Shown here: piece by piece, positions 1 to 64,000 of the stretch
How positions within the stretch are numbered: position 1 is the stretch's first letter
Layout: each line of letters opens with the position of its first letter
Source of the DNA: Hydrotalea sp.
GTDB lineage: Bacteria; Bacteroidota; Bacteroidia; Chitinophagales; Chitinophagaceae
Length of the DNA stretch: 64,000 bases
Reading direction: 5' to 3'
NCBI GenBank assembly: GCA_022402565.1
Contig: JAKRSC010000025.1
Coordinates: forward strand, 1 to 64,000
The notes under the pieces: model-generated
The model's input: only the letters and a program-made list of their open reading frames with translations
What the model was told of the DNA's origin: nothing
Database searches by the model: none
Program-made: the position numbers and the translations under genes

Positions 1-68
1 AATTAAGTAGAGAGGGCAAGTTTTTAGCAGATAGAATAACAGTAGACTTAATGCTAGAATAGTTAACC

Positions 69-440
69 TTAGTTTACATTCTCAATAGAATTATCTACAG
101 CCTGTAAAAGACTCATGATAACAGGATAAAATTCATGCTTTTCAGGATACTTTTTCTTCAGTTTTTCTGCAATTTGGGTCATAGTCATCAACAAATTCTC
201 TTTGGTAATACTATGTGTTTGCAAATCAGATGGTCGATGAATTTCAAAATCATCTTTTAACAAATCTAAAATGGAAATTTCCAATACACGTGATAGTATT
301 TTTATATGCTTGACCGTTAATTGAGTCTGGTTATTTTCGATTTTGCTGTATGCATTCTGAGAAATGCCCATTTCCTTTGCAACATAATCTTGGGTAAAGT
401 TTCTTAATTCCCTATATTTTCTGATGATCGTACCGGGCAT
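69..440 (-). CDS. XRE-family helix-turn-helix regulator
   Basis: Small cytoplasmic DNA-binding protein of 123 aa. Residues about 5-62 form a classic XRE/Cro helix-turn-helix: IRKYRELRNFTQDYVAKEMG is followed by the recognition helix SQNAYSKIENNQTQLT and a third helix ending ISILDLL. The remaining 50 residues are charged, look helical and match no domain I know; they could serve dimerisation or sensing. The gene stands alone, 86 bp upstream of the end of gpsA, so neighbours give no clue to its targets. The ATG at 440 is the only sensible start because the HTH begins within five residues of it. HTH assignment is firm; regulatory role is unknown. Confidence 0.85.
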   Translation of the reverse strand: MPGTIIRKYRELRNFTQDYVAKEMGISQNAYSKIENNQTQLTVKHIKILSRVLEISILDLLKDDFEIHRPSDLQTHSITKENLLMTMTQIAEKLKKKYPEKHEFYPVIMSLLQAVDNSIENVN

Positions 441-526
441 AATGGGTTGTTTTAGATTTTTATATTACAAAGAGGAATGCGGTTTTGTTGAATATTTAGT
501 CCAAAAATATTAAAATACTGAAACAA

Positions 527-1522
527 TTATAACAGCTTCATCTCTAATTCTTTGAAAACAGACTCTGGCTCTTCCTGCTCCCACAAAATTCTATATATCC
601 CTGTTGCAATAGGTATATGAGCACCTAGACTTTGATTCATATGGTATATACATTTGCTGGCATTATAACCTTCAGCTACCATATTCATTTCTAATTGAGC
701 AGATCTTACCGAATAGCCTTTTCCAATCATATTCCCAAAAGTTCTGTTTCTACTATACAGTGAATAGCACGTAACCAATAAATCTCCCAAATAAACAGAA
801 GTTGTGTGATTGATATTAGTAACATCAGGATCGACCATTGCACTTAAAAAAACAAACATCTCATGTGCAGCATTGGCAATAAATACACTTTGAAAGTTAT
901 CTCCATATTCAAGACCATGGGCAATACCAGCTCCTAGTGCATATATATTTTTTAATACAGCGGCATATTGTACTCCTACCACATCTTGATTGGCTACAAT
1001 ATTGATGTAGTCGGTTTTAAAGTAATTGCCAATTTCCAATGCTTTATCAGATGAAATCCCTGAGAAAGTTAAATATGAAAGCTTTTCTGCGGCAACTTCT
1101 TCAGCATGACAAGGACCTAAAATGGTAAAGTAATCTTCTATTTTAAAGTCAAACTTTTGACTTAAAAAATCATTCAGCATGAGGTTACTATTAGGAAGTA
1201 TTCCTTTAATAGCAGACAGTATCTTTTTGTCTTCGAAAATATCTAATGGAAGTTCATTTAAAATGTTTTCAATATATGCTGAAGGAACTGCCATAACCAA
1301 ACAATCTGAATGTTTGATAACATTTTGAATCTCGTTTTCTAAATTCAGCTGAGTTGTATCGAAATAGGCAGTTTTTAGATAATGAGGGTTATGTCTCCTT
1401 TTTTGGAAATAATGAATGGATTCGGTATTCCTAATCCACCAATTAAGCTCATTCCCATGATCAGCCAAAATTTTAGCAAGTGCTGTAGCCCAACTTCCAC
1501 TTCCTATCATTCCAAAACGCAT
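527..1522 (-). CDS. gpsA: glycerol-3-phosphate dehydrogenase [NAD(P)+]
   Basis: Reduces dihydroxyacetone phosphate to sn-glycerol 3-phosphate, the backbone for phospholipid synthesis, in the cytoplasm. The N-terminus MRFGMIGSGSWATALA carries the Rossmann GxGxxA-type dinucleotide site (residues 7-14). The family motif LGPCHAEEVA lies near residue 135-145 and the predicted catalytic lysine is K191 in AAVLKNIYALGAG. Length 331 aa is normal for GpsA. An upstream in-frame start would add 18 residues, but that extension overlaps the terminator hairpin at 1572-1593 and carries no conserved sequence, so the ATG at 1522 is chosen. It follows the efflux pair on the same strand but is separated from it by that terminator. 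Confidence 0.95.
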   Translation of the reverse strand: MRFGMIGSGSWATALAKILADHGNELNWWIRNTESIHYFQKRRHNPHYLKTAYFDTTQLNLENEIQNVIKHSDCLVMAVPSAYIENILNELPLDIFEDKKILSAIKGILPNSNLMLNDFLSQKFDFKIEDYFTILGPCHAEEVAAEKLSYLTFSGISSDKALEIGNYFKTDYINIVANQDVVGVQYAAVLKNIYALGAGIAHGLEYGDNFQSVFIANAAHEMFVFLSAMVDPDVTNINHTTSVYLGDLLVTCYSLYSRNRTFGNMIGKGYSVRSAQLEMNMVAEGYNASKCIYHMNQSLGAHIPIATGIYRILWEQEEPESVFKELEMKLL

Positions 1523-1564
1523 ATATGAAATTTTACGTTCAAACAAACATACGAAACCAAACAA

Positions 1565-1593
1565 GAAAAAAGGCAAGAATCAAATTTCTTGCC
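1565..1593 (-). terminator. rho-independent terminator after the HlyD gene
   Basis: GGCAAGAA (1572-1579) pairs with TTCTTGCC (1586-1593); read on the minus strand the stem is followed by a run of T (1571-1565). It lies just after the stop of the membrane fusion gene and before gpsA, so it ends efflux operon transcripts. Confidence 0.8.
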
Positions 1594-1619
1594 TTGCTTG
1601 TATATTAAAGAACATTAGA

Positions 1620-2987
1620 CTAATCTTTCTTTTGCTCAAAAAGCTTGTCCTTTTTTACAACTTTAACCTTGTCGCCTTCTTTCAACGATTTACTAACTAC
1701 ATTATAAGGACCAACAATTACCTCGTCGCCAACTTTTAATCCCGATAATATTTCAATATGATTTAGATCTTGAATATCTGTTTTAACTTTTACCTTCTTT
1801 ACGGTTGCATCTGCCTGCAAGACGAATACAACTTCTTCAATATCATCTGATGAAGATTTATCAGAAGTTTCAGCTGGTGCTTTATCATTCTTTTCACCCT
1901 CAGATTTTTCTGATGAATTACTTTCTTTCTTTGAATCTCTAGTAGTAACAGCATTCAATGCCACTGCAACAACATCTCTTTTAGTTTTGGTTTGAATATC
2001 TGCGCTTGCTGTCATACCAGGACGGAAAGGAAAACGATTTTTACTACTAATCAAATCCTTATAGCTTTCAGGCATCAATCTAATGTGGACTTTATAATTA
2101 GTTACCTCGTTTGAGCTCGCAACACCAGTAGCAGAGTTTAGCTGCGGATTAGCAATTTTATACACTACACCTTTAAACTTGCGATTATTATAAGCATCTA
2201 CTTCAACTAGAGCGGTATCACCAATTTTTACTTTCGTAATATCATTTTCACCTACATCTACGCGCACCTCGAAACTACTCATATCTGCAATACGCATCAT
2301 TTCTGTACCAGCCATTTGAGCAGTACCAACTACACGTTCTCCTTTTTTTACTGCTAATAAACTTACTACTCCATTCATAGGAGCAACAATGGTTGTTCTG
2401 CTAACATCTTTATTAGCCCTATTCAATTGTGCTTCGGCACTTTTTACAGCAGCTTTTAAACCGTTTATGCCTTCAATAGCAGCATTTAAATTAGCTTGAG
2501 CCGACTTATATGCTTGCTCAGCTTGTTCATACTCAAGTTTTGAAATAACTTTTTCTTCATACAATTTTTTCTGCCTATTATAATTAGCTTCGGCTTGAGC
2601 GAGATTAGCTCTTAACGCACCTAGCTGAGCAACAGAGTTTGATACTTGTGCTTGTTGTTGACTAACTATTGCAGAAGCTTGATCTTTTTGTGTGCTTAAT
2701 ATGTCGGCATAAATACGCGCAAGAACCTGTCCGCGGCTAACGCTATCGCCTTCATTTACTGTAAGCTCCACAATCTCACCACTAATGTCTGGACTTACCT
2801 TTACTTCAACCTCTGGATAAACCTTACCGCTTGCATTCACGGTTTCTATAATAGTTCTAGTAACTACTTTTTCAGTTGTTACTTCAACACCTTCTTCTTT
2901 ACCTATTACGCCACCCTTTTTTAGTCCAACTAAAATTAGCAATACTGCAACTAATGCTACAATGACCCAAATAATTTTTTTACTCAT
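1620..2987 (-). CDS. HlyD/AcrA-family periplasmic adaptor subunit
   Basis: Membrane fusion protein linking an inner-membrane pump to TolC. It has one N-terminal membrane anchor (residues about 5-25). A biotinyl-lipoyl half-motif follows near 60-95 (VSPDISGEIVELTVNEGDSV), then an Ala/Gln-rich alpha-hairpin coiled coil (about 100-195), the second lipoyl half (TTIVAPMNGVVSLLAVKKGERV), a beta-barrel, and a Ser/Lys/Glu-rich low-complexity insertion near 350-385 before the membrane-proximal domain. The long hairpin suits a MacA-type or RND adaptor. It lies 18 bp after the TolC gene and is plainly co-transcribed with it. The pump subunit usually next in such operons is absent here, so the transported substrate is unknown. 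Confidence 0.9.
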   Translation of the reverse strand: MSKKIIWVIVALVAVLLILVGLKKGGVIGKEEGVEVTTEKVVTRTIIETVNASGKVYPEVEVKVSPDISGEIVELTVNEGDSVSRGQVLARIYADILSTQKDQASAIVSQQQAQVSNSVAQLGALRANLAQAEANYNRQKKLYEEKVISKLEYEQAEQAYKSAQANLNAAIEGINGLKAAVKSAEAQLNRANKDVSRTTIVAPMNGVVSLLAVKKGERVVGTAQMAGTEMMRIADMSSFEVRVDVGENDITKVKIGDTALVEVDAYNNRKFKGVVYKIANPQLNSATGVASSNEVTNYKVHIRLMPESYKDLISSKNRFPFRPGMTASADIQTKTKRDVVAVALNAVTTRDSKKESNSSEKSEGEKNDKAPAETSDKSSSDDIEEVVFVLQADATVKKVKVKTDIQDLNHIEILSGLKVGDEVIVGPYNVVSKSLKEGDKVKVVKKDKLFEQKKD

Positions 2988-3005
2988 AAAACAATTGTGT
3001 GTGGT

Positions 3006-4454
3006 TTATAATTTTAATCCCTGTCCTTTATAAAATTCAAGCAACTTTAGTCTAAAAACATAATCAAATTGGTTGTTCAACTTTTCTAGTTTAACACGTA
3101 AAAGATTATTCTGATTTGTTATAAGGTCTAATGTATTGCTAAATCCGGCTTCATATCTTTTAACCGCCATTTCATATACTTTTTCTGATGCTTTTTCAGA
3201 TTGAATACTACTATTGTAACGCTGTAATGCGTTAATTGCATTTTGATATGCCTGATAAATATTTTGTTGTAATAATATGTTTGCTTGCAAGATGTTAGTT
3301 TCAGCTTGCTCTACTTGTAATTTAGCTCTTTGAAGATTTAGCTTTGCAGAACCATTATTGAAGATTGGAATCTGCAACTGAAATCCCACATTTTGTCTAA
3401 AGTTTTGCTCAAGTTGTCTACCCCACCCTTCCCAAATTTCACCAAAATTTTTTCTGCTTTGTTGTACCTGAAAAGTAGGCTGTTGAACAAAATAAGGAGT
3501 GCCGCCAACATTAACAAAAGCTGGTGTTGTTGCAGTGCCTGTAGGAATAACCCCTGATATCTTTTTACTTGGAGATGCAAAGTTAGTTGCAAGCCCACCA
3601 AATGCAGTAATAGTAGGATAAAATGAACTCTTAGCCACTTTCACACCAAGCTTTTGAGCATCAAGTCTAAGTTCATTTACCTTTTGCGCTGGTTGATTAG
3701 ATAAAGCTAATTTATATAAATAGGCAGGATCTAATTCGGCTAAAGGCTCAACAGGAATTTGATCAATGGGAGGTGTACTTGGCACAAAAGACATGGCCAT
3801 ATCAATATTCAATAGTGCTTTTAATTGAATAACACTTTGCTCATAATTTGTGGAAGCTGTAACAACATTTGCACTATCTCTAGCCAGTTGAGCTTCAATT
3901 TCTGCTGCATTTACTTCGGGTAAATTGCCAGCAGCAACACGTTGACGGGTTAAAGCTAGCTGCGTCTTAGTTTGATTCATTTGAACCTGTGCAATTTCAA
4001 TTTGTTGCTTGCTAGCAAGAACATTTAAATAAAATGTAGCAACATTCAGTGCAATATCATTTTCCACTCTTTTGATATCTTCTCGAGCTGCTTTCTCATT
4101 GATTTGTGCCTGAGAAAGTTCATATTTTAATCTTCCCCAGTTAAAAACTTGAATACCTACGTTTGCTCCTATGCCTTGAAAGGTAAGCTGAGTGGTAGTA
4201 AATAAGTTGGTTGTAGGGTCAATAGATCTACCCCATTGTGTACCTAAACTTGTATTAGCGCTAGCGTTAGGCAACTGAGCCCATTTTGCAGCTTGAGTTT
4301 GTACTCCTGCAAGACGAGCCTGAATATCTGCCTGCTTTACAGATATGTTATTTTGTATAGCATAGCTTACGCAACGCTGTAAATCCCATTTCTCTTGCCC
4401 AAAGAGACTGAGAACAGCCAAATTAGCAGTAAATAAGAATAAAAACTTTTTCAT
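3006..4454 (-). CDS. TolC-family outer-membrane efflux protein
   Basis: Outer-membrane channel component of an efflux system, 482 aa. A signal peptide (about residues 1-19, MKKFLFLFTANLAVLSLFGQ) precedes a mature start WDLQRCVSYAIQNN that is typical of Bacteroidota OEP proteins. Two long Gln/Ala-rich coiled-coil halves follow (about 110-215 and 370-465), each with the OEP pattern of helical repeats; the Gly/Phe-rich stretch between them is the beta-barrel and equatorial part. First gene of a two-gene unit with the adaptor downstream. A TACATTTG -7 box (4466-4459, minus) ends only four bases before the ATG, so the mRNA may have almost no leader. Confidence 0.92.
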   Translation of the reverse strand: MKKFLFLFTANLAVLSLFGQEKWDLQRCVSYAIQNNISVKQADIQARLAGVQTQAAKWAQLPNASANTSLGTQWGRSIDPTTNLFTTTQLTFQGIGANVGIQVFNWGRLKYELSQAQINEKAAREDIKRVENDIALNVATFYLNVLASKQQIEIAQVQMNQTKTQLALTRQRVAAGNLPEVNAAEIEAQLARDSANVVTASTNYEQSVIQLKALLNIDMAMSFVPSTPPIDQIPVEPLAELDPAYLYKLALSNQPAQKVNELRLDAQKLGVKVAKSSFYPTITAFGGLATNFASPSKKISGVIPTGTATTPAFVNVGGTPYFVQQPTFQVQQSRKNFGEIWEGWGRQLEQNFRQNVGFQLQIPIFNNGSAKLNLQRAKLQVEQAETNILQANILLQQNIYQAYQNAINALQRYNSSIQSEKASEKVYEMAVKRYEAGFSNTLDLITNQNNLLRVKLEKLNNQFDYVFRLKLLEFYKGQGLKL

Positions 4455-4458
4455 GTAA

Positions 4459-4466
4459 CAAATGTA
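4459..4466 (-). promoter_or_regulatory. -7 promoter box for the TolC operon
   Basis: TACATTTG on the minus strand fits the Bacteroidota sigma-A consensus TAnnTTTG. It ends four bases before the ATG at 4454, predicting a leaderless or nearly leaderless transcript. No clear -33 TTG/TTTG partner was seen at ideal spacing. Confidence 0.5.
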
Positions 4467-4536
4467 ACCAGACTTTACTGACCCGCTAATGAAAATAGAC
4501 AGACGGACTAAAATGCCCTTTTTTGTACAAATTGAA

Positions 4537-5712
4537 TTATGAAAGGTCTTGAACAGCTAAAAATGCACTACTTAAGTCATTTATCAAGTATGCAGGGTCT
4601 TCCATACCAATATACAAGCGAACCATTCTGTGTTGTTCATTTAATGGACTAAATTCATTTTTAGGAATGCCAGCACACTTAGGCATCACCAATGACTCAT
4701 ATCCGCCCCAACTTACAGCTAGTAAAAAAGACTTTAGTGAGTTAACAAAGCCCTCAATTTTGTCTATTTCATTCAATTTCAACCTAAAACTAAATAACCC
4801 GCCAGCCCCTTTCATTTGGGCTTGTGCTAAATTATATTGACTAAAAGATGGATCGAGGGGATAAAATATCTTTTCAACTAATGGATGCTCTTTGAGAAAT
4901 TCCATTACTTTTTTTGCCGACTTAGAACTTCTATCGAGTCGAGCCTCCAAAGTTCTGATACCACGCAACAAAAGCCATGCATTAAATGGTTGAATACCTG
5001 AGCCAACACACATATATTCACTCCTAAACATGGGCTCTATTAATGCAGCAGATCCGGCAATAACTCCTGCAACAACATCGCTATGACCACCTATATATTT
5101 TGTAGCCGACTGGATTGATAAATCTATTCCAAGAGAAATAGGCTGCTGATAAATAGGCGTACAATAACTGTTATCGCAAATTGTATTTATACCTTTTGAC
5201 TTTGCAATTTTTGCAACAGCTGATAAATCTTGAATTGCAAAATCCCAACTATTGGGCGACTCCAAATAAATTAGCTTTGTGTTAGGCTTACATGCCATTT
5301 CAAAATTAGCTACATCCCTACCATCCACATATGTACATGTGATTCCCCATTTGGGCAAAATTTGGTCAAATAAATGACGAGCCCATGAATAAGGGTCCCT
5401 GACCGATATAATATGATCCCCAGATTTTACTTGAGAGGTAACAGATAGAAAAATAGCAGCTGCACCACTATTTACCACCAATGCATCTTCAGCTCCATCT
5501 AATGCAGCCAGCTTTTTACATAAAATATCAACCGTTGGATTCTTCCCCCTACTGTATAAAAAAGTACTGTACTCATCTTTTAATGCACTCCGAATTGATT
5601 CGACACTTGAAAATGCAAAATTGGAGGTTTGCATAATAGGAGGTGCAATACTTCTAAAGTAATTGTCACGTTCTTCGCCGAGAGAAAACAATATGTGGGA
5701 TAAATCATCCAT
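4537..5712 (-). CDS. trans-sulfuration family PLP-dependent enzyme
   Basis: Fold-type I PLP enzyme of the cystathionine gamma-synthase/gamma-lyase/methionine gamma-lyase family, 391 aa. The Schiff-base lysine sits in IQSATKYIGGHSDVVAGV (about residue 206), the phosphate-binding segment is near VVNSGAAAIFLSV, and the C-terminal R-x-Y-I-G-M-E-D motif is the family substrate-carboxylate site. The family handles cystathionine, homocysteine or methionine; which reaction applies here cannot be read from sequence. The start codon abuts the stop of the upstream amino-acid permease with no gap (5713/5712), so the two are co-transcribed and probably act on the same imported amino acid. Confidence 0.9.
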   Translation of the reverse strand: MDDLSHILFSLGEERDNYFRSIAPPIMQTSNFAFSSVESIRSALKDEYSTFLYSRGKNPTVDILCKKLAALDGAEDALVVNSGAAAIFLSVTSQVKSGDHIISVRDPYSWARHLFDQILPKWGITCTYVDGRDVANFEMACKPNTKLIYLESPNSWDFAIQDLSAVAKIAKSKGINTICDNSYCTPIYQQPISLGIDLSIQSATKYIGGHSDVVAGVIAGSAALIEPMFRSEYMCVGSGIQPFNAWLLLRGIRTLEARLDRSSKSAKKVMEFLKEHPLVEKIFYPLDPSFSQYNLAQAQMKGAGGLFSFRLKLNEIDKIEGFVNSLKSFLLAVSWGGYESLVMPKCAGIPKNEFSPLNEQHRMVRLYIGMEDPAYLINDLSSAFLAVQDLS

Positions 5713-7038
5713 CTATACAGTCTTAAATTTTTTAGAAATGAAAAAAATGACCATAAACACTCCTAATACAATTAATCCGGTAAGTGCAGTACTCAAATCT
5801 TGTAATGCAATACTAATTCCAACAAAAGCATAATTAGCTATAAAAAATAATGGAATCCAGGGATATAGTTTCATCTTAAAAATACCTGTTCCATCTAAAT
5901 GTTTGGTTTCTCTTCTCAATTTAAAAATTGCTGCACTGCTGGCAATCATTCCAAAACAATCTAAGAAAATGGTGAAATTGAGAATTTTTTCAAAGGTTTG
6001 AGCAAAGAATAAAATAACAATGCAAACAGCTGCAAATACAGTTAATGAAACAACTAATACTTGATTTTTGGGATCTGACTTTGAGAAGATTTTAGGAAGT
6101 GCACCCTCTTCACTCATTGCATACATAACACGAGGATTAGAAAGAAGCAACGCATTGACATATGCTAATACACCAAAAAATAAGAAAAAAGAAAAGATAT
6201 CAGCCGCTTGAGTACCCATTATTTTTTCAATAACTACATAGGCAATTTCACGTTCTCCTTTCATTTGCTCAAATCCAACTACATAATAGTAGCTAAGATT
6301 TGCTAATAAGTAGAGGGTTATAATTATTCCAATACCAATAAATATTCCTTTAGGTATGTTTTTTTGAGGCTGGTCTACTTCTTTTCCGAAATTGATGGTT
6401 TGTTGGTAACCTCCGTAAGTAAAAGACACTGCAATTAAACTCAATCCTAAACTCTGAATCCAACTTATTTGCAAGCTGGAGTTATCAACAACTGCCTCTA
6501 CAGGTACTGCATGCTTTTCGGGAAAAAATAGAGCACCAATGATTATTACCACCATTGCAATTTTGATAAGCATAAGTACATTCTGGGTGGCAGAACTCAT
6601 TTTTAATCCTTTAAGATTAATCAAATAAAAAACTCCAATTGCAATACAACTAATGAGTGCTTTATGAATATCAGTCCAAGCATATTCAGGAAAAAGCTTA
6701 GTAATATATCCAGCGCCAATTAGAGCAACCCCACTTAAAGAAGCAGCATTACTAATTAAAATGATACAATTAATTGCAAAAGCTATACTTGGATGGTATG
6801 CGTAGCTAAATACTTTATAATAACCACCGGTAACTGGATACCTGCTACCAATTTCGGCATAAGTCAAAGCACCACATAATGCTACCAATCCACCTATAAT
6901 CCATGCGCTAAAATAAACGGTTGGATCAACTGCATCTTTTGCACTAGTTGCAGCTGTTCTAAAAATTCCCATTCCAATAACAAGACCAACTACTATCATT
7001 ATAAAAGAAAACAAACCCAACTTCTGCTGTTGTTGCAT
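5713..7038 (-). CDS. APC-family amino-acid permease
   Basis: Inner-membrane amino-acid/polyamine/organocation transporter, 441 aa with about 12 hydrophobic helices. TM1 carries the family glycine-rich motif VGLVIGMGIFRTAA, where substrate backbone binds, followed by SAWIIGGLVALCGALTYAEIG, the conserved TM2 region. An ORF extension of 11 residues upstream is possible, but MQQQQKLGLFSFIMIVVG reads as the natural cytoplasmic N-terminus, so 7038 is chosen. First gene of a two-gene operon with the trans-sulfuration enzyme. Divergent from the B12 riboswitch/receptor unit. Substrate is not determined; a sulfur or small neutral amino acid is inferred from the partner gene. Confidence 0.88.
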   Translation of the reverse strand: MQQQQKLGLFSFIMIVVGLVIGMGIFRTAATSAKDAVDPTVYFSAWIIGGLVALCGALTYAEIGSRYPVTGGYYKVFSYAYHPSIAFAINCIILISNAASLSGVALIGAGYITKLFPEYAWTDIHKALISCIAIGVFYLINLKGLKMSSATQNVLMLIKIAMVVIIIGALFFPEKHAVPVEAVVDNSSLQISWIQSLGLSLIAVSFTYGGYQQTINFGKEVDQPQKNIPKGIFIGIGIIITLYLLANLSYYYVVGFEQMKGEREIAYVVIEKIMGTQAADIFSFFLFFGVLAYVNALLLSNPRVMYAMSEEGALPKIFSKSDPKNQVLVVSLTVFAAVCIVILFFAQTFEKILNFTIFLDCFGMIASSAAIFKLRRETKHLDGTGIFKMKLYPWIPLFFIANYAFVGISIALQDLSTALTGLIVLGVFMVIFFISKKFKTV

Positions 7039-7156
7039 AACAATGTTTCTATTTGGTCGGGAAATTAACAATTGTTAAAGAAGTGTGAGAAAGAAAATTT
7101 GGAAAGCGCTTTGCCTTAGACCATTTTTGTGCCGTATTTGGTTTCAGACTAAACTA

Positions 7157-7312
7157 AGTTTAGTTTGAATTAAAAGGGAAACAGGTGTAATTCCTGTGCT
7201 ATCCCCGTAGCTGTAAATTGTTGCTTTCAGCAATTTTATAACAAGAAACCACTGTTCAACAGAAGAATGGGAAGGTGTTATAAAAGACAATAAGCCAGAA
7301 GACCTGCCAACT
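7157..7312 (+). ncRNA. cobalamin riboswitch
   Basis: The conserved core is visible in order: AAAAGGGAA (7172-7180), the CCCCGTAGCTGTAA block (7203-7216), ACCACTG (7248-7254), TGGGAAGGTG (7268-7277) and the B12 box AAGCCAGAAGACCTGCC (7292-7308). This matches the adenosyl/hydroxocobalamin aptamer family. It lies about 120 bases upstream of a BtuB-like TonB receptor, so high cobalamin should turn receptor synthesis down. A small TTCAC/GTGAA hairpin (7322-7340) follows. No T-run terminator was seen before the gene, so control at translation initiation is more likely than transcription termination. Outer boundaries are approximate. Confidence 0.93.
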
Positions 7313-7432
7313 ACGTATTCATTCACGGCTTTCGGGTGAAAGGCATGGGATGTTACCTGTCGCTGCAGAGACAAGCTACGTCCGTTCTTTTTATGATTCG
7401 AAAGCTCATTGTTCATCAAAAAAAACAAAACA

Positions 7433-9370
7433 ATGAGCAAAACAACAATGCTCGCTTTGGGTATAGTCTTATTGCAGACTGTCCAAGCACAAAAAAATGA
7501 CACAACTACAACACAGTTTCTAAGAGATGTGGTTGTTACGGCCAACAAATTTTCACAAAAACAAAACACAACAGGAAAGGTAATTTCCGTGATTGATCAA
7601 TCTACTATTGAAAAAAGTGGAGGCAGAACGCTAGCCCAATTACTCAATGACCAAGCTGGAATTACTATTAATGGAGCGCTGAATAATGCTGGTACCAATC
7701 AAACCGTTTTTATGAGAGGAGCTTCTGCAGGTAGAACCCTTATTCTAATTGACGGTATTCCCGCTTACGATCCTTCATTGATCAATAATGAGTTTGATTT
7801 AAATCTATTATCACTTTCAGACATTGAAAGAATTGAAGTTTGTAGAGGCGCACAAAGTACATTATATGGAAGTGACGCTGCTGGTGGTGTAATTAATATA
7901 ATCACAACCCCTCAAGCAAAAGGGAAACTTCTGCAAATGAAAACTACACTTACAGGTGGGAACTTCGGAACCTTTAGAGGTAGCACTCAATTGTTTGGTA
8001 ATAATGAAAAATGGAGCTATGTGGTAAAGTACTCTAGAAACCAAACAAATGGATTTTCTGCTGCCTTTGATAGCACTGCAAAAAATGATTTTGAAAGAGA
8101 TGGATTTGTTGGCAATGTTTTTAGTGGTTCTGCCTCATATCGTTTTTCAAATGCGTTTAGCATTAGAACGTTCGCTCAACATAACGAATATAGAACAGAT
8201 ATTGATGCTGGTATTTTTTCGGATGAAAGCGATTTTACATTAAAAAGTAAAAATAGATTAGCTGGATTTTCTTTGAACTATCAACAAGATAAAACGCAGC
8301 TTACTTTCAACTATCAATACAATGATATCAAAAGAAACTTTTTGAACGATAGTTTACATAGACCTGGCTTTACAAGATTTAGTACGGATGATTATGATGG
8401 CATTGCTCGTTTTATAGAGTTATTTGGAAGCTTTCAACTAGCAAAAGGTGTTAGATTACTACAAGGTGCCGATTTCAGACATAGCAGCATGAATAGTAGA
8501 TTCTTTTCTATTAGTTCGTTTGGTCCTTTTACCAGTCAATTTAAAGACACCACTCTTAGTCAAGCTTCTGCTTATGCATCTATTTTTTTGAATGACAAAA
8601 AAGAGAAACTATTTTTTGAAATGGGAGGAAGATTGAATGTGCATAGCAGATATGGTGACAATACAACATTCACTATTAATCCTTCTGCAAGATTATCAGA
8701 CAAGTGGCGAGTTTTTGGTAGTATAGCAAGCGCATTTAAAGCACCTTCACTTTTTCAGTTGTACTCGTCTAATGGAAATAGAAACTTATTGCCTGAGACT
8801 TCCGTAACTTATGAAGTTGGAACACAATTCGCATCAAAAACTTTTAATCAAAGACTTGTTTATTTCAATAGAAGAGTAGAAAATGGCATTGACTTCAACT
8901 TTATTACTTTCAGATATTTCAACTTCTTGGAACAAACTGTTCAAGGACTAGAATGGGAGGGTAAATGGCAACCTTCTAAAGGTCTGCAAATTCAAGGAAA
9001 TTATACTTATTTACATGCAAGGGAGACTACTCAAAGCAGAACTACATTTAAAGATACCACCTACAGTCATGTATTAAGACGACCAGCCCATCATGTTAAC
9101 CTTCAAATTTCTTACACTAAAGATGATCGTTGGCATGTTTCCTTAAACGCAAAATATGTAAGTAGTAGATTTGACGTTGGCGGATTTAGAAGAGATGATG
9201 TACAACTAAAAGGGTACTTACTTCTAAATGCTTATGGAGAGTATGTATTCAGTCCGAAGTTAAAATGGTTTGCAGATGTACAAAATGTACTTCAAACAGA
9301 ATTTTTTGACATAAGAGGATTTAACAGTCAGCCTCGACTTATACAAACTGGAATAAGAGTTCAACTATAA
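7433..9370 (+). CDS. btuB: BtuB-like TonB-dependent cobalamin receptor
   Basis: Outer-membrane TonB-dependent transporter of 645 aa. A signal peptide (about 1-20, ending VQAQ) is followed by a TonB-box-like DVVVTANK. The plug domain (about 45-155) has RGASAGRTLILIDGIP and ERIEVCRGAQSTLYGSDAAGGVINI. A 22-strand barrel ends in the aromatic-terminated GIRVQL. It lacks the N-terminal carboxypeptidase-regulatory domain of SusC-like receptors and its size matches BtuB. The upstream cobalamin riboswitch and downstream cobT/cobS/cobC make cobalamin or cobinamide the likely substrate. The ATG at 7433 is preferred over a TTG eight codons upstream because it opens a proper signal peptide. Confidence 0.9.
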   Translation: MSKTTMLALGIVLLQTVQAQKNDTTTTQFLRDVVVTANKFSQKQNTTGKVISVIDQSTIEKSGGRTLAQLLNDQAGITINGALNNAGTNQTVFMRGASAGRTLILIDGIPAYDPSLINNEFDLNLLSLSDIERIEVCRGAQSTLYGSDAAGGVINIITTPQAKGKLLQMKTTLTGGNFGTFRGSTQLFGNNEKWSYVVKYSRNQTNGFSAAFDSTAKNDFERDGFVGNVFSGSASYRFSNAFSIRTFAQHNEYRTDIDAGIFSDESDFTLKSKNRLAGFSLNYQQDKTQLTFNYQYNDIKRNFLNDSLHRPGFTRFSTDDYDGIARFIELFGSFQLAKGVRLLQGADFRHSSMNSRFFSISSFGPFTSQFKDTTLSQASAYASIFLNDKKEKLFFEMGGRLNVHSRYGDNTTFTINPSARLSDKWRVFGSIASAFKAPSLFQLYSSNGNRNLLPETSVTYEVGTQFASKTFNQRLVYFNRRVENGIDFNFITFRYFNFLEQTVQGLEWEGKWQPSKGLQIQGNYTYLHARETTQSRTTFKDTTYSHVLRRPAHHVNLQISYTKDDRWHVSLNAKYVSSRFDVGGFRRDDVQLKGYLLLNAYGEYVFSPKLKWFADVQNVLQTEFFDIRGFNSQPRLIQTGIRVQL

Positions 9371-9380
9371 TTTTTTATAC

Positions 9381-9418
9381 GCCACTACTTAAGTACAATA
9401 AGTAGTGGCATTATTTTT
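9381..9418 (+). terminator. terminator after btuB
   Basis: GCCACTACTT (9381-9390) pairs with AAGTAGTGGC (9400-9409), followed by ATTATTTTTATTT. It lies between the receptor and cobT, so it may be partial, letting some riboswitch-controlled transcription read into the cob genes. Confidence 0.75.
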
Positions 9419-9422
9419 ATTT

Positions 9423-10430
9423 ATGCAGCAATTACATGAAGTCTTGGTTGAAAAAGTAAATCAGAAAACAAAACCAATTGGTTCATTAGGCAGATTAGAA
9501 GAACTTGCTATACAAATTGGATTGATTCAACAAACTGTTTCACCTACAATTAAAAACCCCCACATTGTTGTATTTGCAGGAGATCATGGAATAGCTGCTA
9601 CGGGTTTGGTGAATCCCTTTCCACAGGAAGTTACCACACAAATGGTCTATAATTTTGTACAAGGTGGGGCAGCTATTAATGTGTTTGCAAAACTTCATGA
9701 AGTTGGCTTATCAATAGTTGATGCAGGTGTTGCTACAGAATTTCCTGCTGAATTACCCATCATTCATGCTTCTATTGCAAAGGGAACGAAAAATTATTTG
9801 ACAGACTTTGCAATGACCGAATTACAAGCTAATGAAGCAATTGAAAAAGGTAGAACAATTGTTCAAGAAATTTATAACACCGGATGTAATACAATTGGTT
9901 TTGGCGAGATGGGCATCGGCAACAGCTCTTCGGCCGCACTAATTATGTCGAATGTGTTACAAGTTCCAATAGAAGAATGTGTGGGCGCTGGAACCGGGGC
10001 AAATATTGAGCGGAAACTTAATACACTCAGACAAGTTTATCAATTTCACAAACTAGAAACAAACAACTATTCCCCAATTGAATTATTACAAAGAATTGGC
10101 GGTTTTGAAATAGCTATGATGACAGGAGCATTTTTGGAAGCTTATTCAAAAGGTATGCTCATTTTAGTGGATGGCTTTATTGCAACTGCTGCATTTTTAT
10201 TAGCACATAAAACAACAAGCCAAATAAAAGATCATGCAGTTTTTGCTCATTGCAGTCATGAAAAGGGACATTCAAATATGCTGAACTATTTACATGCAAA
10301 ACCAGTCCTGCATTTAGACATGAGATTAGGTGAAGGAACAGGTGCGGCTTTGGTTATTCCCATTATTAAATCGGCCTGTGCTATGATCAATGAAATGGCT
10401 AGCTTTGAGTCTGCAGGTATTTCTTCTTAA
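9423..10430 (+). CDS. cobT: nicotinate-nucleotide:DMB phosphoribosyltransferase
   Basis: Activates the lower ligand 5,6-dimethylbenzimidazole to alpha-ribazole 5'-phosphate using nicotinate mononucleotide, in nucleotide-loop assembly of B12. Family landmarks are KTKPIGSLGRLEELA near residues 15-30, VFAGDHGIAATG (about 47-58), the glycine-rich GFGEMGIGNSSSAAL (about 160-175) and LDMRLGEGTGAAL near the C-terminus, whose glutamate aligns with the catalytic base. Length of 335 aa is close to that of enterobacterial CobT. Start at 9423 is chosen because the six upstream codons fall in the terminator after btuB. First of four close-packed cob genes. Confidence 0.95.
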   Translation: MQQLHEVLVEKVNQKTKPIGSLGRLEELAIQIGLIQQTVSPTIKNPHIVVFAGDHGIAATGLVNPFPQEVTTQMVYNFVQGGAAINVFAKLHEVGLSIVDAGVATEFPAELPIIHASIAKGTKNYLTDFAMTELQANEAIEKGRTIVQEIYNTGCNTIGFGEMGIGNSSSAALIMSNVLQVPIEECVGAGTGANIERKLNTLRQVYQFHKLETNNYSPIELLQRIGGFEIAMMTGAFLEAYSKGMLILVDGFIATAAFLLAHKTTSQIKDHAVFAHCSHEKGHSNMLNYLHAKPVLHLDMRLGEGTGAALVIPIIKSACAMINEMASFESAGISS

Positions 10431-10439
10431 AACTATTAT

Positions 10440-10721
10440 ATGGGAACAATTATTCATGCTGGGTTTCAATTAATTCCTTTACAAACCATTGATCCTGAGT
10501 ATTCTTTAGTTAACAAAGCCATTGAAGTAATTAAAGCTAGTGGATTAAGTTTTAAAATAACTCCTTTTGAAACAGTTGTAGCTGGTAGTTTTGAAGAAGT
10601 GCAGGCATTATTATCTTCAATTGAACAATTAACTAAAGAGCAAAGCATAACAGAATGGATTATCCAGTTAAGACTGCATGGCAAGCTTAATACTGATTTA
10701 TCACTAAGCCTAGAAGTATAA
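10440..10721 (+). CDS. MTH1187/YkoF-like thiamine-binding protein
   Basis: A 93-aa protein resembling the MTH1187/DUF77 family, a ferredoxin-like fold that in YkoF and relatives binds thiamine or its pyrimidine part. Visible features are the opening beta-strand IIHAGFQLIPL, the conserved TPFETVVAGSFEEVQALL segment (about residues 40-58) and a closing IIQLRLHGK strand. It sits ten bases after cobT and overlaps cobS by one base (TAATG), so it is translationally tied to lower-ligand assembly. No signal peptide is present, so it is cytoplasmic. A role in B12 synthesis is inference from position only; members of this family occur beside diverse cofactor genes. Confidence 0.7.
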   Translation: MGTIIHAGFQLIPLQTIDPEYSLVNKAIEVIKASGLSFKITPFETVVAGSFEEVQALLSSIEQLTKEQSITEWIIQLRLHGKLNTDLSLSLEV

Positions 10722-11509
10722 TGCGACATCAGATACATTTATTTCTTACAGCTTTAATGTTTTTCACTAGAATACCTATTCCTAAGATTCCTTATCATTC
10801 TAATATGCTACAAGAGAGTGCGCGCTATTTTACTTGGGTAGGTATACTGGTTGGAAGTATTACAGGATTAACATTCTATTTATCAAGCTTAGTTTTTTCT
10901 GTTGAATTTAGTATACTGCTTTCTATGCTTAGTTCTATTTGGGTGACTGGCGCTTTTCATGAAGATGGACTTGCGGACTGCTTTGATGCTTTTGGTGGCG
11001 GATGGAAAAAAGAACAGATCCTCACTATTATGAAAGATAGTAGATTGGGTACTTATGGTGTAATTGGATTAATAGCTAGTTTATCAATGAAGTTTTTACT
11101 TCTCCATGAATTAGTGCAGATTGTGTCCTTGTACTTACTACCTTTTATTCTCATTTCAGCTCACAGTATTTCTAGAGGAATGGCCATAGTAATAATGCAG
11201 ACATTGACTTATGTACAAGACATTGATAGTAGCAAAAGCAAACCCTTGGCAAACAGACAACTTACATTATCAGAATTAGTCATAGCCAGCGTTGGAATAA
11301 TATTACCATTATTGATTCTTATAGAAGAATCAAATCTGCAATTTGAACTTGCGATATCACTCATTCCAGTTTTAATGGGTGCACTATTTTTAGGAAGATA
11401 TTGGAAAAAATGGATTGGCGGTTATACTGGCGACTGCCTTGGTGCTACACAACAGATAACTGAACTAATCTTTTACTTCACCGTTGTATTGATATGGAAA
11501 TTCATTTAA
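10721..11509 (+). CDS. cobS: adenosylcobinamide-GDP ribazoletransferase
   Basis: Membrane-bound cobalamin synthase that joins adenosylcobinamide-GDP with alpha-ribazole or its phosphate in the last steps of B12 assembly. The 262-aa protein has about six hydrophobic segments and both family signatures: GAFHEDGLADCFDAFGGG with KDSRLGTYG after it (about 85-115), and GGYTGDCLGATQQ (about 230-242). The ATG overlaps the stop of the preceding gene by one base, and its own end overlaps cobC by 16 bases, indicating tight translational coupling. Divalent-metal aspartates of the first motif are present. Confidently assigned. Confidence 0.95.
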   Translation: MRHQIHLFLTALMFFTRIPIPKIPYHSNMLQESARYFTWVGILVGSITGLTFYLSSLVFSVEFSILLSMLSSIWVTGAFHEDGLADCFDAFGGGWKKEQILTIMKDSRLGTYGVIGLIASLSMKFLLLHELVQIVSLYLLPFILISAHSISRGMAIVIMQTLTYVQDIDSSKSKPLANRQLTLSELVIASVGIILPLLILIEESNLQFELAISLIPVLMGALFLGRYWKKWIGGYTGDCLGATQQITELIFYFTVVLIWKFI

Positions 11510-12096
11510 TTAGACATACTACACCTTTGGTTGAAAAAGGAATTTGCTATGGACAAACAGACTTAGATGTGACCAGCAGCTTCCATGAAGAGGCCCAAAA
11601 TATTTTTCAGCAAATTTCTCATTTCAATTACCAAAGTATTATTTCATCTCCTTTACAACGGTGTGCAAAGCTTGCTAGGCAATTGTTTCCAGAAAAAAAA
11701 GTATCCTTTGAACAATCAATAATGGAAATCAATTGTGGTAGTTGGGAAATGCAACATTGGGATGAAATTCCAAAGTCTGAATTAGACCCTTGGATGGCAG
11801 ACTTTGTAAATACACGCATCCCTCATGGAGAAAGCTATGTAGATATTTATGATCGTGTAACCCAGTTCTTCGAATCATTAGAGCCTTTACCTCAACCCAT
11901 AGCATTGGTTACACATGGCGGAGTTATAAGAAGTATTTTATCACATATCACTAAAACTCCATTGGAAAAATCTTTTGAAGCATTCTCCATACGTTACGGT
12001 TGTGTGGTGCAACTTACATTACAAAATAACAAGTGGGTTTACAACACCCTACACAATCCACAATTCGAAAAAGAACAACATCATCCTTCTAAATAA
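11494..12096 (+). CDS. cobC: alpha-ribazole phosphatase-like protein
   Basis: Histidine-phosphatase superfamily protein of 200 aa that probably removes the 5'-phosphate from alpha-ribazole phosphate or from cobalamin phosphate. The catalytic histidine is in LIRHTTP (H8) and CYGQTDLDV is the CobC-type continuation. The second histidine is in VTHGGVIRS (about residue 137), and the conserved arginine follows from SSPLQRC. It overlaps cobS by 16 bases and is last in the cob unit. Other phosphoglycerate-mutase-like phosphatases share these motifs, so the specific substrate rests on context. No CobU/CobP kinase is encoded nearby. Confidence 0.85.
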   Translation: MEIHLIRHTTPLVEKGICYGQTDLDVTSSFHEEAQNIFQQISHFNYQSIISSPLQRCAKLARQLFPEKKVSFEQSIMEINCGSWEMQHWDEIPKSELDPWMADFVNTRIPHGESYVDIYDRVTQFFESLEPLPQPIALVTHGGVIRSILSHITKTPLEKSFEAFSIRYGCVVQLTLQNNKWVYNTLHNPQFEKEQHHPSK

Positions 12097-12132
12097 TTTT
12101 ATTGGTCAACTTGCTTATAATATCTTTATGAT

Positions 12133-12711
12133 ATGTCATTTAGCATTGATCAACTTCTAACTGTCACTTTTACCCTATTTGCAGTAATTGATATTGTAGG
12201 TTCAATACCTCTTTTGATTTCTTTAAAAGACAAAATGGGTTCTATTAGAGAACTGCAAGCCACATTAATTTCGGGCGGCCTAATGATTTTATTTCTCTTC
12301 ATGGGGAAACCTATTTTAAACGTGCTAGGTGTGGATGTGCGCTCTTTTGCAGTAGGTGGTTCAATTGTAATTTTTCTACTAGGGTTAGAAATGGTTTTAG
12401 GACATGAAATTTTTAAGGGAGATAAAGATGCAAAAGCCGGAACTGTTGTTCCAATAGCATTCCCAATTATTGCAGGTAGCGGAACACTAACAACTATTAT
12501 GTCGCTTAAAGCCAACTTTGAAGAGATGTATATTTTAACAGGTATACTTCTCAACTTAATGATTGTATACATTGTTTTAAAGTCTTTAAAGTGGATAGAA
12601 AAAGTACTTGGCAAATCAGGATTAATTGCAGTTAGAAAATTTTTTGGAGTTATTTTATTAGCCATTGCAGTCAAAATATTTGGAAGTAATATTGCAGCAT
12701 TTGGAAAATAG
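12133..12711 (+). CDS. MarC-family integral membrane protein
   Basis: Inner-membrane protein of 192 aa with six predicted helices. The first helix FTLFAVIDIVGSIPLLISL and the segment VVPIAFPIIAGSGTLTTIMSL (about residues 112-132) are characteristic of the MarC/UPF0056 family. The family is widespread; its function is unknown, since an early link to multiple antibiotic resistance was not upheld. It follows cobC by 36 bases on the same strand and its end overlaps the next gene, so it may be read from the cob transcript, but no functional link with B12 is implied. Confidence 0.9.
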   Translation: MSFSIDQLLTVTFTLFAVIDIVGSIPLLISLKDKMGSIRELQATLISGGLMILFLFMGKPILNVLGVDVRSFAVGGSIVIFLLGLEMVLGHEIFKGDKDAKAGTVVPIAFPIIAGSGTLTTIMSLKANFEEMYILTGILLNLMIVYIVLKSLKWIEKVLGKSGLIAVRKFFGVILLAIAVKIFGSNIAAFGK

Positions 12712-13036
12712 ATTCTTTCATAAAGTACTTCAATTACTTACCAATTATTTTATTTGGTGTAAAGAAAATCTAGAATTGGTTTTCTGGATTGCAGCACTTT
12801 TCATTTTATTTTTTATGCCGTTTCAAGAGAATTTACCCTCTCTATGTGTTTACCACGCATTAGGGTGGGAAAATTGTTTTGGCTGTGGCATTGGAAGATC
12901 TATACATCACTGCTTACATGGGCAGTGGCATGAGTCATGGAACATGCATGTGTTCGGAATTCCTGCAACTTGTATTATATTTATAAGAATTATTCAAATC
13001 AGACCCAGAAAATCAACAATTCATGCAACAACCTAA
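12701..13036 (+). CDS. DUF2752-like membrane protein
   Basis: Small membrane protein of about 111 aa with two hydrophobic segments (WIAALFILFFMPF and GIPATCIIFIRII). Between them lies a variant of the DUF2752 motif: ENCFGCGIGRSIHHCLHGQW, resembling the usual CPGCGxTRA-type stretch. Function of the family is unknown. No ATG fits; the frame offers several TTG codons (12665, 12680, 12692, 12701). The one at 12701 overlaps marC by only 11 bases and is preferred, giving a start MENRFFHKVLQ. The start is therefore uncertain. It overlaps the TM2 gene by 14 bases. Confidence 0.7.
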   Translation: MENRFFHKVLQLLTNYFIWCKENLELVFWIAALFILFFMPFQENLPSLCVYHALGWENCFGCGIGRSIHHCLHGQWHESWNMHVFGIPATCIIFIRIIQIRPRKSTIHATT

Positions 13037-13382
13037 CTTAATTATGCTTGTTCCAGGAATGGAAGGCGAAGAGCTTGTTTACTTGCAATCAGTAACATCG
13101 CATTTAGATCCCGACCAACTACAGATGTTTGCGTCCTTATACAATGGCAAAAGAAAAAACAGTGATACCATTTTAATTGGTTGTTTAATTGGATTTGTAG
13201 CACTTGGTGGTATCCAGCGTTTTCTATTAAACCAGGTTGGAATGGGCCTTCTTTACCTATTTACAGCAGGGCTTTGCTTAATAGGGACAATAGTAGATAC
13301 GGTCAATTACAAGAAACTGACTTTCCAGTACAACCAAAAAATGGCTCAAGAAAGTTTAGCATTGATAGGGGTTTACAGATAA
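13023..13382 (+). CDS. TM2-domain protein
   Basis: A 119-aa membrane protein. The second half forms a TM2 domain: two helices (TILIGCLIGFVALGGIQRFLL and GMGLLYLFTAGLCLIGTIVD) joined by a short turn with the RFLLNQVGMGLLYL pattern typical of TM2 proteins, followed by a soluble tail. The N-terminal 45 residues are polar. TM2 protein functions are largely unknown in bacteria. It overlaps the DUF2752 gene by 14 bases; TM2 and DUF2752 genes are often paired in Bacteroidota. It is the last gene before tRNA-Arg. Confidence 0.8.
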   Translation: MQQPNLIMLVPGMEGEELVYLQSVTSHLDPDQLQMFASLYNGKRKNSDTILIGCLIGFVALGGIQRFLLNQVGMGLLYLFTAGLCLIGTIVDTVNYKKLTFQYNQKMAQESLALIGVYR

Positions 13383-13414
13383 ATTTCAGGCCTAAGCCCC
13401 TACTTTTGCTCCTC

Positions 13415-13486
13415 GGCCTCGTAGTACAATGGATAGTATGAGAGTTTCCGGAGCTCCAGATCCAGGTTCGATTCCTGGCGAGGCCA
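13415..13486 (+). tRNA. tRNA-Arg (anticodon CCG)
   Basis: A full 72-base cloverleaf can be drawn. The acceptor GGCCTCG pairs perfectly with CGAGGCC. The D arm is GTAC/GTAT with loop AATGGATA. The anticodon arm AGAGT/GCTCC has loop TTCCGGA, which puts CCG at positions 34-36 and an A-C mismatch at the outermost pair. The variable loop is AGAT, the T arm is CCAGG-TTCGATT-CCTGG, and the discriminator is A. CCA is not encoded. CCG reads the CGG arginine codon. It is immediately followed by the tandem array made from its own 3' end. Confidence 0.95.
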
Positions 13487-13491
13487 CTTTA

Positions 13492-13955
13492 GCTATTGCG
13501 AATTGCAACTCGAGCTATACTCTAATTACATTATTTCCAGGTCCCGACGCTAAGGTCGGGATGCTGACCTTTAGCGTCAGCATTCGATTCCTGGCGAGGC
13601 CACTTTAGCTATTGCGAATTGCAACTCGAGCTACACTCTAATTACATTATTTCCAGGTCCCGACGCTAAGGTCGGGATGCTGACCTTTAGCGTCAGCATT
13701 CGATTCCTGGCGAGGCCACTTTAGCTAATGCGAATTTCAACTCAGGCTACACTCCAATTACATTAATTCCAGGTCCCGACGCTGCGGTCGGGATGCTGAC
13801 CTTTAGCGTCAGCATTCGATTCCTGGCGAGGCCACTTTAGCTAATGCGAATTTCAACTCAGGCTACACTCCAATTACATTAATTCCAGGTCCCGACGCTG
13901 CGGTCGGGATGCTGACCTGTAGCGTCAGCATTCGATTCCTGGCGAGGCCACTTTA
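13492..13955 (+). repeat. four 116-bp tandem repeats built on the tRNA-Arg 3' end
   Basis: Four units of exactly 116 bp (13492-13607, 13608-13723, 13724-13839, 13840-13955). Every unit ends with TTCGATTCCTGGCGAGGCCA plus CTTTA, the same 25 bases that end the tRNA and its flank at 13467-13491. Units 1 and 2 differ by one base, units 3 and 4 by one base, and the pairs differ from each other at about ten positions (an AABB pattern). Each unit holds a TAGCT/AGCTA-type stem, then CCAGG, a 41-nt double hairpin and TTCGATTCCTGG. There is no reading frame of note and no integrase nearby. Origin and function are unknown. Confidence 0.97.
13542..13582 (+). other. 41-nt double-hairpin insert (first of four copies)
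   Basis: Copies lie at 13542-13582, 13658-13698, 13774-13814 and 13890-13930. Each has two abutting 7-bp stems, TCCCGAC/GTCGGGA and TGCTGAC/GTCAGCA, and sits exactly between the T-stem strand CCAGG and the T-loop TTCGATT of a tRNA-Arg T arm copy. The two loops (GCTAAG and CTTTAGC) are nearly complementary, so an alternative long stem GACGCTAAGGTC with GACCTTTAGCGTC is also possible. In copies 3-4 the first loop is GCTGCG. Confidence 0.9.
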
Positions 13956-14077
13956 ATCACTCCATTTTACAATTTTGACATAGAGCTGACTATCAATAGG
14001 TATTGATTTAAAAAAAAATAAGTATTAGTAAACTTTTGAACTTATTTGTTGTTGATTTTGGACGAAAAAAGAATCAA

Positions 14078-16558
14078 ATGCTCAACAAAATGCTCAAAAG
14101 ATTGGAACTGGTACAAATTTTTCGTTGTTTAACGCTAACTGTACTATGCTCTGCTCCTCTATTTCTATTTGCTCAACCTAAAGCAAGAATAGCTGGGACT
14201 ACAATAGATAAAAGCACACAACAAATCATTGCTGGTGCTACTGTTCGCTTACAAAACAGAAATGTTTCAACTACTTCTGATGAAAAAGGTCGCTTCGAAT
14301 TAAAAGAGGTACCTCCAGGAAGTGTTAACCTCGAAGTGACAGCTGTTGGTTATCAAAAGTTCATACTCAGCAATTTAGTAGTCACAACTGGTAATGATAT
14401 TGAATTACAAATTGAATTAGAACAAGCCATTAATCAACTTGAAGGAGTAGTTGTAAGTGGAAGAAGAAATACTGCCAGAGCTGCTACATTGGAAACCCCT
14501 TTGAGTGTTCAAAAATTAACTACAGAAGATATCAAAGCCAATCCAGGTGGAAACTTTGATATTAGTCGTGTTATTCAATCCTTACCCGGAGTAGGAGGTG
14601 GTGTTGGCGGTGGTGGATTTAGAAACGATATCATCATTCGGGGTGGTGCTCCAAGTGAAAATGTTTTTTATTTAGACGGAATTGAAATTCCTATTATCAA
14701 TCACTTTGGCACACAGGGAAGTGGAGGTGGACCACAAGGCATTTTGAATGTCAGTTTTATTGAAGAAGCAAAAGTTACAACATCGGCTTTTGAAGCTAGA
14801 TACGACAATGCATTAAGTTCTGTATTTCAGTTCAAGCAGAAAAATGGAAACCCCAATCGTTTACAAGGAAATATTAGATTAAGCGCTACCGAATTAGCCG
14901 CAACATTTGATGGTCCTTTAAGCAAAAAGACCACCTTTTTAGCTAGCGCAAGAAGAAGCTACTTACAGCTTCTTTTCCAAGCAATTGACCTCCCCATTCG
15001 TCCTAATTATTGGGATTTTCAATTTAAATCAACAACCAAAATCAACGATAAAACCACTTTGTCCATTTTGGGGATAGGTGCAATTGATGAGTTTAGATTT
15101 GCTGCACCTAGAGAAGCAACACCTGAAAAATTATATGCAATAAACAGCAACCCTATCATTAACCAGTGGAATTATACATTTGGAATTAGTTTGAAAAGAT
15201 TGACTTCAAAGGGATTTTGGAATCTATCACTGAGTAGAAATAGCTTAGACAACCAAGCAGATCGCTATGAAGACAATGAGAACCCAACAGAAAATCAGCG
15301 CACACTTTTAATCAATAGTAGAGAAACGGAGAACAAATTAAGATGGGACATGAACACCCAAATGAATGATTGGAAAATTAGTTATGGTGTTACTGCTCAG
15401 TTAGTAGAGTTTGATAACCGCTTTTTTCAAAGATTCAGGCCTGCACTAACAGATAATCAGGGAAACATTATCCAAAATGCTGTTACATTCAATAGTAACT
15501 CAGACCTCAATTTTTTGAGATACGGTGGATTCCTTCAAGCTGGAAAAAGATTCTTTAATAACAGATTAGGTTTTAATGCTGGTATACGACTTGATGGAAA
15601 CAATCTCAATAACAGTGAAGCAAATCCACTTAAACAGTTTAGTCCAAGGTTTAGTGTATCCTACGCAATTGCGGAAAAGTGGAATATTAATGCGAGCTAT
15701 GGTACCTACTATCGTTTACCATCTTTCACACAAATGGCTTTTATTCAGCAAACCGGAAATACAAGTCAAGTAAATCCTGCTGCATATATTCAGAGCAACC
15801 ATTATGTTGCTGGTGTTGAGTTTTTAAAAAGCAGCCAAACAAGGTTCACATTAGAAGGGTTCTTTAAGCAATATAATAACTACCCAGTAAGTATTTTAGA
15901 TGGAATTAGCTTAGCTAATAAAGGAACAGAGTTTGGTGCAATTGGTAACGAACCCATTGTTCAAAACGGAAAAGGCAGAGCTTATGGAATTGAGTTCTTC
16001 GCCCAACAAAAGCTAACAAAACGCTTCTTCGGTATATTAAGTTACACTTGGTATAAATCTGAGTTTACTGATCTTACAGGTAAATACGTAAGAGCAAGCT
16101 GGGATAACAGACATTTATTAAGTGTAACATGGGGTTATAAATTTAATAACAATTGGGAACTTGGATTGAAGTTCAGGTATCAGGGTCCAGCTCCATTTAC
16201 TCCGTTCGATTTAGAAGCAAGTCAAAGAAACTTCTTAACACTAGGCAATGGTATTTTAGATTTCTCAAGAACCAACACACAGCAACTACAAGCATTCCAT
16301 GCAAGTGATGTAAGAATTGATAAAAAGTGGAATTTCAGAAGATTTACTTTAAATCTATTTTTGGATGTTCAAAACTGGTACGCAGCAATGAATCCTGGCT
16401 TACCTCAATTTACGTTTAGAAGAAATGATGCTAATACTGCTTTCTTAACTACAGATGGGCAGCCAATTCAGCAAAATGGAAGCAATGCGATTCCTTTTAT
16501 ACTTGCCAATAATGATGTAAGTGTACTACCTACACTTGGATTTATTGTAGAGTTTTAA
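14078..16558 (+). CDS. TonB-dependent receptor with carboxypeptidase-regulatory domain
   Basis: Outer-membrane TonB-dependent transporter, 826 aa. A signal peptide (about residues 15-34, ending LFLFAQ) is followed by a CarboxypepD_reg-like beta-sandwich (about 36-115, ARIAGTTIDKSTQQIIAGAT and DEKGRFELKEVPPGSVNLEV). The plug (about 130-240) includes QSLPGVGGGVGGGGFRNDI and FYLDGIEIPIINHFG, and the barrel closes with GFIVEF. No SusD-like gene accompanies it, so it is not a standard glycan-uptake pair; the substrate is unknown. The ATG at 14078 is preferred to a TTG 14 codons upstream because it gives a compact signal peptide. Its stop overlaps that of the converging caspase-like gene by four bases. 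Confidence 0.9.
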   Translation: MLNKMLKRLELVQIFRCLTLTVLCSAPLFLFAQPKARIAGTTIDKSTQQIIAGATVRLQNRNVSTTSDEKGRFELKEVPPGSVNLEVTAVGYQKFILSNLVVTTGNDIELQIELEQAINQLEGVVVSGRRNTARAATLETPLSVQKLTTEDIKANPGGNFDISRVIQSLPGVGGGVGGGGFRNDIIIRGGAPSENVFYLDGIEIPIINHFGTQGSGGGPQGILNVSFIEEAKVTTSAFEARYDNALSSVFQFKQKNGNPNRLQGNIRLSATELAATFDGPLSKKTTFLASARRSYLQLLFQAIDLPIRPNYWDFQFKSTTKINDKTTLSILGIGAIDEFRFAAPREATPEKLYAINSNPIINQWNYTFGISLKRLTSKGFWNLSLSRNSLDNQADRYEDNENPTENQRTLLINSRETENKLRWDMNTQMNDWKISYGVTAQLVEFDNRFFQRFRPALTDNQGNIIQNAVTFNSNSDLNFLRYGGFLQAGKRFFNNRLGFNAGIRLDGNNLNNSEANPLKQFSPRFSVSYAIAEKWNINASYGTYYRLPSFTQMAFIQQTGNTSQVNPAAYIQSNHYVAGVEFLKSSQTRFTLEGFFKQYNNYPVSILDGISLANKGTEFGAIGNEPIVQNGKGRAYGIEFFAQQKLTKRFFGILSYTWYKSEFTDLTGKYVRASWDNRHLLSVTWGYKFNNNWELGLKFRYQGPAPFTPFDLEASQRNFLTLGNGILDFSRTNTQQLQAFHASDVRIDKKWNFRRFTLNLFLDVQNWYAAMNPGLPQFTFRRNDANTAFLTTDGQPIQQNGSNAIPFILANNDVSVLPTLGFIVEF

Positions 16559-18753
16559 TTGAATTGTAACGCTTCTTCTCGCTCAACTGCTTTTTGATAA
16601 GCTATTATAAAAATGGCTCCAAGATTTTTATGGGGTGGAACATAATCAGCAAACTTCTCTTTATGTCCCCCCGTAAACATCACGGAAAATTGCTTCCAAA
16701 TTTCTGGCCAGTTTAAATCTTTTCCAGTCCTTAATTGTGCAGCAATTACATTTAGCATACCCTGATTAACAACACCTGTCCCAACCTGTTTTGAAGCAAT
16801 GATATGTGCCTGAGGAGCAATATCAATCACTTCTTGTAAGCGCTGGTAACCTCCACAACTTCCCAATAAAACAACTTTGGAAGAGTTAGGAAGTTGATCT
16901 ATGGTACTTTGTACATAATAACTATGACCACGATGAATGGTGACTGTTGGCTTAATATTTTTTGATTCTAAGTAGGCCAACAATGCGCTCTGCGCTTCTG
17001 CATCTAAATCCTTTGTCTCATCAAGAGGTCTATTCGAATAAATTGTTACTGGTGTGCCCTTTATAGAGGATACCTCAGCCCATTGTTCATTTACAGTTAT
17101 TTTCCAATTTCCATCTCTAAATTGATTCAAAAATGCCTGAAAAATATTTTGACCATCTTTATCGCCATAGAAGAATTGTAATACATGAATTCTACCAGAT
17201 GCATCCTTTAATAACTTATTTGGCATAAAAAAAACTGGATCAATACCAAGCTTAGCGGATACATCAATTTTATTAGTCGGATCCATAGACAAGAATAACT
17301 GCTGAAGAAGAAAATAAATAGTTTCTCCTCTAACATTATTTTTCTTCCTGCTTTGAGCTAAGTTCAGTTCAATTTCCTTCAACATCAATTCTCGAATAAC
17401 TGGACTGTTTATACTAGCATAAGAATCAGCCACATCAACAGCATCCTCCATACTATTCGACTGATCCAAATCGTCTACAAACATGCGCATGATTTGCTCT
17501 GCCTTACCTGGTCTCATTTTACGCAAAAAGTCGTCGAGCGTATTATACGCAGCAGACATTTTTATAAACTTTTTATACTGATCATAATGAACCAAGCTAA
17601 GAATACTATCAGAATATTTTGATTTCAACCTTTCTAAAATTCTAGGATATACCCCATTCACAAAACTTGATGTGTACATTTCTTTTTCTCCAAGTACTGC
17701 TAAATAATAAAGTTCAGCTGCGTTTAAAGAATCAATTTTTCTAAAACGAACTCGAGGATTTCCTTCTTCGTGTAATGCATTAATAACATCAACATACAAC
17801 TCAATTCCTTTAGCCCTTAACCGTTCTTTTAATGAAGTCAACGCATATGCAGTATCGCCTCTCCTTTTTCTTTCAGCATATAAAAGCTGTGTTTGCACAA
17901 GCTTGCTATAATACTTCTCTTGAGCATCTAATAATGGCAACAATTCTTCTATTGTTACTTGATTACTGTACAATAGATCGAGGAATGGAAAGAACCATCT
18001 ACCAGTTGGCATGGTAGCTAGCTTACTAATATTGATGACCAATGGATCTTTTAAGCCTCTTATTTTTTGACCTAATGCATCGGTTGAAGCTGCATAATTA
18101 TAGATTGTTTCGGGATTCTTATAAGCGTATGCTGTAATAATACTATCTGCATATGGGTTATCGAGTTGATCTCGAATGATACGCATTGTATTTTCGGGAT
18201 GGCGTTGAACATCTTTTAGTAAAAGTTCATATTTCGCCAAACTCATACCCGAATTTTGTTTGAACGCCAAGTTTGCCATTACAATAGCAGAAACCTCCCA
18301 TGTACTTTTTTTAATGACAGGCAGGACCGATTGATTTGATAACTGTAGACTTTTGGCCCATTCATACGATTCTAATAGTTCCTGTAAATGAAAACCTTGA
18401 ACATTTTTTGCTTGATAAGCGCCTATGTATCCTTGCAAAAGTTCTAAAACACTTCTTAGCCAGATATATTTAGCGTTTTCGCTGATACTTGAATCTGATT
18501 CAATTTGAAATCGCTGTTGGTAAACAAAAGACTTTAATAAGAAGCTGACTTGTTCATTTAAGCTTTGATCTTTACTAAACTCAAACAAATTATCGCGCTT
18601 ACCATCTAAAGCGTAAATGTCCTTTTCCGCACGCAAGATATACTCATGATGCACCATGCGCATAGTTGGAATAGATGGCATTTCTTCCCAAAACTGGCCA
18701 TGTACTCCTAAAGTAGAGATGGAAAGGATAAGTAAAACAATAATTTGTCGCAT
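16555..18753 (-). CDS. secreted protein with caspase/CHAT-like C-terminal dyad
   Basis: Large exported protein, 732 aa, with signal peptide MRQIIVLLILSISTLGVHG. Residues about 20-480 are mainly helical, with no family I recognise. The C-terminal 200 residues look like a clan CD (caspase-hemoglobinase) fold: TVTIHRGHSYYV gives a candidate catalytic His at about 610, and VVLLGSCGGYQ a candidate Cys at 633 after a hydrophobic strand, with the right spacing and order. A further ASKQVGTGVVNQGMLN segment resembles the substrate pocket region. Proteolytic activity is inference. Longer upstream starts would bury the signal peptide, so 18753 is chosen. Convergent with the TonB receptor and divergent from the PhoB-like gene. 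Confidence 0.7.
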   Translation of the reverse strand: MRQIIVLLILSISTLGVHGQFWEEMPSIPTMRMVHHEYILRAEKDIYALDGKRDNLFEFSKDQSLNEQVSFLLKSFVYQQRFQIESDSSISENAKYIWLRSVLELLQGYIGAYQAKNVQGFHLQELLESYEWAKSLQLSNQSVLPVIKKSTWEVSAIVMANLAFKQNSGMSLAKYELLLKDVQRHPENTMRIIRDQLDNPYADSIITAYAYKNPETIYNYAASTDALGQKIRGLKDPLVINISKLATMPTGRWFFPFLDLLYSNQVTIEELLPLLDAQEKYYSKLVQTQLLYAERKRRGDTAYALTSLKERLRAKGIELYVDVINALHEEGNPRVRFRKIDSLNAAELYYLAVLGEKEMYTSSFVNGVYPRILERLKSKYSDSILSLVHYDQYKKFIKMSAAYNTLDDFLRKMRPGKAEQIMRMFVDDLDQSNSMEDAVDVADSYASINSPVIRELMLKEIELNLAQSRKKNNVRGETIYFLLQQLFLSMDPTNKIDVSAKLGIDPVFFMPNKLLKDASGRIHVLQFFYGDKDGQNIFQAFLNQFRDGNWKITVNEQWAEVSSIKGTPVTIYSNRPLDETKDLDAEAQSALLAYLESKNIKPTVTIHRGHSYYVQSTIDQLPNSSKVVLLGSCGGYQRLQEVIDIAPQAHIIASKQVGTGVVNQGMLNVIAAQLRTGKDLNWPEIWKQFSVMFTGGHKEKFADYVPPHKNLGAIFIIAYQKAVEREEALQFN

Positions 18754-18824
18754 AATCATAAATCGAATGTAAAAATACATGATATGTAAGCATGATCTTT
18801 TAACAATAACATAATGCAAAGAAG

Positions 18825-18857
18825 TTTGCTAACCTGTTGCTAGGAAAATTAACTTTG
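18825..18857 (+). promoter_or_regulatory. promoter of the PhoB-like regulator gene
   Basis: TAACTTTG (18850-18857) matches the Bacteroidota -7 consensus TAnnTTTG and a TTTG lies about 21 bases upstream. The ATG is 18 bases downstream of the box. Confidence 0.5.
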
Positions 18858-18875
18858 TCTAAATTGGAGATATTT

Positions 18876-19553
18876 ATGGAAGGCCGCCCTAGAAGAATTT
18901 TAATTGCAGATGACGAACCAGACATTTTGGAGATTGTAGGTTACAACCTCCAAAAGGAAGGATATGAAGTATACACAGCAAAAGATGGATTAGAGGCAAT
19001 TGACAGAGCAAAGCAACTTATGCCTGAGTTAATTATCCTAGACATCATGATGCCCCACAAAACAGGATTAGAAGTTTGCCAAATTCTTAGAGCTCAGACC
19101 ATTTTTCAAAATACCTTAATTATTTTCTTAACGGCTATGAGCGATGAAACTTCTCATATTAAGGGTTTAGAAATGGGAGGCGATGATTATGTTAGCAAAC
19201 CTATTAGCCCTAAAGTATTAACCAGTAGGGTAAATGCCTTGTTTAGAAGAACAAATAAAGAAGAAGGTAAAACAATTCAAATTGGAGATATTGCTATAGA
19301 TCCTGCCAAATTTGAGGTATCTGTAAATGGGAACTTGGTAACACTAGCAAGGAAAGAATTTGAATTACTGTTATTGTTAGCTTCAAAACCAGGAAGGGTT
19401 TTCTTAAGAAATGAAATTTTATCACAAGTTTGGGGTACCGACGTTATAGTGGGTGATAGAACCATTGATGTGCATATTAGAAAAATTCGTCAAAAAATGG
19501 GGGTAGATTGTATTACTACAATTAAAGGTGTTGGTTACAAGTTTGATGTATAA
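18876..19553 (+). CDS. PhoB/OmpR-type response regulator
   Basis: Two-domain response regulator, 225 aa. The receiver domain has the acidic pair in LIADDEPD (D12/D13), the phospho-acceptor D56 in LIILDIMMP, the conserved T in FLTAMSD and K in YVSKPISP. The C-terminal winged helix (about 130-225) ends VDVHIRKIRQKMG and TIKGVGYKFDV, typical of PhoB/OmpR regulators. The histidine kinase gene follows 39 bases later. The pair lies beside a TonB receptor and a Pit phosphate transporter, so phosphate control is a reasonable inference. The ATG at 18876 lies downstream of the -7 box, excluding the longer ORF. Confidence 0.92.
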   Translation: MEGRPRRILIADDEPDILEIVGYNLQKEGYEVYTAKDGLEAIDRAKQLMPELIILDIMMPHKTGLEVCQILRAQTIFQNTLIIFLTAMSDETSHIKGLEMGGDDYVSKPISPKVLTSRVNALFRRTNKEEGKTIQIGDIAIDPAKFEVSVNGNLVTLARKEFELLLLLASKPGRVFLRNEILSQVWGTDVIVGDRTIDVHIRKIRQKMGVDCITTIKGVGYKFDV

Positions 19554-19592
19554 GCTTTAATTACCTTTAGGTAGGTTTGAAACCACCTCTTC

Positions 19593-20642
19593 ATGTTCGC
19601 AACTAAAAACTTATCTCCCCAAAAGCTATCGGCATTCACTGCCGCGGTAGTTTCATTGCCAGAAGGCCTTGCATTTTATTTTATTAAAGAAAAATGGTGG
19701 GTGGGGTTATTGGCTACAGCACTAACATTTATTGGCGCTTATTTTTTAATACGCTTTGTTCTTGAGTGGTTCATTTATAGAAAAATAAAGCTAATCTATA
19801 AGTTCATTTACCAAACCAAAGCAACTAAACGAGAAGAGATGTATTACAAATACATTCTTCCACAAAAAAGTATTGATGAAGTAAGGGAGGATGTAGAGAA
19901 TTGGGCAAAACAACAAAAAGCAGAACTTGAAGTGCTGCAACAGAATGAAGCCTATAGAAGAGAGTTTTTACAAAATTTAGCGCATGAATTTAAGACACCC
20001 ATTTTTGCGATACAAGGTTATGTAGATACACTTTTGGGTGGTGCCATGCATAATCCTGAAACACAACAGCGCTTTCTACAAAACACAGCTAAAAATGTAG
20101 ATCGCATGGTAACCCTTGTAAGTGATTTAGATGAAATATCAAAACTAGAAAGCGGAGAGCAACCTCTTTACAAAGAGAACTTTATTATCCAAGATTTAAT
20201 ACGAGAAGTTTTTGAAACCTTAAGTATTCATGCTTCACAAAAAAGAATTCATTACAGTATAAAAAAAGGATGCGAAAGTCCTATAACTGTATTTGCGGAT
20301 AAAGAAAAAATCCGTCAAGTGGTTAATAACCTTGTAGAAAATGCAATCAAATACGGAAAAGCAGAAGGACAAATAACAGCAAGCATTTATAATACAGATG
20401 GAAAAAGGGTTTTAATTGAGTTCAGTGATGATGGAATTGGTATAGCAGAAGAGCATTTACCTAGAATTTTTGAAAGATTTTATAGAACCGATCGAGGTAG
20501 AAGTAGAGATGTTGGCGGAACAGGATTGGGATTAGCCATATGTAAGCACATTATTGAAGCTCATAAGCAAAGCATGCACGTTAGAAGCAAATTAGATATT
20601 GGCACTACCATAGGTTTTACACTTGCAGGAAAGAAGGACTAA
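19593..20642 (+). CDS. PhoR-like sensor histidine kinase
   Basis: Membrane sensor kinase of 349 aa. Two adjacent N-terminal helices (about 13-31 and 36-58) leave almost no periplasmic loop, then a linker coiled coil. The dimerisation/phosphotransfer domain has LAHEFKTP with H131 as the phospho-accepting histidine. The ATPase domain has the N box NNLVENAIKYG, G1 DDGIGI, F box RIFERFYR and G2 GGTGLGLAICK. There is no PAS or HAMP domain, and with such a small sensor part it may take its signal from a transporter or PhoU-like partner, as PhoR does. Co-transcribed with the regulator upstream. Confidence 0.92.
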   Translation: MFATKNLSPQKLSAFTAAVVSLPEGLAFYFIKEKWWVGLLATALTFIGAYFLIRFVLEWFIYRKIKLIYKFIYQTKATKREEMYYKYILPQKSIDEVREDVENWAKQQKAELEVLQQNEAYRREFLQNLAHEFKTPIFAIQGYVDTLLGGAMHNPETQQRFLQNTAKNVDRMVTLVSDLDEISKLESGEQPLYKENFIIQDLIREVFETLSIHASQKRIHYSIKKGCESPITVFADKEKIRQVVNNLVENAIKYGKAEGQITASIYNTDGKRVLIEFSDDGIGIAEEHLPRIFERFYRTDRGRSRDVGGTGLGLAICKHIIEAHKQSMHVRSKLDIGTTIGFTLAGKKD

Positions 20643-20671
20643 AAAAGAGGTCCCAATATAAATCGGGACCT
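20641..20671 (-). terminator. hairpin/terminator after the kinase gene
   Basis: AGGTCCC (20648-20654) pairs with GGGACCT (20665-20671), and on the minus strand it is followed by a T-run (20646-20641). It reads as an intrinsic terminator for minus-strand transcription and may also stop the kinase transcript from the other side. It is one of two related hairpin modules here. Confidence 0.6.
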
Positions 20672-20777
20672 GTCATGAGAAAATCTACTTAACCTTATGA
20701 ACGTTTTAAATTCAATACCTACAAAAGTCTACTTAGTATATTAATGGTATATGAATTTATTAAAATGTAATTGTTAA

Positions 20778-20805
20778 TAAAAAGGCTCCGATAGAAATCG
20801 GAGCC
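20778..20805 (-). terminator. terminator for the minus-strand lipoprotein operon
   Basis: GGCTCCGAT (20784-20792) pairs perfectly with ATCGGAGCC (20797-20805); the minus-strand T-run covers 20783-20778. It is the first strong stop after the 196-aa lipoprotein gene. Confidence 0.8.
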
Positions 20806-20902
20806 GGACTGCTTCATGAGAAAACTCGATGCACAAATTTGAGCTTCTCATATAACCTTAGCGTCAATAAAAAGAAACTAATGGTTAAATGTTTTTTGAA
20901 TT

Positions 20903-21493
20903 TTATTCTTCCTCCACTGTGGTAGTACTATCCGTAGAACCCTTCCTCTTCCACGTCCTTGATGTCTTGTCAAAATATACCTCCTTAGAAGGAAATTCAA
21001 TAATATAATCGTCACCAGAATTTTCTGGATAATATGACGATAAATCCTTACCCTGAATCATTTCATTAAAAAGCTTCAAACTCAATGGTTTTAGTTCTTC
21101 CATTGGTTTTTTCCAAGTACGAAAAACCTCTTCATAAGAAATCATATCACCATTTACAACTTCAACTTTACCAGCAACAGCTACATATTTTTCTACTAGA
21201 CTTGGTGCAATTCTAGCGTACATAAAAAACAAATTATTATCTCGCTTATGAAGTGCTAATAAAATATGCTTTTGGGCTAATTGTAAGTAAGCACTATCAA
21301 ATTTACTATCAAACTTATTTGTATGATTTGCATGACGAGGTAGCTTTCCCATATAACGAATCAATGCATAGGCTAAAGAGTCTTGTTGCTCTTTCGTCAT
21401 AACTTCATTAGGATCATAACTTCTTGTACTACTCGTATCCTGACAAGCATTACAAACAATACAAATCAAAAAAACAAACAATAAATTTCTCAT
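20903..21493 (-). CDS. putative lipoprotein of unknown function
   Basis: A 196-aa protein with a lipoprotein signal: the hydrophobic MRNLLFVFLICIVCNAC puts a lipobox-like VCNAC with Cys17 as the likely lipidated residue. The mature part is charged and helical (TKEQQDSLAYALIRYMGKLP, AQKHILLALHKRD), with a C-terminal Asp/Ser/Thr/Glu-rich tail. I recognise no family. It is downstream of the TonB receptor and beta-helix lipoprotein on the same strand, but a terminator hairpin at 21509-21537 separates it, so expression may be reduced or independent. It may belong to the same phosphate-linked surface system; that is inference. Confidence 0.7.
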   Translation of the reverse strand: MRNLLFVFLICIVCNACQDTSSTRSYDPNEVMTKEQQDSLAYALIRYMGKLPRHANHTNKFDSKFDSAYLQLAQKHILLALHKRDNNLFFMYARIAPSLVEKYVAVAGKVEVVNGDMISYEEVFRTWKKPMEELKPLSLKLFNEMIQGKDLSSYYPENSGDDYIIEFPSKEVYFDKTSRTWKRKGSTDSTTTVEEE

Positions 21494-21501
21494 GATTCAA
21501 A

Positions 21502-21537
21502 ATAAAAGAAAGACTTGTACTAAGGATACAAGTCTTT
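21502..21537 (-). terminator. terminator between the beta-helix and 196-aa lipoprotein genes
   Basis: AAAGACTTGTA (21509-21519) pairs with TACAAGTCTTT (21527-21537). On the minus strand it runs into a T-rich CTTTTATTTTG tract. Likely ends or attenuates transcription from the TonB receptor operon. Confidence 0.75.
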
Positions 21538-21557
21538 CAAAACATTAAGGAAAAGAA

Positions 21558-22991
21558 TTAATAGCTTCTGTTAACAGGATTGAATTCAGCCCATGTATCT
21601 GTCCAGTCTGCTGCACCAAATGCACCGCGATAAGTAACAGTTTGGAAAATGCCTGTTCTGTTAGTTTCACTGAACTTTGGATGCGTGAATGAGGCACCAG
21701 TAGCTATAGTACCAGAGGTAACTGCAAAGTTTGGATTAGAACCATATTGCTGATCTGTTCTTGAGCCGAAAATCAAATCAGGATTAATTCCTAAAGCTGT
21801 GTGAGCTGCGTCAGACGCAGGACCATCTACTCTTGCATTTGTTCTGGTCCAGAAGTTTCTTACAGAATCAGCAACTACACCTGAGCCAGCTAAGAAAGCA
21901 TTAGCATTATTAGGAGTTAAAATTATATTATTAGCCAATACACCTCTACCTGCTGTTAAATATTGATTTACAACACTAGCTTGGTTCATACGAACACCCA
22001 AAGGCATACCTGTGAAAACTGAGTTCAAAATAGAAACTGCAGTTCTACGACGTAAGTCGATCGCATGCTGGAAGTTCCCATTAGATATAGATGTACCAGT
22101 TTTAATTGGTCCAATACCAGTGATATTACTGAAGGTACCTGTAGTGTATGGCTGAACATCATTATCGTTTGGACCGTTATCACATTCAAAAATATTAGAA
22201 CCAGATTGATCAGCATAAGAAGGATATCTTACTGCAACACCAAATTGAACGTTACCAGACCAGCCAAAGTCAACATCAAAATCATCATCCCACATGTTGA
22301 ATGAAATGAAGTAGCGTCCATTGTTAGTACCACCAAACCATTCAAAACCATCGTCACCACCATAAGAAAGTTGGATATATTCCATTTTAGTACCACGGCC
22401 AACTCCGCCCATAGTAAGAGAATTCGTTTCGTTATTAGGTGTTAACTCAATACCAGCAAATTCAATACGAACATACTCAAGTGTACCTGAGCTTTCATTA
22501 TCTTGAGCAGTATTTGAAGATCTAGTATTAGCAGGGTTTCCTCCAAAATGAGCAGCTGGATCAATCCCTTCAATTGCTGGATCTACTTGGTTACATGCTG
22601 CATTACCTAAAACCAACAATCCGCCCCAATCTCCGCGATCTCTATCTCCAACAGTTTGATTAGATGTAAAAACAATAGGCTGACTAGCTGTACCACGAGC
22701 TTCAATTCTACCACCACGGTCTATAATTAAAGTACCTTTAGTACGTTTTTCACCATAAATTACAGTACCAGGTTGAATAGTTAATACCTGACCAGAACGA
22801 ACAAATACTTGGCCTTTAATGAGATAACGCTTGTCAGCAGTTAAAGTTTGAGTGGTTAAGTTACCAGTTAATTCAACTAACTGAGAACTTGTGTCATCAC
22901 CCCCATCATCAGATGTTCTTGAACAACTTTGCATCGTTGCTCCTAAAACCAATGCTCCTACAAGCCATGAATACATTTTTTTGGTCAACAT
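21558..22991 (-). CDS. beta-helix lipoprotein partnered with a TonB receptor
   Basis: Exported lipoprotein of 477 aa with signal MLTKKMYSWLVGALVLGATM and probable lipid Cys23 followed by SRTSDDGGDD, an acidic stretch seen in surface-exposed Bacteroidota lipoproteins. The body is rich in Gly/Asn/Asp and in repeated strand-turn units (YLIKGQVFVRSGQVLTIQPG, GTLIIDRGGRIEARG, PIVFTSN), which suggests a right-handed parallel beta-helix. Proteins of this type commonly sit directly after a TonB-dependent receptor with a regulatory N-domain, as here (20 bp gap). Substrate unknown; the neighbouring PhoB/PhoR and Pit genes suggest phosphate or a phosphate-bearing compound. Confidence 0.8.
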   Translation of the reverse strand: MLTKKMYSWLVGALVLGATMQSCSRTSDDGGDDTSSQLVELTGNLTTQTLTADKRYLIKGQVFVRSGQVLTIQPGTVIYGEKRTKGTLIIDRGGRIEARGTASQPIVFTSNQTVGDRDRGDWGGLLVLGNAACNQVDPAIEGIDPAAHFGGNPANTRSSNTAQDNESSGTLEYVRIEFAGIELTPNNETNSLTMGGVGRGTKMEYIQLSYGGDDGFEWFGGTNNGRYFISFNMWDDDFDVDFGWSGNVQFGVAVRYPSYADQSGSNIFECDNGPNDNDVQPYTTGTFSNITGIGPIKTGTSISNGNFQHAIDLRRRTAVSILNSVFTGMPLGVRMNQASVVNQYLTAGRGVLANNIILTPNNANAFLAGSGVVADSVRNFWTRTNARVDGPASDAAHTALGINPDLIFGSRTDQQYGSNPNFAVTSGTIATGASFTHPKFSETNRTGIFQTVTYRGAFGAADWTDTWAEFNPVNRSY

Positions 22992-23011
22992 AAATTGTGG
23001 TTTTTAATTGT

Positions 23012-25837
23012 TTATTTATTGAGTTGATAAGTGACTGATAGATTCAATAATGTTCCCCTTCTAAATGTGAATATTGGTTTATCAATATTGTCAAAAGGAG
23101 ATGCATTCCTGTCTGTATCTTGGAAGAATCTGTATCTGTAGTTCAGCAAGTCTTGAATTCCAGCTTTAAAACCTATGCGCTTAAATGTCTTACTGAATGT
23201 TAAGTCAAGGCTATGACGAGGCAATTCATGGATATCTGGGTTGTTTAAATCACCTACAGCAAAAATTCTGGAACCGAAGATGTTATATGCTAAAGAGATG
23301 ATAGTATTTCGTTTAACGTCATTATAATTTGCAACAAAATTTACTATATAAGGCGATTGACCTTGCAGTGGCCTAACTCGTGTTTGTGCACTTGCAGTTC
23401 TTCCTAAATTTACTTCAGAGAAAATATAAGTTGCATTCAAGTTCACACTTACCTTACTAAAGAAGCCCTTCTTGAAAAATTGATCTAAACTTTTTCTAAA
23501 CTCAAACTCAGCTCCATAATTGTATGCATAATCTGCATTTGCATAGGTAAATTGAGGCTGCTCGGTAGTAATGATATTGATGTTCTCAATAGGATTATCA
23601 AAATACTTGAAGAATGCGCCAAAACTTACTGTTTCACCCAAACGAGGATAAATTTCATAGCGTAAATCAATATTATCGATGGTTGCAGTAACCAGATTAG
23701 GATTACCTACTCTTCCAGCATCTAATTTATAATCATAGAATAAAAATGGAGCTAGCTCTCTAAACTCTGGACGATTCACTGTTCTTCCGTAACCAAGTCG
23801 AAGTTGCTTCTTTTCAGAAAACTCATAAATCATATTTACAGAAGGAAGAATACTTAAGACTGGATTGTTTACATTAACAGAGGTTAATCCAGTAAAACTG
23901 TTCAAAGTTTGTACGTTATATTCTGCTCTCACACCACCAGAAATGGTAAACTTTTCGAATGGTAAAGAAGTACTTACATAACCAGCAGTTAAAAAGTTAG
24001 AAGCATCATATGAATCTTGGGGTCTTGTACCTTCTTCTAATACATAACCATTGGTAGCACTAATATTGCCTCTAGAAAAAATTCTAGATAATGGCTGATT
24101 TTCTAACTCGTTTTTACGCGCAGCTCCAATACTTCCTGGAATTAAGAATGACATATATCTTGATGTGAAATCACGGAACCTGTAGTCAATATAGTAACCT
24201 AGTTTTAGTTCCTTTTTGAACTTACCAAAACCACCCAACGACTTAGTGAAATCTAAACCCTGATTTACAGAGAACTCAAATAAGTTACCATAATAACGTG
24301 AGGCATCAAATAGATTAGAAGAAGGAGGTGTAATCATAGTGAAATTATCCTTCGGAGTATTTACACCGCCTGGGGCAAATGTTCTGAATCGTCTTAAATC
24401 GGGTTCATTTTCATACAAGAAACTACCACCTAATACCCAACGTAATTTATCATTTCCAATATTATGTGTTCCTTCAAACTGACCAGAATAAATACTTCTG
24501 GAACGATAACCAAGTAAATAGTGTCTTCTCCAACCAAGTGTTTGAATAAAATCTTCTCCTTGTCTTAGGTTAGTTTCGGTTTCACCAATTTGATTGAATA
24601 AGTTACTAAAACGTATTGAATTTCTATTATTGAGGACGAAAGTGAAATTCGACATAACAGAAATTCTATTCTGCTTTTCAAATACATCATCTAAATACGC
24701 AAAACGTTGATCAACAATAGTTGGACGAGCTGGATCTAATTCAAAGTAGCGGAAGAAATCTCTCTGATATTGTTGAAAAGATTGAGAAATTTCAACGGCT
24801 GTAATATTCGTTGTTTTAATACGTCCAATATTGAATCGGCGACCCATACTAAAACCTATCTTGAAATCTGGTAAAGCAGTTGTTCTATTAACATCCCAGT
24901 TATTCACCAACATTCTTCCTGCACGTTCTCTCAATTGAGAAGATCGTGAAGCTTCCTGCATTCTTCTCGTAGAAGGGAAGTTGGAAGGAAGATTGCGGTA
25001 ACCATTATCAAAACCTAGTAAATCAGTTCCACCTCCATTACTCTGATAGAAGTCTCGAAAAGTGGTATTCTGACGAAGACCCATTCCAAATGAGATTTCA
25101 GTAAAAGGTTTTTCAACACTGTTATTTGTGTATAATTTAATTACACCACCAGCAAAGTCACCTGGATTATCTGGAGAGGCGCTTTTAAATACCAACATCC
25201 TATCCAACGCATTACTTGGTATTAAGTCGAAAGAAAAAGTTCTTTTATCAACCTCAGTTGAAGGTGCAACTACATCGTTGATCATTACATTATTATAACG
25301 TTCGCTCAATCCACGAATCATTACAAATCTATTTTCTGTAATGGTTACACCCGGTACACGCTGCATAACTTGAGCGGCATTATTATCCTGTGAAACAGCA
25401 ATCTGCTGCCTAGATATACCAGAAATAACTGCTCGGGTTATTTTTTGCTCACTAATTACAGAACTAATTGAAGCTGCTTTATTTTTTCTGCCAACCGCAG
25501 TAACTTTTACTTCTTCTAGCTCTGAAGCTTTATCATCTAAACTTACATCCAAAACAATCACCTGACTAATAGAAACTTCTACAGTTAACGTTTTAGTTTG
25601 AAATGCAATGTTTGAAAATTCAATTTGCTTTTTCCCTGGTGTCACTCCACGTAAGGTATAGTTACCATTATTATCGGTTTGTGCTTTAATGTTAGTTCCA
25701 ATAATTTGAACATTTGTTCCAGCTAAGGCATCAAGCGACCTTTGGGAAGTCACCTTTCCGGTGATTTGTGTAGTTTGCGATAAGGCAGCAAAACCACTGA
25801 TGATAAAAATAATTAAGGTAAGTAGTTTGATTTTCAT
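23012..25837 (-). CDS. TonB-dependent receptor, carboxypeptidase-regulatory type
   Basis: Outer-membrane receptor of 941 aa. Signal peptide MKIKLLTLIIFIISGFAALS is followed by the CarboxypepD_reg-like domain (about 22-110: ITGKVTSQRSLDALAGTNV, DNNGNYTLRGVTPGKK). The plug (about 130-245) has NNAAQVMQRVPGVTITEN, MIRGLSERYNNVMIND and SASPDNPGDFAGGVIKL, and a long barrel ends LSVTYQLNK. The FAGG plug motif and downstream beta-helix lipoprotein mark a specific receptor subgroup, not a SusC glycan importer. First gene of the operon. A candidate Pho box (25868-25896) lies just upstream, and PhoB/PhoR genes are 2-4 kb away, so phosphate-starvation control is plausible. Confidence 0.9.
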   Translation of the reverse strand: MKIKLLTLIIFIISGFAALSQTTQITGKVTSQRSLDALAGTNVQIIGTNIKAQTDNNGNYTLRGVTPGKKQIEFSNIAFQTKTLTVEVSISQVIVLDVSLDDKASELEEVKVTAVGRKNKAASISSVISEQKITRAVISGISRQQIAVSQDNNAAQVMQRVPGVTITENRFVMIRGLSERYNNVMINDVVAPSTEVDKRTFSFDLIPSNALDRMLVFKSASPDNPGDFAGGVIKLYTNNSVEKPFTEISFGMGLRQNTTFRDFYQSNGGGTDLLGFDNGYRNLPSNFPSTRRMQEASRSSQLRERAGRMLVNNWDVNRTTALPDFKIGFSMGRRFNIGRIKTTNITAVEISQSFQQYQRDFFRYFELDPARPTIVDQRFAYLDDVFEKQNRISVMSNFTFVLNNRNSIRFSNLFNQIGETETNLRQGEDFIQTLGWRRHYLLGYRSRSIYSGQFEGTHNIGNDKLRWVLGGSFLYENEPDLRRFRTFAPGGVNTPKDNFTMITPPSSNLFDASRYYGNLFEFSVNQGLDFTKSLGGFGKFKKELKLGYYIDYRFRDFTSRYMSFLIPGSIGAARKNELENQPLSRIFSRGNISATNGYVLEEGTRPQDSYDASNFLTAGYVSTSLPFEKFTISGGVRAEYNVQTLNSFTGLTSVNVNNPVLSILPSVNMIYEFSEKKQLRLGYGRTVNRPEFRELAPFLFYDYKLDAGRVGNPNLVTATIDNIDLRYEIYPRLGETVSFGAFFKYFDNPIENINIITTEQPQFTYANADYAYNYGAEFEFRKSLDQFFKKGFFSKVSVNLNATYIFSEVNLGRTASAQTRVRPLQGQSPYIVNFVANYNDVKRNTIISLAYNIFGSRIFAVGDLNNPDIHELPRHSLDLTFSKTFKRIGFKAGIQDLLNYRYRFFQDTDRNASPFDNIDKPIFTFRRGTLLNLSVTYQLNK

Positions 25838-25867
25838 GGTGCAAGATTACCAGCACTCAATTATGGG

Positions 25868-25896
25868 AATGTTATTCCAGCATTAATAAAATGTTA
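25868..25896 (-). promoter_or_regulatory. candidate Pho box upstream of the TonB receptor
   Basis: On the minus strand TAACATT, TAATGCT and TAACATT start at exact 11-base steps (25896, 25885, 25874 downward). Direct repeats with this pitch are how PhoB/OmpR regulators bind. It lies 31 bases before the receptor ATG. No experimental consensus for this group was available to me. Confidence 0.4.
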
Positions 25897-26229
25897 CCAG
25901 AATATACTTTATTACTAATTCCAGGTTTTATCAGGTAAACACTACCTTATATATGAAAATATTTTGCATTTGCAGGAGGATCGGCAAATGATTCATGTAG
26001 GTAACAATTTGTTAATATTGGTAGGCTTATTTTGTCAATACAATTCTAATGCACGATATACTATGTGATAGGTATAAGTCATGTTTATTCATGAATGCAA
26101 CCTTAAACTCACAATTATTTGGTAAATCAGTGCGTAAGATTTTATTCAGCATTATAGAAAAGCAGCAAAGACACAAAGGTTATTTTATTGTAAAAATGAT
26201 ATCATAACCAAATGTATTGAAGCAACTAA

Positions 26230-26237
26230 CTATTTTT
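26230..26237 (+). promoter_or_regulatory. -7 promoter box of the DUF47-Pit operon
   Basis: TATTTTTG fits TAnnTTTG and lies 16 bases before the ATG at 26254. A clear -33 element was not found. Confidence 0.45.
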
Positions 26238-26253
26238 GCGCAAACCTAGAAAT

Positions 26254-26901
26254 ATGGGACTAAACACATTTGGTAAACTATTCATGCCTAAGAACACTGT
26301 TTTCTTCGAACTTTTTGAGGATGTAGCAGAGAGAGTGCATATTATGGGCGAAAAGTTAGTAGAAATGGTTAATGAAGAAGATCCTGCTAAAAGAACTGAA
26401 TTCATAAAGTTGATTGAGGATCTCGAACACAAGAATGATGATAGCACCCACAGGTTATTTACAGAATTAGGTCGAAACTTTATTACTCCATTCGATAGAG
26501 AAGACATACATTATTTAGCAAGTGCCCTTGATGATATTGCGGATTACATATTTGCAACATCTAAAAAAATTGCATTCTACAGGGTAAATACAAATGATGA
26601 ATGTATCAAGAAAATGGCTGATCTTATCCTAGCAGGTACAATAGAAATCAAAAAATCTGTTTTAGGTTTAAGAAATATGAAGAACTTGAGAGAAATGACT
26701 GAATCATTGGTTCGTGTAAATAGTATTGAGAACCAAGCCGATGATGTTTTTGACCAGGCTATTGAAAGACTTTTTGAACTAGAACATGATTTTAAAGAAG
26801 TCATTAAGAAAAGAGAAATTTATCAGGTTATGGAACTTGCTACAGATAAGTGTGAAGATGCAGGTAATGTAATTGAATCAATTATCATTAAATACGCGTA
26901 A
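26254..26901 (+). CDS. DUF47-family PhoU-like protein
   Basis: Cytoplasmic all-helical protein of 215 aa in the DUF47/PhoU-like family. Such proteins are usually encoded next to Pit phosphate transporters and are thought to regulate them. Visible are the FFELFEDVAERVHIMGEKL opening helix, HKNDDSTHRLFTELGRNFITP with the DREDIHYLASALDDIADYI metal-binding-like ExxxD pattern (about residues 80-105), and the closing TDKCEDAGNVIESIIIKYA helix. It precedes the transporter by 56 bases. The ATG at 26254 is chosen as it lies just after the -7 box; the six upstream codons would start inside the promoter. Confidence 0.9.
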   Translation: MGLNTFGKLFMPKNTVFFELFEDVAERVHIMGEKLVEMVNEEDPAKRTEFIKLIEDLEHKNDDSTHRLFTELGRNFITPFDREDIHYLASALDDIADYIFATSKKIAFYRVNTNDECIKKMADLILAGTIEIKKSVLGLRNMKNLREMTESLVRVNSIENQADDVFDQAIERLFELEHDFKEVIKKREIYQVMELATDKCEDAGNVIESIIIKYA

Positions 26902-26909
26902 AATTAATA

Positions 26910-26932
26910 AGCAGCTTTTCAGCTGCTTTTTT
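26910..26932 (+). terminator. attenuating hairpin between DUF47 and Pit genes
   Basis: AGCAGC (26910-26915) pairs with GCTGCT (26922-26927) followed by six T. It has the form of an intrinsic terminator inside an otherwise co-directional pair, and so may lower transporter expression relative to the DUF47 protein. Confidence 0.65.
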
Positions 26933-26957
26933 GTATTTGTGAAAACTTACCCCTACT

Positions 26958-27998
26958 ATGTTTACCCTTTTAGTTCTCATTATAGCATTAGCTTTCGTAT
27001 TTGATTACATCAATGGATTTCATGATGCTGCAAACTCTATAGCAACAATTGTTAGCACAAAAGTACTTACTCCATTTCAAGCAGTACTTTGGGCGGCTGT
27101 ATTCAATTTTGCTGCTTTTTTCATTTCGAAATATATCATAGGAGAATTTAAAATTGGTAACACAATTGCAAAATCAGTTCAAGAAAATTTTATCACTCTA
27201 GAAGTAATTTTTTCAGGCTTAATTGCTGCTATTACCTGGAACCTGCTTACATGGTGGTTCGGAATTCCTTCTTCATCTTCACATACACTTATTGGTGGAT
27301 TTATGGGTGCCGCAATTGCACATGCGGGCATTTTTACAACACATTGGACAGATGTTATAAAAATGAGTGTTGTTGCTCCCATTTTTGCCTTCATTTTTCT
27401 TGCACCACTTATAGGTATGTTTATAGCATTTGTTATAACTATAGTAATTGTGCATATATGTAAGAACAGTAATCCATACAAGGCAGAAACTTGGTTCAAA
27501 AGATTACAGCTTGTTTCTTCTGCTGCATTTAGCTTAGGACATGGAGGTAATGATGCCCAAAAAGTGATGGGTATCATTGGTGCTGCTCTTATTTTTTACA
27601 ACAAACAATTGGGCATTGATTTAACATTTAATGAATTTGTGAATCAATATGCTTGGGTTCCATTTTGTAGTTTTCTTGCTATTGCTTTAGGTACACTAAG
27701 CGGAGGTTGGAAAATCGTTAAAACAATGGGAACAAAAATTACTAAAGTTACTCCACTAGAGGGCGTAAGTGCTGAAACTGCAGGTGCCATTACATTATAC
27801 GTTTCAGAACATTTTGGTATACCAGTTAGTACCACACATACCATTACTGGATCTATTATTGGCGTTGGAGCTACCAAACGTTTATCAGCTGTTCGTTGGG
27901 GTGTAACCATTAGTTTGCTCTGGGCTTGGATTTTAACCATACCTATTTCTGCAGGAATTGCTGCTGCTGTTTACTACTTAATACGTATGGCATTCTAA
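26958..27998 (+). CDS. inorganic phosphate transporter, Pit family
   Basis: Inner-membrane phosphate permease of 346 aa, a metal-phosphate/proton symporter family. Both Pit signature halves are present: DYINGFHDAANSIATIVSTKVL (about residues 16-37) and SLGHGGNDAQKVMGIIGAAL (about 193-212), with the second-half repeat GIPVSTTHTITGSIIGVG (about 286-303) mirroring SSSSHTLIGGFMGAA earlier. About nine to ten hydrophobic helices. It shares transcription with the DUF47 regulator upstream. Low-affinity phosphate uptake is the family role; metal phosphates are the usual substrate. Confidence 0.95.
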   Translation: MFTLLVLIIALAFVFDYINGFHDAANSIATIVSTKVLTPFQAVLWAAVFNFAAFFISKYIIGEFKIGNTIAKSVQENFITLEVIFSGLIAAITWNLLTWWFGIPSSSSHTLIGGFMGAAIAHAGIFTTHWTDVIKMSVVAPIFAFIFLAPLIGMFIAFVITIVIVHICKNSNPYKAETWFKRLQLVSSAAFSLGHGGNDAQKVMGIIGAALIFYNKQLGIDLTFNEFVNQYAWVPFCSFLAIALGTLSGGWKIVKTMGTKITKVTPLEGVSAETAGAITLYVSEHFGIPVSTTHTITGSIIGVGATKRLSAVRWGVTISLLWAWILTIPISAGIAAAVYYLIRMAF

Positions 27999-28014
27999 TT
28001 TGTATATTAGCGAC

Positions 28015-29037
28015 ATGAAGAAAATTTTGGTGACAGGCGGCTGTGGCTATATTGGCTCACACACCATTGTAGATTTACTAGAGCATGGATTTGAAGTAGT
28101 AAGTGTAGATGATTTTTCAAATTCATACCCCTCTGTAATTGATAGAATCGAACAGATTACTGGCAAAAGAATTGAAAACTTTACATCCAACCTTACCGAC
28201 TTAACCACTACCAAAAAAATATTTGAAAAACACCCCGATATAGCTGGCATCATTCACTTTGCAGCTTTTAAAGCAGTGGGTGAATCTGTGAATCAACCTT
28301 TAGAATATTACCAAAACAACCTTTCATCATTAATCAACTTACTTCAACTGTCAGTAGAATTTGGTGTAAAGAATTTTGTGTTCTCTTCTTCTTGCACAGT
28401 GTATGGCAATCCCGACTCCATTCCTGTTACTGAAAGTTTTCCAATGAAAGAGGCTGCATCTCCATATGGTGCAACCAAGCAAATGGGTGAAAGAATCATT
28501 CAAGACCTTGTACAAACTGGAAAAATTCAAGCTACACTTCTCAGATATTTCAATCCAGTTGGTGCACACCCAAGTATTTTATTGGGCGAATTACCCATTG
28601 GAAAGCCATTGAATTTAGTTCCTGTAATTACACAAACAGCCGTTGGAATTCTACCAGAAATGCAAGTATTTGGCAATGATTATCCAACCAGAGATGGATC
28701 TTGTATTAGAGACTTCATTCATGTTTGCGATATTGCCCGCGCCCACACTCTTGCACTGGAGCAATTAATGGAACAGCGTAACAAGGTGCCCTGTGAAATT
28801 TTTAATCTAGGCACAGGACTAGGAATTACAGTTTTAGAAGCTATTCAAGCATTTGAAAAAGTGAGTAATGTTCAACTACCTTACCGAATTGCACCTAGAA
28901 GAGCTGGCGATGTAGTTGCAATTTATGCCAACAATGAAAAAGCTAAAAATGAGTTAGGCTGGAAAATACAAAACGACATTGATGCTATGATGGATACTGC
29001 ATGGAAATGGCAACAATCATTACCCAAAAAATCCTAA
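28015..29037 (+). CDS. galE: UDP-glucose 4-epimerase
   Basis: Cytoplasmic short-chain dehydrogenase/reductase-type epimerase of 340 aa that interconverts UDP-glucose and UDP-galactose using bound NAD. It has the Rossmann motif TGGCGYIGSH at residues 7-16, the catalytic Ser in FSSSCTVYG and Tyr-x-x-x-Lys in SPYGATK, then the GalE signature NPVGAHPSILLGE and RDGSCIRDFIHVCDIARAH. Length is normal. The ATG at 28015 is chosen because MKKILVTGG is the standard start. It lies 16 bases after the Pit gene; co-transcription is possible but no functional link is evident. Confidence 0.95.
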   Translation: MKKILVTGGCGYIGSHTIVDLLEHGFEVVSVDDFSNSYPSVIDRIEQITGKRIENFTSNLTDLTTTKKIFEKHPDIAGIIHFAAFKAVGESVNQPLEYYQNNLSSLINLLQLSVEFGVKNFVFSSSCTVYGNPDSIPVTESFPMKEAASPYGATKQMGERIIQDLVQTGKIQATLLRYFNPVGAHPSILLGELPIGKPLNLVPVITQTAVGILPEMQVFGNDYPTRDGSCIRDFIHVCDIARAHTLALEQLMEQRNKVPCEIFNLGTGLGITVLEAIQAFEKVSNVQLPYRIAPRRAGDVVAIYANNEKAKNELGWKIQNDIDAMMDTAWKWQQSLPKKS

Positions 29038-29044
29038 TAGAGAA

Positions 29045-29731
29045 CTATAGCTGATTATAATATTGAACTAGTTCAAGCATATCTTTTTCCTGCTTTATAT
29101 TTTTCTTTTTCTGAGTCATATAGCTTCTTAGTTGCTCCTGTTGATCTTTTAGTAACTCAATAAAAGCATCATTATTCTTTTGAAGTGACAACATCTGGCC
29201 ATCTTTAAAAATGTAATAACTCTCCTGACGGGTGTAGGTTCTTATCACTGAAGCGCTGCCATACGGTTTAGAATCGGTTGTTTTTATCTTGTACGATTTC
29301 AATAAAGATGCTTTACCCTCTGTTAAAACTATATAAAATGTATTCTTATCGTTTTTATCGATAGCAGGATATCCGGATTTCAATATGCCACTTAACTCTT
29401 TAAAACCATCGCAGTTTTTATCGAACTCAACTTTTTCTGGTATACCAATGATTTCTAATTCAGTATCAGCTTCTTTTCCAGGAAAAAACCAAATACGCCT
29501 CTCCCAATCATACCTCAATGATACATTGGAATATGCTTTATTGCCGGGCATTACAATTGTTGCAGTACACCATTTTCTGGGGTACATAGGACTGCCCTCA
29601 ATATTGATATTTGATTTTTCAAACAGCGGCTGGCCCATTCCATCTTGCAAAAAATTGGAATTGGTAAAATTCAACTGTCCAAATGCAACTTGTGCACACA
29701 GCACAATTGCAATAAATAATAATGGCTTCAT
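29045..29731 (-). CDS. secreted protein of unknown function
   Basis: A 228-aa exported protein with signal peptide MKPLLFIAIVLCAQVAFG and a mature start QLNFTNSNFLQDG. The central part is beta-rich (WCTATIVMPGNKAYSNVSLRYDW, TFYIVLTEGKASLLKSYKIK) and the C-terminal 50 residues are a charged helical coiled-coil-like tail (LKDQQEQLRSYMTQKKKNIKQ). I recognise no family. It has one pair of candidate cysteines (about 56 and 108). Encoded convergently to galE and just before prfA on the minus strand, with a 38-base gap. Its function cannot be stated. Confidence 0.7.
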   Translation of the reverse strand: MKPLLFIAIVLCAQVAFGQLNFTNSNFLQDGMGQPLFEKSNINIEGSPMYPRKWCTATIVMPGNKAYSNVSLRYDWERRIWFFPGKEADTELEIIGIPEKVEFDKNCDGFKELSGILKSGYPAIDKNDKNTFYIVLTEGKASLLKSYKIKTTDSKPYGSASVIRTYTRQESYYIFKDGQMLSLQKNNDAFIELLKDQQEQLRSYMTQKKKNIKQEKDMLELVQYYNQL

Positions 29732-29769
29732 ACTGTTAAGATACCAAAAATCTAGCCAGGTTTAAATTT

Positions 29770-30831
29770 CTATTGATTAGCCATCTTCTCGGCGTTTTCA
29801 GCTAACTGAAGTTTTTCAATGAAATCGTCTAAATCTCCATTCACAACAGCATCTAAATTATATGAAGTATGCCCAATTCTATGATCGGTTACTCTTCCCT
29901 GCGGCCAGTTATAGGTTCTGATTTTTGCACTTCTATCCCCAGTACTCACCAATGTCTTTCTTTGACGCGCTATTTCTTCTTCTTGCTTACGCACTTGCTC
30001 TTCGTACAATTTTGTGCGCAACATGGCCATTGCCTTTTCTCTGTTGCCTAATTGGGTTCTTTCTGTTTGACAAACAACTACTGTACCTGTAGGAATATGG
30101 GTTAGAAATACTTTTGTTTCTACCTTGTTTACGTTTTGTCCTCCCGATCCACCACTTCGCGCAGTTTCCATTTTCACATCACTCTCCTTCAACTCAAAAT
30201 CAACCTCCTCTGCTTCTGGCATTACAGCAACTGTTGCAGCTGAAGTATGAACCCTGCCTTGTGTCTCGGTATCTGGCACACGTTGAACACGATGCACACC
30301 GCTTTCAAATTTTAAAGTACCATATACATCTTCTCCAGTTACTTCAACAACAACTTCCTTGTATCCACCAACAGTACCTTCACTTTCACTCACTACTTGT
30401 GCCTTCCAGCCGCGTTTCGCACAGTATTTTAAGTACATGCCTAATAAATCTCCTGCAAACAAGCTAGCTTCATCACCTCCAGTACCTGCCCTAATTTCAA
30501 GAATCGCATTTTTATCATCCTGAGGATCTTTAGGTATGAGTAATTGAGTCAACTCTTTTTCTAATCGCTCCTTATTTTCTTCTAGTTCTGGCAGCTCCAT
30601 TTTAGCAAGCTCACGCATGTCTTCATCCTGACTATTCAATCCTTCTTTCGCAAACTGATAGTCGTTCAGCACTTTTTGATACTCTTTATATGGAAGCACA
30701 ACCTTTTCCAAAGAGCGGTATTCCTTGCTGTATTTGCTGAATTCTTTTGGGTTACCAATAATTTCAGGATTGGTTAATGCTATACCAACTTGTTCAAATC
30801 TGGCCAAAATGGCCTCCAATTTATCCATCAT
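29770..30831 (-). CDS. prfA: peptide chain release factor 1
   Basis: Translation termination factor reading UAA and UAG, 353 aa. The catalytic GGQ is in [12 protein letters not shown] (about residues 226-237). The stop-codon recognition loop has PDT in [16 protein letters not shown], in place of the PAT of E. coli; the position keeps Pro and Thr, which fits a P-x-T reading head. There is no frameshift, unlike RF2 genes. A TATTTTTG box (30846-30839, minus) ends seven bases before the ATG, suggesting an extremely short leader. An ATG two codons apart (MMDK) makes the start uncertain by one residue. Confidence 0.95.
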
Positions 30832-30838
30832 AAGGCCG

Positions 30839-30846
30839 CAAAAATA
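30839..30846 (-). promoter_or_regulatory. -7 promoter box of prfA
   Basis: TATTTTTG on the minus strand fits the TAnnTTTG consensus and ends seven bases upstream of the first ATG. Confidence 0.5.
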
Positions 30847-30905
30847 CGGCTTTCAGTCTTCAGAATCCCGATGGATGTTGTAACTTACTTTTTTGAAACA
30901 ACCTC

Positions 30906-32480
30906 ATGAAACAACTTATCATTACAGCAGTTGGCTTTTTACTAGTTCTGCAGTCCTTTTCGCAGCAAGCAGATATGATTATCAAAAATGGTCGCATTAT
31001 TGATGGATCAGGGAATTCTTGGTACAGGGGTGATCTAGCAATTTTGAATGGGAAAATAACTGCTATAGGTCGATTAGAAAGCTGGAAGGCTGAAAAAGTA
31101 ATTGATGCTAATAATTTAATTATTGCGCCTGGATTTATTGATGTGCATACACATATTGAAGGAAATGAAGCCGGGAATCCACTTGCTACCAACTTTATTT
31201 ATAATGGTGTTACAACCGTTATAGCTGGTAACTGTGGTTCTTCTAACAGAAATATGGGCGCTTATTTTAAATGGATTGATAGCTTACGAGTTTCAGTAAA
31301 TATTGCCAGTCTTATTGGACAAAACGATATCAGAAAAGCTGTAATGGGAACAGCTAATAGACCAGCTACTGAAGAAGAGATGAAAAAAATGGAGTCGCTC
31401 ATGGAACAGGCTATGAAAGATGGAGCGGTTGGACTTTCCACTGGACTGATTTATATACCTGGGGCTTATACACCCACTGAGGAAATTGTTCGATTAGCAA
31501 AAATTGCAGGAAAATACGGAGGCGTATATGCTACACACATGCGTGATGAAGGTGATCGTGTGGTAGAAGCCATTGAAGAAGCTTTACATATTGGACGATC
31601 GGCTGCCATTCCTGTTCAAATTTCTCACTTTAAAGTAAGTGGACAACAAAATTGGGGAAGAAGCAAAGAAACATTGGCCATGGTCGAAAAAGCAAGAATG
31701 GAAGGGTTAGATGTAACAATTGATCAATATCCGTATACTGCAAGTAGCACTTCTTTAAGTACGCTTTTACCCGACGATGTATTAGCAGATGGAAGAGATT
31801 CACTATTAAAACGTTTAGATGATCCTTCTAAACGGAAGTATATCATTGAGTATATGCTTGCAAAGTTGAAAAAAAGAAAGCTGAAACATTGGAGTTATGC
31901 AGTAGTCGCCCAGTTTACACCAGATACTCGATTTCAAGGAAAGAGTATTGAAGAAATAAATTTATTACTAGGAAGAAAGCATAAGGCATCTGAAGAAGCT
32001 TTGACCATTCTTGATATTATGAAACAAGGAAACCCCTCTATGGTGTTTCATGGAATGAGTGAAGGAGATATTGAGTATTTTATGAAATATCCTTTCAATA
32101 TGTTTGCTAGTGATGCTAGTATTAGAATATTTGGAGAAGGTGTACCTCATCCAAGAGGATATGGCACCAATGCCAGGGTATTAGGACAATATGTGCGTGA
32201 GAAAAAAGTAATAACACTTGAAGAAGCCATTCGCAGAATGACTTCACTGCCCGCGCAAAAATTCAACTTAAGGGATAGAGGTTTTGTTTTACCTGGTTTT
32301 GCAGCTGACCTTGTAATATTTGATGAAAATATGATCATTGACAAATCAACTTTCACTGAACCACATCAATATTCAATAGGTATACAATGGGTCTTAGTAA
32401 ATGGCCAAATTACACTTGAAAATGGGAAGCATACTAATCTTAGGAATGGACAGGTCTTGAAAAAAGCAAATAATCTCTAA
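30906..32480 (+). CDS. secreted D-aminoacylase-like amidohydrolase
   Basis: Exported amidohydrolase of 524 aa (signal MKQLIITAVGFLLVLQSFS), similar to N-acyl-D-amino-acid deacylases. The first metal site is HTH in PGFIDVHTHIEG (about residues 77-79). The cysteine ligand of this family is in IAGNCGSSN (about 106). ATHMRDEGDRVV holds the second-site His, and DASIRIFGEGVPHPRGYG the conserved Asp and His late in the barrel. The family removes N-acyl groups from D-amino acids. A serine hydrolase of the D,D-peptidase fold follows by 16 bases, so a joint role in scavenging D-amino-acid peptides in the periplasm is plausible. Confidence 0.88.
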   Translation: MKQLIITAVGFLLVLQSFSQQADMIIKNGRIIDGSGNSWYRGDLAILNGKITAIGRLESWKAEKVIDANNLIIAPGFIDVHTHIEGNEAGNPLATNFIYNGVTTVIAGNCGSSNRNMGAYFKWIDSLRVSVNIASLIGQNDIRKAVMGTANRPATEEEMKKMESLMEQAMKDGAVGLSTGLIYIPGAYTPTEEIVRLAKIAGKYGGVYATHMRDEGDRVVEAIEEALHIGRSAAIPVQISHFKVSGQQNWGRSKETLAMVEKARMEGLDVTIDQYPYTASSTSLSTLLPDDVLADGRDSLLKRLDDPSKRKYIIEYMLAKLKKRKLKHWSYAVVAQFTPDTRFQGKSIEEINLLLGRKHKASEEALTILDIMKQGNPSMVFHGMSEGDIEYFMKYPFNMFASDASIRIFGEGVPHPRGYGTNARVLGQYVREKKVITLEEAIRRMTSLPAQKFNLRDRGFVLPGFAADLVIFDENMIIDKSTFTEPHQYSIGIQWVLVNGQITLENGKHTNLRNGQVLKKANNL

Positions 32481-32496
32481 AATTTATTTACAGAAA

Positions 32497-33609
32497 ATGA
32501 ATTCAAAGGTTACTATAATATATCTGACTTTCTACTTCCTACTTGTTGGAGTAGCAAACGGTCAACAACCCTCTCACACTCAACTTAAAAAAGATATTAA
32601 GTCCCTGCTTAATAAATGGAATAGTGAAAAAGATATGGGCATTGCAGTACTAGTTGGACATGAAGGAAAAATCATTTACCACAACACAGTGGGCTTGCGC
32701 AAAAGAGCAAAAAATGAAAAAATCAAGAAAAATGACTTATTTGAGTTTGCGTCTGTTAGCAAACAATTCACTGCTTCTGTTATTTTGATGCTAGAACAAG
32801 AAGGAAAATTAACTGTAGATGATAGTGTGCATTGGTACATTCAGTCGCCCTATAAAAACATTACAATTCGTCACTTATTACAACATACAAGTGGCTTACC
32901 CGACTATCAGCAAGTGATGAGTATGTTTTGGGACAAATCAAAAATTGCGAATAACAACGATATACTTGAATATTTAAATAAATATCAGCCCCCAATTTTG
33001 TTTCAACCAGGAGCAACCTATGAGTACAGCAATACCGGATATATTTTTCTTGCTAGTATAGCTGAAAAAGCCTCAGGAAAAGATTTTACAACACTATTAG
33101 ATAGTGGCATTTTCATTCCATCAAAAATGAAAACAGCAGCATTAAGGACTCCAGCAGAAAGATCAAGTATTTCAAACTTTACAAAGGGATATGTATGGAA
33201 TCAACCTGAAAAAAAGTATCAATCAGCAGATTCTATGATTCAATTTAATTATACCATTTGGTTAGGTAATCGAAAAGGACCAGGAAGAGTGAGTGGCAGT
33301 TTATTGGATTTATGGAAATGGGATCAGGCATTAAGAGCCAATCAAGTGTTAAATCAATCGAGTCAAGAAAAAGCGTTTACACCTGCAAAGCTAAATAGTG
33401 GCAAATCGTATATGTATGGATTTGGATGGGATATTGAAAAGCATCCTAAGCTTGGCACAATTGTATCGCACAATGGTGACAATCCTGGCTTTAAATCACA
33501 GTTTATTCGTTACTTAGATGCGGGTTACACCTTTATTGTTCTAACTAATCATGCTCATCCACATTTCGATAGGCTTATTCAAGAACTGACACAATTAATA
33601 GGCCATTAA
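32497..33609 (+). CDS. secreted beta-lactamase-fold serine hydrolase
   Basis: Exported class C beta-lactamase/DD-peptidase-like hydrolase of 370 aa. Signal peptide ends near VANG (about residue 22). The catalytic triad motifs are all seen: SVSK (Ser86 and Lys89), YSN (Tyr177-Ser-Asn179) and HNG in SHNGDNPGF near the C-terminus in place of KTG. The HxG form is common in esterases and D-aminopeptidases of this family. Together with the D-aminoacylase upstream it suggests hydrolysis of D-amino-acid-containing compounds. The end overlaps the converging E1 gene by 15 bases. Substrate not determinable. Confidence 0.88.
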   Translation: MNSKVTIIYLTFYFLLVGVANGQQPSHTQLKKDIKSLLNKWNSEKDMGIAVLVGHEGKIIYHNTVGLRKRAKNEKIKKNDLFEFASVSKQFTASVILMLEQEGKLTVDDSVHWYIQSPYKNITIRHLLQHTSGLPDYQQVMSMFWDKSKIANNNDILEYLNKYQPPILFQPGATYEYSNTGYIFLASIAEKASGKDFTTLLDSGIFIPSKMKTAALRTPAERSSISNFTKGYVWNQPEKKYQSADSMIQFNYTIWLGNRKGPGRVSGSLLDLWKWDQALRANQVLNQSSQEKAFTPAKLNSGKSYMYGFGWDIEKHPKLGTIVSHNGDNPGFKSQFIRYLDAGYTFIVLTNHAHPHFDRLIQELTQLIGH

Positions 33610-35604
33610 TTTTTGTATAGAACTGTGCAAACGTTGTTTAGCCAAAAAATGCTGTTCCAACTCAATACTAAATGGTACGGGTGTATCCAAACTTGCACAG
33701 CGAACAATAGGTGCATCTAAATAAGTAAAACAGTGCTCAGAAATCCACGCAGCAATTTCGCCGCCAATGCCCCCTATTAATGTGTCTTCGTGCAATAAGA
33801 GCACTTTACCCGTAGATTGAACTGCTTCACGAATTGCATCATAATCGAGTGGAAGTAAAGAACGCAAATCTAGTATGTAACATGAAATGTCTTTGTGAGA
33901 CAATGCATACTCCATAGCCCAATGAACACCAGAACCATAAGTAATAATAGCTATATCATCGCCCTTTTGTACCACTCTTGCTTTACCAATTTCAACTTCA
34001 TAATAAGCATCAGGTACCCAACCCGAAATACTTCTATACAAAGCCTTATGCTCAAAGAACATAACCGGATTAGGATCTTCTATAGCTGCAATTAATAACC
34101 CTTTTGCATCGTGAGGTGTGGATGGATACACAACTTTTAATCCAGGTGTATGCACAAACCAAGCCTCATTACTTTGACTATGAAAAGGACCTGCACCTAC
34201 CCCACCACCAGTTGGCATGCGAACTACCACATCAGCAGACTGCCCCCATCTATAGTGAATTTTGGCAAGGTTATTAATAATTTGATTGAATCCTACAGAA
34301 ACAAAATCGGCGAACTGCATTTCAACCATACTTTTAAAACCTTCTAAGCTCAATCCAAGTGCTGCACCTAAAATAGCACTCTCACAAAGTGGCGTATTTC
34401 TAACACGCTTGTGACCATATTTTTCAAGAAGTCCTTCTGTAATTTTAAATGCACCTCCATATTCAGCAATATCTTGACCCATTAAAATGAGGTTGCCATG
34501 CATGTCCATACTTTGCTGTAATCCGTCTTGTATGGCATTAATAAAGCGCTTTTCCTGTATTCCTTTATCAGACTCTGTTGGTAATTCATTTTTGATAAGA
34601 GGCACAACACCCTCTTCACGAATATGAGGGGCATAAACATCTTGTAATTCATCTTCTATTTTAACAACAGTTGGTGCTGCTTTTATAGCATCTTCTAGCT
34701 CCTGTTCAATGTATGTTTTTATATCCTGTTGAATAGCAGCAACACCTTCTTGATCAATAATCTTACTTTCTAAAATGAACTGTTCATAATTTTTTACAGG
34801 ATCTTTTTGTGCCCATTGTTCAAATAATTCTTTAGGAACATATTTAGTACCGCTTGCTTCTTCATGACCACGCATCCTAAAAGTCATACATTCAATGAGG
34901 TAAGGCTTTCGATGAGAAATGCAATAATCGCGCACCCCTTTAATGGTATCAATTACTTCCAGCACATTATTACCATCAATTTGAACACCTTCCATTCCGT
35001 ACCCCCTAGCACGATCAACCAATGACTTACATCTGTATTGCTCATTTACTGGCGTACTTAATCCATATCCATTGTTTTCAATGATAAAAATTACAGGTAA
35101 ATCCCACACTGCAGCTACATTCAAAGCTTCATGAAAATCACCTTCACTTGTGCCACCATCGCCAGTAAATGCCAAAGCAACTTTGCTCTCACCCTTTAAT
35201 TGCGCAGCAAGTGCAGCGCCATTTGCTAAAGTGAGCTGAGGACCCAAATGCGAAATCATTCCGCATATATAATGTTCGGAAGAACCAAAGTGAAAACTTC
35301 TCTCTCTTCCTTTTGAATAACCATCTTGGTTGCCCTGCCACTGACGAAACAACTTTGATAAGGGCATTTGACGAGTTGTAAATACACCTAAGTTTCTGTG
35401 TAAAGGCATCACCCACTCATCTGCACGAAGAGAAAGTGTTGCACCAACCGATATGGCTTCTTGTCCAATCCCACTAAACCACTTGCTGATTTTACCTTGT
35501 CGAAGTAATACCAGCATCTTTTCTTCAATCATTCGTGGAAGCAATAATGCTTTATATATAGATACTAATTCTTGGTCAGATAATTTCTTCCTATTATAGA
35601 ACAT
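33595..35604 (-). CDS. fused 2-oxoacid dehydrogenase E1 (alpha+beta)
   Basis: Thiamine-diphosphate E1 component of a branched-chain or other 2-oxoacid dehydrogenase complex with alpha and beta chains fused in one 669-aa protein. The alpha half (about 10-310) has the TPP/Mg motif FTGDGGTSEGDFHEALN and ENNGYGLS. The beta half (about 345-669) has GQDIAEYGGAFKITEGL, ESAILGAALGLSLEGF and MFFEHKALYR. Such fused E1 proteins are common in Bacteroidota. No E2 or E3 gene is nearby. Substrate (branched-chain oxoacids versus pyruvate) cannot be fixed from sequence. It ends within the converging serine hydrolase gene. Confidence 0.92.
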   Translation of the reverse strand: MFYNRKKLSDQELVSIYKALLLPRMIEEKMLVLLRQGKISKWFSGIGQEAISVGATLSLRADEWVMPLHRNLGVFTTRQMPLSKLFRQWQGNQDGYSKGRERSFHFGSSEHYICGMISHLGPQLTLANGAALAAQLKGESKVALAFTGDGGTSEGDFHEALNVAAVWDLPVIFIIENNGYGLSTPVNEQYRCKSLVDRARGYGMEGVQIDGNNVLEVIDTIKGVRDYCISHRKPYLIECMTFRMRGHEEASGTKYVPKELFEQWAQKDPVKNYEQFILESKIIDQEGVAAIQQDIKTYIEQELEDAIKAAPTVVKIEDELQDVYAPHIREEGVVPLIKNELPTESDKGIQEKRFINAIQDGLQQSMDMHGNLILMGQDIAEYGGAFKITEGLLEKYGHKRVRNTPLCESAILGAALGLSLEGFKSMVEMQFADFVSVGFNQIINNLAKIHYRWGQSADVVVRMPTGGGVGAGPFHSQSNEAWFVHTPGLKVVYPSTPHDAKGLLIAAIEDPNPVMFFEHKALYRSISGWVPDAYYEVEIGKARVVQKGDDIAIITYGSGVHWAMEYALSHKDISCYILDLRSLLPLDYDAIREAVQSTGKVLLLHEDTLIGGIGGEIAAWISEHCFTYLDAPIVRCASLDTPVPFSIELEQHFLAKQRLHSSIQKLMAY

Positions 35605-35644
35605 ACCCTGAATTTAGTTAAAGATAAACAGCAAGATGCAAGGA

Positions 35645-35669
35645 ACAAAAAAGCCGCCCTAAGGCGGCT
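35645..35669 (-). terminator. terminator after the BI-1 gene
   Basis: AGCCGCC (35652-35658) pairs with GGCGGCT (35663-35669) around a CTAA loop; on the minus strand it is followed by TTTTTTG. It separates the BI-1 gene from the E1 gene. Confidence 0.9.
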
Positions 35670-35675
35670 ATATCT

Positions 35676-36443
35676 TTAATCGCGGCTACCTAATTTACTG
35701 AGTAATTTCAGCATTTCAATATATAGCCATACTATAGTAACTAATAATCCAAATGCGCCAAACCATTCCATAAATTTTGGAGCTCCCTGAGCTGCACCTT
35801 GTTCAATCATATCAAAATCCAAGATCAAATTCAAAGAGGCAATTACCACAACAAATAAGCTAATACCAATACTCAACCAACTACTGTCGTACATGAAACT
35901 TACAGATACGCCAAACCAGTTCAATAAAATGGTAATAAAATAAAATATTGCAATACCCATGGTTGAAGCAATTACAATTGATTTGAACTTTTGTGTGGGT
36001 TGAATAATTCGTGCATTATACATAGCAAACATGGCAATAGCCACACCAAATGTTAATCCAACAGCTTGCATTACAATACCAGGATACTTTTCAGACATAG
36101 CATCATTAATAATTGCTGAAATGCCCCCTACAAAAAAACCTTGTAAAATACCATAAGCAGGAGCTACAAAAGGAGCCCAATTCGGCTTGAATACAACTAC
36201 TAAAGCAGCTACTAGACCTCCTATTGCACCTGCTATCATTAAAATGGTCATAGTAGGTGCTTTACCCGCTTCAAACAAATGCCAAGAATAAGAAGCAGAA
36301 GCAATTACCATTGCCAATAAGAAACCAAATTTATTCATAGTACCACGAACGCTCATAACACCTGCAGAGCGATCACCTAAGGTTTGCGCTTTATCAAACA
36401 TTTTCTCTGATAAAGTTGGATTTCCAGATTTAAACAAAGCCAT
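35676..36443 (-). CDS. Bax inhibitor-1/YccA family membrane protein
   Basis: Inner-membrane protein of 255 aa with seven predicted helices after a soluble 45-residue N-terminus. The family pattern is clear: MNKFGFLLAMVIASASYSWHL, GAIGGLVAALVVVFKPNW, APAYGILQGFFVGGISA, AVGLTFGVAIAMFAMY and the C-terminal NLILDFDMIEQGAAQGAPKFMEWFGAFGLLVTIVWLYIEML, with the conserved paired aspartates that act as a pH-sensitive latch in BsYetJ-type channels. Proposed to be a calcium-leak channel by homology; role here unknown. A TACATTTG -7 box sits about 17 bases upstream of the ATG. Confidence 0.93.
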   Translation of the reverse strand: MALFKSGNPTLSEKMFDKAQTLGDRSAGVMSVRGTMNKFGFLLAMVIASASYSWHLFEAGKAPTMTILMIAGAIGGLVAALVVVFKPNWAPFVAPAYGILQGFFVGGISAIINDAMSEKYPGIVMQAVGLTFGVAIAMFAMYNARIIQPTQKFKSIVIASTMGIAIFYFITILLNWFGVSVSFMYDSSWLSIGISLFVVVIASLNLILDFDMIEQGAAQGAPKFMEWFGAFGLLVTIVWLYIEMLKLLSKLGSRD

Positions 36444-36499
36444 ACATATTTATTTTCATCAAATGTACAAAAATCCACTTTTTAAAAAGGTTAAATCCA

Positions 36500-37693
36500 T
36501 TAACAAGGAAAAGGGTCTTTAAAAGAGCCTCCCTTTTCCATTAACTCAAATTCATTTGCGTTACATAAGCAAGATTCAAGTTCTTGTATAATGATTGCCT
36601 TATCTAAATCTTGACCAATAATGACCAACTCATTTTCTCTGTCACCATATCGCTTATCCCATTTCTTTTCAATAAGTTCTTGGTTTTCTACAAACGCTGG
36701 ATATTGAATTCTTTCGCTATAAGGCATACTACACCACCAAACACCCGCTTTATCGGCTTTCAAACTTCCGCCCGCTTGGCTCCAATTTAAAGCTTCATTT
36801 TTTCTTGATGCAAGCCAGAATAGACCCTTGCTTCTAATAATATTTGCATGCCAGTTTTCATTTATGTAATTCCAAAATCTTTCAGGATGAAATGGCCTTC
36901 TACTTCTATAAACAAAGGATGTAATTCCATACTCTTCGGTCTCTGGTGTATGATATCCTCTGTTCAACTCCTCAATCCATCCTGCACTTTGTGAAGTTTT
37001 GTCAAAGTCAAATAAACCTGTGTTTAAAATTTGATTGAGGGGAACTTTACCAAATGATGAAGTAATGATTTGAGCTTCAGAATTTAACTTTTTAATCAAA
37101 GCTTTTATCATGCCCACCTGACCTTCACTTACTAAATCTGTTTTATTCAATATAATAACATTCGCAAACTCAATTTGATCTGTTAACAAGTTCACGATTG
37201 TTCTATGATCATCTTGCATGTCAGTTAAACTTCTATCCTTGAGTGTTTCAATTGTACTAAAATCTTTTACAAAATTGAAGCAATCAACAACTGTAACCAG
37301 TGTATCTAGTTGACTAATTTTACTGAGATCAATTCCCTGTGACTCATCCTGGTAAGTAAATGTTTGAGCAACAGGCAAAGGCTCACTAATTCCTGTGCTT
37401 TCGATTAACAAGTAATCAAACTTTTTTTCAAGAGCAAGCTTTTCCACCTCTCGTAGCAAATCTTCTCTAAGAGTACAACAAATACACCCATTACTCATTT
37501 CAACCAGTTTCTCTTCCGTTCTACTTAATCCGCCTTCCCTTTGAACAATAGCAGCATCTACGTTTACTTCACTCATGTCATTTACAATAACGGCCACTTT
37601 CAGTCCTTCTTTATTTTGCAAAACATGATTAAGTAAGGTTGTTTTACCAGCGCCTAAAAAACCACTTAATACTGTTACAGGTAGCTTCTTCAT
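36500..37693 (-). CDS. COG0523-family metal-chaperone GTPase
   Basis: CobW/COG0523 GTPase of 397 aa. Walker A is [13 protein letters not shown] (residues 11-23), the diagnostic metal-binding CxCC is GCICC (C70, C72, C73), and Walker B/NKTD are ESTGISEP and LNKTDL. The CobW C-terminal domain begins about 255 ([18 protein letters not shown]). These proteins deliver or allocate metals, often zinc under starvation (ZagA/ZigA type). The gene ends an operon with a MerC-like protein and two small proteins, reading away from a Fur-family-like operator. No cobalamin genes adjoin it, so a zinc role is more likely than a CobW role. Inference rests on context. Confidence 0.88.
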
Positions 37694-37696
37694 TTT

Positions 37697-37855
37697 TTAT
37701 TTTTTGTTGACTTTCTTAAATTTTATTGATTCTTTTTGAAATCTAATATCTGCACTTGGATCGGAGACAGCTCTTAAACAAGATGTTCTTAAAGTGAATG
37801 CCGTTATTGAAAAAAATAATAGATAGAGAACTATTTTTTTACTGTTTAAATTCAT
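37697..37855 (-). CDS. 52-aa small exported or membrane protein
   Basis: A short frame fits tightly in the operon: it starts with ATG at 37855, overlapping the upstream 70-aa gene by 17 bases, and stops with TAA three bases before the GTPase ATG. The protein starts MNLNSKKIVLYLLFFSITAF, a positively charged end followed by a hydrophobic stretch, then a polar part with Cys26 and a Lys-rich tail. It looks like a signal peptide or single membrane anchor; the Cys context (RTSC) is a poor lipobox. No family is recognised. Its packing between genes, without other coding, is the main support for it being real. Confidence 0.6.
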   Translation of the reverse strand: MNLNSKKIVLYLLFFSITAFTLRTSCLRAVSDPSADIRFQKESIKFKKVNKK

Positions 37856-38051
37856 ACAAAGCTTGTTGTATCCACTTTATTAAATTCTGAATATGCATTT
37901 GACCATATAATAGAATCATTTTCTTAGTTTCAGCACTATTCGGATCTGTTAAAACAAGTAATCGATTTTGTAAAAAATCTTTACTGAGCTCAATTCCACA
38001 GTCAACATTTATACAGTGCTTCCAAGAGATATAGTCATTTGGAATCATCAT
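37839..38051 (-). CDS. 70-aa small protein of unknown function
   Basis: Small soluble protein, 70 aa, with two cysteines near the start (C13 and C18 in WKHCINVDCGIEL). It ends in a helical IQNLIKWIQQALYEFKQ. No family recognised. The gene lies seven bases after the MerC-like gene and overlaps the 52-aa gene, so it belongs to the same operon as the COG0523 GTPase. The paired Cys could bind metal, but no standard site is complete. The ATG has a second Met directly after it, so the start may shift one codon. Confidence 0.7.
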   Translation of the reverse strand: MMIPNDYISWKHCINVDCGIELSKDFLQNRLLVLTDPNSAETKKMILLYGQMHIQNLIKWIQQALYEFKQ

Positions 38052-38058
38052 ACATCTT

Positions 38059-38442
38059 CTAGTTAATAATACAATGGTGCGACTTTTTCCAATTCTTAAT
38101 ATGTGCCAATGTTATCAATACAGCACCTGTGAGTTTTAATATATGTTCTAAAGAATGAAAAACATGTGTGTTGGCAATTAGCATTAAAACAAAACCTAGT
38201 CCAAATAGAACAAGAATGAGCTTACTTCTATGAAAGTTTTTATACCCTCTCCATATTGCCCAACTACCAATCATTGCTGTTATTAATATCGTAGCAACTT
38301 CTAACCATAGATTTTCAATGATTTCTATTCCCCATAAAGGTAAAGTGGAGAAGAAAACAGGCAGAACTACACAATGAATGGCACATAAGAATGAAGCTAC
38401 CATACTTAGCCAATCGCCAATAAACATTGATTTTTCTTTCAT
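38059..38442 (-). CDS. MerC-domain membrane protein
   Basis: Inner-membrane protein of 127 aa with four helices (about 8-31, 45-62, 72-90, 97-113). The first helix SMVASFLCAIHCVVLPVFF has the Cys-x-x-x-Cys pair (C19, C23) that marks MerC-type proteins, and the C-terminus is His-rich (KNWKKSHHCIIN). MerC proteins move metal ions such as mercury; in Bacteroidota such genes often sit beside zinc-responsive genes. First gene of the four-gene left operon. A TATATTTG box (38471-38464, minus) lies inside the upstream inverted repeat, so a bound repressor would block its promoter. Confidence 0.85.
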   Translation of the reverse strand: MKEKSMFIGDWLSMVASFLCAIHCVVLPVFFSTLPLWGIEIIENLWLEVATILITAMIGSWAIWRGYKNFHRSKLILVLFGLGFVLMLIANTHVFHSLEHILKLTGAVLITLAHIKNWKKSHHCIIN

Positions 38443-38461
38443 AGACAGATGTTAAAATGTA

Positions 38462-38493
38462 TGCAAATATATATTATTTGCAACTTAGTTGCA
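38462..38493. promoter_or_regulatory. double Fur-family-like operator between divergent operons
   Basis: Two overlapping inverted repeats share one TTGCA. The first has arms TGCAAATA (38462-38469) and TATTTGCA (38475-38482) and contains the -7 box of the minus-strand operon. The second, TGCAACTTAGTTGCA (38479-38493), is a perfect 7-1-7 palindrome, the geometry typical of Fur/Zur sites. It lies 32 bases before the plus-strand GTG start. The same TGCAA-N5-TTGCA pattern recurs at 46454-46468. Zinc-responsive Zur is the likely binder from gene context. Confidence 0.7.
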
Positions 38494-38519
38494 TTTAATA
38501 TTTCAATAAATATTATCTT
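38491..38519 (+). promoter_or_regulatory. promoter of the plus-strand ABC operon
   Basis: A near-consensus -7 TATCTTTC (38513-38520) lies downstream of TTG at the right edge of the operator, about 21 bases apart. The operator therefore overlaps the -33 side of this promoter. Confidence 0.4.
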
Positions 38520-38525
38520 TCCCCT

Positions 38526-39152
38526 GTGAACGCAATAACTACAAAAGACCTCATTTTCCAGTACAAGGGAGCAAAATCAATACATTACCCCAATATTAGC
38601 TGTACATCTGAGGAGCCAGTGTTGGTACATGGACAATCTGGTACAGGTAAAACTACTTTACTGCATATACTCGGAGGTATTCTTTCGGGAGGGACTGGGG
38701 AAGTAAACTTGAACGGAATAGACCTACTTAAGCTAGACGCAAAAAAGCTACAAAAAATAAGAAGACAACAAATTGCTATAATTTTTCAAACTCCTCACCA
38801 TGTTGCTTCTTTAAGCGTGCGAGACAACATACTATTAGGAACGCATGGCAAAATTGACGAAAAGCATTTCACTAAAATCATAACGTCTCTTCAAATAGAC
38901 CATCTTATACATAAACAACCCTCTGAAATTAGTCAGGGTGAAAAACAAAGAATGACTATTGCAAGAGCTTTGGTAGCTAAACCAGCTTTGGTACTTGCCG
39001 ATGAACCAACAAGTGCACTCGACAATGAAAGAGCAGACAGTGTTATTCAATTACTACTTGAACAAACAAAAAATATTGGTAGCTGCTTAATTACAGTAAC
39101 GCATGATGATAGAATGAAAGCGTACTTCAAAAAATCAATTTATCTAGCATGA
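38526..39152 (+). CDS. LolD/MacB-type ABC transporter ATPase
   Basis: ATP-binding subunit of 208 aa: Walker A GQSGTGKTT (about 40-48), Q loop IIFQTPHHVASLSVRDN, signature SQGEKQR (about 137), Walker B ALVLADEPTSALD and switch His VTHDD. The start is GTG at 38526 because no ATG fits. It overlaps the FtsX-like permease by four bases (ATGA). The arrangement ATPase, FtsX permease and DUF3299-like protein resembles PA4064-PA4066 of Pseudomonas aeruginosa, a zinc-related, Zur-controlled locus as I recall it. A zinc import or sensing role is inferred. Confidence 0.9.
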   Translation: MNAITTKDLIFQYKGAKSIHYPNISCTSEEPVLVHGQSGTGKTTLLHILGGILSGGTGEVNLNGIDLLKLDAKKLQKIRRQQIAIIFQTPHHVASLSVRDNILLGTHGKIDEKHFTKIITSLQIDHLIHKQPSEISQGEKQRMTIARALVAKPALVLADEPTSALDNERADSVIQLLLEQTKNIGSCLITVTHDDRMKAYFKKSIYLA

Positions 39153-40351
39153 GGTGGAAACTAGTTTGGAAAAATTTACTGCACGAGCCGCTATCTACCA
39201 TACTGAGTTTATTACTTCTCACTGTTGGTGTATCAATCATAACGTTGTTATTAGGAATCAAGCATCAAGTTGAAAAAAAATTAGACGGAGATCTTAAAAA
39301 TATTGATTTAGTGATTGGCGCTAAAGGGAGTCCCCTTCAATTGGTACTTTCATCGATTTATCATTTAGATGCACCAACTGGAAACATATCATTGGAAGAT
39401 GCTAACGAAATTGCTAGTAACCCAATGGTTGAAACTGCCATTCCATTAGCTTACGGTGATAATTATAATGGTTTTCGAATTTTAGGTACCGATAGCAATT
39501 GGCATCAACTTTACGAAACAAAAATATACGATGGTAAAATGCCTTCCGAAAATATGGAAGTTGTACTTGGTTGGGAGGTTGCACAAAAAACTGGACTAAA
39601 AATTGGCGATTCATTTGAAGGCATACATGGAAATGCTGAAAAAGGAGAAGTACATGAAGGTCATCCATATAATGTGGTGGGTATACTTACACCTTCTTAT
39701 GATGTTGCAGACCAACTTATATTAACAAATGTATCTTCTGTTGTTGAAATTCATGAAGAACATGAACATGAACACGATCATACTGAAGAACATGAGCATG
39801 CGCATGAGGAGATAACCGCAATCCTTCTTCAATTTAGATCACCGATGGCTATGATGACAATGCCACGTAAAATTAATGAAGAGACAAACTTTCAGGCTGC
39901 TATTCCAAACATCGAAATAAGAAGATTACTTAAGCTGTTAGATGGCATTTTTATTTTTATTCAAGCAATTGGAATTATTGTTATGCTATTAGCTGGCGTT
40001 AGTGTTTTTCTTTCTCTGTTACAAAAATTACAAAAAAGGAAATATGAAATTGCCTTACTGCAATCAATTGGCTATAGCAAATGGTATGTGAGCAGTCTGC
40101 TTATTTATGAAGCAATTTTATTAGCAATCATTGGATACCTGATAGGATTTATTTTCAGTCGAATAATCCTATTCTTGCTAGATAGTAGTATAGCCCAACA
40201 ATATGGGTTGAATGTTTTTTCTTTAGGATGGATGGCAGACGAATACCTGATTTTTTTAATTACTTTGCTCACCGGAATTTTATCTGCAATAATACCTGCA
40301 TGGTATAGTGTCAGAGCTTCCATATCAAAAACATTAGCAGATGGCAAATAA
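39149..40351 (+). CDS. FtsX-like ABC permease with His-rich loop
   Basis: Inner-membrane permease of 400 aa. TM1 spans about 16-36, a MacB-type periplasmic domain about 40-265, and three helices in the C-terminal FtsX domain about 268-385 with ALLQSIGYSKWYVSSLLIYEA. The periplasmic domain carries a striking insertion, EHEHEHDHTEEHEHAHEE: eight histidines within residues 202-219, interleaved with acidic residues, the form of a zinc-binding loop seen in zinc transport proteins. It is translationally coupled to the ATPase upstream and overlaps the 148-aa protein by 11 bases. The metal specificity is inference, but no other feature explains the His tract. Confidence 0.9.
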   Translation: MRWKLVWKNLLHEPLSTILSLLLLTVGVSIITLLLGIKHQVEKKLDGDLKNIDLVIGAKGSPLQLVLSSIYHLDAPTGNISLEDANEIASNPMVETAIPLAYGDNYNGFRILGTDSNWHQLYETKIYDGKMPSENMEVVLGWEVAQKTGLKIGDSFEGIHGNAEKGEVHEGHPYNVVGILTPSYDVADQLILTNVSSVVEIHEEHEHEHDHTEEHEHAHEEITAILLQFRSPMAMMTMPRKINEETNFQAAIPNIEIRRLLKLLDGIFIFIQAIGIIVMLLAGVSVFLSLLQKLQKRKYEIALLQSIGYSKWYVSSLLIYEAILLAIIGYLIGFIFSRIILFLLDSSIAQQYGLNVFSLGWMADEYLIFLITLLTGILSAIIPAWYSVRASISKTLADGK

Positions 40352-40787
40352 ATTGATACTAACTAGCATTCTAAGCTTTTTCTTTTTTTCAGCATGGGCA
40401 CAAACGGCACCAACCAAATTAACGTGGAAACAATTACAAGATATAGACTATGAAAGCAAATTTGTAAAAGATGCTGATATGGAAGTGATGTTTCCTAAGT
40501 TTCCTAGCTCCATGCTTAAGTTTGATGGCAAAGAAGTAATTGTAGAGGGATTTGTAATTCCATTTGATAAATCTGGGACAAAGGTTGCTCTTTCTGCTTA
40601 CCCTTATGCTTCTTGCTTTTTTTGCGGAAAAGCGGGTCCCGCTTCGGTTTTAACTGTAGAATTGAAAACTCCAAATAAAAAATACAATACAGACGACTAT
40701 ATTACTTTCCGTGGTAGGTTACTATTAAATAGTACAGATATCAAAGAGTTTTACTACGTCCTAAAGGGAGCAGTTGAAATAAAATAG
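40341..40787 (+). CDS. DUF3299-like exported protein
   Basis: Exported protein of 148 aa, signal peptide MANKLILTSILSFFFFSAWA. The mature part shows the DUF3299 pattern LTWKQLQDIDY, FPKFPSSMLKFDGKEVIVEGFVIP and a Cys pair, SCFFCGKAGP (C92, C95), followed by YITFRGRLLLN. In Pseudomonas and Vibrio such proteins are encoded with a zinc-related ABC system. The Cys pair could bind metal or form a disulfide. It is the last gene of the plus-strand operon, overlapping the permease by 11 bases, and its stop meets the stop of the converging alkaline phosphatase gene directly (40787/40788). Confidence 0.75.
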   Translation: MANKLILTSILSFFFFSAWAQTAPTKLTWKQLQDIDYESKFVKDADMEVMFPKFPSSMLKFDGKEVIVEGFVIPFDKSGTKVALSAYPYASCFFCGKAGPASVLTVELKTPNKKYNTDDYITFRGRLLLNSTDIKEFYYVLKGAVEIK

Positions 40788-42194
40788 TTAGCTTATAATA
40801 ATACCTAGTCCTTCCAGAATGAAGTTGTGCAAATAAGTGTTTGGAATATACCCAGGAAATTTCCAATCACCAGGACCGAACAAGGTAAGCTCAACGAAAT
40901 CACCAGAATGATCCATAGAGCCCCAGCTAACTGAGGTTTGCTTCATTTGTATCTCTGCCAACTGTTTGAATGGAAGTTTATAGTTGTTGTAAATTCCTTG
41001 TTCGGTTTGAATTGAATATTGATTCATTAAGGTTATAGATTCTTCCTTGGTCAATTCTATTCCTTGATAAGTAGCAAATAAATCTTTCAACTTATCTGGA
41101 GAATCGCTTGACTTAACTTGCTTTAAAATCCATTCGTTAGTTTGCTTCATTAAAAAAAGCTTCTCAAAATTTTTGTTCGCTTTATCACCATAAAATAAAC
41201 CTGGATTTGCATTACCATGATCTGTAGTAATAATTAGCAAGGTTTCACCATTTTTTTGTGCAAAGTCGTATGCTACTCCAACTGCATCATCAAAAGCAAT
41301 TTGATCATATAACAATGCAGGTGCGTCATTCGCATGAGCGGCCCAATCAACTTTTCCACCTTCAATTTGTAAAACAAAACCTTTGTTGTTCTTATTTAAA
41401 ACATCAAGCGCCTTTGTTGTCATTTCAGCTAATGTAGGAACGGAAGATTCCTGCTCCTTGTTATTTACATGATCAAGTGCATATGGCAATCCCCCTTCAT
41501 CAAATACTCCTAATATGGGTTTACCAAATTCACAAGAAGCAAGATCGCCCTTATTTTTTGCAACTTGGAAACCAGCATTTTTGAAATCTGAGAATAGATC
41601 TCTTTTATCTTTTCTTTTTAGTCCTGAAAAGAAATCAGACCCACCACCCAACATAACATCAAATTTTAGGTCTAAGTACTGTAGAGCAATATCATCTTGA
41701 TTTCCTCTTTTTGATTGATTTATACAAAAACCAGCTGGCGTTGCATGTGTAATTGGAACCGTTGTAACACAACCAACAGCTAGTCCCTTTGATTTGCACT
41801 TTTGAAGAATTGGCTTATAAAATTCACCATTTACTCCAACATTAAGCGATCCGTTGGGTACTTTAAAACCCCCTCCCCAAGCAGAGCTCGCTGCTGCTGA
41901 GTCAGTCACCAAGGAACTGGCAGATGATGTATCCATCAAAGATCTTCGTGTTTGCAAACCCTCAATAATAGAAATCCAATTACTTGGCTTTCCATACTTT
42001 CTAGATTTCAACAAATGCGCCATGGTAAGTGTTCCAATACTCATACCATCACTTACCATAAAAATGACATTCTTAAATTTTCCTGCATGCTTTTTAAGAT
42101 GCTGAGTTGTATGGAATGCATCAGTAAACTGACCCAACCAAGTCAAACCAACAGCCCCTAAAGTTCCTTTTGATAAAAAGTCTCTTCGTTTCAT
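40788..42194 (-). CDS. alkaline phosphatase (PhoA superfamily)
   Basis: Exported metallo-phosphatase of 468 aa. The N-terminus MKRRDFLSKGTLGAVGLTW is twin-arginine-like, ending near the TDAFHT boundary. The first metal Asp is in FMVSDGMSIG. The nucleophilic Ser is in VTDSAAASSAWGGG, in the DSA context of PhoA enzymes. Late ligands are in QIEGGKVDWAAHAND, ITTDHGN and MDHSGDFVEL. Such enzymes use two zinc ions and one magnesium. It is the last gene of the five-gene right operon, nine bases after the lipoprotein gene. Its presence in a probable zinc operon rather than in the Pho cluster at 19-28 kb is noteworthy. Confidence 0.88.
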   Translation of the reverse strand: MKRRDFLSKGTLGAVGLTWLGQFTDAFHTTQHLKKHAGKFKNVIFMVSDGMSIGTLTMAHLLKSRKYGKPSNWISIIEGLQTRRSLMDTSSASSLVTDSAAASSAWGGGFKVPNGSLNVGVNGEFYKPILQKCKSKGLAVGCVTTVPITHATPAGFCINQSKRGNQDDIALQYLDLKFDVMLGGGSDFFSGLKRKDKRDLFSDFKNAGFQVAKNKGDLASCEFGKPILGVFDEGGLPYALDHVNNKEQESSVPTLAEMTTKALDVLNKNNKGFVLQIEGGKVDWAAHANDAPALLYDQIAFDDAVGVAYDFAQKNGETLLIITTDHGNANPGLFYGDKANKNFEKLFLMKQTNEWILKQVKSSDSPDKLKDLFATYQGIELTKEESITLMNQYSIQTEQGIYNNYKLPFKQLAEIQMKQTSVSWGSMDHSGDFVELTLFGPGDWKFPGYIPNTYLHNFILEGLGIIIS

Positions 42195-42203
42195 AAAGTA
42201 ATA

Positions 42204-43019
42204 TTAAAAATGAGCATGCCGAGCGTATAGTTTTACCGCTTTAACACCTGTTTTAGTAGAGTATTTGCTTCGAAGTAATTTATAACGTTGTAAAACTTCG
42301 TAAGACCTTTTATACAATGTACTGTCTTCAATACTTGGCTGGTATCCTTTAGGTACAGCATAAGTAAAATGACCATTTGTTCTTACATAAACGGGGATAT
42401 GAAAAAAATCTCTTGTAACGAATTTACCAGTACTATCTTGTTGTTTACCTGCTTCCACAAAAAAATCAACAGCGTGAGAAGGATAGCCAAATAGATATCC
42501 ATATGATCGCCATCTATTATATGACTTTTCATACTCCGTAACAGCAAGTACAGTAGCAGGATTTACTTGCTCATTAAAGCCCCATTTACTGAAAAATGTT
42601 TGCTGCTCAATCATTAATTCGTTCCATCGTTTTTTATTGAGCACATAAATTTCTGCATTTCTATTAGCACTATCCATTCTGGCAAAAGGATTGTAAACAA
42701 ATTGTATATTACCTACAGAAAAAAGTTGAGCAAAACGTTGATACAAATTGACTTCACTTTTAATTGGATCAGTTAAAGCTGAGTCAGGAATAAACCTAAC
42801 AAAATGTACACTACTCATTGGCTTTATAGGAGACATAATCGAATACAAGCCCTCTCTATCTAATGCTTTTAACAAAAATGTATCTGCTAGAGATCGTTCC
42901 TGAATTGATAAAGACTTATAAGATTTTACAATTGATCTATGAGGAGAATAACAAGCAGAAAAAAATCCAACTAGATAAAATAAAAATGAAAAACGCAAAA
43001 TATATTGAATGATACGCAT
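42204..43019 (-). CDS. lipoprotein of unknown function
   Basis: Putative lipoprotein of 271 aa: hydrophobic MRIIQYILRFSFLFYLVGFFSAC gives Cys23 as the probable lipid site. The mature part is a mixed helix/strand domain with many Tyr/Phe residues and paired motifs VHFVRFIPDSAL and RNAEIYVLNKKRWNELM; the C-terminus ends KLYARHAHF, with two His near the end. No family recognised. It lies two bases after the second permease and nine before the alkaline phosphatase, within the right operon. It could be the periplasmic binding or delivery part of the ABC system; this is inference. Confidence 0.7.
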   Translation of the reverse strand: MRIIQYILRFSFLFYLVGFFSACYSPHRSIVKSYKSLSIQERSLADTFLLKALDREGLYSIMSPIKPMSSVHFVRFIPDSALTDPIKSEVNLYQRFAQLFSVGNIQFVYNPFARMDSANRNAEIYVLNKKRWNELMIEQQTFFSKWGFNEQVNPATVLAVTEYEKSYNRWRSYGYLFGYPSHAVDFFVEAGKQQDSTGKFVTRDFFHIPVYVRTNGHFTYAVPKGYQPSIEDSTLYKRSYEVLQRYKLLRSKYSTKTGVKAVKLYARHAHF

Positions 43020-43021
43020 AC

Positions 43022-44329
43022 TTAAAGTTCTAGGTATTTTTTAAATTGAATGCTATCCACAACTACTTCATTCCACTCGTCGAAAATTAACCTTTTGTTT
43101 ATTGAATTTGATTTTGAACGAATTCTTCTTCTGATTTCAATTATCGCAGATAAGTCGCTATTTGATAAATGATTTAGTTTATTCTGAAACCACATTACAG
43201 GATTTATAAAAGCAAAGGACTCAAACGCTTGATTCTTCCGTTCTATTGACTGTAAGAAAACCTCAGAAGAGCTATCAATGTACATTTTATATAAAGTTCT
43301 ATATGCTGCTCCTTTCTTCATAGGATCAGAAATAGAATCTAGCAGACCAAATTTTGTTGTACTCAAATCTTTAAACTCAGCAAGTAATTTTACTTTTGCC
43401 GTATCATAAGAAGTTGCATAAATACTATCACGTTTTTCCTCAACTTCTTGCCATTCAGTCATTAAGCTAGCTGGATTCCGCATTTGAATCCATTGCTGTA
43501 CTGAGGCAGGAATAACCAATACCAGAAAAATCCAAATAGTTATCATTTGGATGGCTTGACTTACTTGACTTGAATTTCTTGAAAGAATGAGTGTATACAA
43601 ACCCAACCAACCCCATAAATAAATCATTGAAAAAAACAAGTATCCTATCCACTCCTTATTGAATAAAAAACTTTTCCCAATAAGAATTCTAGGCACAATT
43701 ACTACAACAATGAGCCATAAACTTAGAGTTATACCAATAACCAATACCCTTTTCAACCACCAAGAATTAGTTTTACCAGCCTGTATGTTTACAAGAAGTA
43801 ATAATCCTGCATCTTTTTCAAAAGATTGGATATTGTACATTAAAATAATTAGCAATAAGGGTAATAAAAAGAGCCATACAAATGAAAAATCAAAAAAGCC
43901 ACTAACTTGAAATTCAGCATTAGAAAGTTCAGGAATCAGATCTTGATCAAATGGAGTACTCCACACCGATACTTTCTTATATATGCCTATATCACTTACC
44001 TGACCAGGAGATAAAATCATTAAAGGATGATTTTCATAAATAACATAATGACTTCCATACCACATTGCCCAGAAAGGATTTTTTACATCAATCCAAGGTC
44101 TTTCCTCCGGACCTGACTTTCCATTTTTAAACCATCCCAAAACTTCTTGTTGAGACTCTCTAGCACTCTTTTGAACCAATAAAATTTGTTCTGCTCGATA
44201 CTTATAGATTAAATATCCCTGCCAAACACTGTACAAGGTTGCTCCAAAAAACAATAAAAGCGCAACTACCTTAAACCTATTTTTTGTTATATGTACAGAC
44301 TCATTCTTTAATGTTTGAAAAAGGGTCAT
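43022..44329 (-). CDS. ABC-2-type permease, DUF3526-like (second copy)
   Basis: Inner-membrane protein of 435 aa with a first helix about 20-38, a large periplasmic section, then a cluster of five helices starting about 150 and a second soluble section (about 290-435). The DUF3526 pattern appears as PASVQQWIQMRNPASLMTEWQ and FAFINPVMWFQNKLNHLSNSDL. The upstream gene encodes a paralogous permease, and the start MTLFQTLKNE at 44329 overlaps that gene's TGA stop (ATGA); the longer ORF upstream is rejected. Two permeases with one ATPase make a heterodimeric exporter or importer; the substrate is unknown. Confidence 0.82.
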   Translation of the reverse strand: MTLFQTLKNESVHITKNRFKVVALLLFFGATLYSVWQGYLIYKYRAEQILLVQKSARESQQEVLGWFKNGKSGPEERPWIDVKNPFWAMWYGSHYVIYENHPLMILSPGQVSDIGIYKKVSVWSTPFDQDLIPELSNAEFQVSGFFDFSFVWLFLLPLLLIILMYNIQSFEKDAGLLLLVNIQAGKTNSWWLKRVLVIGITLSLWLIVVVIVPRILIGKSFLFNKEWIGYLFFSMIYLWGWLGLYTLILSRNSSQVSQAIQMITIWIFLVLVIPASVQQWIQMRNPASLMTEWQEVEEKRDSIYATSYDTAKVKLLAEFKDLSTTKFGLLDSISDPMKKGAAYRTLYKMYIDSSSEVFLQSIERKNQAFESFAFINPVMWFQNKLNHLSNSDLSAIIEIRRRIRSKSNSINKRLIFDEWNEVVVDSIQFKKYLEL

Positions 44330-45738
44330 ATTAAATGTTTTTTTGAAATCAAACACATCAAAACTGTAATAGAAGCTGACCAAACAAGTAGAATCAGTAA
44401 ATCTACTTGCCAGTATCTTTTGTACTTACTTATTTCAACAGTAGAATATTTAAATGGATCTATATTCTTGAAGAATTCTTCGGTACTTTGCCAACTCCAA
44501 TCACCTGTTTTACTACCACCATAAGCATGCTCATCATTGAGCTTTTTAATGAAGCTTCTTCTGTATTCTTCTGCCTCTTTTTGAAAATGAATATGATGTA
44601 GCATATCCGTTCCAGCAAAGGACATGCTGGCAGATTTTAAGGCGTGCATTGGATTAAGTATTGAAGTCCACTGACTTAATCTCTTTTGTAATGAGAATGA
44701 TTCAAATACTCCACCTATATGTTTATCCCAAACCAAATTTCCATACTCTTCATCAGCTTGCATCACAATTCCATCTAAATTAATTGGTAATGCAGTGTCA
44801 GATGAAACTCCATACTTTGCCAATACGCTGTCCCTTAATTTATTGATTCTATCTTTAGAAGGGTTATGTCCATCAATACCTTTACTTCTATCATCCTTCA
44901 TTGCTTGTTTAAATTCAAACCTACTTGGTAAAGGATATTTTTCTGAAGCAATAGATGCAGTCCATTTTGGCAACAACACCATCCACAGCACCCATATTGC
45001 TAACATGGATGAAAGCGCACCAGTTGCATTTTTTAAGACAGTAGAAAGAACTATTGTTAATGAAACAATCAGCCAATAAAAAAGTATATAGCTGATGACA
45101 AATCCCACCAATCGAGCAATATCACTCGACTGACTAAACTCTAAGAAAATAAATTGTATAAGAACCGTTGATAGTAAAGCTATAATGGCTATTGAAAAAT
45201 ATGCTAACGCTTTTCCAACTAATATTTGCTTAATCCCAAGTCCTTGGGATAGCAATAACGTAATTCTTCCTTGTTCTTTTTCTTGATAAATTGATCTGAA
45301 TGACAAAAAAATTAAAAGCAATGGAACTACCCATTGTAAGAGTAAAGACGGCATTAAGCCACCAAATCTTGAGTATATAGCTTCTTGCGATCTAGCACTA
45401 TAAGCCATTTCATTTTGTACATGACCTTCTAACCTAAGTACTCTTCCAACCTGAGAAAGAATACCTTCATCTAAAGAAGACATTAAACCGGGTGAATAAT
45501 AAGCGTATGTTCCTTCATGTGCAGCACTATGCGGATTCATTGGCCCAATCGACTCCCATTCACTTCTTGCATAGTTACTAGCCGAGTGGGTTTGAATAGT
45601 AAGTTGATCTTGCTTTTTTACCCCCATCCATGCTGTTAATGCTAAAACAAATGCTAATAGCAAAAATGAACCGATCAGAACCTTATTTCTATATAAGCCC
45701 AACCATTCATTGTAAAAAATCTGTAATAGAGCTTTCAT
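44326..45738 (-). CDS. ABC-2-type permease, DUF3526-like (first copy)
   Basis: Inner-membrane protein of 470 aa. One N-terminal helix (about 19-37), a periplasmic part, then a block of helices from about 135 to 265 (LLLQWVVPLLLIFLSF, ALAYFSIAIIALLSTVLIQF, VGFVISYILFYWLIVSLTIVL), a long soluble part including SILNPMHALKSASMSFAGTD, and a final helix near the C-terminus. The QEKEQGRITLLLSQGL segment is the coupling region of ABC-2 permeases. It lies four bases after the ATPase gene and overlaps the second permease. Resembles DUF3526 transporters found in Bacteroidota beside metal or siderophore genes. Confidence 0.85.
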   Translation of the reverse strand: MKALLQIFYNEWLGLYRNKVLIGSFLLLAFVLALTAWMGVKKQDQLTIQTHSASNYARSEWESIGPMNPHSAAHEGTYAYYSPGLMSSLDEGILSQVGRVLRLEGHVQNEMAYSARSQEAIYSRFGGLMPSLLLQWVVPLLLIFLSFRSIYQEKEQGRITLLLSQGLGIKQILVGKALAYFSIAIIALLSTVLIQFIFLEFSQSSDIARLVGFVISYILFYWLIVSLTIVLSTVLKNATGALSSMLAIWVLWMVLLPKWTASIASEKYPLPSRFEFKQAMKDDRSKGIDGHNPSKDRINKLRDSVLAKYGVSSDTALPINLDGIVMQADEEYGNLVWDKHIGGVFESFSLQKRLSQWTSILNPMHALKSASMSFAGTDMLHHIHFQKEAEEYRRSFIKKLNDEHAYGGSKTGDWSWQSTEEFFKNIDPFKYSTVEISKYKRYWQVDLLILLVWSASITVLMCLISKKHLI

Positions 45739-45742
45739 AGAA

Positions 45743-46447
45743 TTACATTTTCATATATTCTAGATAAATAGATTCAATATCAGATGCAGAAACATCTGCA
45801 GAATGTAATTCCTTCAATATTTTACCCCGATGTAAAATTCCAATTTTATCTGCTGTTTCTCGTATTCTAAAAATATCATGAGATGCCATTAGAATACTTT
45901 TACCATTTGCTGCCAATTCCCTTAACAATTGAGTTAATTCATTACTGGCCAAAGGATCTAATCCACTGGATGGTTCATCTAATAAGAAAATCTGGGCCGA
46001 CTTAGCTAAGGCAATAGCTATCCCAATTTTTTGGCGCATACCTTTTGAATAGGTTGATGTCAAGCGAAAATGAGCGTTAGCAGCTAACCCACACTTTATT
46101 AATAGATTCTCAGCTTCATTTTTTGTAACATGTATATTAGCAAGCCTAGAGAAATATTGCAAGTTCTCAATCCCGTTTAAATAAGGATACAAGCTCACAT
46201 TTTCAGGTATATATGCAACATCCTTAGTAAGTGAACGATCTTTTCCTGGGGTTTTTCCTAGAAGTGATACTGTTCCTTCATCTGGACTTTGAAAGCCAAG
46301 CAAAATTTGAATAGTAGTGGTTTTACCAGCTCCATTTTGTCCTAGAAGTCCATAAATTTCCCCAGGCTGAACAGCAAGATCAACACCTTGCAAAGCAGGA
46401 TGAGATGCATATCTTTTCTTCAATCCTTTAATAGAAATAGCGCTCAT
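45743..46447 (-). CDS. ABC transporter ATPase (right operon)
   Basis: ATP-binding subunit of 234 aa, similar to CcmA/NosF-type ATPases: Walker A GQNGAGKTT (about 36-44), Q loop VAYIPENVSLY, signature YSKGMRQK, Walker B IFLLDEPSSGLD, switch MASHD. It pairs with the two DUF3526-like permeases following. First gene of a five-gene operon ending with the alkaline phosphatase. The ATG lies only seven bases from the right operator (46454-46468), so a bound repressor would cover the promoter/start region. Confidence 0.92.
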   Translation of the reverse strand: MSAISIKGLKKRYASHPALQGVDLAVQPGEIYGLLGQNGAGKTTTIQILLGFQSPDEGTVSLLGKTPGKDRSLTKDVAYIPENVSLYPYLNGIENLQYFSRLANIHVTKNEAENLLIKCGLAANAHFRLTSTYSKGMRQKIGIAIALAKSAQIFLLDEPSSGLDPLASNELTQLLRELAANGKSILMASHDIFRIRETADKIGILHRGKILKELHSADVSASDIESIYLEYMKM

Positions 46448-46449
46448 AT

Positions 46450-46472
46450 AAATTGCAATTATGTTGCAATTT
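46450..46472 (-). promoter_or_regulatory. operator upstream of the right ABC operon
   Basis: The inverted repeat has arms AAATTGCAA and TTGCAATTT around TTATG; the core TGCAATTATGTTGCA (46454-46468) has the same TGCAA-N5-TTGCA form as the palindrome at 38479-38493. It sits immediately before the ATPase start codon, consistent with a repressor site. Confidence 0.65.
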
Positions 46473-46490
46473 ATGTAAAACCGGTCACAT

Positions 46491-47315
46491 TTATAAGTTC
46501 ATTCCTGGATACTGACTAGCAACTCTAAATGAAGTTGAATGATTGGACTTTAAATTGACCAACACTTTTCGCAACGAATCCAAGTCCTCTGGACGCTTAA
46601 ACATCCTGTCGTGCATTAACCAAACAATATGACGCTTAGTAACTGTTCCCTTTTGTCTGAGCTTCTCTAATTGTGTTAACATTTTTTCTGCGCTTTGCAC
46701 TGGTCGGGCATCTTTGCGACTAAAATGCCACTCAACATCCCATCCAAATACGTGGTATCCCAAACTGTCTAATGCAATAGCCACATTTTTAGTAGATGCT
46801 GGGCCACGGAATTTACCTCTAGTCATCCAACTATTGTTTCCAGGAAATCGAATAATTTTTGTTTGAATTGCTAGGGCTTCTTGAGCCTTTAAAAAATCAG
46901 CAACCGCAGCATCTGGTTGAGAATAGAATTTTTTGAAGTTATTATAAAAAGCATGCGTATAACTATGATTTGCCAACTCCATTGCTTTGTCAGCTTTTAG
47001 TCTTGCTAAATAATCCTTTTGATAGGGATCGGCCAAATGAGCCCCAACCAAGAAAAAGGTGGCTGGAATACCTAATTCTTGACAAAGCTCTAGCACTTCC
47101 TTTGTACCCTTTTGGGGACCATCATCAAATGTAACATAGACATAAGTTAGAAAAGTATCTTCTACTTTTGTTTCAATATCAGAAACTTTGATAACCGAAC
47201 TGTCAACAGAATCCAGTTCATTATTTACCAATTTTGTATCAGTTGATCCAGTCGACTGGCAGCCCCAAACTGCCAATAACCAAACAAATACCCATTTAAT
47301 ATATTCTAACTTCAT
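46491..47315 (-). CDS. polysaccharide deacetylase lipoprotein
   Basis: Exported NodB-domain protein of 274 aa. The start MKLEYIKWVFVWLLAVWGC gives Cys19 as a likely lipid attachment site, so the ATG at 47315 is preferred to one seven codons upstream. The NodB fold shows YVTFDDGPQKGT (catalytic Asp pair), ELANHSYTH (zinc His-x-x-x-His) and IRFPGNN (arginine substrate site). The family removes N- or O-acetyl groups from peptidoglycan or polysaccharides using zinc. It is upstream of the right ABC operon but separated from it by the operator/promoter region. Confidence 0.88.
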   Translation of the reverse strand: MKLEYIKWVFVWLLAVWGCQSTGSTDTKLVNNELDSVDSSVIKVSDIETKVEDTFLTYVYVTFDDGPQKGTKEVLELCQELGIPATFFLVGAHLADPYQKDYLARLKADKAMELANHSYTHAFYNNFKKFYSQPDAAVADFLKAQEALAIQTKIIRFPGNNSWMTRGKFRGPASTKNVAIALDSLGYHVFGWDVEWHFSRKDARPVQSAEKMLTQLEKLRQKGTVTKRHIVWLMHDRMFKRPEDLDSLRKVLVNLKSNHSTSFRVASQYPGMNL

Positions 47316-47414
47316 CTTTAGCGAATGTAATAGCAAGATGTGAAAAATGGTAAAATTCCACAGTTTTCCCTTTCGAACAGAGAAAAATCATCGATTTCCG
47401 CCAACAAGTTGACC

Positions 47415-47422
47415 TACATTTG
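47415..47422 (+). promoter_or_regulatory. -7 promoter box of korA
   Basis: TACATTTG fits TAnnTTTG and lies 26 bases before the ATG at 47449. The -33 element is not clear. Confidence 0.45.
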
Positions 47423-47448
47423 CATTTTAAGCTAAATAAGCTTTTTAT

Positions 47449-49290
47449 ATGGCCCTTCAAGAACAAGTTGTACAAGACGTAGTCATCAAATTTGCAGGTG
47501 ACAGTGGTGATGGAATGCAATTAACTGGAAGTCAGTTTACCAATAATACTGCTCTATTAGGTATTGATTTGGCAACTTTCCCGGACTTTCCCGCGGAAAT
47601 TCGTGCCCCTCAAGGTACGCTTCCAGGAGTGAGTGGATTTCAATTACGATTTTCTAGCGATAGAGTGTTTACCCCAGGCGATTTATGTGATGTGTTGGTA
47701 GCTATGAATGCCGCTGCTTTGAAAGTAAACCTGAAAAGCTTGAAAAAAGGCGGAAAAATTATTGCTAATGTAGATGGCTTCGATTCTAAAAACCTTCGAT
47801 TAGCCAATTATGCAGATGGAATAAATCCTTTGGAAGATGGGTCTTTGGATGGATATGAATTGGTGAAAATGGATGTTACAAAAATGACCCGTGAAGCATT
47901 AAAGGAGTATACACTGAGCACCAAAGAGAAGGATCGTGCAAAAAATATGTTTGTACTAGGATTCTTATATTGGATGTACAACAGATCACTTGAAAATACC
48001 ATTGATTTCTTAACTGAGAAATTCGGAAAAAAGAAAGACATATTAGAAAGTAACATTAAGGTTTTACAAGCAGGTTATCATTATGGTGATACTACAGAAA
48101 CTTTTTCAGCTAGATATAAAGTTGAAAAAGCAAAACTTCCTCCTGGCACTTACCGAAGTATTATGGGCAACCAGGCCCTTGCACTTGGATTAGTTGCTGC
48201 CAGTGAAAAAAGTGGCTTGCCTTTGTTTCTTGGATCATACCCTATTACTCCAGCATCAGACGTTTTACATGAATTAAGTAAGTATAAAAACTTTGGTGTG
48301 AAAACTTTTCAGGCTGAAGATGAAATTGCTGGAATTACCTCTGCAATTGGAGCAAGCTATGGCGGACAAATTGGTGTTACCACTACATCTGGTCCAGGTA
48401 TGGCTTTAAAAACAGAAGCCATGGGATTGGCTGTAATGTTAGAAATACCATTGCTCATTTGTAATATTCAACGTGGTGGCCCTTCAACAGGTTTACCTAC
48501 AAAGACAGAGCAAAGTGATCTTTTACAGGCATATTATGGTAGAAATGGGGAGTGTCCAATGCCTGTTATTTCAGCATCTACTCCAAGCGATTGTTTTGAT
48601 GCTGTTTTTGAAGCAGTTCGAATTGCAATAGAGCACATGACACCAGTGATTTTTTTGAGTGACGGATATATTGCGAATGGAGCTGAACCTTGGAAGTTTC
48701 CACAGGCTAATGACCTACCAACTATTCAAGTTGCATTTCAACAACCTATTGAAGATGGTTCAACTTTCAAGCCTTATGCCAGAGATGAGAGATTAGTTCG
48801 TCCATGGGCCATTCCTGGTACTGCAGGTGTAGAACACAGAATAGGAGGTTTGGAAAAACAAGATATTACTGGTAATGTTAGCTATGACCCAGATAACCAT
48901 CAGCACATGGTGAAAACCAGACAAGCTAAAGTGGATATGATTGCAAATTCTATTCCGCTCCAAACATTGGATAGTGGTCCTGAGTCGGGCAAAATTTTAG
49001 TATTAGGTTGGGGAAGTACATACGGAGTTATTAAAAGTACTTGCGCCGAGCTGCAAGCCGAAGGTCATGCTGTAAGCCATGCTCACTTACGCTACATGCG
49101 ACCATTCCCAAGAAACTTAGGTGAATTGTTGAAAAAGTTTGAAACTGTTTTAATTCCTGAGATTAATAATGGTCAACTTATTAAAATTATTCGTGATGAA
49201 TTTTTAGTGGATGCAAAAGGATATAATAAAATTATGGGTATACCCATTACAAAAACAGAATTGCTGTCAGCAATTAAAAGCTATTTATAA
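47449..49290 (+). CDS. korA: 2-oxoacid:acceptor oxidoreductase, alpha subunit (gamma-alpha fusion)
   Basis: Subunit of an oxygen-sensitive 2-oxoacid:ferredoxin oxidoreductase (2-oxoglutarate type), 613 aa. The N-terminal third (about 10-190) is the gamma domain, with KFAGDSGDGMQLTGSQF and FPDFPAEIRAPQG. The alpha (PFOR I) domain follows from about 215 (GNQALALGLVAASEKSGLPLFLGSYPITPASD, TTSGPGMALKTEAMGLAVM), then the C-terminal domain (GSTYGVIKSTCAELQAEG, HLRYMRPFPRNL). The usual partner korB, carrying TPP and Fe-S binding sites, is not next to it; the next gene is on the other strand and a terminator lies between. Confidence 0.9.
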   Translation: MALQEQVVQDVVIKFAGDSGDGMQLTGSQFTNNTALLGIDLATFPDFPAEIRAPQGTLPGVSGFQLRFSSDRVFTPGDLCDVLVAMNAAALKVNLKSLKKGGKIIANVDGFDSKNLRLANYADGINPLEDGSLDGYELVKMDVTKMTREALKEYTLSTKEKDRAKNMFVLGFLYWMYNRSLENTIDFLTEKFGKKKDILESNIKVLQAGYHYGDTTETFSARYKVEKAKLPPGTYRSIMGNQALALGLVAASEKSGLPLFLGSYPITPASDVLHELSKYKNFGVKTFQAEDEIAGITSAIGASYGGQIGVTTTSGPGMALKTEAMGLAVMLEIPLLICNIQRGGPSTGLPTKTEQSDLLQAYYGRNGECPMPVISASTPSDCFDAVFEAVRIAIEHMTPVIFLSDGYIANGAEPWKFPQANDLPTIQVAFQQPIEDGSTFKPYARDERLVRPWAIPGTAGVEHRIGGLEKQDITGNVSYDPDNHQHMVKTRQAKVDMIANSIPLQTLDSGPESGKILVLGWGSTYGVIKSTCAELQAEGHAVSHAHLRYMRPFPRNLGELLKKFETVLIPEINNGQLIKIIRDEFLVDAKGYNKIMGIPITKTELLSAIKSYL

Positions 49291-49309
49291 CCTTTAGAAG
49301 ATTTATTTG

Positions 49310-49339
49310 GGGATGAGCTTCAACTCATCCCTTTTTTTT
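49310..49339 (+). terminator. terminator after korA
   Basis: GGGATGAG (49310-49317) pairs with CTCATCCC (49324-49331), followed by eight T. The stem covers the last codons of the converging flippase gene (stop at 49325), so the two share sequence. Confidence 0.92.
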
Positions 49340-50815
49340 GAGCAAATGCATCAACTCTTTCCGCTCTATCTTGCTTATAAAAAATACCCACGCACCAATA
49401 AGTATCCACCCAAATAAAAGTTGAAGTGGAAGCGCAATTTCAAAATTGGTAGTAACTAAAAAGATGATGTACAAGACAGCAATAATAACCATATAGGCTA
49501 CTAATTTTTTCCATGCATAAGGAACAGGATAATTTCTTTGCCCTAATACATAGCTTGCAATCATCATAACTAAGTAACAAACAAAGGTAGCCCATGCACT
49601 TCCTGTGTATCCAAAAGTAGGTATCCACCAAATATTCAATGCAATAGTTATAATGGCTCCTGCAATGGTTATCCAAGCACCCATCATGGTTTGATCGGTA
49701 AGCTTGTACCAAATACTTAAATTATAGTAGATACCTAAGAATACGCTGCCCATTGCTAGAATAGGTACAATACCAATGCCTTCAGCATAATCCGATGCAT
49801 TGGCACCATATGCTAAATATTGAATGAGCGGTAAGTTTGTAACAATTATTAACCACATGGTACAAACAATAATAACAAAAAACTTCATGACCCTTGCGTA
49901 GGTTTTTTTTGCATCATCATGTTTTGACTGCTGAAAGAAGAATGGCTCAGCAGCCATTTTAAATACCTGAATAAAAATAGTAATGAGAACAGCAACTTTA
50001 TAATTTGCTCCAAATACACCTAATTGATACTGTGCTTCGGCAGGCGGGAGATCAATAACATTGGTATAGACCAAGCGACTCAACATTTCATTGATCATAC
50101 CACCTAGTCCAACAATAACAAGTGGATAAGAATAGTTAATCACCCTCTTCCATAATTGAAAATCAACATCAAAACGATAAGTACGCCACTCTTTGAATAA
50201 TAGAAGAAATGTGAAACAACTCGCAACAACATTTGCAATAACATAATACCCAATACCTATTTCTGGATTATACAGAATAAGCCAAATACTTTCTGGATCC
50301 TGAGCATAAATTGATGGACAAATACCCAAGTAATAAAATACCAGCAATACAGTAGACAATACATTTACCACTTTAATGAAAGCGTATCTACGTGGCCTAT
50401 TTTCTTGTCGCAGTTTAGCAAAAGGTAAAGCCGCCAAAGTATCGAACACTAAAATTGCAATTGCCCAATAAATAAATTCAGTAGGCAGTAGAAATTGTAT
50501 GGCAAGCCATTCAGATAGTATTGCAATAAGAATTGAGAGTAGTATTGTGCTGATAAGCAATGAACTCATCAAAGTGTTGAACACATGCTTATGCGTAAAG
50601 TCTTTTACAAAACGAAAATAACTGGTCTCCATGCCATAGGTATACAAAACAGTTAGAAAAGGAATAACCGCATACAGTTGCGTAACAGGGGCTGTATCTA
50701 ATGGCTTGTATAAATGGAACAATGCTATACTTAATGCATAGCTCAAAAATCGACTTGCAATGGTTGGAACACCATACCATAATGTTTGTCCTGCTAATTT
50801 TCGAATTCCTCCCAA
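49325..50815 (-). CDS. polysaccharide/lipid-linked oligosaccharide flippase
   Basis: Polytopic inner-membrane protein of about 496 aa with 12-14 helices, of the MATE/MOP-type polysaccharide exporter superfamily (Wzx/MurJ-like). It begins GGIRKLAGQTLWYGVPTIASRFLSY, the usual opening of Bacteroidota members, and has FRFVKDFTHKHVFNTLMSSLL and a conserved FIQVFKMAAEPFFFQQSKHDDA segment. No ATG suits; TTG at 50815 is chosen because it follows a TATATTTG -7 box (minus, about 50841-50834) by 18 bases, whereas an upstream TTG at 50866 would lie before the promoter. The substrate (cell-wall or O-antigen precursor) is not determined. Confidence 0.85.
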   Translation of the reverse strand: MGGIRKLAGQTLWYGVPTIASRFLSYALSIALFHLYKPLDTAPVTQLYAVIPFLTVLYTYGMETSYFRFVKDFTHKHVFNTLMSSLLISTILLSILIAILSEWLAIQFLLPTEFIYWAIAILVFDTLAALPFAKLRQENRPRRYAFIKVVNVLSTVLLVFYYLGICPSIYAQDPESIWLILYNPEIGIGYYVIANVVASCFTFLLLFKEWRTYRFDVDFQLWKRVINYSYPLVIVGLGGMINEMLSRLVYTNVIDLPPAEAQYQLGVFGANYKVAVLITIFIQVFKMAAEPFFFQQSKHDDAKKTYARVMKFFVIIVCTMWLIIVTNLPLIQYLAYGANASDYAEGIGIVPILAMGSVFLGIYYNLSIWYKLTDQTMMGAWITIAGAIITIALNIWWIPTFGYTGSAWATFVCYLVMMIASYVLGQRNYPVPYAWKKLVAYMVIIAVLYIIFLVTTNFEIALPLQLLFGWILIGAWVFFISKIERKELMHLLKKKG

Positions 50816-50870
50816 TACTTTCGGTTTATTGCACAAATATATCTTGTATTTGTGGGAGACACACAATCAT

Positions 50871-51911
50871 TTAATGGTGTCGAAGTCGGTGATTCTGTAA
50901 AACTGTGCTATCTGTTAGAGTAAATAAAAATGATTGTAACTGTCCCATTTCAAATGGGGTTAAAGAAATCCTATTTCTAACTAATGGATCTGTTCCTGGT
51001 GCTTGTACCACTCTATTTGAGTAATGATCAAATACATTAATAAGAGTTGGGAACCTACCATCATGTCCATAAGGAAACGTAAGTTGTACATTCCTTAAGC
51101 TAGGTACCATAAAACGAAGTGAATCTTCTTTATTTCCAGTTACAGCCATTCTCCCCACATCTCTTAAACCAGGATCTATAGGCATTCCAATATTTCTAAA
51201 ACTGAAATCTGTGAAGAAGGGCTCTGTATGGCATGAAATACATTTCTGTTGAAAAATTTCGTACCCAAATTGTTCAGATAAAGTAAAACTAGCCTCACCT
51301 CTTTTTACTTTATCATATTTGCTGTTGAAGCTTACTATTTGCAGCATATACTGGCTCAGGGCTTTCAGCACACTTGCTTCTGAAATATTTCTTGTTCCAA
51401 ATGCCTGTAAAAACAATACTGGATATTCTGGATCGTCTCTCAACTTTTTTAAAACATTGGCCATTGTTTCCCCCATTTCATTGGGCGCAGTAATGGGGTG
51501 GATAGGCTGCTCATCTAATTTATTAAACCTGCCATCCCAGTTAAATGAATTTCTCCAAGCTAAGTTAATTAATCCAGGTGGATTACGAGTAGAGCTTTGA
51601 TTATTTACTCCATGCGCTAACCCATGATCATTGTGTGTAAACCCTTCATGTTGCATATGACAATCGCCACAAGAAATACTATTATCAACACTAAACCGCT
51701 TATCATGAAACAGTTTCTTCCCCAATTCAAATCCTTGTTCAGTAAGTGGATTATCATGAAAAGGATAGGAAGGCATGGGCCAACCTTTTGGCACTTCAAA
51801 ACTTAAATAATCTGGCAATTCTACATCAGCACTCTTTCTACATGCGAATATGCCTAGTACTGCTACAGTTGTCAAAAAACAAATGACCCATATCGTCTTG
51901 AATTTATTCAT
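50871..51911 (-). CDS. di-haem cytochrome c peroxidase/MauG-like protein
   Basis: Exported di-haem protein of 346 aa, probably reducing hydrogen peroxide or acting on other substrates in the periplasm. After a hydrophobic N-terminus (about 5-23, possible lipid Cys24) come two haem c motifs: CGDCH (C81, C84, H85) and CISCH (C224, C227, H228), with the usual 140-residue spacing. FELGKKLFHDKRFS and LRNVQLTFPYGHDGRF are family stretches. The ATG at 51911 is chosen over an upstream one because the longer ORF adds a charged segment before the signal. The start overlaps the arfB end by eight bases. Confidence 0.92.
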   Translation of the reverse strand: MNKFKTIWVICFLTTVAVLGIFACRKSADVELPDYLSFEVPKGWPMPSYPFHDNPLTEQGFELGKKLFHDKRFSVDNSISCGDCHMQHEGFTHNDHGLAHGVNNQSSTRNPPGLINLAWRNSFNWDGRFNKLDEQPIHPITAPNEMGETMANVLKKLRDDPEYPVLFLQAFGTRNISEASVLKALSQYMLQIVSFNSKYDKVKRGEASFTLSEQFGYEIFQQKCISCHTEPFFTDFSFRNIGMPIDPGLRDVGRMAVTGNKEDSLRFMVPSLRNVQLTFPYGHDGRFPTLINVFDHYSNRVVQAPGTDPLVRNRISLTPFEMGQLQSFLFTLTDSTVLQNHRLRHH

Positions 51912-52308
51912 TTTTCCAATTCCAATTTCTATGTTGTTTTTGCTCACCTCGCTTCTTCTTTTGCTCCATGCGCATACGTACACTAGCTGGAGTAGGTGCT
52001 GTTGCTTTTCTTTCTTTTACTGGCTGTAATGCTTTTTGTAACATAGCATTTAACTTCTGTACGACTAACAATTTATTTTCTCTTTGTGTTCGAGCTTCCT
52101 GCGATTTAACCTGCAACTCACCATGTACAGTTAATTTATGCTGCCAATACTGCTCAACGCGTTTTTTCTGAACATCATCTAACAACCTTGAACCAAACAC
52201 ATGCCATGAGCCCTGCACCATGGTCTCCACCTTGTTTACATGCTGCCCACCCTTGCCTCCACTTCTGGCAGTTTGAAAAACTATTTCAGATCGAATATCT
52301 ATCTTCAC
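51904..52308 (-). CDS. arfB: peptidyl-tRNA hydrolase ArfB (YaeJ-like)
   Basis: Ribosome-rescue factor of 134 aa. The catalytic GGQ lies in ARSGGKGGQHVNKVET at residues about 15-30, and a basic C-terminal tail (EQKKKRGEQKQHRNWNWKNE) would enter the empty mRNA channel of stalled ribosomes. It lacks the stop-codon recognition domain of release factors. Length fits the family. It overlaps the cytochrome peroxidase gene by eight bases and is divergent from dtd, with a 27-base gap. Confidence 0.95.
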   Translation of the reverse strand: MKIDIRSEIVFQTARSGGKGGQHVNKVETMVQGSWHVFGSRLLDDVQKKRVEQYWQHKLTVHGELQVKSQEARTQRENKLLVVQKLNAMLQKALQPVKERKATAPTPASVRMRMEQKKKRGEQKQHRNWNWKNE

Positions 52309-52335
52309 CCTTTAAAGGTACTAGTAGTTTAGCTT

Positions 52336-52788
52336 ATGCGTGCAGTTGTACAAAGAGTTCGCCATGCTTCCGTAGAAATTGATGGACAAACTAAAGGCGC
52401 AATTGAAACTGGCTTATTGGTTTTTCTTGGAATTGAAGATGCCGACCAACAAGCCGACGTTGATTGGCTGAGCCAGAAAATTGCTCAACTAAGGATTTTT
52501 GATGATGAAAATGGGGTGATGAATAAAAGCGTACTGGATATAGGTGGAAATATTTTGCTCATCAGTCAATTCACGCTGCATGCCAGCACCAAAAAAGGAA
52601 ACAGACCTTCCTACATCAAAGCATCTAAACCCGACCATGCAATTCCATTATATGAAGCCATGATAGCTGCTTTGGAGAAATGCCTTGGTAAACAAATAGC
52701 AACAGGCAGTTTTGGAGCCGATATGCAAGTGAACTTGTTGAATAATGGACCAGTTACAATTTTTATAGACACCCAAAATAAGGAATAA
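52336..52788 (+). CDS. dtd: D-aminoacyl-tRNA deacylase
   Basis: Quality-control enzyme of 150 aa that hydrolyses D-aminoacyl-tRNA. The start MRAVVQRVRHASVEIDG, the central LISQFTLHASTKKGNRPSY (SQxT motif) and the C-terminal NNGPVTIFIDT with the Gly-cisPro chirality check (GPV) are diagnostic. The stop is followed after one base by the ATG of the MazG-like gene, so the two are co-transcribed. Confidence 0.96.
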   Translation: MRAVVQRVRHASVEIDGQTKGAIETGLLVFLGIEDADQQADVDWLSQKIAQLRIFDDENGVMNKSVLDIGGNILLISQFTLHASTKKGNRPSYIKASKPDHAIPLYEAMIAALEKCLGKQIATGSFGADMQVNLLNNGPVTIFIDTQNKE

Positions 52789-52789
52789 A

Positions 52790-53143
52790 ATGAGCATACA
52801 AGAAGCCCAAGAACGTGTAAATCAATGGATTCAAACTCTAGGTGTGAAATACTTTCATGAACTAACAAATACGGCTATTTTAATGGAAGAAGTAGGTGAA
52901 ATGAGTCGACTAATGGCTAGAATGTATGGAGAGCAATCCTTTAAAAAATCTGATCCCCTTGCAAACGCTTCCCAAGAGGAAAAGAAACAAGCTTTAGCAG
53001 ATGAAATGGCCGATGTTCTTTGGGTATTACTTTGCCTAGCTAACCAAACTGGCATTCGTTTAGACCAGGCGCTAGAAGCTAATCTCGCTAAAAAAACACA
53101 GCGCGATTTTGATAGGCATATCAATAACCCGAAACTTCAATAA
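52790..53143 (+). CDS. MazG-like nucleotide pyrophosphohydrolase
   Basis: Small all-helical NTP pyrophosphohydrolase of 117 aa. The MazG metal site is seen as ILMEEVGEMSRLM (ExxE pattern, about residues 29-34) and the later ALADEMADVLWVLLCLANQTGI (ExxD, about 69-74). Members hydrolyse (d)NTPs to monophosphates, often damaged or non-canonical ones. One base separates it from dtd. Which nucleotide it prefers is unknown. Confidence 0.92.
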   Translation: MSIQEAQERVNQWIQTLGVKYFHELTNTAILMEEVGEMSRLMARMYGEQSFKKSDPLANASQEEKKQALADEMADVLWVLLCLANQTGIRLDQALEANLAKKTQRDFDRHINNPKLQ

Positions 53144-53178
53144 GGCGGTCTAAAAATGGGCTTTCATGGCTGTTTAAC

Positions 53179-53186
53179 TATATTTG
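53179..53186 (+). promoter_or_regulatory. -7 promoter box of the glycyl-tRNA synthetase gene
   Basis: TATATTTG fits TAnnTTTG and ends seven bases before the ATG at 53194, predicting a leader of only a few bases. Confidence 0.5.
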
Positions 53187-53193
53187 CAGCCTT

Positions 53194-54654
53194 ATGAGTA
53201 CAACGGCAGACAATCAATTCCAGCAAATAATATCTCACGCCAAAGAATATGGCTTTGTTTTTCCAAGTAGTGAAATTTATGATGGCTTAAGTGCGGTGTA
53301 CGATTACGGTCCGTATGGATCTGAATTGAAGAAGAATATTCGTGACTACTGGTGGAAAAGTATGACCCAAATGCATGAAAACATTGTGGGTATTGACGCT
53401 GCAATTTTCATGCACCCAACTACCTGGAAGGCTAGCGGACACGTTGATAATTTCAGCGACCCCATGATTGATAACAAGGATAGCAAAAAGCGCTATCGTG
53501 TTGACCACTTGATTGAGCAATTCGCCGATAAGCTTTCTGAGTCTGGAAAGGAAGAACAAGCAAAAGAAATCCTGCATCAAATGGATGCTCTGCTTGCTGC
53601 AGAAAATTTTCAAGGTTTACTAGAGTTAATTCAGAATAATAAAATTGCATGTAGCGTAAGTGGAACTTGTAACTGGACTGATATCAGACAGTTTAACCTC
53701 ATGTTTGATACTAAAATGGGTTCTGTTTCTGATGATGCTGATACCATTTACCTGAGACCAGAAACAGCGCAAGGTATTTTTGTGAACTTTTTGAATGTGC
53801 AGAAAACTGCACGCATGAAAATTCCTTTTGGAATTGCACAAACCGGAAAAGCATTTCGTAATGAAATCGTTGCACGTCAATTTATTTTTAGAATGCGCGA
53901 ATTTGAACAAATGGAAATGCAATTCTTTGTTCGTCCGGGTACCCAAATGAAATGGTACGAATATTGGAAAGAAGAAAGAATGAAGTGGCACTTGAGCTTG
54001 GGCTTACCAGCTGAAAAATATCGATTCCACAACCACGTTAAGCTTGCGCACTATGCAGATGCAGCCTTAGATATTGAATTTGAATTTCCATTTGGGTTTA
54101 AAGAGGTAGAAGGAATTCACTCTAGAACCGATTACGACTTGCGCAGACACCAAGAATTTAGCAAAAAGAAAATGCAATACTTTGATGCTGATACAGATGA
54201 GCAAGGCAAGCCTTATGGAAACTATATTCCTTATGTTGTTGAAACTTCTATTGGCCTAGATCGTATGTTTTTGTTGGTATTAAGCCATGCATACCAAGAG
54301 GAAAAATTAACAAAAGAAGATGGTTCAACTGATGAACGCGTTGTCTTAAAAATTCCTCCAAAAATTGCACCTGTTAAATTGGCAATTCTTCCTTTAACGA
54401 AAAAAGATGGTCTTCCGGAAATTGCTAGAGCTTTAATGGATACCTGCAAGCCTTACTTCAAATGTTTTTACGAAGAAAAAGATGCAATTGGAAAACGCTA
54501 CCGACGACAAGATGCTATTGGCACTCCTTTCTGTGTAACCATTGATCACCAAACAAAAGAAGACAATACGGTTACTATTCGTCACCGCGATAGTATGCAA
54601 CAGGAAAGAGTGAAGCTGGAAGATGTGAAAAGCATTGTGATGCAGGCGCTATAA
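53194..54654 (+). CDS. glyS: glycine-tRNA ligase, single-chain type
   Basis: Class II aminoacyl-tRNA synthetase of 486 aa, of the alpha2 single-chain kind found in Archaea, eukaryotes and many bacteria, not the alpha2beta2 E. coli type. Motifs: FPSSEIYDGLSAVYDYGPYG at the N-terminus, the glycine-specific RPETAQGIFVNFLN, motif 2 KAFRNEIVARQFIFRMREFEQ, and motif 3 VVETSIGLDRMFL. The anticodon-binding domain starts about 395 (APVKLAILPLTKKDGL). A helical insertion (about 95-160) between motif 1 and the glycine site is normal for this type. Its end overlaps the alkyltransferase-like gene by six bases. Confidence 0.96.
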   Translation: MSTTADNQFQQIISHAKEYGFVFPSSEIYDGLSAVYDYGPYGSELKKNIRDYWWKSMTQMHENIVGIDAAIFMHPTTWKASGHVDNFSDPMIDNKDSKKRYRVDHLIEQFADKLSESGKEEQAKEILHQMDALLAAENFQGLLELIQNNKIACSVSGTCNWTDIRQFNLMFDTKMGSVSDDADTIYLRPETAQGIFVNFLNVQKTARMKIPFGIAQTGKAFRNEIVARQFIFRMREFEQMEMQFFVRPGTQMKWYEYWKEERMKWHLSLGLPAEKYRFHNHVKLAHYADAALDIEFEFPFGFKEVEGIHSRTDYDLRRHQEFSKKKMQYFDADTDEQGKPYGNYIPYVVETSIGLDRMFLLVLSHAYQEEKLTKEDGSTDERVVLKIPPKIAPVKLAILPLTKKDGLPEIARALMDTCKPYFKCFYEEKDAIGKRYRRQDAIGTPFCVTIDHQTKEDNTVTIRHRDSMQQERVKLEDVKSIVMQAL

Positions 54655-55026
54655 CAACTTGTCAATTTCTGTTTGAGGATCCCAGAATAATTCTTTGAAG
54701 CGAACAACCTGGTTGTCTTTCACTTCTATACCTTCAGACTGAAGTAGTTCTTCCATGCGAGTAGGTGTTTCAAAATGCATCTTACCACTTAGTAATCCTT
54801 GTCGGTTGACTATTCTATGGGCAGGCACAGGTGGTTCAACTATATGAGAAGCATTCATTGCCCAACCAACCATACGAGCACTACTTCCTGTTCCTAAATA
54901 TTTTGCAATAGCCCCATAGGTGCTCACTCTACCATAAGGTACTAATCGAACTACAGCAAAAACCAATTCAAAAAAACTCTCTGAAAAATTTTTATCTCTA
55001 AATGTGTAAACTGGCAATTTCGACAT
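54649..55026 (-). CDS. alkyltransferase-like (ATL) protein
   Basis: A 125-aa protein of the MGMT/Ogt fold. The methyl-acceptor motif PCHR of true O6-alkylguanine-DNA alkyltransferases is PAHR here (Ala69 in VPAHRIVNRQG), so it cannot take up alkyl groups. Such ATL proteins bind O6-alkylguanine and hand it to nucleotide excision repair. The preceding helix-turn-helix with RMVGWAMNAS holds the arginine finger region. It sits near mfd, which also feeds excision repair, though the FNR gene lies between. The gene overlaps the 3' end of the glycyl-tRNA synthetase gene by six bases. Confidence 0.9.
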   Translation of the reverse strand: MSKLPVYTFRDKNFSESFFELVFAVVRLVPYGRVSTYGAIAKYLGTGSSARMVGWAMNASHIVEPPVPAHRIVNRQGLLSGKMHFETPTRMEELLQSEGIEVKDNQVVRFKELFWDPQTEIDKLL

Positions 55027-55036
55027 AAAACATTTC

Positions 55037-55792
55037 TTATCCGTATAACTCTAAATGCACATCCTCTTTCGTATAGCCCATAGCAAGAATGCGCGCTTTT
55101 GCTTCATCAATCATTTCCTTCCATCCACATAAATAAAAATAGGCAGACGCAGGCTTTCCTTCATTAAATTCGGGATGTTGTTTTACAAGCTGTTCATATA
55201 CACCATGCACATACCCTACATGACTGCCATCAGGTACATCTTGCTCTCTAGAAAAACATGGATGATGATAAAAACCTGACATCTCTTTTTCCAACTGCTT
55301 CAGCTCAGGCCCATACAAACAGTCGCCAAATGTTCTACAACCAAATACCAAATGGATTTTTTTGTGAGGAATATTTAGCCGATGAATATGATGTACCATA
55401 GAGCGGAAAGGTGCGATACCTGTTCCTGTACAAATAAAATATAAGTCTCTATCTATGTTTTCAGGCAAAACAAACTTTCCTTGTGGGCCACGCAATAACA
55501 ATTCAGAACCCTCTTCAACAGAAACATCTTCAAACAAATACCTGGTTCCTAATCCCCCTTCTAATCGCACAATAACCAATTCAATAGTATTGGTGCCATC
55601 TGGCCAAGAGGCAATAGAATAGCTTCTCCAGCGCTTATTCTTTTTCTCATGAATAGGTAAATCAAGTGTTACGAATTGTCCAGGCTCAAAAGGAAAATCA
55701 TTCACTTCAGTTAATTCCAACCAAAACCTTCGTGTTTGAGCGGTTGCTTGCTCAATTCGAGTGACTCTTGCCTTTTGCCAGGGTTGCAACAT
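55037..55792 (-). CDS. ferredoxin-NADP+ reductase-like flavoprotein
   Basis: FAD-dependent oxidoreductase of 251 aa. FAD domain (about 1-105): PGQFVTLDLP, RSYSIASWPDG. NAD(P) domain: FICTGTGIAPFRSMV (about 120-135), HLVFGCRTFGDCLY, and a C-terminal YFYLCGWKEMIDEA. It transfers electrons between NADPH and ferredoxin/flavodoxin or a similar acceptor. It lacks the iron-sulfur domain of oxygenase reductases. It might support the ferredoxin-dependent KorA system, but they are not adjacent. Its start overlaps the upstream region of mfd, which is divergent. Confidence 0.88.
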   Translation of the reverse strand: MLQPWQKARVTRIEQATAQTRRFWLELTEVNDFPFEPGQFVTLDLPIHEKKNKRWRSYSIASWPDGTNTIELVIVRLEGGLGTRYLFEDVSVEEGSELLLRGPQGKFVLPENIDRDLYFICTGTGIAPFRSMVHHIHRLNIPHKKIHLVFGCRTFGDCLYGPELKQLEKEMSGFYHHPCFSREQDVPDGSHVGYVHGVYEQLVKQHPEFNEGKPASAYFYLCGWKEMIDEAKARILAMGYTKEDVHLELYG

Positions 55793-55873
55793 AATCCGAA
55801 ATTTTATTCAAGTTAACTTTTTTAAACGATTCAACCGTTTCAAGTGTTCATTCTACATTCTTAACCAAACCCT

Positions 55874-55881
55874 TACTTTTG
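55874..55881 (+). promoter_or_regulatory. -7 promoter box of mfd
   Basis: TACTTTTG fits TAnnTTTG and lies 17 bases before the ATG at 55899. Confidence 0.45.
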
Positions 55882-55898
55882 CAGCCCTAAGGTTGGAG

Positions 55899-58800
55899 AT
55901 GACGAATTTGGGAGCACTTTTGGACGCCTTGAATAAAACACCCCAGTTACAGCAGCTGGTGAACGCTATTCTATTCCCTCAAACGACCCAAGAACATATT
56001 TATTTGCAGGGCCTACAAGGAAGCAGTTCAGCTTTGGTTTTGAGTGCATTGTTCCATCAGCTCAAACAGCAAGAAGAAAAATCACCGCTACAGGTTGTTA
56101 TTTTAAATGATGCAGAAGAAGCAGCTTATTTCCACAACACACTAGAGAGCCTAACGCAAGCTCTTAATCTTTTTTATTTCCCTTCTTCCTTCAAGAATAG
56201 AAAAAACTTTTCATTGCTCAATAGCAGTCATGTGATGCTTCGAACAGAAGCACTTACTCATTTAGCAGCTGGCAGCAATGGTATTGTTATAACTTATCCT
56301 GAAGCTTTGTTTGAGAAAGTAGTTCTTCCTAAAACACTCACCAATAATATCATCTATATTAAGTCGAATGATACTTTACAAATTGATAGTATCATGGAGC
56401 TCTTGGTGATGTATGGGTTTAGCAGAACTGATTTTGTATACGAACCTGGACAGTTTGCGCTGCGTGGAGGCATATTAGATATTTATTCTTTTGGCAACGA
56501 TAAGCCTTATCGCATTGAATTATTTGGAAATGAAGTAGACTCTATTCGCATATTTGATCCTGAAACACAATTGAGTGAGAGAAAACTCACCCAAGTAAGT
56601 ATTATTCCGAATATTGATACCCAGTTTGAAAGCAATGAAAAAGTTTCTTTTATTGACTTTTTGACCAACAAAGCAATTTTTTGGATTAAGGATTGGGATA
56701 TTGTAATCGAAAAACTGGAACAACAAGAAGATGACCTAGCTGCCTTCATGTCATTTTGGAAAACGAAGAATGAAGAGCCTGAAGAAGAAGAAGACCATTT
56801 AACCAGATTAAAAGAAGTACATACTGAAGATTTTGTACCAGCAGCAACTTTAAACAGAGGTGTGCAAACACAACAAACCATAGAGTTTGGTTATCGTCCG
56901 CATTTAGCAAAAGAAGAAATTAGTTTTTCTACACAAGTACAACCAGCCTTCAATAGGCAGTTTGACTTGCTCATTAACGACTTGAAGCAAAAAGAGTCCT
57001 CTGGATATACTATTTATTTGTTTGCCGACCAGGTTAAACAATTAGAACGGCTGTACAGCATCTTCCAAGATTTACAAACAAATATCAACTTTACACCTGT
57101 ACCAGCATCCATTCACGAAGGATTCCTGTTTCACGATATAAAAGCAATTTGTTATACAGATCACCAAATTTTTCAACGATATCATAAATATAAAGTCAAG
57201 CAAGCGTATAATAAAAACAAAGCGCTAACGCTAAAAACATTACGCGATTTGCAGCCGGGCGATTTTGTAACTCATATCGATCATGGAGTTGGTACTTATA
57301 GTGGTTTGCAAAAAATTGAAGTCAACGGTAAAACACAAGAGGCTGTTAGAATTATTTATAAAGACAGCGACATTTTATATGTAAATATCAACTCACTTCA
57401 TAAAATTTCTAAATACACTGGGAAAGAAGGTACTGTTCCAAAAATTAATAAGCTAGGCAGCGATGTATGGAACAGATTAAAGGAAAAAACAAAAGCAAAA
57501 GTTAAAGAAATTGCTTTTGACCTGATTAAATTATACGCTCAAAGAAAGGCACAGGAAGGATTTGCACACTCACCCGACAACTATTTACAAACCGAATTAG
57601 AGGCTAGTTTCATCTATGAGGATACACCAGACCAAAGCAAGGCTACAGCAGATGTAAAAAAAGATATGGAGAGCTCTTCTCCAATGGACCGCTTAGTATG
57701 TGGAGATGTTGGATTTGGCAAAACCGAAGTTGCTATACGTGCAGCATTTAAGACCTGTGTAGATGGTAAACAAGCAGCTGTTCTTGTACCAACAACCATT
57801 CTTGCATTTCAGCATTATAAAACGTTCAAAGAACGTTTAAAAGATTTTCCTGTAACAGTAGATTATATCAATCGTTTTAAAACTTCCAAAGAGAAAAAAG
57901 AAACACTTCAAAAATTAGCTGAGGGAAAGATTGATATTATTGTTGGTACACATGGGTTATTAGGTAAAGACGTGCAGTTCAAAAATCTTGGGTTAATGGT
58001 GATTGATGAAGAGCAAAAATTTGGAGTCGCCCACAAGGAAAAATTAAAAACACTTAAAACCAATGTTGACTGCTTAACACTAACTGCCACTCCTATCCCT
58101 CGTACATTACAATTCAGTTTAATGGGTGCGCGTGATTTGAGTGTTATGAATACTCCTCCACCAAATCGTCAGCCTATTCAGACTGAAGTGCAAGTGTTTA
58201 ATGATGAATTTATTCGCGATGCCATTTATTATGAAACCAATAGAGGCGGACAAGTATTCTTCATCCACAACAGAGTACAAGGTTTACCAGAAATGGCCGC
58301 ATTAATCCAAGCACAATGTCCAGACTTGAGTGTTTCTTATGCTCACGGGCAAATGGAGGGACATGAATTAGAAGAGCGCATACTTGATTTTGTTGAGAAG
58401 AAATATGATGTATTGGTTTGTACTAATATTGTAGAAAGTGGTGTTGACATCCCCAATGTGAATACGATTATTGTAAACAATGCCCATCAATTTGGATTAA
58501 GTGATTTACATCAATTAAGGGGTCGTGTAGGAAGGAGCAATAAAAAAGCATTTTGTTATTTACTTGCACCACCTATGAAAACCTTACCAACTGATTCAAG
58601 AAAACGCCTTCAAACTTTAGAACAATTCAGTGATTTAGGAAGTGGATTTCAAATTGCGATGCGCGATTTAGATATTAGAGGTGCTGGTAACATGCTTGGT
58701 GGTGAGCAAAGCGGATTTATGGCGGAGATAGGATTTGAAATGTATCAGAAAATTTTAGATGAAGCCATTCGCGAATTAAAACGTACTTCATTTAAAGAAT

Positions 58801-59330
58801 TATTCAAAGAAGAAATCACACGTCAAGATGACTTCGTGTCGGATTGTACAATTGACACTGATCTTGAAATCTTAATTCCAGATGAATATGTAGAAAGTAT
58901 TTCAGAAAGATTAAGTTTATACACTCGTTTAGATCAATGTGAAAAGGATGAAGAGCTAGATGATTTTCACCGAGAACTGTTAGATCGTTTTGGTCCGGTG
59001 CCACAGCAAGTAGAGGACTTATTTAGAACGGTTAGGTGCAGGTGGAAAGCTATTGAACTTGGTTTTGAAAAAATGAGTTTAAAGCAAGAAACACTGCGTT
59101 GTTATTTCATTAATAAAAATGATTCGCCCTATTTTGAATCGGACATATTCAAAAAAATTCTGAGTTATTTACAAACAAGCACCAACCAAGCAAGGCTCAA
59201 GCAAGTTGGTAAAAACTTCCTATTAGTTGTTGACTATGTCAAAAATATGGACGATATGGAACGATTCCTTCATAGAATGCATGTGGCTGTTGTACCAAAA
59301 AAAACTTCCCCTGAAAAACAGGAGAAGTAA
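55899..59330 (+). CDS. mfd: transcription-repair coupling factor
   Basis: DNA translocase of 1143 aa that removes stalled RNA polymerase and recruits UvrA. Domains in order: UvrB-like N-terminal region (to about 340), RNA-polymerase-binding CarD-like domain (about 455-515, LQPGDFVTHIDHGVGTYSGL), RecG-like helicase with Walker A CGDVGFGKTEVA, DEEQ in VIDEEQKFGV, TATPIPRTLQFS, the QLRGRVGRS motif, and the C-terminal UvrA-inhibiting domain. Length is standard. The ATG at 55899 is taken since the 46 upstream codons overlap the FNR gene start and the promoter box. Confidence 0.97.
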   Translation: MTNLGALLDALNKTPQLQQLVNAILFPQTTQEHIYLQGLQGSSSALVLSALFHQLKQQEEKSPLQVVILNDAEEAAYFHNTLESLTQALNLFYFPSSFKNRKNFSLLNSSHVMLRTEALTHLAAGSNGIVITYPEALFEKVVLPKTLTNNIIYIKSNDTLQIDSIMELLVMYGFSRTDFVYEPGQFALRGGILDIYSFGNDKPYRIELFGNEVDSIRIFDPETQLSERKLTQVSIIPNIDTQFESNEKVSFIDFLTNKAIFWIKDWDIVIEKLEQQEDDLAAFMSFWKTKNEEPEEEEDHLTRLKEVHTEDFVPAATLNRGVQTQQTIEFGYRPHLAKEEISFSTQVQPAFNRQFDLLINDLKQKESSGYTIYLFADQVKQLERLYSIFQDLQTNINFTPVPASIHEGFLFHDIKAICYTDHQIFQRYHKYKVKQAYNKNKALTLKTLRDLQPGDFVTHIDHGVGTYSGLQKIEVNGKTQEAVRIIYKDSDILYVNINSLHKISKYTGKEGTVPKINKLGSDVWNRLKEKTKAKVKEIAFDLIKLYAQRKAQEGFAHSPDNYLQTELEASFIYEDTPDQSKATADVKKDMESSSPMDRLVCGDVGFGKTEVAIRAAFKTCVDGKQAAVLVPTTILAFQHYKTFKERLKDFPVTVDYINRFKTSKEKKETLQKLAEGKIDIIVGTHGLLGKDVQFKNLGLMVIDEEQKFGVAHKEKLKTLKTNVDCLTLTATPIPRTLQFSLMGARDLSVMNTPPPNRQPIQTEVQVFNDEFIRDAIYYETNRGGQVFFIHNRVQGLPEMAALIQAQCPDLSVSYAHGQMEGHELEERILDFVEKKYDVLVCTNIVESGVDIPNVNTIIVNNAHQFGLSDLHQLRGRVGRSNKKAFCYLLAPPMKTLPTDSRKRLQTLEQFSDLGSGFQIAMRDLDIRGAGNMLGGEQSGFMAEIGFEMYQKILDEAIRELKRTSFKELFKEEITRQDDFVSDCTIDTDLEILIPDEYVESISERLSLYTRLDQCEKDEELDDFHRELLDRFGPVPQQVEDLFRTVRCRWKAIELGFEKMSLKQETLRCYFINKNDSPYFESDIFKKILSYLQTSTNQARLKQVGKNFLLVVDYVKNMDDMERFLHRMHVAVVPKKTSPEKQEK

Positions 59331-59356
59331 GCTAAGTAAAAATTATTTACAAACTA

Positions 59357-61348
<1,992 letters not shown>

Positions 61349-61452
61349 TTAAACGATCCCATTTCCGGGAGGTGGGCGAAAATACAGTTTTTAAAGGGGT
61401 TTTCCGCCTGAAAAATGAGCTATTTATCCACCTTTGAACTTGGCTACCAAAC

Positions 61453-61487
61453 AAAAAAAATCCCCGAAATAACCTGGTATTTCGGGG
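61453..61487 (-). terminator. terminator after the OmpR-type regulator gene
   Basis: CCCCGAAATA (61462-61471) pairs with TATTTCGGGG (61478-61487); the minus-strand T-run is at 61460-61453. It isolates the regulator gene from gyrB. Confidence 0.9.
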
Positions 61488-61513
61488 TGTATACATAGGA
61501 TATATCCATTATG

Positions 61514-62212
61514 TTAAGGAGCCACCAAACGGAAGCCATTTCCGTGGATATTCACAATTTCAATTTGACTGTCTTCTTTGAGGTATTTACGTAACTTGGC
61601 AATATAAACATCCATACTTCTTCCGTTGAAATAGGTATCGCTACCCCATATTTTTTTGAGGGCTCTTTCTCTTGGTAACAAGTCGTTCTTATGATCTGCA
61701 AGTAAACGAAGCAACTCATTCTCCTTAGGAGAAAGGGTTTGTGATTTTCCGTTGATGCTAAGTACCCTAAGTTTTGGATTGAAATGATACTCTCCCAACT
61801 GAAACTCCTTATTCTCTTGAGTTGTCATTTGCTCCTCATTACGCTTAATGATTGCCCTAATCTTCATTAACAACACCTCGCTATCGAAAGGCTTTGTGAT
61901 ATAGTCATCCGCTCCCAATCTATATCCATTTAAGATATCTTCTTTCATAGTTTTTGCACTCAAAAAGAAAAGAGGAATTTCTGGATCTATATCGCGAATT
62001 TCTTCAGCTAAGGTGAATCCATCTACATTAGGCATCATGACATCCAACAAACAGATATCAAATTTTTCTCTTTGAAAGGCAGCTAATCCCAACCTTCCGT
62101 CTCTTTCTAAAACCACATCAAACTCAGACAGTTCCAAATAGTTTTTTAGAACCATACCCAAGTTGGTATCATCTTCACACAATAACACTTTATAGCGCTT
62201 CTTATCTTCCAT
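61514..62212 (-). CDS. OmpR-family response regulator
   Basis: Response regulator of 232 aa. Receiver: acidic pair in LCEDDTNLG (residues 13-15), phospho-acceptor D57 in DICLLDVMMP, Thr/Ser in FFLSAKT, Lys in ITKPFDSE. DNA-binding winged helix: about 140-232, ending NGRSMDVYIAKLRKYL and IVNIHGNGFRLVAP. Bacteroidota RprY-type regulators look like this. No histidine kinase gene is adjacent, so the partner is elsewhere. A strong terminator follows. Regulon unknown. Confidence 0.92.
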   Translation of the reverse strand: MEDKKRYKVLLCEDDTNLGMVLKNYLELSEFDVVLERDGRLGLAAFQREKFDICLLDVMMPNVDGFTLAEEIRDIDPEIPLFFLSAKTMKEDILNGYRLGADDYITKPFDSEVLLMKIRAIIKRNEEQMTTQENKEFQLGEYHFNPKLRVLSINGKSQTLSPKENELLRLLADHKNDLLPRERALKKIWGSDTYFNGRSMDVYIAKLRKYLKEDSQIEIVNIHGNGFRLVAP

Positions 62213-62345
62213 AGCTAAATATTTTGGTCAAATAAAGGTACTAAAACGCAAAAAATGTGCTAATAGCTGCAAGGAATTGTTAAATCCGTGAATAAATGGA
62301 TTTATTTGGATGTTTCGGCAGGCTATCTTTGAAAAAATTGCAGGC

Positions 62346-63047
62346 ATGAGCATTTTGGTCGATCGTGTTACAAAATGGTATGGTTCACAAGCAGCAGTAT
62401 CTCAAGTTCAATTTGAGTTACAGCCAGGTGAAATTGTAGGTTTTCTTGGACCAAATGGCGCAGGTAAGAGTACTACTCTGAAAATGATTACGGGCTACCT
62501 GCAACCCGATGAAGGCAGCACATTTGTAGGAGGCTTTGACGTACAAAAGAATGCCCTAGCAGCAAAAAAGCTTATTGGATATTTACCTGAATCGAATGCT
62601 TTGTATTACGAAATGTATGTAAAAGAGTATTTGAAATTTGTGGCCAATTTGTACGCTGTAGAAAATGCTTCAGCAGCAATTGCATCTGTAATTGAACGAA
62701 CAGGTCTAGCCCGAGAACAGCGAAAAAAAATAGGCCAACTATCAAAGGGTTATAAGCAAAGAGTTGGATTAGCCGCGTCTTTAATTCACCAACCAAAAAT
62801 ACTTGTGTTAGATGAACCTACGAGCGGTCTAGACCCTAATCAAATTGTTGAAATCAGAGAACTCATTCGGCAAGAAGCTGCGAATAAAACAGTCTTATTT
62901 TCTTCCCATATTTTACAAGAAGTTGAGGCTATTTGCAATCGTGTAATCATTATTCAAAAGGGCAAAATAGTTGCAGACGCTCCTCTGGAAGAGCTGACCA
63001 AGCAAGCATCTTTAGAACATGTGTTTAAGCGTTTAACAAACGTTTAA
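62346..63047 (+). CDS. gldA: GldA-like ABC transporter ATPase
   Basis: ABC ATPase of 233 aa matching the gliding-motility-associated GldA group: MSILVDRVTKWYGSQAAVSQ, Walker A GPNGAGKSTT (about 37-46), YLPESNALYYEMYVKEYL, signature LSKGYKQRVGLA, Walker B ILVLDEPTSGLDPNQI, and SSHILQEVEAIC. GldA with GldF and GldG forms an ABC transporter in Flavobacteria; those genes are not next to it here, and homologs also occur in non-gliding species. The ATG at 62346 is the conserved start; the longer ORF is rejected. Divergent from the OmpR-type regulator. Confidence 0.85.
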   Translation: MSILVDRVTKWYGSQAAVSQVQFELQPGEIVGFLGPNGAGKSTTLKMITGYLQPDEGSTFVGGFDVQKNALAAKKLIGYLPESNALYYEMYVKEYLKFVANLYAVENASAAIASVIERTGLAREQRKKIGQLSKGYKQRVGLAASLIHQPKILVLDEPTSGLDPNQIVEIRELIRQEAANKTVLFSSHILQEVEAICNRVIIIQKGKIVADAPLEELTKQASLEHVFKRLTNV

Positions 63048-63169
63048 AGCAACTACAAACTCTTTGCTACTTTCTAGCAATGAATGTAAATGCATGCTAA
63101 ATTCTTCCTAAAGCATGATAAAAAACATCGTTTTTCGTTTGATTATTTACTTATTTTGCTTTCGCATAA

Positions 63170-64000
<831 letters not shown>

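Follow-up and report, generated by a model that had tools for sequence, protein, structure and literature searches.

Among described systems, the nearest known relatives in behaviour and layout of the array analysed here are the phage enzyme SegB and the RtT repeats of the E. coli tyrTV locus. The RtT repeats (RF00391; rttR/tpr) stand in tandem behind a tRNA; every unit closes with the 3' end of that tRNA, and hairpin-rich sequence interrupts its T-loop between the 5' and 3' halves of the T-stem. These E. coli tyrT repeats were reportedly described in 1978, and we know of no GIY-YIG partner for them. Where integrative elements have entered tRNA sites, a duplicated tRNA 3' end is what they usually leave; those moved by tyrosine recombinases bring their own copy of the tRNA 3' end in place of the original one, and the gene survives. 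Short non-coding palindromic units, presumably moved in trans, are represented by REP/BIME sequences and MITEs. SegB, from the tRNA region of phages T4/T6, is a free-standing GIY-YIG homing endonuclease that cuts inside tRNA genes, its motif RAWTSGAAC being the reverse complement of the T-loop sequence GTTCSAWTY; it drives tandem tRNA amplification, for which its active site and homologous recombination are required, and it acts in trans (PMC13096335). It is carried on phages, and palindromes or copies of tRNA ends are not reported there (PMC13096335).

The window, i.e., the whole 64,000-nucleotide stretch of Hydrotalea sp. DNA that was analysed, holds a tandem array behind a tRNA-Arg(CCG) gene. 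From sequence comparison, we consider it likely that the array consists of non-autonomous (MITE-like) units in tandem, belonging to a GIY-YIG homing-type element that targets tRNA genes and whose cleavage and mobility we infer. As with SegB, the GIY-YIG enzyme is encoded beside tRNA genes, and the interruption of the window units, between T54 and T55, splits exactly the SegB motif; by analogy, SegB is a direct precedent for the proposed chemistry. Unlike SegB, the Bacteroidota element is chromosomal and phylum-wide, the tRNA is restored, the displaced copy is marked by palindromes, and ORF-less arrays occur. The array also differs from the RtT repeats, which have a 178-bp spacing (by direct reading) and an insertion after A58 rather than at T54|T55, and which match the window neither in sequence nor by covariance: RF00391 gave four matches in E. 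coli (133–138 bits) and none at E ≤ 1 over window positions 13400–14000, so the window array is not an RtT member and is only laid out alike. In contrast to integrative elements, there is no recombinase, the units measure about 0.1–0.4 kb, the junction carries a palindrome, and versions that mirror the arrangement at the tRNA 5' end exist. Window-type units lie in tRNA arms and are not dispersed as REP/BIME sequences and MITEs are, and their putative partner is a GIY-YIG protein.

Structure of the array behind tRNA-Arg(CCG)

The intact tRNA-Arg(CCG) gene, which has a complete 3' end and is the presumed target, lies at 13415..13487 on the + strand (ARAGORN; Rfam RF00005, 59.2 bits) and is followed on the same strand by four 116-bp units at 13488..13603, 13604..13719, 13720..13835 and 13836..13951. 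The initial annotation had described an array of four units, all exactly 116 bp long and all closed by the tRNA 3' end, and this was borne out by ARAGORN, by Tandem Repeats Finder (13467–13955: period 116, 4.2 copies, 97% matches, 0% indels) and by a 25-mer count over the whole window, in which TTCGATTCCTGGCGAGGCCACTTTA recurs every 116 nt, five times in all, and is absent from the opposite strand. The tail TTCGATTCCTGGCGAGGCCAC-TTTA is likewise found five times, 116 apart, and is absent elsewhere in the window; the TTTA past the last unit (13952..13955, + strand) is a remnant of the native tRNA 3' flank, common to all five copies. Unit 2 is 1 nt off unit 1 and unit 4 is 1 nt off unit 3, with 8–10 differences between the pairs (unit 3 is 8–9 nt off units 1 and 2); because the unit pairs have diverged, the array is not one collapsed repeat. 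Elsewhere in the window, a cobalamin riboswitch (7122–7325; RF00174, 109 bits) stands ahead of a TonB-dependent receptor and of apparent cobalamin assembly genes, which reach to ~12.1 kb.

The key detail, overlooked by the initial annotation, is that the units also carry a T-stem half and that palindromes split the T-loop. The tRNA-derived part of each unit starts, before the 20-nt tail, with CCAGGT, i.e., the 5' half of the T-stem and T54. Next come two palindromes, CCCGAC-N6-GTCGGG and then ATGCTGAC-N7-GTCAGCAT, and after these T55CGATTCCTGG and the acceptor 3' strand. Given this order, a unit consists of a spacer and the 3' part of the tRNA with its T-loop split exactly at T54|T55. In unit 1, the interrupted T-arm, CCAGG-T54-(hairpin 1)(hairpin 2)-T55CGATT-CCTGG, spans 13537..13594, with hairpin 1 at 13543–13560 and hairpin 2 at 13561–13583; the interrupted T-arms of units 2–4 lie at 13653–13710, 13769–13826 and 13885–13942, all on the + strand. 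This structure was delineated by covariation and by a covariance model, R1, with which the T-arms of units 1–4 score 75.7–76.4 bits each. No GIY-YIG ORF was found in or beside the window array.

T-loop units, 14 in number and representing eight tRNA identities, could readily be aligned. At independent tRNAs (Arg-CCG, Arg-CCT, Asp, Gly, Leu, Val, Met and Ser), the palindrome pair sits at exactly T54|T55, each within its own T-stem. The structure scored comprised the T-stem, a 6-bp hairpin 1 right after T54 and an 8-bp hairpin 2 right before T55. All 266 cells were paired (100%), both sides had changed in 14 of the 19 pairs (10/14 in the palindromes alone), and the observed covariation was reached in 0 of 500 shuffles, with slid controls paired at 27–47%. 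The hairpin geometry is thus kept while the sequence varies, which shows a structural constraint, on DNA or on RNA. A dispersed REP-like repeat was considered and rejected for the window's genome, since the CCCGAC-N6-GTCGGG pattern is confined there to tRNA arrays and one 5S terminator-like hairpin. In another genome (G039; L214, L217, L220 and further loci), double hairpins with the pattern TCCCGACGATNAATGTCGGGATGCCGACCGANAGCGTCGGCAT, about 15 in all, are dispersed away from tRNAs, like REP/BIME; this genome is without a close relative of the nuclease described below.

Sister arrays and the GIY-YIG family

Within the window's own genome, the double palindrome recurs, in the same position of the T-loop, at tRNA-Arg(CCT) and tRNA-Asp. 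The association of the units with tRNA genes, as first proposed, held there: full-length R1 matches occur only at three tRNA genes, and none is scattered. The tRNA-Arg(CCT) array has 93-bp units with no ORF, and the tRNA-Asp array has 373-bp units, each coding for a protein of 82 aa that contains a GIY-YIG nuclease domain (PF01541, E=2.3e-16). By profile search, the closest solved structures are small GIY-YIG proteins of the UPF0213/URI type (PDB 1zg2, E=1e-15; 1ywl, E=1e-12). At tRNA-Ala(GGC) of this genome there is one copied 3' end, with a GIY-YIG ORF between it and the gene. A tRNA-Met locus (L023, on C25) carries an ORF-less array at 108-bp spacing, in which a hairpin unlike those above, TCCGCCCCTGACGGGGCGGA, replaces the anticodon 3' and variable sequence; its first copy has a terminator of its own, and there is an N gap inside the array, as there are runs of N in several related arrays of this assembly.

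Relatives of the Asp-unit ORF were found in 58 of 99 genomes of the family and in 131 of 198 genomes of the phylum, at up to 22 per genome and often in tandem, 300–400 bp apart. The surroundings of 100 Bacteroidota ORF groups were read. In 70 of them, a tRNA on the strand of the ORF ends no more than 450 bp upstream (median distance 43 bp); an opposite-strand tRNA is found there in none, and a further 14 lie just 5' of a tRNA; the chance expectation of tRNA adjacency is ~0.0025 per ORF. The remaining 16 groups comprise six at contig edges, two in RNase P RNA genes, two with orphan tRNA copies, five in which a tRNA stands between units or immediately behind the ORF (one locus counted twice) and one true exception. 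This exception (L045; C17:107327) belongs to the window's own genome, where a GIY-YIG ORF unlinked to a tRNA lies amid GGTGCCTGAGGCTCTCGAAGGC-type repeats. Among named genomes, a tRNA adjoins 16 of 17 Bacteroidota relatives and 0 of 5 relatives from other phyla. A phage origin of the element was rejected, as two scans of viral contigs gave no relative.

Typically, an intact tRNA comes first, with a terminator behind it in some cases, and the GIY-YIG ORF follows. The locus closes with a second, incomplete version of that tRNA: its 3' part is intact, and a palindrome interrupts one arm or stands in its place. In the mirror form, the tRNA 5' part with a palindrome is followed by the ORF and then the intact tRNA. 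Across the family, the interrupted arm is the T-loop, the anticodon arm, the D-arm or the variable region. The complete element, as read from such layouts, lies directly 3' (in the mirror form 5') of a tRNA, encodes a predicted GIY-YIG nuclease of ~82 aa and leaves the tRNA intact. The near-invariance of the catalytic residues among 98 ORFs (Y6 in 95, Y17 in 98, G19 in 97, R27 in 98 and E63 in 98), together with a dN of 0.042 against a dS of 0.33 between Kaistella and Chryseobacterium ORFs, indicates that the protein is under selection.

Both RNase P RNA genes that hold an ORF of this family (L139, G150:C16; L140, G256:C17) have it in the loop of a 16-bp stem, CCCCGCACATAACATT/AATGTTATGTGCGGGG; a P1-like 5' strand, AGGAAAGTC, precedes the ORF, and the strand that partners it, GACTTTCCT, lies at the RNase P 3' end. 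Structured RNA genes other than those of tRNAs may also be used by the element.

Target specificity, ORF-less units and turnover

In a tree of 98 ORFs, tRNA identity changes 36 times, compared to 68.2 times when identities are shuffled, and 0 of 200 shuffles gave as low a value; the tree rests on 83 columns only, and many of its forks are open. One well-supported clade comprises 16 ORFs at tRNA-Pro, whose hosts belong to at least seven families. In the group of the Asp nuclease (support 93, not starred), nine tRNA identities occur, and the breakpoint lies mostly 19–23 nt from the tRNA 3' end, i.e., in the T-loop. ORF phylogeny thus tracks the putative tRNA target across host families. Since the T-loop is near-universal among tRNAs and the anticodon arm is not, the pattern of the tree fits a nuclease that would recognise the arm that is interrupted.

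ORF-less units are tied to coding units most directly in Kaistella soli and Chryseobacterium sp. R2A-55, where a single tRNA-Ala array mixes ORF units of 385/387 bp with units of 143/148 bp. The shorter units are internal deletions with the same leader and trailer and nearly the whole ORF gone, and this shared leader and trailer links the two kinds within the anticodon-arm type (Ala), the only type in which ORF deletion was seen, and not in the T-loop type. The window's T-loop units are tied to the nuclease by the shared palindrome pair and by co-occurrence: a T-loop element is present in all five family genomes with an ORF at least 50% identical to the Asp nuclease and in three of the 94 others (Fisher 7.8e-7). 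The window unit and the coding Asp element share the palindromes and the tRNA end, and the spacer of the 116-bp unit is without evident similarity. In one genome (G054, L205:953–1600), tRNA-Arg(CCG) is followed by a GIY-YIG ORF unit, the tRNA copy of which has a D-loop hairpin, and then by a decayed T-loop unit, so that two element types are stacked at one tRNA. As a coding parent at tRNA-Arg(CCG), this locus was rejected, being of the D-loop type and not of the T-loop type.

Comparison with congeneric genomes bears on gain, loss and concerted change. At tRNA-Gly(TCC), the window's genome is empty, and two congeners carry one and two T-loop units. In these congeners (L094 and L098), the T-loop units lie between tRNA-Gly and tRNA-Thr in a tRNA-Thr-Tyr-Gly-Thr-tuf operon, ahead of tuf; from this position inside a tRNA operon, they are probably transcribed there. 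All three species have arrays at tRNA-Arg(CCG), a locus identified by the MarC-like gene upstream of it (88% identity). The arrays of the two congeners stem from independent assemblies and lie at the same tRNA with the same upstream gene, which excludes an assembly artefact and upholds the view that the window array is genuine. Between species, the spacers at this locus are completely different and the T-stems of the units match those of each species' own tRNA (CCAGG here, CCCAG in the congeners), which indicates turnover or gene conversion between the tRNA and its units.

Putative mechanism, alternatives and meaning

The nuclease would cut a tRNA gene in one arm, for the window type in the T-loop between T54 and T55, and repair against an element-bearing copy would insert the element. 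Its left end would supply a new tRNA 3' end, so that the tRNA would survive the insertion, and the old 3' end would be pushed outward behind the palindrome, where it would no longer be a target. Tandem accumulation could follow because each insertion would rebuild an intact target upstream and so allow more units, or because cuts would provoke unequal recombination between repeats. The nuclease encoded in this genome's tRNA-Asp array would act in trans on the ORF-less units of the window, as we infer from the shared hairpins and the co-occurrence. When the locus is held against known homing-type elements, a GIY-YIG domain with intact catalytic residues is present in the coding form, in the sister units and not in the window; the element lies at its target, and the target sequence is disrupted in the element-bearing copy, with the T-loop of the upstream tRNA intact, which is atypical. 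Several points speak against this reading, among them the absence of a GIY-YIG ORF from the window array and its flanks, the dissimilar spacer, the presumed cut site that the intact tRNA still has, and the size of the protein, as 82 aa that include no separate DNA-binding domain are few for a homing enzyme with a specific target.

The array might instead have arisen by plain tandem duplication, in which a REP-like palindrome pair had entered a tRNA 3' end and slippage or unequal crossing-over multiplied the product, without any element or enzyme, the array being inert. The near-identical pairs 1/2 and 3/4 fit a duplicated dimer or local homogenisation, and congeners keep arrays at the same tRNA, so vertical descent and recombination explain part of the copy number. 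This account has to contend, however, with eight independent tRNAs that carry the pair at one exact position, and with a sister-unit nuclease whose tree follows the tRNA target, and we regard it as unlikely. The duplicated tRNA 3' ends are also what serial site-specific integration by tyrosine recombinases, with the tRNA 3' end as attachment site, would leave behind. The initial annotation had seen no integrase near the array, and there is indeed none among the ORFs at 8–20 kb of the window; in addition, the duplication begins in the T-stem and palindromes always break it at the same point, the sister units carry a GIY-YIG ORF, and mirror elements duplicate the 5' end. With no integrase ORF near the array and the wrong shape of duplication, an integrase remnant was rejected, and we consider serial integration highly improbable. 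The same annotation's proposal of minimal cassettes or serial-integration remnants nevertheless came near the mark; ORF-less deletion units exist in Kaistella and Chryseobacterium, and the putative partner enzyme is a GIY-YIG nuclease and not an integrase.

An RNA-level reading would make the GIY-YIG protein an RNase directed at the anticodon or T-loop, and would see in the hairpin-bearing tRNA copy a transcript that serves as decoy, sensor or resistant version in a toxin-antitoxin or defence system, the window array then being an expanded bank of decoy RNAs. ORF lineages are specific to tRNA identity, the tRNA copies keep paired arms with compensatory changes, as RNA would, and no terminator-like T-run separates the tRNA from the units in the window. 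Against these stand the terminator between tRNA and ORF at many loci and the activity of characterised GIY-YIG members that match the profile, which are DNases (SLX1, I-TevI); moreover, covariation of the palindromes is expected equally for DNA hairpins, and the copies are without the 5' acceptor strand and often without the D-arm. We judge this reading quite unlikely. An earlier version, in which the units form a structured RNA with decoy acceptor strands, found no positive support: the window unit is itself without the 5' acceptor strand, and an Rfam RNA family was rejected, none other than tRNA matching at E ≤ 1 over 13400–14000.

Taking the array, as we prefer, for the non-autonomous form of a tRNA-targeting GIY-YIG element, a broader proposal can be made tentatively, and may well prove too wide: that Bacteroidota possess a distinct element class, consisting of an arm-targeting GIY-YIG nuclease, boundary palindromes that act as hairpin or cruciform recognition marks, and coding and non-coding cassettes that regenerate the tRNA, with T-loop lineages using any tRNA and anticodon-arm lineages one identity, and with the E. 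coli tyrT repeats as an ORF-less branch of the same strategy. No description of such an element came up in the literature covered on GIY-YIG proteins in connection with tRNAs, tandem repeats and Bacteroidetes; subscription journals lay outside this search, and an earlier description is possible. A 2006 survey of the GIY-YIG superfamily does not mention an association with tRNA genes. The proposal predicts that the cut site of each lineage would be the arm in which its palindrome sits.

tRNA genes are the best-known landing sites of mobile DNA, and the accepted agents are integrases. The present findings indicate a second route, by which an element built on a very small GIY-YIG nuclease, present in about two thirds of the surveyed Bacteroidota genomes (131/198), would occupy tRNA genes and leave them whole. 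The element is also a candidate for the parent system that non-coding arrays of tRNA 3' ends have lacked since the E. coli tyrT repeats.
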